Source: a candidate division Zixibacteria bacterium SM23_73_2 (GTDB taxonomy: Bacteria > Zixibacteria > MSB-5A5 > SM23-73-2). Taken from it: 34,837 nucleotides of DNA. How positions within the stretch are numbered: the first letter of the stretch is position 1; every line of letters starts with the position of its first letter. The notes under the pieces are model-generated. The model searched no databases and was not told the origin of the DNA. It saw only the letters and a program-made list of their open reading frames with translations. The DNA lies in NCBI GenBank assembly GCA_001304315.1, contig LJUW01000009.1, forward strand, positions 1 through 34,837. Reading direction: 5' to 3'. Shown here piece by piece: positions 1 to 34,837 of the stretch. The position numbers and the translations under genes are program-made.

Positions 1-384
1 GGTGCGGAATATCTTCTGATGATCCTTTCGGTTCTTATGGTTTTAATCGGAATAAGCATCGCTTATCTTTTTTACATCTTAAGGCCTGATTTACCCAAAA
101 ACTTAGCTGAGAGATTCAAGGGTCCTTATAAATTGCTTTTGAACAAATACTACATAGATGAGTTATACAATTTTGCTTTTGTACAGCCTTTTATCAAATT
201 GGCAATCTGGTTCTGGAGATTTGTGGATGTTGCCATAATCGATGGTTTTGCCAACGGTTCTGCTTATATGGTGGGGTGGATCAGCGGAGTAGCAAGAAAA
301 ATTCAAACCGGTTATGTGAGAAACTATGCATTGTCTTTGCTTGTGGGAGCGGTTTTTATCTTAGCCTATTTTATCTTAAGGTAG
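1..384 (+). CDS. nuoL: NADH-quinone oxidoreductase subunit L, C-terminal fragment
   Basis: The reading frame is open from the first base, so only the last 127 residues are present and the start lies upstream of the window. NuoL is the distal membrane subunit of respiratory complex I and takes part in proton pumping. What is seen: a hydrophobic helix at the beginning, a loop containing NKYYIDELY (a KYYxDE(L/F)Y-type signature I associate with NuoL C-termini), a second hydrophobic stretch and a last helix ending in AYFILR. It is followed after 4 nt by nuoM and then nuoN, the normal order at the end of a nuo operon. The family call rests on this motif and on synteny. Whether the upstream part is intact cannot be judged here. 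Confidence 0.9.
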
Positions 385-388
385 AAAA

Positions 389-1990
389 ATGGAGCAGAAC
401 ATACTTACCATAATAACCTTTTTACCCCTGGTTGGCGCTTTTGTTCTTCTTTTTGTAAACAGGGTTTTCACCAGCACTGTTAAAACGGTAGCATTCTTGG
501 TATCCCTTTTAAACTTTCTTTTCTCCTTGTACCTCTACTTTAATTTCGATCCTGAACTCTCCGCAATGCAGTTCGAGATAAATCTCCCCTGGATAGAGAG
601 TTTGGGCATAAGCTATCATCTGGGAATAGATGGGATCAGCCTGTTTTTGGTTTTGTTGACCACCTTCTTAGCCTGTATTTCTATCCTTTCCTCCTGGACT
701 GCGGTAAAGGAAAAAATAAAAGGATACATGATCTCCATGCTTTTGCTTGAGACCGGTATGATAGGGGTATTTGTCTCCTTGGATTTATTTTTGTTCTACG
801 TTTTCTGGGAGGCAATGCTTTTACCCATGTATTTTCTGATAGGGATCTGGGGAGGTCCAAGAAAAATATACGCCACTGTTAAGTTCGTCCTTTTCACCAT
901 GTTCGGAAGCCTGCTTATGCTGGTGGCGATTTTAGCCTTGTATTTCATCAGCCAGAGTCATACCGGATATTACACCTTCGACCTGTTGCAGATCCTGAAA
1001 ACGCCTGTTCCCCTGGGAGCTCAGCTCTGGTTGTTTTTGGCTTTTGCCCTGGCATTTGCCATAAAAGTTCCTGTTTTTCCTTTCCATACCTGGCTTCCGG
1101 ATGCTCACGTTGAGGCTCCCACAGCGGGAAGCGTGCTTCTGGCTGGCGTTTTGTTGAAGATGGGAACCTACGGTTTTCTTAGGTTCTGCTTGCCCCTTTT
1201 CCCCGGTGCCTTCTTTGACTTCGTTCCCCTGTTTTCCATTCTGGCAATAATCAGCATAATATACGGTGCTATGGTGGCAATGATGCAAAAGGACGTTAAA
1301 AGCCTGGTGGCATATTCGTCGGTGAGCCATCTTGGATTCGTGATGCTGGGTATTTTCGCCTTGAACATCCAGTCACTTGAGGGCGGAATACTTCAGATGG
1401 TAAATCACGGGCTTTCAACCGGTGCACTGTTTTTACTGGTGGGAATGATATACGAAAGAAGGCATACCCGGATGATATCCGATTTCGGCGGCCTGGCAAA
1501 GATAATCCCCCAATTCTCAGCCTTTTTCATGATAGTTGCCCTCTCCTCCATCGGTCTTCCCGGAACCAATGGTTTTGTGGGCGAGATTCTGATTATATTG
1601 GGAACCTTCAAATCCAATAACACCTATGCTATTTTTGGTATCACCGGTGTGGTTCTGGCTGCCATCTACATGCTGTGGATGTATCAGAGGATGATGTTCG
1701 GGGAGCTGGACAAACCCGAGAATAAAAAGCTTCTGGATTTGAATCTCAGGGAAAAGGTTGTGCTGGTTCCCATAATCCTCTGTATATTCTGGATTGGTAT
1801 CTATCCCAAAGCTTTCCTGAGCCGGATGGAGCCCTCGGTCGAATCGGTTTTAAAGCAGGCTAAGATTAAATATCAGATGACAAAAAAAGAGGATTCAACC
1901 AACAGTAATCTGGGTTTTAAAGTCGAGCCTGATAAGAAGAAAAGGGGAGAGGTTTGTTTAGAGAAATGTGAACCTAAAAAGATAAACTAA
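389..1990 (+). CDS. nuoM: NADH-quinone oxidoreductase subunit M
   Basis: 533-residue polytopic membrane protein of complex I, one of the three antiporter-like proton-pumping subunits. The key charged residues of the family are visible: E141 in [12 protein letters not shown]226 in [17 protein letters not shown], and K257 in LLKMGTYG (compare E144, K234 and K265 of E. coli NuoM, numbering from memory). About 14 hydrophobic segments are present. The gene starts 4 nt after nuoL and ends 6 nt before nuoN, so the three are co-transcribed. One oddity is a strongly hydrophilic C-terminal tail of roughly 40 residues (about 490-533) rich in Lys and Glu with two Cys, beyond the last helix. It may be a lineage-specific extension on the cytoplasmic side. 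Identification is very secure. Confidence 0.97.
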
Positions 1991-1996
1991 AGAATT

Positions 1997-3442
1997 ATGA
2001 GCTGGATTTTACCTGACATAAACTTTCAGATACTTTTGCCTGAGTTGGTTATTTTAGTCTTCGCTCTGTTAATCCTGATCTTAGAACCCATTTTGAAAGG
2101 CAGGGCTAAGGAGATCATTCCTCACATAAGCTGGGTGGGGATTTTGCTGGCACTTTTGAGCGTTATCAGTCTGTGGAATAGAGAGGGAATGGCTTTTAAC
2201 CAGATGTTTCTTCTGGACAATTTCTCCTGCTTTTTCAAAATCATATTCTTGTCCGGGGCATTTCTGGTGATTTTATCCTCCATCTCCTATCTCAAAGAAG
2301 AAAAAATCTTTCACGGCGAGTATTTCAGCCTGATACTTTTTGCCACTTTCGGAATGATGCTCATGGCCTCCAGTTTGAATCTGATCGTTATCTTTTTAGG
2401 CCTGGAGATAATGTCTTTGTGCCTTTATATACTTGTGGGCTTCAGAAGATACGATTTGAAATCCAACGAATCCTCGATGAAATATTTTCTCATTGGAGCC
2501 TTTGCCTCCGGATTTTTGTTATACGGAATAGCAATGCTTTATGGTGCCACCCATTCTGTAAATTTAAAAGAGATACTAACTTTAATTATCACCGGTGGGT
2601 ATGAAAGTCAGCTTTTTCTTTTCATCGGATTGGGTTTGATTTTAGTAGGATTAGGCTTCAAGATCGCATCTTTCCCGTTTCACATGTGGGTTCCTGATGT
2701 TTACCAGGGAGCTCCCATCCCGATAACCGCATTTGTCTCCTCCGGTCCAAAAGCTGCTGGTTTTGCAGCTTTGTTGAGGATTCTGCTTTTTGCTTTTAGC
2801 AGTTTGCAATTCGATTGGTCCGCTTTGCTGTGGATTTTAGCTGTTCTGACCATGACCTTCGGAAATGTGGTAGCTTTATCCCAGACCAACATAAAAAGGC
2901 TTTTAGCTTACTCCTCCATAGCTCATGCAGGGTATATTCTTGTGGCTTTGGTTGCTGGAGGAGGTTCGGGAATATCCTCGGCGATGTTTTATCTTTTAGC
3001 CTATACCTTTATGAACGTCGGAGCTTTCGTGGTGATCATCTTCTTAGGAGAGAAGAAGGTTAACCTGGATGATTATTCAGGTTTGGCGGCCAGTTATCCG
3101 GTTCTGGGAGTTGCCCTGGCGCTTTTCATGTTCTCCCTGGCAGGATTTCCTCCCACTGCGGGCTTTATGGCTAAATTCTACGTTTTCTCTGCAGCGGTGA
3201 AATCAGGGTATTTTGGCCTGGCCATCATAGGAGTTCTGAACAGCTTTGTGTCGGTTTATTACTATCTGAGGGTGGTGGTGATAATGTTCATGCGAGTTCC
3301 GGAAGAGGAGGGAAAGAGGATTTCAGTTCCGTTCTTTTTGAGTTTGGCTTTGTTTTTCACGGTGTGGGGAACCCTTTATCTGGGGATTTTGCCTCAGAGC
3401 TTTTTGAATTTAGCTCAAAGCTCCATCTTCTCAGCTTTTTGA
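1997..3442 (+). CDS. nuoN: NADH-quinone oxidoreductase subunit N
   Basis: 481-residue integral membrane protein, the third antiporter-like subunit of complex I, close to the usual length of about 480. Diagnostic segments are LGLEIMSLCLYILVGF, with the conserved membrane glutamate, and GFKIASFPFHMWVPDVYQGA followed by SSGPKAAGF, which carry the conserved lysines. The ATG at 1997 follows nuoM by 6 nt. No clear Rho-independent terminator follows; the next 220 nt are AT-rich and contain the promoter of the aminopeptidase gene. nuoN is normally the last gene of the operon, consistent with the change of theme downstream. Confidence 0.97.
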   Translation: MSWILPDINFQILLPELVILVFALLILILEPILKGRAKEIIPHISWVGILLALLSVISLWNREGMAFNQMFLLDNFSCFFKIIFLSGAFLVILSSISYLKEEKIFHGEYFSLILFATFGMMLMASSLNLIVIFLGLEIMSLCLYILVGFRRYDLKSNESSMKYFLIGAFASGFLLYGIAMLYGATHSVNLKEILTLIITGGYESQLFLFIGLGLILVGLGFKIASFPFHMWVPDVYQGAPIPITAFVSSGPKAAGFAALLRILLFAFSSLQFDWSALLWILAVLTMTFGNVVALSQTNIKRLLAYSSIAHAGYILVALVAGGGSGISSAMFYLLAYTFMNVGAFVVIIFLGEKKVNLDDYSGLAASYPVLGVALALFMFSLAGFPPTAGFMAKFYVFSAAVKSGYFGLAIIGVLNSFVSVYYYLRVVVIMFMRVPEEEGKRISVPFFLSLALFFTVWGTLYLGILPQSFLNLAQSSIFSAF

Positions 3443-3602
3443 GTTTTTGTACTTTTCTTTGATGACGATAAAAGGACATATAAAGTCAAAAATATTTTCA
3501 AAGGGGGTAAACTTCAGGTTGTGTTTTCACATTAAACTGAGGATGATTTTTTTGTTGAGATTTCGCAAAGAGGCCGACATCATAAAATTCTTTTAAAACC
3601 TA

Positions 3603-3631
3603 TTGACATTATTTAAAAAATATTTTAATTG
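3603..3631 (+). promoter_or_regulatory. Probable promoter of the aminopeptidase gene
   Basis: TTGACA at 3603-3608, then 16 nt, then TTAATT at 3625-3630 (or 17 nt to TAATTG). The surrounding DNA is strongly AT-rich, and the predicted start of transcription is about 25 nt before the AAAGGAG ribosome binding site at 3652-3658. The -35 box is perfect; the -10 box is weak but resembles other candidate promoters in the window. Confidence 0.5.
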
Positions 3632-3664
3632 AATTTAAATTTAACTATTACAAAGGAGAATTAA

Positions 3665-5173
3665 ATGGAGATAAAGGTCAAAACGGAAATGTTGGAAGAA
3701 GTTAAGGATGGGGCATTATGCTTTTTCCTTCTGGAAGGGGAAAGACCACAGGATAAGACAATAAGGAAATTGGATTCTTTTCTTTCCGGAGCTGTGACAT
3801 TTTTGTTCGGCTCAGGTGATTTTACAGGAAAGCTCAATCAGACCGCGGTTCTGTACACGGAGGGGAAACTGGATTCCAAAAGAATTATTCTGGCTGGATT
3901 AGGAAGAAAACAGAAATTGGATCTGGACAAACTCAGAGAGGCCTCAGGGAGTCTATGCAAAAAAGCCAAAGAGCTGAAGTTGAAAAGCTATTCTGTTTTT
4001 TTACCTGAGATAAAGCTAAAAGGAAATTCCGTCTCCGATTTTGCTCAGGCGATTGTGGAGGGAGCTGTGCTTGCAGATTACCAGTTAGTTGAGTATAAGA
4101 CTGCTGATAAAGAGGATCTATATAATATAAAAGCCTTCAGCCTTGTGGATGAGAGAAAGGCGAATCTCAAGGTTATGAGCAGAGGAGCGGAGCTCGGTGA
4201 GATTTCCGCTAATTCGGCTAATTTAGCCAGAGACATGATAAATCATCCGGCTAATTACATGACCCCCACCAAACTGGCAGATATCGCAGTTTCCCTTTCC
4301 AAGAAAACCGGGTTCGGATGCAAGGTTTTGTCTTTACCGGAGATAAAAAAACTAAAGATGGGAGCATTTTTAGGAGTTGCCCAGGGAAGCGAACAACCTC
4401 CCCGGTTCATAATAATGGAACACAAACCCAAGTTAAAGAACAGGGGGACGGTGGTTTTGGTGGGAAAGGGCATAACCTTCGACTCCGGTGGAATATCCCT
4501 GAAGCCTTCCGAGAAGATGGGAGAGATGAAGGCGGATATGTCCGGAGCTGCAGCGGTTATCGCGGCCATGGCCGGGGCCGCTCAAATGGATCTGCCTGTT
4601 CATCTGGTGGGGCTTGTTCCTGCAACCGAGAATTTGCCTTCAGGAACCGCTTTAAAACCCGGGGACATAGTGAAAGCCTCCTCCGGCACGACCATCGAGA
4701 TAATCTCGACCGATGCCGAGGGTCGACTGGTCTTGGCTGATGCGTTATCCTATGCCCGCCGGTTTGAACCCAAGGCGATAATCGACATAGCCACTTTAAC
4801 CGGTGCCTGCGTGATCGCTTTGGGTCACGCTGGTTGCGGAATGCTGGGAAATGATTATAGGTTAAAAGAAAGAATAAAGGCTGCTTCCGGAAAAAGCGGA
4901 GAGAAGGTGTGGGAGCTTCCCCTGTGGGAGGAATACGACCAGCAGATAAAGTCGGATATCGCGGACATCAAAAACAGCGGAGGAAGACCTGCGGGCACGA
5001 TAACAGCGGCAGCATTCTTGCAGAAATTCGTGGGCAACTATCCCTGGATTCATCTGGACATCGCCGGGATGGATCTGGAGGAGAAGGGAAAACCGTATAT
5101 TCCCAAAGGTGCAGTTGGATTTGGGGTAAGGCTTTTTCTCCAGTTCTTAAGGAATTATTCTGGATACAGGTAG
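3665..5173 (+). CDS. pepA: Leucyl aminopeptidase, M17 family (cytosol aminopeptidase)
   Basis: 502-residue enzyme that removes N-terminal amino acids from peptides in the cytoplasm using two divalent metal ions. The N-terminal half is the variable macro-like domain; the catalytic domain starts near residue 165. Metal ligands are visible: K268 and D273 in VGKGITFDSGG, D291 in MKADMSGAAA, and D350 and E352 in STDAEGRLVLADAL. The catalytic K280 and R354 are also present. The usual signature NTDAEGRL reads STDAEGRL here, a tolerated change. AAAGGAG lies 7 nt before the ATG. It stands alone between a promoter at 3603 and a terminator at 5265. Some family members (E. coli PepA) also bind DNA; nothing here speaks for or against that. 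Confidence 0.96.
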   Translation: MEIKVKTEMLEEVKDGALCFFLLEGERPQDKTIRKLDSFLSGAVTFLFGSGDFTGKLNQTAVLYTEGKLDSKRIILAGLGRKQKLDLDKLREASGSLCKKAKELKLKSYSVFLPEIKLKGNSVSDFAQAIVEGAVLADYQLVEYKTADKEDLYNIKAFSLVDERKANLKVMSRGAELGEISANSANLARDMINHPANYMTPTKLADIAVSLSKKTGFGCKVLSLPEIKKLKMGAFLGVAQGSEQPPRFIIMEHKPKLKNRGTVVLVGKGITFDSGGISLKPSEKMGEMKADMSGAAAVIAAMAGAAQMDLPVHLVGLVPATENLPSGTALKPGDIVKASSGTTIEIISTDAEGRLVLADALSYARRFEPKAIIDIATLTGACVIALGHAGCGMLGNDYRLKERIKAASGKSGEKVWELPLWEEYDQQIKSDIADIKNSGGRPAGTITAAAFLQKFVGNYPWIHLDIAGMDLEEKGKPYIPKGAVGFGVRLFLQFLRNYSGYR

Positions 5174-5487
5174 AAGGTAACAAGGGCTTGTGTTTCTGAG
5201 TTGCCAATTAAGCTTTTGTTTTCAAATAAAAAAGAAAGCTTTAGCGTCTAATATTGGTATTTAGACTTTGTGAAAAAAGTCACAAAGTTTTTAATTTTTG
5301 AATTCTTAAAAAATGGTTTGTATAACCAAGGATTTTTTTCTTATTGTACTTTAAATGAAACTTTGGGAAAACCGAAAGTGAGTCTCAAATTACGGTACCT
5401 GGTTATTTACCGTCTGAGTTATTGAACATTTTTTAAATTTTTTCACTCAGGTAATAAAAAAAATTAAGACCCAAAAGGTGCTTTCTT
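5174..5487. other. Gene-free stretch between pepA and dcd
   Basis: This 314-nt AT-rich gap holds the pepA terminator in its first third. Further on it has two weak inverted repeats: ACGGTA (5392-5397) with TACCGT (5408-5413), and CTGAGT (5414-5419) with ACTCAG (5445-5450). These lie directly upstream of dcd and could be operator or leader structures. I could not find a convincing -35/-10 pair for dcd, and no ORF with a ribosome binding site. Confidence 0.5.
5265..5299 (+). terminator. Rho-independent terminator after pepA
   Basis: Perfect 8-bp stem ACTTTGTG (5265-5272) / CACAAAGT (5281-5288) with an 8-nt loop, followed by a T-rich tract. It lies about 90 nt after the pepA stop. Confidence 0.8.
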
Positions 5488-6042
5488 ATGCCGATAAAAT
5501 CCGACGGGTGGATCAGAAGAATGGCTAAAGATCGTAAAATGATAGTTCCTTTTTCAGAAGGTCAGTTAAGAGGTAAAAGGATTTCCTTTGGTCTATCATC
5601 CTACGGGTATGACATGAGGGTCTCGGATGAGTTCTTGGTGTTCTCCAACGTGAGAGCCGGTATGATTGATCCCAAAAAATTCGATAGAAACTCTTTAGTC
5701 GAAATCAAAGCTAAAACCTGCATCATTCCCCCGAATTCTTTTGCCCTGGCGAAGACAGTTGAGTATTTTAAAATTCCCCGCAACATATTAACCATCTGCG
5801 TGGGCAAATCCACCTATGCTCGATGCGGGATCATAGTTAACGTAACCCCTTTTGAGCCCGAATGGGAGGGGCATGCCACCCTGGAGATCTCCAACACCGC
5901 CCCTCTTCCGGCAAAAATCTACGCTTTCGAGGGGATTGCTCAGATAATTTTTCTGGAGGCTGACCAGGAGTGCCAGGTTTCGTATAAGGATAAAAAAGGA
6001 AAGTATCAAAGACAGAAAAAAATCACTTTGCCAAAGATATGA
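5488..6042 (+). CDS. dcd: dCTP deaminase
   Basis: 184-residue enzyme of pyrimidine nucleotide metabolism that deaminates dCTP to dUTP, the precursor of dTTP. The trimeric dUTPase-like fold is recognisable from SSYGYDMRV near residue 38, the phosphate-binding GKSTYARCG (S108 and R112), and the catalytic segment [16 protein letters not shown] with the probable general base E133 (equivalent to E138 of E. coli Dcd, from memory). The length is normal. AAAAGGTG lies before the ATG at 5488. The gene ends 15 nt before porG, so the POR operon may be transcribed with it. Some family members also hydrolyse dUTP; that cannot be decided from sequence alone. Confidence 0.95.
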
Positions 6043-6057
6043 AAAGGAGATGATGCT

Positions 6058-6612
6058 ATGCTCAAGGAGATAAGGTTACATGGCCGGGGAGGACAGGGGG
6101 TGGTGACCGCTGCTGAGCTTTTAGCTGTGGCTGCTTTTGAGGACGGCAAGTATGCCCAGGCGTTCCCCGCCTTCGGCTCGGAGAGAATGGGAGCACCGGT
6201 GCAGTCGTTCGTCCGCATCGCCGATCATAAAATCCGGGCAAGAAACCAGATAGACAAACCCGACTATCTTATCGTTCAGGACTCCACCCTCATCGGTGCG
6301 GTGGACGTGCTCTATGGATTGAAACCCGATGGAATGGTTTTGGTCGACACCGAGAAAAAGCCAGCGGAATTGAAACTGGATACCTCAGCCAAGGTTTTAA
6401 CCATTCCCGCTACCAAGATGGCGCTGGAGATCTTGGGCAAAGCTATCCAGAACACCACCCTGATGGGCGCGTTTGCTGGAGCGACCGGACTGATCTCGGT
6501 TGAGGCGATAAAAAGGAGCGTGAAGAAGAGGTTTCCCGGAGAGCTGGGCGAGAGAAACGCAAAGGTTGTACAGAAAGCTTACGATATGATGAAAGGAGGA
6601 GAAAATGGCTAA
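6058..6612 (+). CDS. porG: Pyruvate:ferredoxin oxidoreductase, gamma subunit
   Basis: 184-residue gamma subunit of the four-subunit 2-oxoacid:ferredoxin oxidoreductase, which converts pyruvate and CoA to acetyl-CoA, CO2 and reduced ferredoxin, or runs in reverse. The family signature HGRGGQGVVTAAELL is at residues 8-22, followed by AFPAFGSERMGAPVQSFVRI. AAAAGGAGATG lies just before the start. The gene overlaps porD by 8 nt, and together with porA and porB forms a tight operon in gamma-delta-alpha-beta order, the arrangement known from Thermotoga and many archaea. Pyruvate as substrate is inferred mainly from the alpha subunit. Confidence 0.94.
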   Translation: MLKEIRLHGRGGQGVVTAAELLAVAAFEDGKYAQAFPAFGSERMGAPVQSFVRIADHKIRARNQIDKPDYLIVQDSTLIGAVDVLYGLKPDGMVLVDTEKKPAELKLDTSAKVLTIPATKMALEILGKAIQNTTLMGAFAGATGLISVEAIKRSVKKRFPGELGERNAKVVQKAYDMMKGGENG

Positions 6613-6862
6613 ACCAGAGGGCGTGGTGGCCAAGCCCGGTTCGAGCAAGAAATACAAGACCGGCTCCTGGAGAACCAAAAAGCCCGTATTCAAACATGAC
6701 AAATGCACCGACTGCAGGATCTGCGTTATGGTATGTCCGGATGGGGTCATTTTCGGAGCGGACAAAGAGTATCATGCGGATATGGACTTTTGCAAGGGCT
6801 GCGGTATATGTGCAGAGGAGTGCCCGGTTAACGATATAGAAATGGTCTTGGAGGTGAGATAG
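6605..6862 (+). CDS. porD: Pyruvate:ferredoxin oxidoreductase, delta subunit (2x[4Fe-4S] ferredoxin)
   Basis: 85-residue polyferredoxin subunit that carries electrons from the catalytic subunits to external ferredoxin. Two complete CxxCxxCxxxCP motifs are present: C34-C37-C40-C44 in CTDCRICVMVCP and C63-C66-C69-C73 in CKGCGICAEECP. The N-terminal 30 residues are basic and glycine-rich (GSSKKYKTGSWRTKKPVF), as usual for PorD. Its start overlaps the end of porG, with AAAGGAGGA before it, and its stop is directly adjacent to the porA start codon, so translation is probably coupled. Confidence 0.95.
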   Translation: MAKPEGVVAKPGSSKKYKTGSWRTKKPVFKHDKCTDCRICVMVCPDGVIFGADKEYHADMDFCKGCGICAEECPVNDIEMVLEVR

Positions 6863-8038
6863 ATGAAAAAGTTAATAGAGGGCTCGATGGCAGTTGCGGA
6901 GGCGATAAAGGTATGCAGACCCCATGTGATCTCCGCTTATCCCATTACCCCCCAAACTCACGTGGTTGAAAACCTCTCCCAGTTCGTTGCCGATGGGGAG
7001 CTTAAATCTGAATTCGTAAACGTGGAGAGCGAGTTCGGAGCTGCCTCGGTGGTTCTGGGCTCCTCGGCTACCGGAGCAAGAGCTTTTTCCTGCACCACTT
7101 CTCAGGGACTGCTTCTGATGCTTGAGGTTTTGTACAACATCGCAGGCTTGAGGCTGCCGGTGGTGATGGTGGTTGCCAATCGTGCGGTATCCGCTCCGAT
7201 AAATATCTGGTGCGACCACCAGGATGCGGTGACGGTCAGGGATGCGGGATGGATTCAACTCTGGGCTGAGGATAACCAGGAAGCGTATGACATGTGTTTG
7301 CAAGCATATAGAATTGGAGAAACTCCGGAGGTGTCCTTGCCGGTAATGGTTAATTTCGACGGTTTTATCTTAACCCATGCGTTTGAACCGGTGGATGTGA
7401 TCGAGCAGAAGGATGCAGACCAGTTTTTGCCACCTTACAAGCCAGCTCAGTACCTGACCACCAAGAACCCTTTGACCTTTGGCCTTTTGGTTGATCCGGA
7501 TTATTATGCTGAGACAAGATACAGGCTGCAGGTGGCTATGGAGGATTCCAAGAAGATTATAGAGGATGTGGCAGATGAGTTCAAGAGTAAATTCGGACGG
7601 TATTCCGGTGGGCTGGTTGAAAAATACCGCCTGGATGATGCGGATACAGCAGTTATTTCGATGGGCTCGGTTTCAGGTACCATCAAGGAGGTGGTGGACA
7701 GTTTAAGGGATGAGGGTAAAAAGATCGGCCTTTTGAGAATTAGAGTTTTAAGACCCTTTCCCAAGGAAGCCATCTTTGCTGCATTAAAGGATGTTAAGAA
7801 TATAATAATCATGGAAAAGAACATATCTTTAGGACTGGAAGGGATGCTGGCCACCGAGATCAAAGCATGTTTCTACGCAAAGGAAAAACAACCTAAGGTC
7901 TCGGGTTACATCGTGGGATTGGGCGGAAGGGATATACCCCAGGATTCGATAAGAAACACCATCCTCAAAGCCGAAAAAGAGCTGGCCCAAGCGGAGTTCG
8001 TCGATTTGAAACACCAGCTGATAGGAGGAGTGCTATGA
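6863..8038 (+). CDS. porA: Pyruvate:ferredoxin oxidoreductase, alpha subunit
   Basis: 391-residue alpha subunit, which contributes the pyrimidine-binding half of the thiamine diphosphate site and the substrate channel. Motifs seen: [13 protein letters not shown] (residues 24-36), [23 protein letters not shown], and [10 protein letters not shown] near residue 113, a segment I associate with pyruvate-specific enzymes rather than 2-oxoglutarate ones. The C-terminal domain (about 250-391) carries the transketolase-like region with [12 protein letters not shown] and [10 protein letters not shown]. It follows porD with no gap and overlaps porB by 4 nt (ATGA). The length matches four-subunit POR alpha chains. 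Confidence 0.95.
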
Positions 8039-8928
8039 AGAAACCAGAGATAAAAGAGTCTTTGCTGGCCCCGGGTCACAAGGCCTGTGCCGGCTGCGGG
8101 GAGGCTTTGGCAGCAAGAATCATCATGGATGCAGCAGGTCCGAATACCATCGTCACTGCTGCCACCGGCTGCCTGGAGGTTTTCTCCACCCTCTACCCCC
8201 AATCAGCCTGGAAGATGCCCTGGATACACTCCTTGTTCGAAAATTCATCCGCAGTCGCTGCAGGGATCGAGGTGGCTTTGAAAGCTATGGGAAGGGAGAA
8301 CGAGGCTAAGGTGATTGCTCAGGGTGGGGATGGAGCTACAGCTGACATCGGGATCGGCTGTTTGTCGGGAATGTTCGAGAGAGGTCATGATGTATTGTAC
8401 GTTTGTTACGATAACGAAGCTTATATGAATACCGGGATTCAGAGATCGGGCTTGACACCATTTGAGGCTTCCACTACCACCAGCCCCTCAGGGGAGATCT
8501 CCTGGGGCAACAAGACCGATAAAAAGCCTATGCCCGAGATAGCAGCTGCTCACAAGATTCCCTATGTTGCCACTGCCACGGTTGGGTACGTTAAGGATTT
8601 AGAGAAGAAGGTGAAAAAGGCTCTTTCGATAAAGGGTCCTAAATATCTACAGGTTCACTGCCCCTGTCCTCTGGGGTGGGCTCACGATCCCGCCCTGACG
8701 ATAAAGGTGGCAAAAACTGCCGTTCAAACAGGACTTATCCCTATATTCGAGATGGAGCAGGGAAAGATAACCTCGGTGAGAAAAATAGCCAAAAAGCAGC
8801 CGGTGGAGGAATACCTTAAGCTTCAAGCCCGGTTCAGACATCTTTTCAAAAAGCCGGGAGGAGAAGCTGAGATCAAAAGGATACAACAGATCGCTGATAA
8901 CAACATCGAAAAATATGGACTGATGTGA
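8035..8928 (+). CDS. porB: Pyruvate:ferredoxin oxidoreductase, beta subunit
   Basis: 297-residue beta subunit that binds thiamine diphosphate and a [4Fe-4S] cluster. The cluster ligands are C18 and C21 (ACAGCGE), C46 (TGCLEV) and one Cys of HCPCPLGW. The ThDP/Mg motif starts at G98-D99-G100 and continues to N127 in [11 protein letters not shown]. The start overlaps porA, implying coupled translation, and a strong terminator about 50 nt after the stop closes the operon. With porG, porD and porA it makes a complete enzyme. The malic enzyme gene just downstream would supply pyruvate. Confidence 0.95.
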
Positions 8929-8974
8929 TAACTTCAAGCGATATTACAAACGAGAGAAAAAATGAGACCAATAG

Positions 8975-9010
8975 AAAATCTGCCCTGTTTTTTTCAGGGC
9001 AGATTTTAAT
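8975..9010 (+). terminator. Strong Rho-independent terminator of the POR operon
   Basis: Perfect 13-bp stem AAAATCTGCCCTG (8975-8987) / CAGGGCAGATTTT (8995-9007) with a loop of seven T. The A/T ends of the stem also make it terminator-like on the other strand. It is the best terminator in the window. Confidence 0.93.
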
Positions 9011-9160
9011 TTGAACTTAGATATAAGGGAAAATCAAAGTGTTTTGGTTTGACTATTCTTCACCTTTTTTGGGCAGCCAGTATCGGGAGAGGGGGATGGT
9101 TAAAGGGTGAGAAATGAAATTACGATTTTTTAAAAATAGCATGTAGAGGAGATAAAGCCG

Positions 9161-10504
9161 ATGATAAATGAAAAGGAACTTTTAGCCAAGGCGAAAAAAC
9201 CGGGTCAGGATGCGATGAAACTTCACCCTTTTTACAAGGGCAAGATAGAGACTGCATCCAAATGCATTATCAGGGATTTCAACGACTTCGCCATCTGGTA
9301 TACCCCGGGTGTGGCAGAACCGTGCAAGGATATCGCTAAGAACATGGATAAGGTTTATGAACACACCAATAAGGGAAACACCGTTGCGGTGATCTCTGAC
9401 GGGACCAGGGTTTTGGGATTGGGGGATATCGGTCCCGAGGCCGGGCTTCCGGTGATGGAAGGGAAATGTCTTTTGTTCAAATATTTAGGAGGAGTGGACG
9501 CTTTCCCCATCTGTTTGGCTACCAAGGACGAGGAGCTTTTCATTCTCACGGTTAAGATGCTGCAGCCCTCCTTTGGCGGGATTAACCTGGAAGATATCTC
9601 CCAGCCAAAATGTTTTCACATCCTGGATCGGTTGAAAAAGGAGATGAAAATTCCGGTATGGCACGATGACCAGCAGGGAACAGCTACGGTAACTGTGGCA
9701 GGTCTTATCAATGCTTTGAAGATCGTGGGAAAAAAGATCAACCAGGCGAAAATTGCCATGGTGGGAGCTGGTGCAGCCAACGTTGCGGTTTTAAGAGTGA
9801 TGATGGCTGCCGGGGTGGATCCGGCTAAAGTGATAATGGTTGACGTGGATGGTATCCTTCACAAGGATAGAACCGATTTTGCCGAGGATGATCCCAGATA
9901 TAAATTCTGTAAGATAACCAATCAGGAGAACCGAAGAGGAGAAATACCCGATGCGATGAAGGGAATGGATGCGGTAATCGCTTTATCCAAACCGGGACCG
10001 GGAACTATAAAAAAGGAATGGATCGGGGATATGGCCAAGGATGCGGTCGTTTTTGCCTGTGCCAATCCCATACCGGAGATATGGCCCTGGGAGGCGAAGG
10101 AGGCTGGTGCAAGGATCGTTGCTACCGGAAGATCGGATTTCCCCAATCAGGTTAACAATTCATTGGGCTTTCCAGGAATCTTCAGGGGAACTCTGGATGT
10201 CAGGGCAGATACCATAACCGATGAGATGTGCATAGCGGCTGCGAACGAGTTGGCTCAGACTGCTGTGGATAAGGGACTTAGCGAGGAATATATCATTCCC
10301 ACCATGGAGGATCAGGAGGTTTATTCCCGGGAGGCGGTGGCAGTCGCTTTGAAAGCTATTGAGCAGGGAGTTGCCCGGATAAAAGCTTCCAAGCAGGAGC
10401 TTTTAGAGAATGCGGAGAAAATGATCAAGCGTGCCCGGGAACACACTCATATCCTGATGGATTCTAAAATGATACTCGATCCTCCTCCTGAGATGGGCGT
10501 ATGA
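9161..10504 (+). CDS. Malic enzyme, NAD(P)-dependent, decarboxylating
   Basis: 447-residue short-form malic enzyme that converts malate to pyruvate and CO2 with reduction of NAD or NADP. Features seen: the catalytic tyrosine Y47 in IWYTPGVAEPC, K102 in MEGKCLLFKYLGG as probable general base, metal ligands E144-D145 (GGINLEDIS) and D170 (WHDDQQGTA), and the Rossmann dinucleotide loop GAGAANVAV at residues 203-211. It lacks the C-terminal phosphotransacetylase-like domain of MaeB-type enzymes and matches the 400-450-residue bacterial class. AGAGGAGAT lies before the ATG. Cofactor preference cannot be assigned safely. It sits between the POR operon and a cobalamin gene and probably feeds pyruvate to POR. 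Confidence 0.94.
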   Translation: MINEKELLAKAKKPGQDAMKLHPFYKGKIETASKCIIRDFNDFAIWYTPGVAEPCKDIAKNMDKVYEHTNKGNTVAVISDGTRVLGLGDIGPEAGLPVMEGKCLLFKYLGGVDAFPICLATKDEELFILTVKMLQPSFGGINLEDISQPKCFHILDRLKKEMKIPVWHDDQQGTATVTVAGLINALKIVGKKINQAKIAMVGAGAANVAVLRVMMAAGVDPAKVIMVDVDGILHKDRTDFAEDDPRYKFCKITNQENRRGEIPDAMKGMDAVIALSKPGPGTIKKEWIGDMAKDAVVFACANPIPEIWPWEAKEAGARIVATGRSDFPNQVNNSLGFPGIFRGTLDVRADTITDEMCIAAANELAQTAVDKGLSEEYIIPTMEDQEVYSREAVAVALKAIEQGVARIKASKQELLENAEKMIKRAREHTHILMDSKMILDPPPEMGV

Positions 10505-10527
10505 TATAATAAATAGGGATTTTTCTT

Positions 10528-11073
10528 TTGATAAAGAAAAGTAAAAAAGGATTGGTTTTCGTTTTTACCGGAGAGGGGAAGGGGAAGACTACCTCCGCTC
10601 TGGGAATGGCTTTAAGAGCATCCGGTCACCGGAAAAAGATTCTGGTGATTCAGTTTTTAAAAAATTACGAAAACTACGGTGAGTTGAAATTCGCAAAGAG
10701 ATTTCCAAAATCAAATATCCGAATTAAAACCTTCGGAGAGGGCTACGTGGGAATAAGGGGGGACAAAAAGCCCAGGGAACTTCACATTGAAGCTGCGAAA
10801 AAAGCTTTAGCCTTTGCCGAAAAGATGATGAAATCCAGAAGATATTTTATGATAATTTTGGATGAGGTCAATATAGCTTTAAATTTGAAATTGTTGAAAG
10901 CGGCTGATGTGCTTAAAATTTTAAAATCAAAACCCAAAAACCTTCATCTGGTTCTCACCGGAAGAGGTGCACCTAAAAAAATCATTCAAGCTGCGGATCT
11001 GGTTACCGAGATGAAGGAGGTAAAGCATCCTTTTAGAAAGGGAATTTTGGCTCAGGAGGGAATTGAGTTTTGA
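10528..11073 (+). CDS. cobO: Cob(I)alamin / cob(I)yrinate a,c-diamide adenosyltransferase (CobA/CobO type)
   Basis: 181-residue ATP:corrinoid adenosyltransferase that makes the Co-adenosyl bond of coenzyme B12. The P-loop GEGKGKTTSA is at residues 15-24. VIQFLKN, DEVNIAL (Walker B region) and LTGRGAP follow as in the BtuR/CobO family. The only sensible start is a TTG at 10528, with AGGGA 8 nt upstream; no in-frame ATG lies before the P-loop. It starts 24 nt after the malic enzyme stop and may be co-transcribed with it. No other B12 gene is in the window, so salvage rather than full synthesis is as likely. No cobalamin riboswitch is visible upstream. Confidence 0.9.
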   Translation: MIKKSKKGLVFVFTGEGKGKTTSALGMALRASGHRKKILVIQFLKNYENYGELKFAKRFPKSNIRIKTFGEGYVGIRGDKKPRELHIEAAKKALAFAEKMMKSRRYFMIILDEVNIALNLKLLKAADVLKILKSKPKNLHLVLTGRGAPKKIIQAADLVTEMKEVKHPFRKGILAQEGIEF

Positions 11074-11236
11074 GTTAGGTTGTAAGTGATAGGTTGTAGG
11101 TAATTGTATTTGGCGTGTAAAAATCTATTCCAGCTCTTTTTTGGTAACTTAATCTCAGTTAAGACGTTATCTCGCCAATATCCTTTCATACTAAATCCAT
11201 ATATTTATGTGTGAGGTTACTTAATGCACTTTTCTC

Positions 11237-11265
11237 TTGACAAGTGTGGTTGATAAAGCTAGATT
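11237..11265 (+). promoter_or_regulatory. Promoter of the Cys-rich gene pair
   Basis: TTGACA (11237-11242), a 17-nt spacer, then TAGATT (11260-11265). The -35 box and spacing are perfect and the -10 box has four of six consensus bases. The predicted transcript starts near 11272. Confidence 0.65.
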
Positions 11266-11379
11266 AATTCGAAATCATCGGACTGCACCCAAGTTTAGAA
11301 TTAAATCTTTTAAAGAAAAACTTTAGTTTTTCATATATTCATTTGTTCTTTAAAAATATTCAAAAGGAGTTGATCCTAT

Positions 11380-11397
11380 ATGAGAACTTCTTTCTAA
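11380..11397 (+). CDS. Possible leader mini-ORF (MRTSF)
   Basis: An AAAGGAG at 11363-11369 is followed 10 nt later by ATG and only four more sense codons before TAA. It lies inside the predicted 5' leader of the Cys-rich genes. A six-codon ORF with a good ribosome binding site can occur by chance. It is listed because it could act as a leader peptide that couples translation to folding of the downstream 13-nt box. Confidence 0.25.
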   Translation: MRTSF

Positions 11398-11417
11398 TCT
11401 ATCCATCTTAGTCTTAG

Positions 11418-11430
11418 AAGCTCGTTGGGG
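11418..11430 (+). repeat. Leader box L1 (AAGCTCGTTGGGG)
   Basis: First copy of a 13-nt box placed 29 nt upstream of a Cys-rich gene. It is complementary to the trailer boxes at 11780-11792 and 12218-12230 with one G-U pair. Confidence 0.75.
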
Positions 11431-11459
11431 TTTAGATCCAAAAGAAAGGGGTGATACCT

Positions 11460-11738
11460 ATGTTAGGGAGAACCAAAATCATACTTGGCGCATTACTTCT
11501 TTTATTAATCTTTAGTGTAATATACACCGTTACTACCAATAACACCAAGGCGCACATAGGACCTCCAAAGTGTATTCACTGCTACTATTGCGTTGAGGAT
11601 AAAACCTGTCCAGAGGGTGTGGCCTATGTTCGATTCAACTGCTGCGTTAATCCTCCCTATAATTGTCCGGCATCACCAGATGGCTGCCTTTATCTCCAAA
11701 AACTCGGTTGCGGCTGTGGAGTACCTGGTGTAGATTGA
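11460..11738 (+). CDS. Small secreted or membrane-anchored Cys-rich protein, paralogue 1
   Basis: 92 residues of unknown function. The N-terminus is a signal peptide or membrane anchor: basic MLGRTK, then about 20 hydrophobic residues, then polar TTNNTKA. The mature part of roughly 60 residues has 10 Cys, with CIHCYYC, a CC pair, two proline-rich spacers and the end LGCGCGVPG. I chose the ATG at 11460 over the upstream GTG at 11451 because the ribosome binding site AAGGGG fits it and because MLGRTKII then aligns with MSRETKII of the next gene. The two proteins share the motif order YCxxC / AYxRxxC / CP / GC / GCGCGxPG. Such a pattern suggests a disulfide-rich or metal-binding secreted product. 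No modification enzyme, protease or exporter gene is adjacent, so a RiPP precursor is only a speculation. Confidence 0.75.
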   Translation: MLGRTKIILGALLLLLIFSVIYTVTTNNTKAHIGPPKCIHCYYCVEDKTCPEGVAYVRFNCCVNPPYNCPASPDGCLYLQKLGCGCGVPGVD

Positions 11739-11779
11739 TAGTAACTATTAACGACAGAAAGCATTAATCCAACGCTTGT

Positions 11780-11792
11780 CCCCAGCGAGCTT
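11780..11792 (+). repeat. Trailer box T1 (CCCCAGCGAGCTT)
   Basis: 13-nt box about 40 nt after the stop of paralogue 1. It is the exact reverse complement of the leader box at 11841-11853 (48-nt AT-rich loop) and pairs with L1 at 11418 through one G-U. The flanking bases (ATTAA, CCA and GCTT before, TTTT after) are also shared with T2. Confidence 0.8.
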
Positions 11793-11840
11793 GGTTTTGA
11801 AATAAAATGAAATATTAATATGAATATTCTATTATACCAA

Positions 11841-11853
11841 AAGCTCGCTGGGG
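11841..11853 (+). repeat. Leader box L2 (AAGCTCGCTGGGG)
   Basis: Second leader box, 32 nt before the ATG of paralogue 2. Similarity to L1 continues beyond the box: an A/T segment, AAAAGA, then the ribosome binding site AGGGGTGA-like sequence. Confidence 0.8.
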
Positions 11854-11885
11854 ATTATATTTAAAAGAGAGGGGGTGAGAAGATT

Positions 11886-12179
11886 ATGTCAAGGGAAACA
11901 AAGATAATATTTGTGGGATCGATGCTTTTATTAGCTTTTATTATGGTATTAACTCTGACCACAACAAAAACCAGAGCTGATTGGAAACAACCGGGTGTGG
12001 AGTACTGTTACTTCTGTATAAGTGATTGTAACCATTGTAGCAATCAACCAAATTGTGAAGCGTATATTAGATGTGAGTGCTGGGTAGGTTCTCAGGGTTG
12101 TCCAAGTTCACATACAGATCCTGGTTGCCACAATTGCACACTCATGGGTTGTGGTTGTGGAGATCCTGGAGGTCAATAA
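11886..12179 (+). CDS. Small secreted or membrane-anchored Cys-rich protein, paralogue 2
   Basis: 97 residues, unknown function, a diverged tandem duplicate of the gene at 11460. MSRETK is followed by a hydrophobic stretch (about residues 7-26), then TTTKTRA before a probable signal-peptidase site at ADW. The mature part has 12 Cys: CYFC, DCNHC, NC, CEC, GCP, GCHNC and the end MGCGCGDPGG. The ribosome binding site is GAGGGGGTGA, 8 nt before the ATG. Two Cys more than the first copy, and quite different spacer residues with a conserved Cys framework, suggest diversifying evolution of a disulfide or metal scaffold. The Cys-rich part does not match any family I know well. The layout is only loosely reminiscent of small secreted NVEALA-like proteins of Bacteroidetes. 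Confidence 0.75.
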   Translation: MSRETKIIFVGSMLLLAFIMVLTLTTTKTRADWKQPGVEYCYFCISDCNHCSNQPNCEAYIRCECWVGSQGCPSSHTDPGCHNCTLMGCGCGDPGGQ

Positions 12180-12217
12180 TAAAAAAGAATAATTCATATT
12201 ATTAACCAGATGCTTCT

Positions 12218-12230
12218 CCCCAGCGAGCTT
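12218..12230 (+). repeat. Trailer box T2 (CCCCAGCGAGCTT)
   Basis: Identical to T1 over all 13 nt, placed about 38 nt after the stop of paralogue 2. It can pair perfectly with L2, so each Cys-rich gene is bounded by an inverted pair of 13-nt boxes. Confidence 0.8.
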
Positions 12231-12312
12231 GATTTTTAAAAAGTAAATATTATAGGAAGTAATGATTTTACATAAAAAGAAGATAACCAGTTTAGTTAAA
12301 TATTTTTAACTT

Positions 12313-12342
12313 TTAATCAGGGGTAGGGGCACCCCTGACTAA
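12313..12342 (+). repeat. Short palindromic element, TCAGGGGT type
   Basis: Stem TCAGGGGT (12317-12324) / ACCCCTGA (12331-12338), loop AGGGGC, bordered by TTAA and CTAA. A near copy is at 13073-13095. Confidence 0.65.
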
Positions 12343-12364
12343 CAATTTTTATTTCAAAGCGTTA

Positions 12365-12387
12365 GTTCGGGGTACCCTTATCCGAAC
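12365..12387 (+). repeat. Short palindromic element, GTTCGG type
   Basis: GTTCGG (12365-12370) pairs with CCGAAC (12382-12387) and encloses GGTACCC. It begins with GTTAG like the neighbouring elements, but the stem is different. Confidence 0.45.
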
Positions 12388-12442
12388 CAATTCAGTCGGG
12401 TGTAAGGATAGTCCTAGCTAATTAATACGGATTGGAAAACGT

Positions 12443-12471
12443 TTGACTTCCTTGAAAGAATAGTTTATCTT
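12443..12471 (+). promoter_or_regulatory. Promoter of the DUF3795 gene
   Basis: TTGACT (12443-12448), 17-nt spacer, TATCTT (12466-12471). Predicted transcription start about 22 nt before the ATG at 12501, leaving room for the AGGAGG ribosome binding site. Confidence 0.65.
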
Positions 12472-12500
12472 TGGAAAGCTAATGTATCATAGGAGGTCAA

Positions 12501-12854
12501 ATGACAGATAAGATGGTTGCTTTCTGCGGGATTTGTTGTACTGATTGTCCTGCTTATATCGCCACCCAAAAGGACGATGAGGTAGAAAAAAGAAAGGTGG
12601 CAGAACAATGGTCGAAGTTCTCTCCTGAAAAACCACCTTTAAAACCCGAGGAGGTCGAGTGCGATGGATGCTTTTCAATCAGCGGAAGGCTTTTCAACTA
12701 CTGTAAGGAATGCCAGATAAGGAAATGCGGGCTGGAAAAGGGTGTTAAAAACTGCGCCTATTGCGATGAGTATCTCTGCGACAAACTGGAGAAATTTTTC
12801 ACTCAATTTCCTGATGTGAAGAAGAATCTGGAGGAGATAAGGAGGAGTCTTTAG
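12501..12854 (+). CDS. DUF3795 domain protein (Cys-rich, putative metal-binding)
   Basis: 117 residues. The N-terminal CGICCTDCPAY, the middle CDGCFS, YCKECQIRKCG and CAYCDEYLCDKLEKFF are the recognisable Cys framework of the DUF3795 family, which is common in anaerobic bacteria and archaea and has no established function. The 12 Cys in pairs suggest zinc or Fe-S binding. No signal peptide is present, so it is cytoplasmic. Strong AGGAGG lies 5 nt before the ATG. The gene is single, with its own promoter. Its Cys framework (CxxCC, CxxC) is not related to the two secreted Cys-rich proteins upstream as far as I can align them. Confidence 0.88.
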   Translation: MTDKMVAFCGICCTDCPAYIATQKDDEVEKRKVAEQWSKFSPEKPPLKPEEVECDGCFSISGRLFNYCKECQIRKCGLEKGVKNCAYCDEYLCDKLEKFFTQFPDVKKNLEEIRRSL

Positions 12855-12883
12855 GTCAAAAATTTTGTCTCACTCCCTTTATT

Positions 12884-12907
12884 CCCCTCTCCACAAGTGG
12901 AGAGGGG
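12884..12907 (+). repeat. CCCCTCTCCAC hairpin after DUF3795 gene
   Basis: Perfect 11-bp stem CCCCTCTCCAC (12884-12894) / GTGGAGAGGGG (12897-12907) with a 2-nt loop, flanked by CTCAC and GTGAG. A similar G/C-rich palindrome with CTCACCC arms occurs widely as intergenic repeat in unrelated bacteria (from memory). It could also stop transcription, but no T tract follows. Confidence 0.65.
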
Positions 12908-13072
12908 GTAGGGTGAGGTTATTATATCTATTCTTTTTCAAAAATCAAAATTTTTCTTTTGTTGATTCGGGAATTGGAATTCCTAAATCATAGATGTTTT
13001 GTGCGAGAAATCTAAATCCCATAATAACTCTGATTACTTCTCCTTAAACTTCTAAACATACGAGCTTATTTT

Positions 13073-13095
13073 GTCAGGGGTAGGGTACCCCTGAC
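13073..13095 (+). repeat. Short palindromic element, GTCAGGGGTA type
   Basis: Perfect 10-bp stem GTCAGGGGTA (13073-13082) / TACCCCTGAC (13086-13095) with loop GGG, followed by TAACA. It lies about 30 nt after the stop of the minus-strand trxB and may serve as its 3' structure. Confidence 0.7.
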
Positions 13096-13126
13096 TAACA
13101 GATTGATTCCATAATGACTCTTCCAA

Positions 13127-14062
13127 TCAATTCTCCTTAATTTTCTCCACATACCTCTCCGCCATAAAGGCTGCGATTGAGCCGTCTGAGGTGGCGGTGG
13201 TTATCTGCTGTAGGATTTTATGCCTTACATCTCCTGCAGCGTAGACTCCGGGGATGTTGGTCTCGGTATTTTCGTTAGTGACTACAAAACCGTACTTGTC
13301 TAATTCTAATTTACCTTCCAAAAACTTAGTGTTGGGAATCAATCCTACATAGATGAATATACCCTGGAAAGGAATGTTTTCTTCTTTACCAGTTTCCCTG
13401 TTCTTCACCGTGATTGACTCAATTTTATTTTCACCATTAATCGAAGTTGCCATGTGGTTTAAAAAGAACTTTGTGTTTTTTTCTTTTTGAATCCTTTCCT
13501 GCAGTATTTTCTCAGCGGTCATCCGTGGTAGGAATTCGACAAAACTTATGGATTTGACGAACTTCAGCAGAAAAATACCTTCCTGCAATCCAGAGTTTCC
13601 GCATCCGATAATGGCAACATCTTTATCCCTGAAAAAGGGGCCATCGCAGGTTGCGCAGTAGGAGACCCCTCTTCCCTTGAATTTGTCCTCTCCAGGGATG
13701 TTAAGCTTTTTTGGCTCGGTTCCGGTAGCTATAATTAAAGCTTTGCAGGAAAGCTGGTCGTTGTTTGTTTTTATTACCTTAGTTTCACCCTGGAGTTCAA
13801 CTGAGACCACCTCCTCAATCAAAGTCTCCAATCCAAATCTATCTGCCTGTTTTTTCATCTTCTCGATAAGTTCTGGTCCTTTTATCCCTTCAGGAAAACC
13901 GGGGTAGTTTTCCACCCATTCGGTCGAAGCTGCCTGACCGCCGGGAACGAGTTTTCCAATCAAAAGTGTTTTAAGTCTTGCTCTGGTAGCGTATATCCCG
14001 GCAGTCAATCCAGCTGGACCTCCTCCTATTATTATCAGATCGAAATCTTTTTTTGAAGCCAT
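13127..14062 (-). CDS. trxB: Thioredoxin reductase-like FAD-dependent disulfide reductase
   Basis: 311 residues, the normal length for low-molecular-weight thioredoxin reductase, which reduces thioredoxin through FAD and a redox-active disulfide. Seen: FAD-binding GGGPAGLTAG at residues 13-22, the redox pair C136-A-T-C139 followed by DGPFF, the second dinucleotide fold GCGNSGLQEG at 153-162, and the C-terminal FAD motif GVYAAGDVR. Odd point: where E. coli TrxB has HRRDGFRAEK, whose arginines bind the 2'-phosphate of NADPH, this protein reads EFLPRMTAEK. NADPH use is therefore doubtful; NADH or another donor is more likely. It is transcribed away from lipA with its own promoter. Confidence 0.92.
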   Translation of the reverse strand: MASKKDFDLIIIGGGPAGLTAGIYATRARLKTLLIGKLVPGGQAASTEWVENYPGFPEGIKGPELIEKMKKQADRFGLETLIEEVVSVELQGETKVIKTNNDQLSCKALIIATGTEPKKLNIPGEDKFKGRGVSYCATCDGPFFRDKDVAIIGCGNSGLQEGIFLLKFVKSISFVEFLPRMTAEKILQERIQKEKNTKFFLNHMATSINGENKIESITVKNRETGKEENIPFQGIFIYVGLIPNTKFLEGKLELDKYGFVVTNENTETNIPGVYAAGDVRHKILQQITTATSDGSIAAFMAERYVEKIKEN

Positions 14063-14119
14063 TTTTGTTTCCTTTGTTATCTTGATTTTTTTCGTTTTTT
14101 TGTTAAATTGACTTTTAAC

Positions 14120-14148
14120 AATTTAAGCTTGTTTTAGCTCTATGTCAA
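14120..14148 (-). promoter_or_regulatory. Promoter of trxB (minus strand)
   Basis: On the minus strand TTGACA (14148-14143), 17-nt spacer, TAAATT (14125-14120). Both boxes and spacing are very good. The leader to the trxB start is about 50 nt. Confidence 0.7.
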
Positions 14149-14170
14149 CTTTTTTCACATTTTTAAATAG

Positions 14171-14193
14171 AGTGTCAAGCTTCAGCTTGACTT
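14171..14193 (+). repeat. Dispersed repeat, short form (GTCAAGC/GCTTGAC palindrome)
   Basis: AGTGTCAAGC joined directly to TTCAGCTTGACTT; GTCAAGC and GCTTGAC form an inverted repeat with loop TTCA. The same two arms occur in reverse orientation at 33605-33651, separated there by 24 extra nt. Its TTGACT could also be read as a -35 box for lipA, but no -10 box is placed correctly. Confidence 0.7.
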
Positions 14194-14276
14194 TTATTTT
14201 TTAACAAAAAAATACAAAAGGACTAAATATTCCGTAGCAAACCAAAAGGTTAATTACCACAAGTAATCAGTGTACA

Positions 14277-15146
14277 ATGCGAACAAATATAAGAAAACCC
14301 GGGTGGTTAAAAGTCAAAAGGACCTTCGGGGAAAATTACAGGAAGCTGAAATCAATTTTGGCTGAATCTAATCTTCACACCGTATGCGAGGAAGCTGGCT
14401 GTCCAAACATTTGCGAGTGCTTTGAGCAGAAGACCGCCACTTTTTTAATCCTGGGTGATGTTTGTACCAGAAACTGCAAATTCTGCGACATTAAAAAAGG
14501 TGTACCTGAGCCTGTTGATCCGGATGAGCCAAAAAGATTGGCTGGAATAGTAAAGAGATTAGATCTTGAGTACGTGGTTATAACTTCGGTTACCCGGGAT
14601 GATCTACCTTCAGGAGGGGCAGAGGTTTTCGCTCAATGTATAAAGAAGGTAAAAGAGTTGAATCCTCAATCCAAAATTGAGGTTTTGATTCCTGATTTTT
14701 CAGGCTCTTTTAAGGCGTTGAAAAAAGTATTGAAAGCAAAACCAGAGGTTTTGAATCATAACCTGGAGACGATAAAAAGGCTTTATCCTTCGGTAAGACC
14801 CAAAGCGAATTATGAGCTTTCCCTTGATATTCTTAAAAGAACTAAAAAAGAAAACCTCGAAATTATTACCAAATCGGGAATAATGTTGGGCCTGGGGGAA
14901 AGCTGGGAGGAGATAATTCAAGCAATGAAAGACTTAAAGGATTCTCTTTGCAGTCTTTTGACCATAGGCCAATACTTAAAACCTAAAAGCTCCACCTATG
15001 AAGTGAGAAAATACTATCATCCTGACGAGTTTTTGGAGCTTAAAGAAATTGGCAAAAAGATGGGATTTTCTGCTGTGGAATCAAATCCCCTGGTCAGAAG
15101 CTCTTATAGGGCTAAGTTGCAATTTAAGGATACTTTAAAAGAATAG
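14277..15146 (+). CDS. lipA: Lipoyl synthase
   Basis: 289-residue radical SAM enzyme that inserts two sulfur atoms into protein-bound octanoyl groups to make lipoate. The auxiliary [4Fe-4S] cluster ligands C37, C42 and C48 (CX4CX5C) and the radical SAM ligands C63, C67 and C70 (CX3CX2C in CTRNCKFC) are all present, as is RSSYRA at 274-279, which supplies the serine ligand of the auxiliary cluster. In place of the usual NIGEC the protein has NICEC, giving one extra Cys at 46. No strong Shine-Dalgarno precedes the ATG at 14277, but the N-terminus KPGWLKV matches the family. Lipoate suggests that 2-oxoacid dehydrogenases or a glycine cleavage system exist elsewhere; no lipB or lplA is in the window. 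Confidence 0.95.
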   Translation: MRTNIRKPGWLKVKRTFGENYRKLKSILAESNLHTVCEEAGCPNICECFEQKTATFLILGDVCTRNCKFCDIKKGVPEPVDPDEPKRLAGIVKRLDLEYVVITSVTRDDLPSGGAEVFAQCIKKVKELNPQSKIEVLIPDFSGSFKALKKVLKAKPEVLNHNLETIKRLYPSVRPKANYELSLDILKRTKKENLEIITKSGIMLGLGESWEEIIQAMKDLKDSLCSLLTIGQYLKPKSSTYEVRKYYHPDEFLELKEIGKKMGFSAVESNPLVRSSYRAKLQFKDTLKE

Positions 15147-15172
15147 ATATGTTAAAATAGAAAAAGAATCAG

Positions 15173-15195
15173 ATCCCGCTTTAAGCGGGATTTTC
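15173..15195 (+). terminator. Terminator after lipA
   Basis: ATCCCGCT (15173-15180) / AGCGGGAT (15184-15191) with a 3-nt loop and a short T run. It ends only about 28 nt before the next gene. Confidence 0.7.
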
Positions 15196-15222
15196 ATATA
15201 GATTTAAAATCTTGTTTAAGAG

Positions 15223-16575
15223 ATGGAAAGTAAAAGAAAGCAGATAGACCTGACCACAGGGAGTATAACCAGAAGCATCTTCGTTTTGGCCTGGCCAGCT
15301 GTGGGAACGATGTTTCTGCAGACTGCATTCTCCATTGCCGATGCCTTCTGGGTGGGTAAACTGGGAGCGGTTTCCATGGCTGCGGTTATCTCCAGCACAT
15401 TTATGATCTGGATAATCTTTTCTTTATCTTCTGTCATCTCAACTGGTGTGGTGGCTATGGTATCAAGGTTTATCGGGGCAAAGGATAAAGCTTCTGCCTC
15501 ATACGTTTCAGGACAGGCCATCTTTTTTTCTATTCTTTCTTCTTTAGCTTTGAGTTCCGTAGGTATATTAACTGCTAAACAGGTCTTCCTTTTGATGGGA
15601 ACAGAGCCCGGGGTAACCCAATTAGGGGTTGTTTATCTTCGAATAACTTATGCGGGAACGATTTTTTTCTTTCTCATCGATACCATAGGAGCATTGTTCA
15701 GAGCCTCAGGAGATACTAAGACCCCTTTAAGAGTGGCTATGTTATCGATAAGTCTGAACATAATCCTGGACCCGATATTGATTTTCGGTTGGCTCGGTTT
15801 CCCTGAATTGGGGACTGCCGGAGCAGCGATAGCTACTTTTATCTCTCAGGGACTCGGAACTTTACTCTATTTTATTTTGTTGAAAAGAAGATCTTTATTG
15901 TTTGAAGTTAAGATCCAACCCAAGCTCGATTTCTCAACGATTTTTCGTTTGATTAAAATAGGGATTCCCACTTCCATATCAGGGATTTTGTTTTGTGTGG
16001 TTTATCTTTTCATTAACAAAATAACCGCCCTGTTTGGAACCGAGGCAATTGCAGCATTGGGTATTGGCAACAGGATGGAATCGGTATCCTACCTGACCTG
16101 TTTTGGACTCTCGATTGCAGCATCCACTCTGGTGGGGCAAAATCTGGGAGCAAAAAAACCCCAGAGGTCTGAAGAGGCTGCCTGGAGTACGGTTCGAATT
16201 GCTGTTTTTGTCACCGGTTTTATCTCACTTATGTTTTTACTTTTTCCCAGACATATCGCATCATTTTTCATCTCCGATCCGGAGGTCATAAGGATAAACA
16301 TTCACTATCTGAGGATCTTAGCCCTATCCCAGATGTTCATGGCACTGGAGATTGTCCTGGAGGGCTGCTTCGCGGGAGCCGGTGACACCTTACCTCCCAT
16401 GATCGTTTCGGTTCCCGGTTCGGTTATCCGAATTCCCTTAGCCTATCTGCTTGCGTTTACTCTGGGAGCAGGGGTGAATGGAATCTGGTGGGCTATCACT
16501 CTTACCACTATTGCTAAAGGTGGCATTATGGTATTCTGGTTTAAAAAAGGAAGCTGGAAAAAGAAGAATATTTAG
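15223..16575 (+). CDS. MATE family efflux transporter
   Basis: 450-residue polytopic membrane protein with 12 predicted helices in two homologous halves, the usual MATE size. Characteristic segments: LAWPAVGTMFLQTAFSIADAFWVGKLG near residue 25, FRASGDTKTPLRVAM near 165, and in the second half GIGNRMESVSYLTCFGLSIAASTLVGQNLGA. MATE proteins expel cationic drugs or metabolites in exchange for H+ or Na+. The substrate cannot be inferred. The ribosome binding site is weak (AAGAG). The gene follows the lipA terminator and is followed by a promoter for the next gene, so it appears to be transcribed alone. Confidence 0.93.
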   Translation: MESKRKQIDLTTGSITRSIFVLAWPAVGTMFLQTAFSIADAFWVGKLGAVSMAAVISSTFMIWIIFSLSSVISTGVVAMVSRFIGAKDKASASYVSGQAIFFSILSSLALSSVGILTAKQVFLLMGTEPGVTQLGVVYLRITYAGTIFFFLIDTIGALFRASGDTKTPLRVAMLSISLNIILDPILIFGWLGFPELGTAGAAIATFISQGLGTLLYFILLKRRSLLFEVKIQPKLDFSTIFRLIKIGIPTSISGILFCVVYLFINKITALFGTEAIAALGIGNRMESVSYLTCFGLSIAASTLVGQNLGAKKPQRSEEAAWSTVRIAVFVTGFISLMFLLFPRHIASFFISDPEVIRINIHYLRILALSQMFMALEIVLEGCFAGAGDTLPPMIVSVPGSVIRIPLAYLLAFTLGAGVNGIWWAITLTTIAKGGIMVFWFKKGSWKKKNI

Positions 16576-16687
16576 TTAATCCGTATCGGGAATCTCATGA
16601 CTTTTTAAATTTTATCCGAAGTAATGTATAGCTTTTCAACAATTTTGAGATCTTTTGCGTTTTGCCGATAATTTTTTTTCAAACGGC

Positions 16688-16717
16688 TTGACATAGGTGG
16701 AAAGATTCCTTTATTAA
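16688..16717 (+). promoter_or_regulatory. Promoter of the histone-deacetylase-like gene
   Basis: TTGACA (16688-16693), 18-nt spacer, TATTAA (16712-16717), or 17 nt to TTATTA. The start codon is at 16771. Confidence 0.55.
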
Positions 16718-16770
16718 TAAGGAAAGAACGATAGTTTGAAAACTCAAGTGGAAGATAAAGGTTTATTGAT

Positions 16771-17727
16771 ATGAGAAAGACCGGTTTCGTATATCATCCT
16801 GATTATCTAAGGCACCAGACCGGTCAGGGTCATCCGGAGAATGCTCAAAGGCTTTTTGCTCTTTTGGATTATCTAAAAAAGGATTCTCTGTGGAACCATT
16901 TGAAACAGATAAAACCTTTAAATCCCCCACTCAAATGGATAGAGAAGATCCATACCAGAGATTACATTAGCTCCATAGAAAGAGTTTGTAGTAGTGGTCT
17001 GGGGATGCTGGACGCCGATACTCTGGTCAGTCTGGATTCTTATAATGTTGCGGTTTTGGCAGCAGGGGGTGTTTTGGCCGCTCTGGACGAGGTGCTGGGG
17101 AAAAGTGTAAATAACGCCTTCTGCGCGGTCAGGCCTCCCGGGCATCATGCCGAGACAGAGAGAGCCATGGGTTTTTGTATTTTCAACAACGTGGCTATTG
17201 GAGCAAGATATGCTCAGATGAATCATAAACTGAATAAGATCTTGATCGTTGATTGGGATGCCCATCACGGAAACGGAACCCAGCACATCTTCTATGAGGA
17301 TCCCACGGTATTCTATTTCAGCGTTCATCAATTTCCTCACTATCCCGGAACGGGAAGCGACGATGAGGAGGGCCAGGGAGAGGGGAAGGGATTTACCTTG
17401 AATATGCCCATGTGCGCTGGCAGCGGTGATCTGGAGTACATAGAGGTTTTCGAAAACATCCTCTACCCCGAAGCAATAAAGTTCTCTCCCGATCTGATCT
17501 TGATCTCCGCTGGATTCGATGGGCATAAGGATGATCCCCTGTCCAACCTGAACCTCTCCGCAGCTGGCTTCAAAAGATTGACCCAGGTGGTGTTAAATGT
17601 GGCTGAGGAGTGTTGTGAGGGAAGGGTGGTTTCGGTTCTGGAAGGTGGATATAACCTTAAAGCTTTTTCTGAGTCGGTATCCTCTCACCTTTCTGCTTTA
17701 ATCGAAGGATCCGAGAACAGAAAATAA
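16771..17727 (+). CDS. Histone deacetylase superfamily hydrolase (acetylpolyamine/AcuC type)
   Basis: 318-residue zinc-dependent amidohydrolase of the arginase/deacetylase fold. The active site is complete: tandem His H125-H126 in RPPGHHAE, zinc ligands D163 and H165 in DWDAHHGNG, third ligand D250 in SAGFDGHKDDP, and the transition-state Tyr in EGGYN near residue 291. The beginning, YHPDYLRHQTGQGHPENAQRL, is typical. Bacterial members deacetylate polyamines, acetoin-related compounds or acetyl-CoA synthetase; the substrate here is unknown. The gene has its own promoter, and no acetyl-CoA synthetase or polyamine gene is next to it. Confidence 0.94.
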   Translation: MRKTGFVYHPDYLRHQTGQGHPENAQRLFALLDYLKKDSLWNHLKQIKPLNPPLKWIEKIHTRDYISSIERVCSSGLGMLDADTLVSLDSYNVAVLAAGGVLAALDEVLGKSVNNAFCAVRPPGHHAETERAMGFCIFNNVAIGARYAQMNHKLNKILIVDWDAHHGNGTQHIFYEDPTVFYFSVHQFPHYPGTGSDDEEGQGEGKGFTLNMPMCAGSGDLEYIEVFENILYPEAIKFSPDLILISAGFDGHKDDPLSNLNLSAAGFKRLTQVVLNVAEECCEGRVVSVLEGGYNLKAFSESVSSHLSALIEGSENRK

Positions 17728-17817
17728 ATTTCTCAGAAGGTTTTTTCAAAGCTGCCCCATTTTTAAGATAGGGGAAAAAAGTCTAAAAAATGTTTTGAAT
17801 ATTTATCTTCAAATATT

Positions 17818-17846
17818 TTGACAAGGAGGTTACTTTGTATTATATT
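17818..17846 (+). promoter_or_regulatory. Promoter upstream of the metallo-beta-lactamase-fold gene
   Basis: TTGACA (17818-17823), 17-nt spacer, TATATT (17841-17846). It is the best sigma-70-like match in the window. The leader to the start codon at 17994 would be about 140 nt. Confidence 0.7.
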
Positions 17847-17993
17847 TCAGAACATTTTAACGTTGGCTGAGGATTCTCAAGCTAAGGTTTAATCAAATTA
17901 GCTCGGTGTAATCGGTGAGATAAAAGTCATAACATCAGATCGAAATTTGAAAACACAGGTAAAGTAAATACCTCAAAAAAGGAAGGTGTAAAG

Positions 17994-18650
17994 ATGTCAC
18001 AGAGTCAGGTTAACATCAGGTGGTTCGGACATTCCATGTTTATGATCTGGGATGATAAGGTGAAAATGGTAACCGATCCCTTTGACGATTCGGTGGGATA
18101 TGAAGTTCCGGACATGACCGCAGATCTGGTCCTGGTATCACACCGACATTTTGACCACGACAACATTAGCGCGGTTAAAGGAAAACCGGAGGTGGTTGAA
18201 GGAGAGGGTGAGAAATCATCCAGGGAGGTTAAATTTACGGGCATAGGGTCGGTTCACGACGAGAAGGACGGGACCTTAAGAGGCAAAAACACATTGTTTG
18301 TCTGGGAGTTGGGTGGCATCAGGTTTGTCCATCTGGGAGATCAGGGAATTATGCTGAACGATGAGCAGATGAAAAAGATGGGGGAGGTGGACGTTTTGTT
18401 TGTTCCGGTCGGAGGTTACTTCACCATCGATGCTGGAGTGGCTTCCCGGATCGTCTCGGCATTGAATCCCAAGGTGGTCATTCCCATGCACTATAAAACT
18501 GAGGTTATGGGAAAAGATTTCCCCATATCCGGAGTGGATGATTTTCTCAAGGGTAAGGAGAGGGTGGAAAAAGCAGGCGGGAATACCCTAACCCTTACCA
18601 GGGAGAGCCTGCCGGATAAGACCACCATCTATGTTTTAGACTACAGGTAA
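17994..18650 (+). CDS. Metallo-beta-lactamase-fold hydrolase (UlaG-like, COG2220 type)
   Basis: 218-residue metal-dependent hydrolase. Seen: WFGHSMFMI near the N-terminus; the metal motif SHRHFDHDN with H50, H52, D54 and H55; H88 in GSVHDE; D116 in HLGDQGIM; and H166 in IPMHYKTE. All ligands for two metals are present. The group is broad (lactonases, nucleases, unknown) and often annotated only as a Zn-dependent hydrolase. AAGGAAGGTG lies before the ATG. The next gene, a creatininase-family hydrolase, starts 57 nt downstream and may be in the same transcript, giving a pair of metal amidohydrolase/lactonase-type enzymes. Confidence 0.9.
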   Translation: MSQSQVNIRWFGHSMFMIWDDKVKMVTDPFDDSVGYEVPDMTADLVLVSHRHFDHDNISAVKGKPEVVEGEGEKSSREVKFTGIGSVHDEKDGTLRGKNTLFVWELGGIRFVHLGDQGIMLNDEQMKKMGEVDVLFVPVGGYFTIDAGVASRIVSALNPKVVIPMHYKTEVMGKDFPISGVDDFLKGKERVEKAGGNTLTLTRESLPDKTTIYVLDYR

Positions 18651-18707
18651 ATCCGAAATTAAATCTTAAATTTCGGTTGACCATTACTCAAGAAATCAGG
18701 AGTTGGC

Positions 18708-19442
18708 ATGCCCGTAAAATTGGAAAATTTGAACTGGCAGGAGTTCGGAGAGCTTGTTCCTAAAAAATATCAGACGGTTATTCTGCCGGTGGGGACTATC
18801 GAGGCTCACGGGGTGATAAGCCTGGGGACTGATACCCAGATAGCAGCTGGTATATCTGAAGGTGTTGCCGAAGATCTGGATTTCATCCTGGCTCCTCCCA
18901 TCTGGTACGGGGTGACCAGGACACTTTATTCTTATCCCGGCTCTTTGACGGTAAGCTCCAAAACGTTTCAAACCTATCTGACCGAGATCTTCCATTCTCT
19001 GGTTGACAAGGGATTCAAAAAAATAGTGGTGATCAACGGTCATGGGGGCAACATCGACGAGTTGAAAGCAGCCGGATTGGAGGTCAATCAACGGAGGAAT
19101 GCTAAGGTGATTATAATCCACTGGTGGATTCTGTGTCAGGATGTTGCTGCTGAGGTTTTCGAAAAACCAGGTGGACATGCAGGTGTGGATGAAACTGGTG
19201 CGATCTTGGCTCTGAACAAAAGTTTAGTCCAAAGAAAAAGGTATAAAAAGAAGATGGGATATCTACCTCCCCAGGGGGTTTCCGCATATCCCGGTCCTGC
19301 TACCATATTTCTGTCCAGAGAGGGTGAAGGTTATCCGGTTTTTGACGAGAAAAAAGCCAAGGTTTTTTTCGAGAGGTGTATTGATAAGATCAAATCGGCG
19401 ATCTCGGAGATATTCCAGAGATGGGAAGAGGCGAAGATATAA
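18708..19442 (+). CDS. Creatininase family amidohydrolase
   Basis: 244-residue member of the creatininase/MftE-like family of metal-dependent amidohydrolases. Ligand motifs are clear: LPVGTIEAHG with E32 and H34, D42 in LGTDTQ, NGHGGN at 110-115, and HAGVDETG with the later Glu. The family includes creatininase, FAPy deformylase and MftE, so the substrate is open. Related genes often occur next to purine or amino-acid catabolism. Here the neighbours are a metallo-beta-lactamase-fold protein upstream, and a nitroreductase and a C-C/C-N lyase downstream. CAGGAGTT before the ATG supports the start. Confidence 0.9.
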   Translation: MPVKLENLNWQEFGELVPKKYQTVILPVGTIEAHGVISLGTDTQIAAGISEGVAEDLDFILAPPIWYGVTRTLYSYPGSLTVSSKTFQTYLTEIFHSLVDKGFKKIVVINGHGGNIDELKAAGLEVNQRRNAKVIIIHWWILCQDVAAEVFEKPGGHAGVDETGAILALNKSLVQRKRYKKKMGYLPPQGVSAYPGPATIFLSREGEGYPVFDEKKAKVFFERCIDKIKSAISEIFQRWEEAKI

Positions 19443-19484
19443 AAGAGATTTGAGGAAGCGAGTTGAGAAAGAGGAAAAATCATA

Positions 19485-19530
19485 AAGTGCACAGAACACA
19501 GTAAACAGTACACAGTATTCAGTATAAAGA
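19485..19530 (+). repeat. Simple CAGTA-rich direct repeat tract
   Basis: A run of ACACAGTA, AACAGTA, CACAGTA and TTCAGTA units about 7-8 nt apart. It lies between two genes and has no obvious function; a polymerase-slippage repeat is likely. Confidence 0.5.
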
Positions 19531-19607
19531 AAGAGGAAGTGGTTGGATATCATAATTAAATAAAGGCAAGATTTAGCTTTAATGAATTCTTAGCAAAAGG
19601 AGAGTAA

Positions 19608-20120
19608 ATGGATGTTTTTGAAGCAATAAAAAAAAGAAGATCGATAAGAAGCTATGAGGATAAACCCATTGAGGAGGATAAGCTGAAAAAGGTTCTGGAG
19701 GCGGGAAGGCTGGCACCCTCTGCTGCCAACCGGCAGGAGTGGAAATTTGTCATCGTAAAGGACCGGTTTTTGAAGAAAAAAATCGCCGCTGCTGCGAATA
19801 AGCAGAACTTTATATCCCAGGCTGGTGCGATAATAGTGGGGTGCGGAACCGAATGCTTTAATGTTATGACCTGCGGACAGTATGCTTATACCGTGGATGT
19901 CTCCATAGCCATGACCCAGATGTCCCTTCAGGCAGTTGAGGAGGGCCTGGGTACTTGCTGGATAGGTGCTTTTAAAGAGGATGAGGTGAAAAAGATACTG
20001 AACCTCCCAGATGAGGTAAGGGTTGTTGAACTTATGACCCTGGGCTATCCAGCCTATGTCCCTGAGCCAACCCTAAGGAAGAAACTGGATGAAGTCGTAT
20101 CCTATGACGGTTGGGGATAA
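19608..20120 (+). CDS. Nitroreductase family FMN flavoprotein
   Basis: 170-residue protein of the nitroreductase fold, an FMN-dependent NAD(P)H oxidoreductase. The N-terminal RRSIRSYEDKPI and APSAANRQEWKFVIV hold the phosphate- and FMN-contacting residues, and the C-terminal EGLGTCWIGAF and LMTLGYP are the usual family end. It is at the short end of the family. The physiological substrate is not predictable. AAAGGAGAG lies before the ATG. The next gene begins 38 nt downstream on the same strand and is probably co-transcribed. Confidence 0.92.
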   Translation: MDVFEAIKKRRSIRSYEDKPIEEDKLKKVLEAGRLAPSAANRQEWKFVIVKDRFLKKKIAAAANKQNFISQAGAIIVGCGTECFNVMTCGQYAYTVDVSIAMTQMSLQAVEEGLGTCWIGAFKEDEVKKILNLPDEVRVVELMTLGYPAYVPEPTLRKKLDEVVSYDGWG

Positions 20121-20158
20121 AAGAGTTTAGTTTTTACATAAGATCAAAAGGAGGTATA

Positions 20159-21604
20159 ATGCTTGTAAAGTTGTCCGATGGAAGAGAGATACCGGTGGAG
20201 ATGCACCGGATAAAGATCTTGCAGAACACCAGGCTGATTCCTGTGGATCAGAGGCTTAAAGCCATAGAGGAGGGTGGTTACAATACCTTTTCTTTAAGAT
20301 CCAGGGATATCTTCATCGATATGCTGACCGATTCCGGGACCAATGCCATGAGCGACAATCAACTGGGGGCTTCGATGCTCGCGGATGAAGCCTATGCCGG
20401 AAGCGAGAGCTTTTACAAAGTTGCCCAGGCTATAGAGGAGGTCCTGAACTTCAAATATGTTCTGCCCACCCACCAGGGAAGGGCAGCGGAGCATCTTTTA
20501 GCCAAGGTTTTGGTTAAACCCGGGGATGTCATTCCCATGAACTATCACTTCACCACCACCAAGGCTCATTTTGAACTTGCCGGGGGAGAGATTCTGGAGA
20601 TCTATGCGGATGAGGCTCTTAACACCCAGAGCACTCACCCGTTTAAAGGTAACATTGATACTCAGAAACTTAAGGACACGATAAAAAAATATGGCACCGA
20701 AAAGATTCCTTTTGTCAGGATAGAGGCGACCACCAATCTTTTGGGAGGACAGCCCTTCTCCATGGAGAATTTAAAGGAGGTAAAAAGAATCTGCTCAGAA
20801 CATGAAATCCCCTTGATCATAGACGGAAGTCTGATCTCGGAAAACGCATATTTTATAAAGAAAAGAGAAAAGGGATATGAGGACAAAACCGTTCAGGAGA
20901 TAATCGGGGAGATAACCAGCTTGGTTGACCTGTTCTATGCCAGCGCAAGGAAAAACTCAAGTTCCCGGGGTGGGTTGATTGCTACCAACAACAAAGAGTT
21001 CTACGAGATGATAAAACCCTGGCTTCCGCTTTACGAGGGGTTTCTGACCTACGGAGGTATGTCCATAAAGGAGCTTGAGGCTATGGCTGTGGGGTTAAGG
21101 GAGATGACCGACGTTAACGTTGCCGGGGCTGTTCCGGAGCAGGTCAAATACTTCGTGGGGCAGCTTGCGGAAAACGGAATCCCGGTGGTCACGCCTCCTG
21201 GAGCATTAGCATGTCACGTGGACGCCAAAAGGTTTTTGCCTGGTATGCCCCAGTCGGAGTACCCTGCTGGTGCTCTGTCTGCCGCTATCTATATTGCATC
21301 CGGAGTAAGGTGTATGGAGCGGGGAACCATATCCATGGACAGGGACAAGGATGGGAACGAAGTCTTTTCCGATCTGGAATTGGCTAGGCTGGCGATTCCC
21401 AGAAGGGTTTATACCCTTTCCCACATAGAGTATGCGATCGACAGGATAAAATGGCTTTTCAAAAACCGGGATTTGATCAAAGGATTGAGATTCGTGGAGG
21501 AGCCCCCGGTTTTGAGGTTTTTCTTTGGAAGGCTGGAGCCGATGGATGATTGGGGGAAGAAGCTGGCCGAAGCTTTCGAAAGGGATTTCAAAACAAATTT
21601 CTAA
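20159..21604 (+). CDS. Beta-eliminating lyase, tyrosine phenol-lyase / tryptophanase family
   Basis: 481-residue PLP enzyme of the aminotransferase fold that splits aromatic amino acids into phenol or indole, pyruvate and ammonia. I start at the ATG at 20159 because AGGAGG lies just before it; the frame is open a little further upstream. Seen: AYAGSESFY near 79, HQGRAAEH at 105-112, NLLGGQPFSM at 193-202, the probable PLP lysine K265 in SARKNSSSRGG, GVRCMERG, and IPRRVYT. GVRxMERG and DAKRF look closer to tyrosine phenol-lyase than to tryptophanase (from memory). One oddity: where I expect DATR before ENAYFI, this protein has DGSL, losing an arginine near the cofactor. The substrate is therefore uncertain. 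Pyruvate released would feed POR. Confidence 0.85.
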   Translation: MLVKLSDGREIPVEMHRIKILQNTRLIPVDQRLKAIEEGGYNTFSLRSRDIFIDMLTDSGTNAMSDNQLGASMLADEAYAGSESFYKVAQAIEEVLNFKYVLPTHQGRAAEHLLAKVLVKPGDVIPMNYHFTTTKAHFELAGGEILEIYADEALNTQSTHPFKGNIDTQKLKDTIKKYGTEKIPFVRIEATTNLLGGQPFSMENLKEVKRICSEHEIPLIIDGSLISENAYFIKKREKGYEDKTVQEIIGEITSLVDLFYASARKNSSSRGGLIATNNKEFYEMIKPWLPLYEGFLTYGGMSIKELEAMAVGLREMTDVNVAGAVPEQVKYFVGQLAENGIPVVTPPGALACHVDAKRFLPGMPQSEYPAGALSAAIYIASGVRCMERGTISMDRDKDGNEVFSDLELARLAIPRRVYTLSHIEYAIDRIKWLFKNRDLIKGLRFVEEPPVLRFFFGRLEPMDDWGKKLAEAFERDFKTNF

Positions 21605-21630
21605 TCGGATATAATCGTTTACTTTAAAAG

Positions 21631-21676
21631 GCGCAGATTCGTTAACATGGATTCGATTGAATCTGTGCTTTTTGTT
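21631..21676 (+). terminator. Terminator after the lyase gene
   Basis: GCGCAGATTC (21631-21640) pairs with GAATCTGTGC (21659-21668), one G-U pair, followed by TTTTTGTTTTG. The loop of 18 nt is long but has internal ATTCG/CGATT pairing options. Confidence 0.75.
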
Positions 21677-21724
21677 TTGTGCTTGATTGGTGATAAAAAT
21701 ATTTAGAAATGAAAGGAGGAGAGG

Positions 21725-22153
21725 ATGACAAAGGCAAAAAATGGAGATAGGGTTAAGGTGCATTATACCGGAAAATTAGATGATGGCAGGGTTTTTGATT
21801 CCTCCGTTAAGCGTGAACCCATAGAGTTTATCATAGGTAAGGGTCAGGTTATACCGGGATTTGAAAAAGCTGTTGAGGGGATGAATCCGGGCGAATCTAA
21901 AACCACAAAGGTTCCGCCGGAAAAAGCCTACGGGCCCCGCCGTGAGGAAATGATTGTCGAGGTGGAGCGGGAAAAAATTCCGGCGCAGCTGGATCCCAAA
22001 GTAGGTCAGCGTTTGCAACTCCAGCAGCCTGATGGTCGGGTAATCAGGGTCACGGTGACCGATGTTTCGGAATCCAGTGTAACCCTGGATGCTAACCACC
22101 CTCTGGCTGGAAAAGAACTTACCTTTGACATCCAGCTGGTGGAGATCGTTTAA
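21725..22153 (+). CDS. FKBP-type peptidyl-prolyl isomerase, SlyD-like
   Basis: 142-residue prolyl isomerase and probable folding helper. The FKBP core is visible at VKVHYTGKLDDGRVFDSS (11-27) and QVIPGFEKAVEGMNPGE (41-57). The insert-in-flap chaperone domain runs about 70-120, and the SlyD signature LDANHPLAGKELTFDI is at 121-136. Unlike E. coli SlyD it has no His/Cys-rich metal-binding tail, and it has no signal peptide, so it should act in the cytoplasm. GGAGGAG just before the ATG is a very strong ribosome binding site, suggesting high expression. It appears to be monocistronic between two terminators. Confidence 0.95.
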   Translation: MTKAKNGDRVKVHYTGKLDDGRVFDSSVKREPIEFIIGKGQVIPGFEKAVEGMNPGESKTTKVPPEKAYGPRREEMIVEVEREKIPAQLDPKVGQRLQLQQPDGRVIRVTVTDVSESSVTLDANHPLAGKELTFDIQLVEIV

Positions 22154-22174
22154 AGATTTCATACGACCGGAGTT

Positions 22175-22196
22175 TAAACCTTTGGGTTTACTTTTT
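22175..22196 (+). terminator. Weak terminator after the FKBP gene
   Basis: TAAACC (22175-22180) / GGTTTA (22185-22190), loop TTTG, then CTTTTT. The stem is short but lies 20 nt after the stop. Confidence 0.5.
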
Positions 22197-22293
22197 AATC
22201 AGCGGGATTAAGCAAGTTTTAGCGAACAATCATTTTGTAATATACAGGAATTTCACATCACAAGAGGAAAGTTTATTGATTAAAGGGCAAGTT

Positions 22294-22761
22294 ATGGTTA
22301 AGGTAGAGATTCAGGAAGCTAAGGACAATGATCTATCTTTGATCCTTTCACTTTTTAAACAACCGGATATGGATAATAACAAGGTTTTATCAGTGGAACA
22401 GGCAAAGAAGATATTTAATCGTATCAAAAGCTATCCCTCCTACAGGATTTATGTTGCCAAGGCAGGTGATGAGGTTGTTGGAACCTTATCCCTGTTGATA
22501 ATGGATAAACTGGCACATATGGGTGCACCATCAGGGATCGTCGAGGATGTGTTAGTGCACAAGGATTGGCAGGGGAGAGGAATCGGGGAAAAGATGATGA
22601 AATTTGCGATGGATCTTTGTCAAAAGATGGGCTGCTATAAACTTATGCTGTCGAGTGATGTCAAAAGAGAGATTGCCCATAATTTTTACGAGAAGTTGGG
22701 TTTTAAAAAGCATGGATATAGTTTCGTAGTTCATTTTGCTAAAGAGGGCAAGGATTTATAA
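22294..22761 (+). CDS. GNAT family N-acetyltransferase
   Basis: 155 residues with the GNAT fold; it transfers an acetyl group from acetyl-CoA to an amine of unknown identity. The acetyl-CoA loop QGRGIG is at 93-98, preceded by the beta-strand VEDVLVHKDW, and the C-terminal part NFYEKLGFKKHGY is typical. Two starts are possible: TTG at 22276 (AGAGGA upstream, 161 residues) and ATG at 22294 (AAAGGG upstream). I prefer the ATG because the domain begins directly after it. No co-transcribed partner gives a clue to the substrate. Confidence 0.88.
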   Translation: MVKVEIQEAKDNDLSLILSLFKQPDMDNNKVLSVEQAKKIFNRIKSYPSYRIYVAKAGDEVVGTLSLLIMDKLAHMGAPSGIVEDVLVHKDWQGRGIGEKMMKFAMDLCQKMGCYKLMLSSDVKREIAHNFYEKLGFKKHGYSFVVHFAKEGKDL

Positions 22762-22801
22762 TAGTTAAGTTAGACTAAGGGGAGAATATTCTCCAAAAAA
22801 C

Positions 22802-22829
22802 TTTACATTATAACAAAATAATGTATATT
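22802..22829 (+). promoter_or_regulatory. Promoter of the PLD-like orphan gene
   Basis: TTTACA (22802-22807), 16-nt spacer, TATATT (22824-22829). The leader to the ATG at 22920 would be about 85 nt. Confidence 0.5.
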
Positions 22830-22919
22830 CATGGATGTAAGATCTAAACATAGATACAATGGAGTGAGAAAAAAGGGATAAATTAAAAGCATAGGTTGTG
22901 ACCCATTCAGGAGGGCAAT

Positions 22920-23732
22920 ATGTCGAAAACAACTTCACCAAGCCCAAGCAAGACAGAAGAGCTTTTATTACTCAGGAAATTTAGAGAAGTCGATACAACC
23001 GGATTCCCGGATTTTTATTGCTATAACAGGCCACTGGGAATGGCTCTCTGGGTTCTATGGATTGCAAAAGATAAATTCGGTATGAAAAAGCTCTCAGCTG
23101 AACAAATAGCTTTGGTTATAAGGGATGTCAAAGAGATCAGCATCGATGGAAAATCCATTAATAAATCATTAAACAGAGCTGGTGATAAGATTCATACTTA
23201 TCAAATAGGGAACGAAGCTTATTTTGAGATTATGAAGCCCGGGAAGGAACTTTTGCTTTCTCAGATAAAGGAGGGCTCGATTGAACTATTCTATTTTGAA
23301 CCTGATAAGCGATACACCAATAAAAAAGTGTTATCCAAATGCATTCTTGATAATCTAACTGGCGAACTGAAGATTGTAGATCCTTACACCAGCGAACGAA
23401 CACTGGATCTTTTAAGAGACTTTAAAAATAAAGTTAAGTTTCTCACCAGGACAAAAAACATTAAAAGCTATAAGCTTAGCCGATTTTTACGGGGGTTACA
23501 GGATTTCAAATCAGAGTATTCAAATATTGAATTCAAAGATTATCCTCATATCGACATCCACGATAGATACATAATCTCGTCTAAACACTTAGTTATCCTG
23601 GGACATAGCATCAAGGATTTGGGGGCTAAGGAGTCTTTCGCTGTTGTCTTAAGTAAAGATACAAACAAAAATATAGTCGAGACGTTAATGAAGAATTTCA
23701 ATAGAAGGTGGAACTCCTCATATCCGCTTTAA
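22920..23732 (+). CDS. Unknown protein with possible degenerate phospholipase D-like C-terminal domain
   Basis: 270 residues, no signal peptide. Residues about 35-115 are predicted alpha/beta and look like a winged-helix region (LSAEQIALVIRDV ... KSLNRAGDKIHTY ... AYFEIMKPGKELL). Residues 150-245 resemble the PLD-superfamily half-domain found in several bacterial proteins of unknown function: VDPYTSERTLDLL, VKFLT, then IHDRYIIS and LVILGHSIKDLGAKES. The HKD motif is reduced to H214-x-R216 without the following Asp, so nuclease or lipase activity is doubtful. AGGAGG lies 6 nt before the ATG. The gene is alone behind its own promoter and rather AT-rich. Similar architectures are found among accessory and possible defence genes, but this is inference. 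Confidence 0.6.
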   Translation: MSKTTSPSPSKTEELLLLRKFREVDTTGFPDFYCYNRPLGMALWVLWIAKDKFGMKKLSAEQIALVIRDVKEISIDGKSINKSLNRAGDKIHTYQIGNEAYFEIMKPGKELLLSQIKEGSIELFYFEPDKRYTNKKVLSKCILDNLTGELKIVDPYTSERTLDLLRDFKNKVKFLTRTKNIKSYKLSRFLRGLQDFKSEYSNIEFKDYPHIDIHDRYIISSKHLVILGHSIKDLGAKESFAVVLSKDTNKNIVETLMKNFNRRWNSSYPL

Positions 23733-23895
23733 TGTTTTTTTTCATTGGTGTATTCGGATTCTTTCCGTTTGCAAACATACTTTAAATCCGAGCTCGGTCC
23801 AATTCCGAAGTGTCGTGCTTACCGATAAGCCGGCAGGTTTGTTTGATTAACTTCAAGACCTTTGTTTAAGACTTTTGTTCTTGCACAAAAAACTT

Positions 23896-23924
23896 TTGAC
23901 CATAACAATAATTGTGCATATACT
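23896..23924 (+). promoter_or_regulatory. Upstream sigma-70-like promoter of the beta-barrel gene
   Basis: TTGACC (23896-23901), 17-nt spacer, TATACT (23919-23924). It lies about 220 nt before the gene, and the palindromic arms TGCACAA/TTGTGCA enclose its -35 box and spacer. Confidence 0.5.
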
Positions 23925-24021
23925 CTCCCTCAGTTGTAAATAAAGTTTTTCCCCTTCAAGTTAATTCCTTGAAATAAAAAGGCTTAGGTTCTTAGTGAAT
24001 ATTTAAAATTCAGAAAACCTT

Positions 24022-24038
24022 TTGGCACAGCTGTTGCT
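24022..24038 (+). promoter_or_regulatory. Sigma-54 (RpoN) promoter
   Basis: TTGGCACAGCTGTTGCT matches the -24/-12 consensus TGGCAC(G)N4TTGC(A/T) with only one deviating base. The invariant GG (24024-24025) and GC (24036-24037) are separated by exactly 10 nt as required. It is intergenic and points to the beta-barrel gene about 105 nt downstream. Confidence 0.75.
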
Positions 24039-24085
24039 TTTTAAGTTATTATGAAACTTTAGTTTCCCTGCGAGGTAAAAAACGT

Positions 24086-24114
24086 TTGACTATGGAGTCC
24101 GAAATTGTTAAATT
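24086..24114 (+). promoter_or_regulatory. Proximal sigma-70-like promoter of the beta-barrel gene
   Basis: TTGACT (24086-24091), 17-nt spacer, TAAATT (24109-24114), ending 28 nt before the ATG at 24143. The same TAAATT -10 box is seen for trxB and the processing peptidase. Because the promoter covers the earlier in-frame ATG at 24092, that ATG cannot be the start. Confidence 0.6.
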
Positions 24115-24142
24115 TTCCCAAAACAAAAAACGGAGGGGAAAC

Positions 24143-24937
24143 ATGTTAAAATCCGCAGGGAAATTAACAGTACTCTTAGTTTTAATTATGTTCTCTTTAT
24201 CTTCAGCCCAGGAGATAGCCGAGGAAAAGCTGGGGGAATTCCAATTCCCTTTTTTGCAGCCAAGAAAATTAATCGACTGCCCTACTGCTGGTCTTCTGCC
24301 CAGGGGTTCTTTTGATTTTGACATTCGGGTTTATCCCGAAGGAGGAGTTACCACTGCTCTGGAGGTCGGGATAACCAATCGTCTGATGATAGGAATATCC
24401 TTCGGAGGACAGAACGTAATCGGTGAAGGGAGCCCCGATTGGAATCCCGATATGGAATTTGCGGTGAAGTACAGATTTCTTCACGAATCCTATTTTCTGC
24501 CAGCTTTTGCCATGGGGTACGATGGGCAGGGATATGGAGCCTACGATGATTCTTTGAAAAGATATACCTATAAATCCAAAGGCTTTTATGCGGTGATAAG
24601 CAAAAGCTATCTGGTAGGTACTGCACCGTTTGGACTTCATGGCGGTATAAATTACAGCTTGGAGGATAAGGATGACGAGAACGTGCCTATATATGTTGGA
24701 TGCGATTTAAGGATAAACGAAGGTTTGGGCTTCGTTTTGGAATATGACATAGCTACCAATGACGATTACAAGGGAAGCCAGTACGGTCAGGGATGGGGTT
24801 ATCTTAATTTTGGAATACAGTGGTTTTTCTCCAAAAACCTTCTTCTGGAGGTGGACCTGAAGAATGTATTTAAGAACAGAGAGGACGTGTCGACAATTGG
24901 AAGGGAATTTCGGGTGGTTTATTTTGAGTTTTTCTAA
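24143..24937 (+). CDS. Secreted beta-barrel (outer-membrane) protein of unknown function
   Basis: 264 residues. The N-terminus MLKSAGKLTVLLVLIMFSLSSAQ is a good signal peptide with cleavage after SSA. The rest shows alternating hydrophobic strands with turns rich in G, D and N, for example FDFDIRVYPEGG, LEVGITNRLMIGISFGG and VKYRFL, and ends with VVYFEFF, an aromatic C-terminus of the kind recognised by the barrel assembly machinery. A member of the uncharacterised outer-membrane barrels common in FCB-type candidate phyla is the best description. The start at 24143 has GGAGGGG before it. Control by sigma-54 is suggested by the promoter at 24022. The protein has no close named family that I recognise. 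Confidence 0.8.
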   Translation: MLKSAGKLTVLLVLIMFSLSSAQEIAEEKLGEFQFPFLQPRKLIDCPTAGLLPRGSFDFDIRVYPEGGVTTALEVGITNRLMIGISFGGQNVIGEGSPDWNPDMEFAVKYRFLHESYFLPAFAMGYDGQGYGAYDDSLKRYTYKSKGFYAVISKSYLVGTAPFGLHGGINYSLEDKDDENVPIYVGCDLRINEGLGFVLEYDIATNDDYKGSQYGQGWGYLNFGIQWFFSKNLLLEVDLKNVFKNREDVSTIGREFRVVYFEFF

Positions 24938-25027
24938 AGGATAGGAATGAGAACAATTTTCCGTTTTGCACAGGGTCTCAAGAAGATATTAAAACGGATG
25001 TTGATGATGAGAAATTGTTACCATACC

Positions 25028-25125
25028 TGTCATTTCGAGGAGTCCCTATGGACGACGAAGCAATTCCATGTATTTCAGGTAAAAGAGATTGCTTCTCCCC
25101 GACTTCGTCGGGGATCGTAATGACA
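25028..25125 (+). repeat. Interspersed palindromic repeat element, copy 1
   Basis: 98 nt with terminal inverted repeats TGTCATT (25028-25034) / AATGACA (25119-25125) and inner arms GAAGCAAT / ATTGCTTC. Its right arm, with CCGACTTCGTCGGGG, recurs almost unchanged but inverted at 33783-33823, and a related element is at 33701-33770. This belongs to the widespread GTCATTGCGAGGAGCG / GAAGCAAT class of non-coding repeats known from many bacterial genomes. The ORF running across it is an artefact. Confidence 0.8.
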
Positions 25126-25232
25126 ATCACCATCTTATTTCTTTTCAAACATTACTGCAGGTGCAAAGATAGGATTGTGTTTTTGAGTATCAGATATGAA
25201 GGTAAAACAAGCTTGTTTGGAGGTGTTTTAAA

Positions 25233-25787
25233 ATGAGAAAAAGATTGGTTTTCGTGATCCTATCCTTGATCATAGCCGGGATATTTCTGTATGGGTGTTA
25301 CACTATTTTAACCCATCCCACGGTGGAGGGGGAGGAGGATGTGACATATTCCGGCAATTATTACCGGGAGAATTGCACCGACTGTCATTACGATTACCAT
25401 AACTACCCTTATGGATATTACTATGGCTATTACCCTGATTATTACTGGCACCAACCTCGCTGGGGACATTATTATAACTATCCCTGGTGGTGGGACTGGT
25501 ACCGGGGGGATTATTTCTGGTACGGTGATGACGATGGTGGTTACCAGCCTGAGGAGGTTGAAAAAGGCGAAAGGAGGAGAAGTGAGGAAAGCCTGGCACC
25601 TCCATATATTGGTGGAGGTGGAGTTGTGACTCCGGTGATTACTGAACCTAAGTCAAAGGAATCTGAAAGGGTGATAAAGAAGGTGCTTAAAACAGGCAAG
25701 GAAGTAAAGCAGGAAGAGAAAAAGGAGGAACCCGTACCCGTAAAGGAGAAAAAGAAGGAAGAAAAACCACCTAAAAGGAGAAAATAG
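25233..25787 (+). CDS. Tyr/Trp-rich lipoprotein with one CxxCH motif
   Basis: 184 residues. A signal peptide ends in the lipobox LYGC with C22 as likely lipidated residue, so the protein should be anchored at the membrane facing the periplasm or cell surface. C48-T-D-C51-H52 is a CxxCH motif of the c-type haem kind. Residues 53-105 are extraordinarily rich in Tyr, Trp, His, Gly and Asp (for example YGYYYGYYPDYYWHQ and YPWWWDWYRGDYFWYG). The last 75 residues are charged and Lys/Glu/Pro-rich with low complexity. Composition suggests a disordered, perhaps surface-exposed chain; haem binding through a single CxxCH is possible but unproven. GGAGGTG lies before the ATG. It is followed 17 nt later by a FadL-type barrel gene, with which it is probably co-transcribed. 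Confidence 0.75.
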   Translation: MRKRLVFVILSLIIAGIFLYGCYTILTHPTVEGEEDVTYSGNYYRENCTDCHYDYHNYPYGYYYGYYPDYYWHQPRWGHYYNYPWWWDWYRGDYFWYGDDDGGYQPEEVEKGERRRSEESLAPPYIGGGGVVTPVITEPKSKESERVIKKVLKTGKEVKQEEKKEEPVPVKEKKKEEKPPKRRK

Positions 25788-25804
25788 ATTTCTGAGGTGA
25801 TACT

Positions 25805-27115
25805 ATGCTGAAAAGAGCAGTTTTCTTAATGTTTTTTGTTTTGTTTTTAACAGCCCACATCACGCATTCCCAGATGTTCGAGGAGTGGCAACCGATTGAG
25901 GAACCGTCCGCGGGGAATTCCTTCGGGGTAGGAGCAAGGTATATGGGGATGGGTGGTGCAGGAGTTGCCTTTTGCAACGATGCTTCCGCTCTTATATACA
26001 ATCCCGCGGGTCTGGCAAGGATTAAAAGAATTGAGCTTACTCTGGGGATGACTCACCAGAGATTTAAAAACCAGACTGGATATCTTAATTTTGGCTCCAC
26101 CCCTTACTATCAGAACGTTGACCGACTGCAATCCAATACCCGTTTAGGTTCCGCTGGCCTGGTTCTGCCAATTCCGACCTATCGGGGTAGTCTGGTTTTT
26201 GGATTGGGAGTAAACAGGATTACCAGCTTCGACCATACTTTTAAAAACGTTTACACCTTAAGCCAAAGTATGCAGCCTATACAGATGGAACTTATTTCTG
26301 AATCGGGTGGCATTTACGTCTGGTCAGTAGGGGGAGCAATCGATATCTCACCTAACACCTCCTTGGGCTTGTCTTTGAACTTCTGGAATGGTAAGGATGA
26401 TTATACCTACATAGACTCTTTAGCTTTCTTTGTGGCTGACACCTTTTACGAGATAAATGACGATTGGGAGTTCAAGGACGATTACTCAGGATTTAATCTC
26501 AAATTTGGCATTATGTTACAGCCTAATAAATATCTATCTTTAGGCGGGGTTATCAGTTCCCCTGTTTGGCTTACTGTAGATGAAGAGTATTTTCTAAACA
26601 CGGATTCCACCCCTTACTATCCCAATGATACACTAATATACATTTATTATATAGAGGAGACCGGCTACCCCAAGTGGAAATTGACCCATCCTTTCTCTTT
26701 CACCTTCGGAGGTGCTTTCAACTTCAAAAACCTGCTTTTGGCTGCTGATTTTAATTACACTGACTGGACCCAGTTGCAATACAGGGAAGGATACAGGTCC
26801 GGAGTAAAAAATATTGACGTAAAGGAATATTATCAGGATGTTTTCAAATGGCATATCGGGGCTGAGTATCTTGTCCCCCAGATAAGCGGAAAACTCAGAG
26901 CTGGTTTTTATGAGGATCCTTTACCCTTTAAATCAAGTCACCTTAAGTCAGATAGAAGGTTTATCACCTTGGGCTTGGGATTTTTAATCGACCAAGTCAT
27001 GACCTTGGATATCTCCTGGAACCGAGGATTTTACGATTTCGAATATCCTGAATTAGATGTCAGGGAGAAATACACTACCAATAAAATATTCATAACCACA
27101 GCCTACAGATTATAA
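25805..27115 (+). CDS. FadL/OmpP1/PorV-type outer-membrane protein
   Basis: 436 residues with signal peptide MLKRAVFLMFFVLFLTAHITHS. The N-terminal signature GVGARYMGMGGAGVAFCNDASALIYNPAGLARI is the hallmark of the OMPP1/FadL/TodX and PorV-like families (NPAGLA near the hatch). The rest is a long series of amphipathic strands, and the end is FITTAYRL. FadL relatives transport long-chain fatty acids or other hydrophobic molecules across the outer membrane. PorV-type members instead help type IX secretion, and at 436 residues both are possible. The gene follows the CxxCH lipoprotein by 17 nt and is closed by a good terminator. Confidence 0.88.
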   Translation: MLKRAVFLMFFVLFLTAHITHSQMFEEWQPIEEPSAGNSFGVGARYMGMGGAGVAFCNDASALIYNPAGLARIKRIELTLGMTHQRFKNQTGYLNFGSTPYYQNVDRLQSNTRLGSAGLVLPIPTYRGSLVFGLGVNRITSFDHTFKNVYTLSQSMQPIQMELISESGGIYVWSVGGAIDISPNTSLGLSLNFWNGKDDYTYIDSLAFFVADTFYEINDDWEFKDDYSGFNLKFGIMLQPNKYLSLGGVISSPVWLTVDEEYFLNTDSTPYYPNDTLIYIYYIEETGYPKWKLTHPFSFTFGGAFNFKNLLLAADFNYTDWTQLQYREGYRSGVKNIDVKEYYQDVFKWHIGAEYLVPQISGKLRAGFYEDPLPFKSSHLKSDRRFITLGLGFLIDQVMTLDISWNRGFYDFEYPELDVREKYTTNKIFITTAYRL

Positions 27116-27134
27116 TTTTTTAAAGATTGAATTC

Positions 27135-27168
27135 AAAAGCCGTCCATTTTTGGTCGGCTTTTTTGTTT
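27135..27168 (+). terminator. Terminator after the FadL-type gene
   Basis: AAAAGCCG-T-CC (27135-27145) / GG-T-CGGCTTTT (27152-27162), one T-T mismatch, 6-nt loop, then a T-rich tail. It begins 20 nt after the stop codon. Confidence 0.85.
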
Positions 27169-27229
27169 TCGGAGAAATCAATTGATTTAAAAAAACAGTC
27201 CGTTTAAATAAAAAGTCCTCAGAAAAACT

Positions 27230-28462
27230 ATGGTTGAGCTTTTCAAATTAATCTTAGTCTTTGTTCTTATCATCCTTTTAATCCAGAGGAAAATATCCAT
27301 AGGATTGACCATCCTTTTAGGGGCGTTGTTTTTAGGTTTTCTATTCAAGCTCTCGGTTTTGGATTTAGTAAAATATATGGCAGTAGCAGCTGTGGAATGG
27401 CCCACTTTACACCTGCTTATAATAGTGCTTTTGATTTTGATTTTTGGAGAGCTTTTGAAGAATCTGAGAAGCCTGGAGAATTTAAGTTCGGGTCTGGAGA
27501 ATTTATTCAGAAATACAAAACTACTTTTAATTTTTCTACCTGCCACTGTGGGGCTTTTGCCCATGCCTGCGGGAGCGATGATGTCCGCTCCCATGGTGGA
27601 GGAGGTGGGAAACAGGAAAAAAATAACACCCGGGCTCAAGATGATGGTGAACTACTGGTTCCGGCACATCCTGGAGTTTATCTGGCCTCTCTATTTAGGG
27701 GTGATCCTCACCGCCTCGCTTCTGGGAATCCATTACCGGGAGGTTATATTAGCCCAGCTGCCTTTGAGCCTGGCTATGATTTTGGGAGGGATTTTGTTCT
27801 GCTCAGGTAAAATAAAAGTCGAAGGTGAGACCTTTCCATCCGAAAAAAAATTTACAGAAAATATGGGTCTGGTTTTAAAAGGGATCTGGCCGGTGCTTCT
27901 GGTGGTGGGTTTGAATCTGATATTCAGAATGGATCTGGCTTTAGCTCTGGGAATAACCATTGTTTTCTTGGCTTTTACCAGCAAGGTTGGAATCAAAAGA
28001 TTTTGGGGAATGATCAAAGATGCTGTTACCCTGGAGATGGTGGTATTGATTATAGCGGTTATGATATTCAAAAAGATCATCACCGAATCCGGTGCCATAG
28101 AGACCATACCCAAAACCATAGCGGAGTTCGGCATTTCCCCGATCTTTGCCATCATAATCGTCCCCTTTACCGTGGGAATTTTAACCGGTATGACCTCAGC
28201 TTTTGTTGGAATCTCATACCCCATACTCTTTTCTTTTCTTTCGCCCAATGGGATAAATTACGGATACATGATGCTGGCTTACGGTGCTGGTTTTGCGGGG
28301 GTTATGCTTTCACCGCTTCATCTTTGCCTGATCGTAACCAAGAATTACTTCAGGGTAGGGTTTAATGAGATCTATTCGATGCTTTTGCCCGCTTCCCTTT
28401 TTTTGATTATCTGGGCTCTGGTTTTAGTTCTTCTGGGTTTTCCCTGGGGCAAAATCGGTTAG
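27230..28462 (+). CDS. DUF401 family integral membrane protein
   Basis: 410 residues, about 10-11 hydrophobic helices. The segment LLPMPAGAMMSAPMVEEVG near residue 108 and NYWFRHILEFIWPLYLGVIL are characteristic of the DUF401 family, an uncharacterised group found mainly in archaea and anaerobic bacteria and distantly similar to ion or citrate/gluconate permeases. A second GMTSAFVGISYPIL repeat-like segment near 324 supports an inverted-repeat transporter. The substrate is unknown. No clear ribosome binding site precedes the ATG at 27230. The next gene, an ECF sigma factor, begins about 90 nt downstream, so co-transcription is possible. Confidence 0.88.
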   Translation: MVELFKLILVFVLIILLIQRKISIGLTILLGALFLGFLFKLSVLDLVKYMAVAAVEWPTLHLLIIVLLILIFGELLKNLRSLENLSSGLENLFRNTKLLLIFLPATVGLLPMPAGAMMSAPMVEEVGNRKKITPGLKMMVNYWFRHILEFIWPLYLGVILTASLLGIHYREVILAQLPLSLAMILGGILFCSGKIKVEGETFPSEKKFTENMGLVLKGIWPVLLVVGLNLIFRMDLALALGITIVFLAFTSKVGIKRFWGMIKDAVTLEMVVLIIAVMIFKKIITESGAIETIPKTIAEFGISPIFAIIIVPFTVGILTGMTSAFVGISYPILFSFLSPNGINYGYMMLAYGAGFAGVMLSPLHLCLIVTKNYFRVGFNEIYSMLLPASLFLIIWALVLVLLGFPWGKIG

Positions 28463-28549
28463 GTTTTTGGGTTTTAAAGCTGGAACAAAAAAAACCACAG
28501 GTTGTATAAATAGATGGACAGGAAAAAGGAAAAAGAAAAAGGAAATCGG

Positions 28550-29155
28550 ATGGATGGCAAAGCTGTCCCGGACAATGAACTGTTTAAAAGGGTCCTGGAT
28601 GAGGATAGGATTGCTTTTGAGGCTTTGGTTAACCGTTATAAGATTAAACTATATAATTTGGTATATCGGATGTTAGGAACGAAAGAGGAAGCAGAGGATA
28701 TCTTGCAGGAGACTTTCTTAAGAGTTTACCGGGAGAGAAACTCATTTGATTTCAACTATCAGTTCTCCACATGGATTTACACCATTGCATTGAACCTGAC
28801 AAGAAACGAGCTCAAAAAGAAAAAGAGGTTTAAGTTCTTCGGATTGGAATCGCTTCTGAGAAAACCAGCTCAGAGTTACCTTTCCGAAGATTTCGGTAAC
28901 TTCAAAGGAGAGTTTCAATATTATTTAGAGAAGGAGATGAAATCTCTGCCTGAGAAATATAAAAAAGCCTTTTTGCTCAGGGACATAAATGAGCTTTCGT
29001 ATGAGGAGATATCAAACGTTCTGGAAATTCCTTTAGGCACAGTGAAATCCCGGGTCAACCGGGCAAGAGGGATTCTGAGGAAAAAGCTAAAGCCCAAAAT
29101 GGAGGGAGTTTATGAATTGTCGAAAGGTTCGACAATACCTGCCGAGCTATTATGA
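28550..29155 (+). CDS. ECF-type RNA polymerase sigma factor
   Basis: 201 residues. Region 2 (about 25-90) contains FEALVNRYKIKLYNLVYRM, EEAEDILQETFLRVYR and FSTWIYTIALNLTRNEL, while region 4 (about 130-180) contains LPEKYKKAFLLRDINELSYEEIS and the helix-turn-helix IPLGTVKSRVNRARGIL. This is an RpoE-like group. I chose the ATG at 28550, which has AAAAAGGA 6 nt upstream; the ATG at 28514 has none and would add 12 Lys-rich residues. Its 3' end overlaps the anti-sigma gene by 44 nt, the usual arrangement for translational coupling. It probably controls envelope-stress genes, including its own operon. Confidence 0.94.
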   Translation: MDGKAVPDNELFKRVLDEDRIAFEALVNRYKIKLYNLVYRMLGTKEEAEDILQETFLRVYRERNSFDFNYQFSTWIYTIALNLTRNELKKKKRFKFFGLESLLRKPAQSYLSEDFGNFKGEFQYYLEKEMKSLPEKYKKAFLLRDINELSYEEISNVLEIPLGTVKSRVNRARGILRKKLKPKMEGVYELSKGSTIPAELL

Positions 29156-29741
29156 CGAGTGTTTATCGGTTGAGGTAAAGAAGGATATAGAGAAACACCT
29201 GAAGGAGTGCAAAAGCTGCGCCAGGGAAGCAAAGGCTTATTTTGAGCTTTCGGAGATGATAAATTGCGCTAAGGTTTTAAAACCTTCCCCGGATTTCAAC
29301 AGAAAGCTCTTCGCTGAAATAGAGAGGTACCCTAATTCAAAAAAGATAGAGGAGCTGAAACCCCAAACCCTTTTCCCCAGAAGATGGGCGATTGCGGTTT
29401 CAGCAGCAGTTGTAATTCTTCTGAGCATAGTGATATTTAAACCGCTTGGTCTTTTTGAATCAGAAAAAGGGGTCTCCCCCCAAAGGGATAACTTCTTAAC
29501 CAGAATAAATACGGAGAGCCAGCAGAGTGAATACCCTCAGGATAAGCCTACTACCTATGTAATGGATAACCTGAGATTAAGAGAACTTAGCCCCAGGGGA
29601 GATAGACAGCCAGAAAGCGGAAACCTCTCCCAGTTCGTGATCGAGAAGGTTAGTTCTCAATACGAGTGGAGAAGATATCAAAGCCATTACGTGATTCCTA
29701 TGGTGTCTTCACAGGCAGTGGCAAAAAGAAGGGGATTTTAA
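29112..29741 (+). CDS. Anti-sigma factor with zinc-finger (ZAS/zf-HC2) domain
   Basis: 209-residue single-pass membrane protein that should hold the ECF sigma factor inactive. The zinc anti-sigma motif is exact: C3, then 25 residues, H29, then C33 and C36 (HLKECKSC). A transmembrane helix follows at about 92-109 (WAIAVSAAVVILLSIVIF), leaving a 100-residue extracytoplasmic part that ends in MVSSQAVAKRRGF. It overlaps the sigma gene and is followed after 12 nt by the HtrA-like gene. In the known RseA/DegS pattern such a protein is cut on the outside by a PDZ protease. The protease-like neighbour here lacks its catalytic His and Asp. Confidence 0.93.
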   Translation: MNCRKVRQYLPSYYDECLSVEVKKDIEKHLKECKSCAREAKAYFELSEMINCAKVLKPSPDFNRKLFAEIERYPNSKKIEELKPQTLFPRRWAIAVSAAVVILLSIVIFKPLGLFESEKGVSPQRDNFLTRINTESQQSEYPQDKPTTYVMDNLRLRELSPRGDRQPESGNLSQFVIEKVSSQYEWRRYQSHYVIPMVSSQAVAKRRGF

Positions 29742-29753
29742 AGGAGGTTTAAG

Positions 29754-31238
29754 ATGAGATATAAAGTCAGTTACTTTTTAACAATACTTTTTATTTTTTC
29801 CTTTCTTTTGTGTCCTTTTCAAAAAGAGACCTTTGCTCAAAAGAGGGTACTTGAGTCCTTAGAGGAAAGCATTGCTTTACTGGTAGAAAAAACCAAACCG
29901 TCTCTGGTAACCATTCAGGGGAAAAAGGAGGATCTGGCAGCTCAGTTCTTTTACTCCCAGTACGGTAAGAAAAAGGAAAAGGCTCCTTATGCGACCTTTG
30001 TTGGCTCGGGCCTGGTCTACCGACCGGACGGTCACATTCTGACCACCACCAGCGTGGCAGGTGGTTTGAACGTGTTCAAGATCACCCTGCCTGACGGGAG
30101 TGAGGTCAAGGGAAACCTGGTTGGAACGGACGATCAGTACAATCTGGCAGTGATAAAGGTTAACCAGAAGGAACTGACCCCTGCCAGAATGGGAAACTCC
30201 GATCAGGTGAGGGTGGGCTCCTGGGTTACGGTGGTGGGGAACTCCTACGGGGTGCCCAATGCGGTCTCCTTTGGAGTGGTCAACGGAATCAGAAAAGATG
30301 GGCTTATCCAGATGAGCGCCAACGTCAGCCCGGGTAACTCCGGAGGACCGGTTTTGAACACCAGAGGTGAGGTGGTGGGAATAGTCTCGGTGAAGGTGTC
30401 GGATCCTTCCTTTATCGAGGCGGTGAGAATGGTTCAGGAGGGCAGGAAAAATACCATAGTCATACCTCCCAGGCAGATAGAGCTTCCCTCCGGGGTGAGC
30501 CTGGCAATTCCAATAAACGAGGTGAGGAAAATAGCGGATAAGATAATCGAGTACGGAACCATACAGAGGGGTTATCTGGGAATATACCCCTCGGATTTGG
30601 ATGATCAGCAGAAAAAGGAACGTGGAATATCGCAGGGGGTCTATATCGAGGAGGTGGTTGAGGGGAGCCCCGCTGATTTATCCGGGATTGAGGATGAGGA
30701 TATCATCGTGGAATTCGGTAAGCAGAGGGTCAGAGATGAGAGCCATCTTCGCAAACTGATACTGGATACCCGGCCCGGCGAGTTGGTGGAGATCAAGGTA
30801 TTGAGGGAAGGCGAGGAGAAGACAGAGGAGAGGTCCTTGGTTGCCACAATTAACAAGGCAGAGCCGCTCTATGGAGTTTACAGTCATGACAACTACCCCT
30901 CCGAACCTGACGAGGTCCTCATCCCCGAATATGAGATACCGGAGGTCTCGGAGATTCCGGATTTGAAGGAGATAAAGCTCTCCACCCAGATAGTGAAGGA
31001 AAATCAAAAGCAGATCAAAAAGCAGATGGAGGAGTTCCAGAAGCAGATCCAGGTTCAAAAACAGTATCAAATATCATTGGATGAGTACCTGGCGCAGTTG
31101 AAACAGTCTCAAAAAAAGAAAGGTGAATTTGAAAGCGAAAGCTTTGAGTTATCCAGGGAGGAGCTGCAAAATCTGAAAATTGAGCTGGAGATGTTAAAGA
31201 AGGAACTGGAGGAACTTAAAAAATCCAAAAACCCTTGA
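29754..31238 (+). CDS. HtrA/DegP-like protein with degraded catalytic triad (probable pseudoprotease)
   Basis: 494 residues. A signal peptide or anchor (1-28) is followed by a trypsin-like S1C domain (about 35-230), one PDZ domain (about 275-370) and a C-terminal coiled coil rich in Gln, Lys and Glu (about 405-494). In the alignment to HtrA, GSGLVYRPDGHILTTTSV corresponds to GSG...G.ILTNNHV, so the catalytic His is S100. VGTDDQYNLAVIKV corresponds to ...TDLAVLK, so the catalytic Asp is N130. Only S196 in PGNSGGP remains. The codons are AGC (30051) and AAT (30141). The fold residues around them are kept, so this looks like a functional non-enzymatic protein, not a decaying gene. It follows the anti-sigma gene by 12 nt with AAAGGAGG, suggesting a role as periplasmic sensor or adaptor. 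Confidence 0.9.
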   Translation: MRYKVSYFLTILFIFSFLLCPFQKETFAQKRVLESLEESIALLVEKTKPSLVTIQGKKEDLAAQFFYSQYGKKKEKAPYATFVGSGLVYRPDGHILTTTSVAGGLNVFKITLPDGSEVKGNLVGTDDQYNLAVIKVNQKELTPARMGNSDQVRVGSWVTVVGNSYGVPNAVSFGVVNGIRKDGLIQMSANVSPGNSGGPVLNTRGEVVGIVSVKVSDPSFIEAVRMVQEGRKNTIVIPPRQIELPSGVSLAIPINEVRKIADKIIEYGTIQRGYLGIYPSDLDDQQKKERGISQGVYIEEVVEGSPADLSGIEDEDIIVEFGKQRVRDESHLRKLILDTRPGELVEIKVLREGEEKTEERSLVATINKAEPLYGVYSHDNYPSEPDEVLIPEYEIPEVSEIPDLKEIKLSTQIVKENQKQIKKQMEEFQKQIQVQKQYQISLDEYLAQLKQSQKKKGEFESESFELSREELQNLKIELEMLKKELEELKKSKNP

Positions 31239-31500
31239 GGTCAAACTTTTTTTAAAACGCAGGTATTCATTGCCACATATGATTCCTTAGTGCTTCGCTA
31301 CTATCAAATGGTTTGAGCAGATATTGAAACAACCGTAACAGTCCCTCCGTATAAACTCTGAGTGTGCAAAAAAAGGTCATTTTTCTGATTGAAAAATCCG
31401 GCTTTGTTTTCTAATCGTTTGACTTAAGAGAACTTACAAAAACAGGTGAAAAACCACACTTTAAAAGCAAGTTCAGATTTTCAAGTTAAGTCGTTGAATA

Positions 31501-31509
31501 TGATATAAT
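31501..31509 (+). promoter_or_regulatory. Possible extended -10 promoter
   Basis: TGATATAAT: a perfect TATAAT at 31504-31509 preceded by TGn, but without a recognisable -35 box. It is about 110 nt before the peptidase gene. Confidence 0.4.
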
Positions 31510-31549
31510 TGCACAGACAGCCAAAACAGTATTTTCATCATCAATTAGC

Positions 31550-31577
31550 TTGACAATTAATTTATTTTTATTAAATT
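31550..31577 (+). promoter_or_regulatory. Promoter of the S41 peptidase gene
   Basis: TTGACA (31550-31555), 16-nt spacer, TAAATT (31572-31577). The leader would be about 38 nt to the ATG at 31622, which has TGGAGG before it. A promoter of its own separates the peptidase from the sigma operon. Confidence 0.6.
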
Positions 31578-31621
31578 GAAAATAGAAAATATGTCTGATT
31601 TTATTTTATCTGGAGGTCTTT

Positions 31622-33325
31622 ATGAAGGGTGACAAAAAATATGGTCTTTTAGCAGTGGGTCTTGCTTTAATCTCGGTTTTGATTATCTGGATAGTGGGGT
31701 TGGGTGAGGCTCAGGAGAAGGTTAAGGCTGAGGACGTGGAGAAACCAAAGGATACCATGTACTCCTACGTTCAGTTGATCAACTCGGTGGCCTGGAACAT
31801 AGATTCAAGATACGTTGAGGAGGTGGACCGGAAGGAATTGATCTACTCCGGAATAAGAGGAATGCTCGAGATCCTGGATCCCTTCTCCACCATGCAGGAT
31901 AAAAAGGCGCACGATCGGATGATGGAGATAACCCACGGAAAATATGAGGGGCTGGGTATGATGATAGACATAAGGGATGATTGGATCACGGTGATCTCAC
32001 CCATTGAGGGAACCCCGGCTTATAGTAGGGGAATCCGGGCTGGTGACCGGATAATCGAAATCGACGGGGAATCAACCAAGGCTATGACCACCGAGGATGC
32101 TGCCAATCTGATGCGGGGACCAGCAGGGACCGGAGTGGTTTTGACCATCAAAAGGGAGGGGCTGGGGGAGCCTCTGGAATACGAGCTGGAAAGGGCGGTT
32201 ATAACTCTCAAGAACGTTCCCTATTACGGGGTCATTGAGGACGATATTGGTTACGTCCGGCTTTCCAGATTTTCCGAGGATTCGGGAAATGAGCTTGAGG
32301 ATGCGATAAAAAAGCTGAAAAAGGAAAAGATAAAGGGACTGATTTTCGATTTAAGGAGTAATGGTGGCGGGCTTCTGGCTCAGGCAGTGGAAACAGCGGA
32401 CCTCTTTTTAGATCCGGATGAGCTTATCGTTTATACCAAGGGGAGGGATGAGGTCAAAATAAGCGAATTTCATTCCCGCTCCAGATCACTTCTGGGTGAT
32501 ATATCATTGGTGGTTCTGGTGGATGAGGGAACCGCCTCAGCCTCGGAGATTGTATCAGGGGCGATCCAGGACTGGGATAGGGGGGTGGTGGTTGGGGATA
32601 CCACCTTTGGCAAGGGATTGGTCCAGCAGATCTACGAGATGCCGGCTGATGTTTTTCTCAAGCTCACCGTGGCGAAATATTACATTCCCAGCGGAAGGTC
32701 TATCCAGAAACCGGAGAGATCGAAGAAGCATTACACCGAGGATGCCGAGGAGGACAGCACCCAAAAACCAGGGATTTTCTACACCTCAAACGGAAGAAGG
32801 GTTTTTGGTGGGGGAGGGATTATCCCGGACGTGATCTTAGAGGCTGAGGAGCTCAAGCCTATCGAGATAAACTTGGAAAGGCAGCAGATGTTTTTCGATT
32901 TCGCAGTGGAGTACCTTTCAAAAAATAAAGAGGTAACTGAGGATTTCGAGGTTACCGATGAGGTTTTTTCCCAGTTCAAGGATTTCATCAACAGACATGA
33001 TTTTACCTACAAGACCTTTCTGGAGATGGAGCTTGATTCGGTCGAAAAGACTCTAAAGTCCGAGGAAAAAGATGAGCTTTACTCTGACGTGATTAAGGAT
33101 TTCCGCGGTCTGATTGAAAAGGAAAAGGAGCTTGATTTCCAGCGCAGTACCGACTATATCAAAACCAGCATAAAGAGGGACATTCTGAGAAATCTTTTCG
33201 GGGATAAGGCTGTTTACGAGCACGTTATTTTAGAGACCGATCCTGCGGTTAAGAAGGCGATGGAGATATTGACTTCGGGTAATAAGTATACCAGCATCCT
33301 TGAGGGGAAACAGGAGGTGCATTAA
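31622..33325 (+). CDS. C-terminal processing peptidase, S41 family (Ctp/Tsp type)
   Basis: 567-residue serine protease of the periplasm. A signal anchor lies at about 9-29. The first domain has the conserved ILDPFSTMQ near 84. The PDZ domain is about 105-185 (GLGMMIDIRDDWITVISPIEGTPAYSRGIRAGDRIIEIDG). The catalytic core contains DLRSNGGGLL at 243-252, S306 in EGTASASEI, K331 in TFGKGLVQ and Q335. The spacing S306-K331-Q335 equals that of B. subtilis CtpB (S309-K334-Q338, from memory), so the Ser/Lys dyad is intact. The C-terminal 180 residues are a charged helical extension that makes it longer than CtpA/CtpB. It follows the HtrA-like protein and could supply the proteolytic activity that protein lacks. 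Confidence 0.94.
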   Translation: MKGDKKYGLLAVGLALISVLIIWIVGLGEAQEKVKAEDVEKPKDTMYSYVQLINSVAWNIDSRYVEEVDRKELIYSGIRGMLEILDPFSTMQDKKAHDRMMEITHGKYEGLGMMIDIRDDWITVISPIEGTPAYSRGIRAGDRIIEIDGESTKAMTTEDAANLMRGPAGTGVVLTIKREGLGEPLEYELERAVITLKNVPYYGVIEDDIGYVRLSRFSEDSGNELEDAIKKLKKEKIKGLIFDLRSNGGGLLAQAVETADLFLDPDELIVYTKGRDEVKISEFHSRSRSLLGDISLVVLVDEGTASASEIVSGAIQDWDRGVVVGDTTFGKGLVQQIYEMPADVFLKLTVAKYYIPSGRSIQKPERSKKHYTEDAEEDSTQKPGIFYTSNGRRVFGGGGIIPDVILEAEELKPIEINLERQQMFFDFAVEYLSKNKEVTEDFEVTDEVFSQFKDFINRHDFTYKTFLEMELDSVEKTLKSEEKDELYSDVIKDFRGLIEKEKELDFQRSTDYIKTSIKRDILRNLFGDKAVYEHVILETDPAVKKAMEILTSGNKYTSILEGKQEVH

Positions 33326-33363
33326 AAGAATCCTTTGGGATTTTATAGTATAATCTGATATAT

Positions 33364-33400
33364 AAGGTTAAAGCTTAAAGTAAAGCTTTAACCTTTTTTC
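33364..33400 (+). terminator. Terminator after the S41 peptidase
   Basis: Perfect 13-bp stem AAGGTTAAAGCTT (33364-33376) / AAGCTTTAACCTT (33383-33395), loop AAAGTA, followed by a T tract. Confidence 0.9.
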
Positions 33401-33403
33401 TTG

Positions 33404-33430
33404 TTCTGTCAGGAGCTACTCCTGACAGAA
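33404..33430 (+). repeat. Hairpin element TTCTGTCAGGAG
   Basis: Perfect 12-bp stem TTCTGTCAGGAG (33404-33415) / CTCCTGACAGAA (33419-33430), loop CTA. A second copy with one changed base starts at 34823 and is cut by the window end. Both directly follow a gene end. Confidence 0.8.
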
Positions 33431-33435
33431 CGTCG

Positions 33436-33456
33436 GGGAGGGGTTTATCCCCTCCC
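33436..33456 (+). repeat. Hairpin GGGAGGGG / CCCCTCCC
   Basis: Perfect 8-bp G/C stem (33436-33443 / 33449-33456), loop TTTAT. Downstream is a further G/C-rich stretch with CCCGCGGG. Confidence 0.6.
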
Positions 33457-33512
33457 GCGGGAGCCCACCCGAAACGGGCAGGCAAGAGGTTCCCCTACTT
33501 TTTTTCTGGAGT

Positions 33513-33545
33513 GTTAGCCTTTCCTGGCCGGACAGGCAGGCTAAC
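33513..33545 (+). repeat. Hairpin GTTAGCCT / AGGCTAAC
   Basis: Perfect 8-bp outer stem (33513-33520 / 33538-33545) with a possible inner CCTG/CAGG pairing. Confidence 0.6.
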
Positions 33546-33547
33546 TT

Positions 33548-33566
33548 GGTCAGGCATAGCCTGACC
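33548..33566 (+). repeat. Hairpin GGTCAGGC / GCCTGACC
   Basis: Perfect 8-bp stem (33548-33555 / 33559-33566), loop ATA, starting 2 nt after the previous hairpin. It resembles the GTCAGG stems at 13073 and 33404. Confidence 0.6.
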
Positions 33567-33604
33567 TGATTTATGTGTTCATTGAGTAAATCCTTTGGGT
33601 TTAC

Positions 33605-33651
33605 AAGTCAAGCTGAAGTCGTAGATCCCAACCCAGGAGGGGCTTGACACT
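33605..33651 (-). repeat. Dispersed repeat, long form
   Basis: Read on the minus strand this is AGTGTCAAGC (33651-33642), 24 further nt, then TTCAGCTTGACTT (33617-33605). Both arms are identical to the 23-nt short form at 14171-14193, in which the middle 24 nt are absent. Confidence 0.75.
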
Positions 33652-33700
33652 CCAGAGTAACACATGTTGGGGGCAACCTGGGCACCCATATTTTTAACCA

Positions 33701-33770
33701 TCATTGCGAGCCCGAAGGGCGTGGCAATCTGTCTCTCTATTAGGGGATTGCTTCGCTTCGCTCGCAATGA
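33701..33770 (+). repeat. Interspersed palindromic repeat element, copy 2
   Basis: 70 nt bounded by a perfect 10-nt inverted repeat TCATTGCGAG (33701-33710) / CTCGCAATGA (33761-33770), with inner GGCAATCT and GGATTGC arms. It is the same class as the element at 25028-25125. Confidence 0.8.
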
Positions 33771-33782
33771 CATTCTTGGTTC

Positions 33783-33823
33783 TGTCTTTGCGATACCCGA
33801 CGAAGTCGGGGAGAAGCAATCTC
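33783..33823 (-). repeat. Interspersed repeat, single arm (copy 3)
   Basis: About 41 nt that match the right arm of the 25028-25125 element in inverted orientation, with an identical stretch of roughly 28 nt around CCCGACGAAGTCGGGG. The second arm is missing, so it looks like a truncated copy next to copy 2. Confidence 0.75.
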
Positions 33824-33864
33824 ACTTTTACAAAATCAATTAGTCTCTAAAGGATTTTCGTAGT

Positions 33865-33882
33865 TCGGGCACCACTGCCCGA
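33865..33882 (+). repeat. Hairpin TCGGGCA / TGCCCGA
   Basis: Perfect 7-bp stem (33865-33871 / 33876-33882), loop CCAC, bordered by TAGT and TTAA like the elements near 12.3 kb. Confidence 0.55.
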
Positions 33883-33901
33883 TTAATTCCCTAAAAATTA
33901 C

Positions 33902-33931
33902 TTGACAAGATTCTATGAGTGATTTTAATTT
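33902..33931 (+). promoter_or_regulatory. Promoter of the last barrel gene
   Basis: TTGACA (33902-33907), 18-nt spacer, TAATTT (33926-33931). The leader to the ATG at 34092 is about 155 nt. Confidence 0.5.
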
Positions 33932-34091
33932 GTTAGAATAAATAAAAGGATTTCCCTATTGGGCGGGTTTTATAAGTGTTTCAAGAGTAATCTCTAGATT
34001 CTGTAACAGGAAGGGGAATTACCTAATCAATTAGAAATCGGCATTTCCTGATGCCTATGTATAAAGAATTCATATCAAAGGGAGGAATGAA

Positions 34092-34808
34092 ATGAGAAGA
34101 GGGATTATATCTGCTGTCGCAGCGGTTGTCATTTTTGTGCTTTGTTTTCCCACGCCAACCCAATCACAGAAGCTGGCTGGTCGGTACGGTATATCTTTCC
34201 AGACCGGTCTGGTCATAGTCAGCAAATTATATCAGGATGGTGATTACCCGGAGATCACAGCACCGCACCAACCTGGATCAGAACCTGGCTTCCCACTTGG
34301 TGTTGGGCTTCACTATTTTATCAATGACAAGGTAATTTTTGGAATTGAGTTTGCCCATACAAAGAAAACCAGTCGTTCAACAAGCATATTTGGGGGTGCT
34401 TGGATTTCGACCATAACGTGGTCCACAACGGAATGGTGCACTCATATAAAATACTGCTACTCACTCTCTTCAAATACAAGTATCTACGGGAAATGCGGGC
34501 TGAAAACGGTTAGTCTAAGCAGGACCTTCGAGCATTTTCACCACCCTTATCATGAAATGGAAATGTCTTCCACGATAGGGGGAGAATTGGGTTTTGGACT
34601 GCAGAGGCTCCTTTCCAAAAACCTGATTTTCTTCAGTGAGTTGGGATTCAGTCATATATTGACCAAGGGAAGAGGAGTAAGGATAAACGATAAAGAGGTT
34701 TTCTGGAAGTATCCATTTAACTTGCAGCTGTATAACTTGAGGATAGGGCTGATGATCTTGGTTGGTGGCAAACAGGAAAAACCGCAGAAGTTCGATCCTA
34801 TAAAATAG
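34092..34808 (+). CDS. Secreted beta-barrel-like protein of unknown function
   Basis: 238 residues. The signal peptide MRRGIISAVAAVVIFVLCF is followed by a cleavage region near PTQSQ. The mature part has alternating strands with barrel character: YGISFQTGLVIVSKLY, LGVGLHYFINDKVIFGIEFAH, TIGGELGFGLQRLLSKNLIFFSELGFSHIL and LYNLRIGLMILVGG. The size and pattern fit an 8-10-stranded outer-membrane barrel (OmpW/OmpA-like fold). Unlike the barrel at 24143 it ends in a hydrophilic tail, KQEKPQKFDPIK, not an aromatic residue. GGGAGG lies 8 nt before the ATG. No named family is recognised, and no partner gene is visible before the window ends. Confidence 0.72.
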   Translation: MRRGIISAVAAVVIFVLCFPTPTQSQKLAGRYGISFQTGLVIVSKLYQDGDYPEITAPHQPGSEPGFPLGVGLHYFINDKVIFGIEFAHTKKTSRSTSIFGGAWISTITWSTTEWCTHIKYCYSLSSNTSIYGKCGLKTVSLSRTFEHFHHPYHEMEMSSTIGGELGFGLQRLLSKNLIFFSELGFSHILTKGRGVRINDKEVFWKYPFNLQLYNLRIGLMILVGGKQEKPQKFDPIK

Positions 34809-34822
34809 AACCCCCATTTTTG

Positions 34823-34837
34823 TTCTATCAGGAGCTA
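34823..34837 (+). repeat. Truncated copy of the TTCTGTCAGGAG hairpin
   Basis: TTCTATCAGGAGCTA repeats the first arm and loop of the element at 33404 with one change (A for G). The second arm would lie beyond the window. Confidence 0.6.

Follow-up and report, generated by a model that had tools for sequence, protein, structure and literature searches.

What are the two short, cysteine-rich proteins encoded side by side in this stretch of Zixibacteria DNA, and how did their genes come to be there? The window (the whole stretch analysed, 34,837 nucleotides) is contig C17 of the SM23_73_2 assembly (2.26 Mb, 123 contigs), and the pair occupies positions 11,237-12,230, a span that opens with the TTGACA -35 box and closes where a repeated 3′ element ends. 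Both open reading frames are present as originally predicted: cys1 (forward strand, 11,460-11,738) encodes a 92-residue protein, P0001, with a signal helix at about residues 4-31 and 10 Cys among the 61 residues of the mature part; and cys2 (forward strand, 11,886-12,179) encodes a 97-residue protein, P0002, with a signal helix at about residues 3-32 and 12 Cys among 66 mature residues. Each gene has a strong Shine-Dalgarno (SD) sequence (AAAGGGGTGAT for cys1, GAGGGGGTGAG for cys2), and each product opens with one or two charged residues, continues with a roughly 20-residue hydrophobic helix, and then has a T-[KR]-A site; both are predicted to be exported. The two proteins share 41% identity over their full length and a common Cys framework; its AYxRxxC, CP, GC, and GCGCGxPG elements are as originally described, while the first element, given as YCxxC, reads more exactly C-Y-[YF]-C. 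AlphaFold2 gives both the same layout, a helix to residue 31-32 followed by three strands (pLDDT 75 and 77; pTM 0.49), and searches of the PDB by fold and by sequence returned no significant match. Elsewhere in the window (25,233-25,787) there is a 184-residue lipoprotein-like protein, very rich in Tyr, Trp, and Gly, that carries a CTDCH (CxxCH) motif and matches nothing in Pfam.

The original prediction that the pair belongs to no known family is borne out, since Pfam, NCBIfam, PHROGs, and PADLOC yielded no profile match above threshold, in line with the PDB result; Rfam gave nothing but sub-threshold microRNA matches. There is no copy in the same genome beyond cys1 and cys2, and one convincing homologue among 97 relatives: the gene L003 (protein P0003) on contig LJVD01000057.1 of candidate division Zixibacteria SM1_73 (G009), which belongs to the same order and another family. 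P0003 aligns in frame with P0001 and P0002 and keeps part of the framework (GCPAS is retained, GCGCGxPG is gone), with 8 Cys in its mature part; the three members thus span 92-98 residues, with mature Cys-rich parts of 61-67. A profile built from the three sequences recovered the same three genes and no others among 133 Zixibacteria genomes (2 of the 133), and a profile restricted to the signal region again singled them out in the phylum (next best E-value 0.005). Protein searches of the genome contig collection and of viral contigs found no match, nor did tblastn against plasmids and phages. We also searched with a DNA pattern for the unit (CTCGNTGGGGN{7,13}AAAAGANAGGG), which was not found in viral contigs and gave five matches in the genome contig collection; of these, one, in the SM1_73 contig, comes with the 3′ arm described below, and the other four, which lack it, we judged to be chance. 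The original prediction had anticipated numerous relatives that share the Cys order and vary in copy number; this was not borne out, with three genes in two of the phylum's 133 genomes and no match in the viral, plasmid, or phage collections. Still, a homologue exists, its reading frame shows no decay, and no known fold matches; these sequences point to a real family of secreted Cys-rich proteins, undescribed and very rare rather than broad, with three members found. Its reach is small at three genes in two genomes, unless metagenomes hold many more.

The best reading of the proteins is that they are exported, Cys-rich domains which form disulfides or bind metal, with both the export and the state of the thiols predicted from sequence. 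Such a high Cys load is notable in exported proteins of this order: none of its 11 genomes matched the DsbB (PF02600) or VKOR (PF07884) profiles (control profiles matched), which speaks against efficient disulfide formation. Obligate anaerobes tend toward excluding Cys from exported proteins, and in some such organisms DsbA-like proteins alone suffice for disulfides (PMC12453122). A thiol protein that is exported and binds metal or an Fe-S cluster, in the manner of a metallothionein or a ferredoxin, would be a more specific form of the explanation that we prefer, and we regard it as less likely than not. The lack of DsbB and VKOR matches in the order agrees with it, as do the many Cys at CxxC or CxC spacing and a weak match of P0001 to Fer4_6 (PF12837); but that match is sub-threshold (16.1 bits against a cut-off of 25), P0002 and P0003 have none, there are no adjacent metal-transport genes, and the mature Cys count varies from 8 to 12, being even in all three members (8, 10, and 12), as disulfides would give.

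The genomic setting suggests that the pair was acquired. A congener (G001, 98% complete) shares the gene order malE-cobO-DUF3795-trxB-lipA-MATE-HDAC, yet its cobO-DUF3795 gap measures 467 bp, against 1427 bp in the window, and contains no Cys gene; the alignment of the flanking DNA stops at about 11,130 and resumes at about 12,310, and the stretch absent from the congener is approximately 11,130-12,297. Since G001 keeps the gene order without the pair, we consider the pair an accessory unit of rare occurrence, probably gained by horizontal transfer. In SM1_73 the context is different, with L003 flanked on one side by the gene for an ABC permease and on the other by that for a metallo-beta-lactamase-fold hydrolase. 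A congener of SM1_73 (G005), in whose genome no family member was found, has this permease (87% identical), and the homology ends 3 nt past the stop codon; a palindromic repeat comes 28 nt later, as opposed to about 784 nt in SM1_73. This second case is weaker because the G005 contig ends about 40 nt further on and its palindrome belongs to a dispersed repeat. The simplest reading would be gain in both genomes at different sites, with loss as the alternative. Several repeats were seen near these sites: REP-like palindromes (TCAGGGGTAGGGGCACCCCTGA and GTTCGGGGTA) adjoin the unit in the window at 12,318-12,340, 12,365-12,374, and 13,075 and also occur in the G001 gap (L027); a palindrome of another kind (CCCGCCTTTGGCGGG) lies beside L003; and an imperfect 14-nt tandem repeat (TAGGTTGTAAGTGA) is found 3′ of cobO at 11,076-11,103 and has expanded in G001 to many TAGGTNGTAGG-like units.

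A disulfide-rich secreted toxin or bacteriocin-like factor, directed against competitors, was the favourite of the original prediction. The proteins are small, exported, and Cys-rich, the genes are patchy and in tandem, and the spacers have indeed diverged, as that prediction held, and so has the Cys number. The pattern of substitutions does not follow the rest of the argument: dN is below dS in every pair of the three members with finite dS, which gives no hint of the diversifying selection that an arms-race toxin would be expected to show; the comparison points to purifying rather than diversifying selection, although dS is near saturation and the power is low. As had been noted for modification and export genes near the pair, no immunity, processing, or export gene is apparent beside the unit, in the window or at L003; the searches above matched the proteins to no family, and the order has no recognisable DsbB or VKOR. 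A toxin role is possible but unsupported, and on balance we think it unlikely.

The conserved unit extends well beyond the coding sequences. A promoter-like site (TTGACA-17-TAGATT, forward strand, 11,237-11,265) precedes cys1, and homology with the region upstream of L003 starts just 5′ of it and continues through the 5′ leader of cys1 (forward strand, 11,266-11,417); the leader homology scores 62, against a mean of 30 (sd 5) for 300 dinucleotide shuffles, none of which scored as high. The leader may contain a five-codon open reading frame, MRTSF* (forward strand, 11,380-11,397, behind AAAAGGAG), a weak candidate read from the sequence; the L003 leader has MKSMG* (1421-1438) at the matching position. 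No leader similar to that of cys1 precedes cys2, so a single promoter for the pair, as originally proposed, is plausible, with the promoter and leader of cys1 homologous to those of L003 and nothing comparable before cys2.

All three genes are bracketed by one inverted repeat of 13-14 nt, and these conserved complementary arms are a new observation, overlooked in the earlier reading. The 5′ arm lies about 30 nt upstream of the ATG and reads AAGCTCGYTGGGG in the window and TGGCTCGCTGGGG at L003; for cys1 it is AAGCTCGTTGGGG at 11,418-11,430, and for cys2 AAGCTCGCTGGGGA at 11,841-11,854. The 3′ arm, TCCCCAGCGAGCTT, lies 21-40 nt downstream of the stop codon: that of cys1 (11,779-11,792) is inside a weak terminator-like hairpin at 11,774-11,790, and that of cys2 (12,217-12,230) is followed by a T-rich tail (all four arms are given on the forward strand). 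The 3′ arm is invariant, at 14 of 14 positions in the three genes (n = 3), and the 5′ arms share 77-92% identity; for the other segments the values are 40-60% (spacer), 62-68% (signal coding sequence), 58-64% (mature coding sequence), and 57-67% (3′ UTR). Within its own genome the 13-mer arm is confined to this locus, and in the genomes of the order exact 14-mer arms occur at these genes only. The leader homology upstream of the arm indicates that the conserved unit consists of promoter, leader, arm, open reading frame, arm, and T-rich tail; cys2, which lacks the leader, resembles a tandem duplicate of the portion running from arm to arm.

Inverted repeats of 11-14 nt around every ribosome-binding site and open reading frame could also act on DNA, as sites at which recombination inverts or swaps cassettes (ribosome-binding site plus open reading frame, with no promoter) next to a single expression site, or as terminal repeats of a small mobile cassette, a reading consistent with the lack before cys2 of the promoter and leader common to cys1 and L003 and with presence or absence of the unit between congeners. 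The homology between cys1 and L003, however, extends some 180 nt past the 5′ arm on its upstream side; the conserved unit therefore does not end at the arms, and we rejected them as transposon ends. No recombinase or transposase gene, moreover, is apparent anywhere in the window or closer than about 10 kb to L003, and other genomes of the order contain no solo exact arms. All the differences between arms fall on the 5′ side, where two of three still allow a G-U pair in the mRNA and the third lies at the end of the helix. A role of the arms in DNA is for these reasons distinctly unlikely.

We consider it most likely that the arms pair in the mRNA. Folding predicts arm pairing of about 0.9-1.0 in three of three units; when both genes are on one transcript, the cys1 3′ arm is predicted to pair with the cys2 5′ arm, and the outermost arms with each other. 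Long helices between UTRs are not unusual in this AT-rich DNA, and control genes in the window form UTR-UTR helices of up to 15 pairs (-34 kcal/mol), so helix length alone is not exceptional; the case for pairing is that two elements complementary to each other are both conserved across n = 3 sequences. The 5′ arm sits some 10 nt ahead of the SD and does not pair with it, and the predicted SD exposure with and without the 3′ arm (0.15/0.16, 0.50/0.44, and 0.67/0.34 in the three units) shows no consistent change, so occlusion of the hok/aapA kind is unsupported by the folding; the putative effect that we prefer is stabilisation of the mRNA or its end-to-end closure. A very unlikely reading is a type I toxin-antitoxin-like locus, in which a membrane-active peptide would be made from an mRNA silenced by long-distance 5′/3′ pairing: a 3′-terminal element complementary to the 5′ UTR, a hydrophobic helix, tandem copies, and patchiness speak for it, but the proteins have 92-98 residues with a large Cys-rich exported part where a toxin of under about 60 residues is expected, the arm pairs upstream of the SD rather than with it, removing the 3′ arm brings no consistent rise in predicted SD exposure, and no conserved antisense promoter was seen (an antisense promoter-like site at 11,881-11,854 is one among many consensus matches).

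Our preferred explanation, to which we give an even chance, is an accessory unit, probably of horizontal origin, encoding exported Cys-rich mini-proteins, whose mRNAs are closed by pairing of the arms; in-frame homologues, the common signal region and Cys-rich tails, the even Cys numbers, the concordant models, the conserved arms with their predicted pairing, absence from the congener's locus, and the other context in SM1_73 support it. The neighbouring genes suggest no function for the unit. On this explanation, cys1 would be transcribed from the TTGACA promoter through the leader, with cys2, its diverged tandem copy, on the same transcript. The 5′ arm before the ribosome-binding site is computed to pair with the complementary arm near the 3′ end; the message would thereby be closed end to end, and closure would probably set mRNA stability or translation. 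The signal peptide or anchor, about 31 residues long with a putative signal peptidase I site after T-K-A or T-R-A, would take the 61-66-residue domain across the inner membrane, where the domain, modelled as three beta strands, may be held by disulfides or bound metal. A stronger version seems to us very unlikely: a novel, self-contained type of accessory unit that moves with its own promoter, leader, gene for an exported Cys-rich mini-protein, and terminator, with 5′/3′ arm pairing closing each mRNA and controlling an exported effector, in bacteria that lack the usual disulfide-oxidase pathway. The conserved 5′ and 3′ arms around each gene offer a concrete, testable RNA feature.

Among known systems, Fer4_6 (PF12837) resembles P0001 in its CxxCxxC cluster, and differs in that the score is below the cut-off, both homologues lack the match, and the protein is predicted to be exported. 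The hok and aapA type I toxin mRNAs are silenced by a long-distance interaction between their 5′ and 3′ ends (PMC6733600). Like them, the unit has a 3′-end element complementary to the 5′ UTR that is predicted to close the message, a small membrane-directed protein, and multiple copies; unlike them, its protein is larger, Cys-rich, and exported, its arm lies upstream of the SD, it has no identified antitoxin RNA, and folding does not predict an effect on SD exposure. A third comparison is with small secreted Cys-rich precursors of bacteria that have a conserved leader and a variable tail, such as the NVEALA-type proteins of Bacteroidales. Although the pair has no NVEALA-type motif and no Pfam or NCBIfam match to such families, it shares with these precursors a conserved signal region, a divergent Cys-rich tail, short length, and tandem copies.

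Follow-up and report, generated by a model that had tools for sequence, protein, structure and literature searches.

The window, by which we mean the whole stretch of 34,837 nucleotides analysed here, comes from the candidate division Zixibacteria bacterium SM23_73_2 and carries an operon whose first gene encodes an ECF sigma factor (28514..29155, + strand). The second gene (29112..29741, +) encodes a zf-HC2 anti-sigma factor with one transmembrane helix and a periplasmic part of ~95 amino acids, and the third (29754..31238, +) is HtrA-like. The sigma and anti-sigma genes, both assigned using Pfam, overlap by 44 nt at the start of the latter. The HtrA-like gene begins 12 bases past the anti-sigma stop codon, with an AGGAGG sequence in the gap, and lies directly after the anti-sigma gene, which is the position of RseB/MucB-type genes. 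Pfam and synteny identify a DUF401 membrane protein upstream (27230..28462, +) and an S41/CtpA-type protease with a PDZ domain downstream (31622..33325, +). The trio of ECF sigma factor, anti-sigma factor and HtrA-like protein occurs in ~80 Zixibacteria genomes, often together with the DUF401 gene, whose place ahead of the sigma gene is conserved in many families. The S41 gene was seen in this position only in the window's genus. In the region ahead of the operon, a search for GGAAC promoters of the ECF type yielded only scattered weak matches.

The HtrA-like protein has 494 amino acids, and comprises a predicted signal peptide, a trypsin-like domain, one PDZ domain and a C-terminal coiled coil. 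The signal peptide is predicted at residues 1-29 (..TFA-QKR; 29754..29840, +) from a hydrophobic stretch and a signal-peptidase-I-like TFA-Q site, both judged by eye. Inspection of the N-terminus revealed no lipobox, and signal-peptide ends resembling AQ or AxA-Q are common to members of the order. Based on these sequence features, the protein is probably soluble and periplasmic. Its Pfam matches are to Trypsin_2 (residues 84-210, E 2e-26) and then PDZ_2 (residues 273-357, E 5e-14; 30570..30824, +), which is the arrangement of the HtrA/Deg family (S1C fold). The PDZ domain has an intact carboxylate-binding loop, GYLGI, and its reading of C-terminal YxF sequences is putative.

An AlphaFold model of the protein (pLDDT 84 on average, and >90 over most of the protease and PDZ cores) consists of two folded domains and one C-terminal helix at residues 405-492 (30966..31229, +). 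This helix, a predicted coiled coil that was also delimited by alignment, is shorter in most relatives. The best Foldseek matches are AlgW, DegQ, MucD and DegS with a bound YQF peptide. The predicted structure thus has the HtrA-type fold that had been expected from the sequence, along with the long coiled coil and the intact PDZ domain.

Alignment with DegQ and DegP, as well as with orthologues, places Ser100 (ILTTTSV; 30051..30053, +) at the position of the catalytic His and Asn130 (YNLAVIKV; 30141..30143, +) at that of the catalytic Asp. The nucleophile position, Ser196, is kept in an intact PGNSGGP motif (30339..30341, +). Against DegQ and DegP the alignment is unambiguous on both flanks of the two substituted sites, and every detail of the earlier, sequence-only reading that could be checked in its description of the protein proved correct. 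At its triad positions, the protein therefore has S100/N130/S196 and not the His-Asp-Ser of an active protease. The same Ser/Asn/Ser combination is fixed in 8/8 order-level members, namely the window protein and seven orthologues from three families. Because these orthologues carry the substitutions at 48-68% identity to the window protein, chance is excluded as their cause. The protein is very likely inactive as a protease. HtrA activity has not been lost from the cell, since three further HtrA genes in the host genome, all on one contig, keep His-Asp-Ser.

On its own, the absence of two catalytic residues could point to a decaying pseudogene or a local mutation. This explanation is refuted by the orthologues: all eight order-level members have the same residues in open reading frames, and the seven with Ser/Asn rule out the case, named in the sequence-only reading as refuting its proposal, in which this copy alone is mutated among relatives with His and Asp. 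Moreover, synteny is class-wide, and dN/dS is 0.03-0.26 in family pairs whose synonymous changes are unsaturated, including 0.026 for two members of family f4. The pair formed by the window and genome G001 has a dN of 0.22 with synonymous sites near saturation. The HtrA-like gene is under strong selection and is not decaying, which leaves the pseudogene explanation with a negligible probability.

Among 85 Zixibacteria members, the triad is complete in only three, all of family f8. At least one triad residue is missing in 82, at least two in 77 and all three in 48. A degenerate triad had been called an uncommon state for a gene at this operon position, but it is instead the rule here. Similarly, the loss of exactly two residues describes the window protein and its order correctly, but not the family as a whole, in which erosion has been stepwise, lineage by lineage. 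Family f10 is the largest, with 49 rows; among its 289 columns, conservation at the His, Asp and Ser sites ranks only 215th, 168th and 184th. Two dozen other columns are invariant, and the core of the fold is kept while the triad columns vary. The alignment is uncertain at the His site of family f11, which is read as Ser or Asp depending on the alignment, and never as His.

The window protein might nonetheless be a protease with an unusual mechanism, in which Ser196 acts with another base or a bound peptide induces a rearrangement, and might cut the anti-sigma factor at the YVxPxV-S/T element described below. Ser196 and PGNSGGP are intact across the order, the three f8 members with a complete triad may still cut, and the V-S/T step appears similar to HtrA cleavage sites. 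However, the 48 members in which His, Asp and Ser are all gone keep the same operon, and we regard this mechanism as improbable.

A tree of the 85 members together with active HtrAs places the members on one side of a fully supported split. Among 387 genomes searched, ten from other phyla have the trio, and the triad is degenerate in 10/10. When these sequences are added to the tree, f8 is nested in a supported clade of degenerate members. Supported branches alone would then call for seven or more separate losses of His, assuming that His was never regained. A single loss within Zixibacteria, with one clade of triad-lacking members, was not rejected on an earlier tree (p-AU 0.105). Because f8 nests among degenerate members and a single loss was not rejected, the history of the triad is either one of massively parallel erosion or includes regain of His, i.e., reactivation, in f8. 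Substitutions fixed in the clade, losses in sister lineages, purifying selection and the intact PDZ domain lend good support to the proposal that the window protein is a pseudoprotease with a binding role. The three other HtrA genes in the host genome further back it.

Pseudoproteases of the HtrA family are not new in kind, since magnetotactic bacteria have MamO and inactive copies of MamE, in which the triad was also lost repeatedly (PMC4794232). These proteins are the nearest precedent for the window's family. MamO has a TauE transporter domain, which Pfam does not find in the window protein, and a metal-binding di-histidine motif, and MamO and MamE belong to a magnetosome context without a sigma/anti-sigma operon. 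What is new here is the inferred role beside an anti-sigma factor, the distribution over several phyla and an anti-sigma tail that matches. Searches of the literature found no paper on Zixibacteria HtrA or describing the operon's HtrA-like family, and nothing of relevance on pseudoproteases paired with anti-sigma factors.

MamE-dependent proteolysis requires MamO, but not the active site of MamO itself (PMC4794232). By analogy, the window protein could join or activate an active HtrA, as part of a mixed trimer or as an allosteric helper, in which case the anti-sigma tail would not be its ligand. The host genome encodes three His-Asp-Ser HtrAs, and HtrA folds are generally known to trimerise. 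This role would, however, leave unexplained both the retention of the HtrA-like gene in the sigma/anti-sigma operon across phyla and the aromatic end of the neighbouring anti-sigma factor, and we consider it rather unlikely.

In E. coli, RseB masks the anti-sigma factor RseA from DegS, whose PDZ domain reads the C-termini of unfolded outer-membrane proteins (PMC8103513, PMC10202637). The window protein resembles DegS and AlgW in having a trypsin-like domain and one PDZ domain, in its link to an ECF sigma/anti-sigma pair and in its fold, as AlgW and DegS-YQF are among the nearest PDB structures. It differs from them in lacking the catalytic His and Asp, so that cleavage of the anti-sigma factor is not expected from its sequence, and, by prediction, in having a signal peptide where they have a membrane anchor. 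In addition, its gene is inside the sigma/anti-sigma operon, and its product has a coiled-coil tail. The likeness to RseB/MucB is of another sort: each is periplasmic and non-enzymatic, has its gene immediately behind that of the anti-sigma factor, and is proposed to bind and protect the periplasmic part of the latter, but the folds are unrelated. The window protein matches only Trypsin and PDZ families in Pfam, without a MucB_RseB fold, and a profile search for RseB (MucB_RseB, PF03888) gave no match in the host genome, which is 86% complete. An RseP-like M50 protease is present in this genome.

MucD, whose structure is among the best fold matches, is the HtrA of algU-mucABCD, which is also a sigma/anti-sigma operon. 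MucD is considered an active serine protease, in contrast to the window's family, which is mostly inactive.

The periplasmic tail of the anti-sigma factor, HYVIPMVSSQAVAKRRGF-COOH (29685..29738, +), combines a YVxPxV-S/T strand with a C-terminal aromatic residue, and is the proposed ligand of the PDZ domain. Of 83 anti-sigma factors encoded in such operons, 82 end in an aromatic residue (62 Tyr, 20 Phe), compared with 5/43 for further zf-HC2 proteins encoded in Zixibacteria genomes (Fisher p ~1e-25, uncorrected for shared ancestry). The five exceptions among these controls (L159, L160, L173, L176 and L200) have tails resembling FASSY or FASSF. The last position of the operonic proteins has an entropy of 0.89 bits, versus 3.1-3.7 bits at positions -2 to -5. 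Members outside f10 often have a Y-[VI]-[LIM]-P-x-V-[ST] element ~12-16 residues before the end, and f10 has a different strand, similar to RPVVRVY. Outside the phylum, the tail is aromatic in 7/10 cases. On the side of the HtrA-like protein, the tabulated rows of each family group show the carboxylate loop of the PDZ domain in the form [YF]-x-G-x.

The anti-sigma tail resembles that of an outer-membrane protein, because Omp85 proteins also end in Phe or Tyr (23/24 examined in the order and class). In an AlphaFold model of a read-through fusion of the anti-sigma tail and the HtrA-like domain, the tail is disordered (pLDDT <50) and does not dock. This result is weak evidence, since the fusion blocks the free C-terminus that the PDZ domain would need.

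Some genomes keep the sigma/anti-sigma pair without an adjacent HtrA-like gene, namely four of family f7 (L252-L255) and one of family f15 (G049, L257). No full-length match to the family was found elsewhere in these five genomes. The four f7 anti-sigma factors end in Arg (two) or Tyr (two), and the retained Tyr ends are a point against binding of the tail by the PDZ domain. In G049 (f15) the anti-sigma factor is shortened, with His as its last residue, whereas in three f15 relatives that have the HtrA-like gene it ends in Phe. In total, the tail is aromatic in 82/83 cases with the HtrA-like gene versus 2/5 without it (Fisher p 4e-4). The sequences suggest that loss of the gene is accompanied by loss of the aromatic end (3/5), although the comparison is no proof because it reflects only about two independent losses.

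This association bears on another explanation, in which a different PDZ protein reads the aromatic tail (an active HtrA, an RseP-like site-2 protease or an S41/CtpA-type protease), and the pseudoprotease does no more than act as a periplasmic chaperone, co-expressed under stress. In E. coli, DegS exposes a C-terminus of RseA that was suggested to contact the PDZ domain of RseP (PMC10202637), and the host genome has an RseP-like M50 protease. The S41 protease with a PDZ domain downstream of the operon is a possible alternative reader, but its adjacency is restricted to the window's genus. A different reader also does not predict that the aromatic end should tend to vanish with the HtrA-like gene. 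We therefore view this explanation as unlikely.

A triad-less, DegS-like fold with a PDZ domain adjoins an anti-sigma factor with an aromatic tail, no RseB was detected, and an RseP-like protease and His-Asp-Ser HtrAs are present. For these reasons, the most economical interpretation is an HtrA fold that serves as an RseB-like shield. From the triad loss, conservation, operon, intact PDZ domain and aromatic tails that we observed, we infer steps of binding, shielding and competition. The HtrA-like protein is made from the same operon as the ECF sigma factor and the membrane-bound anti-sigma factor, and most likely uses its PDZ domain to hold the latter by its C-terminal Phe or Tyr. The YVxPxV-S/T strand, ~12-16 residues upstream, may rest in the dead active-site cleft. 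Such a two-point grip would be like that of DegP, which holds one stretch of a substrate in its catalytic centre and a C-terminal portion in PDZ1 (PMC11642142). Held in this way, the anti-sigma factor would be protected against site-1 proteolysis, as RseA is by RseB. Unfolded outer-membrane proteins, with the same aromatic end, would compete for the PDZ domain, leaving the anti-sigma factor open to another protease and setting the sigma factor free.

We consider it likely that the HtrA-like protein acts physically on the anti-sigma factor. That it is a periplasmic, DegS-like pseudoprotease that works by binding, as a shield with a PDZ grip on the tail and competition from outer-membrane proteins, is somewhat favoured, and the full competition model has roughly an even chance. 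The broadest version is plausible but more tentative: HtrA pseudoproteases encoded in such operons, an old family that spans several phyla, would sense envelope stress, with the anti-sigma factor's imitation of an outer-membrane protein end filling the PDZ domain until unfolded proteins displace it, and repeated catalytic loss would have built an RseB-type regulator from a DegS-type protease.

The window protein is probably a stress-sensing lock and not a knife. If so, a stress-sensing protease can, without losing its position in the circuit, become a receptor that no longer cuts, and one clade preserves active, half-dead and fully dead versions side by side. The free aromatic C-terminus of the anti-sigma factor would be a concrete candidate ligand that can be tested with peptides, and the model would provide an envelope-stress mechanism for phyla known mainly from metagenomes.

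Additional variants were observed. The host genome encodes a second degenerate HtrA-like protein (L006; G000:C27:7798-8202, - strand, 341 aa) with Asn/Asp/Cys at the triad sites, whose gene adjoins a His-Asp-Ser HtrA gene (L002). Two f11 proteins of 684 and 756 aa (L096 and L097) have extra PDZ-like repeats after the first PDZ domain and an insertion in the His loop. Finally, 49/49 f10 rows have a new invariant pair of Cys residues, in the columns of window residues 153 and 176, that is absent from the window protein and possibly forms a disulfide.
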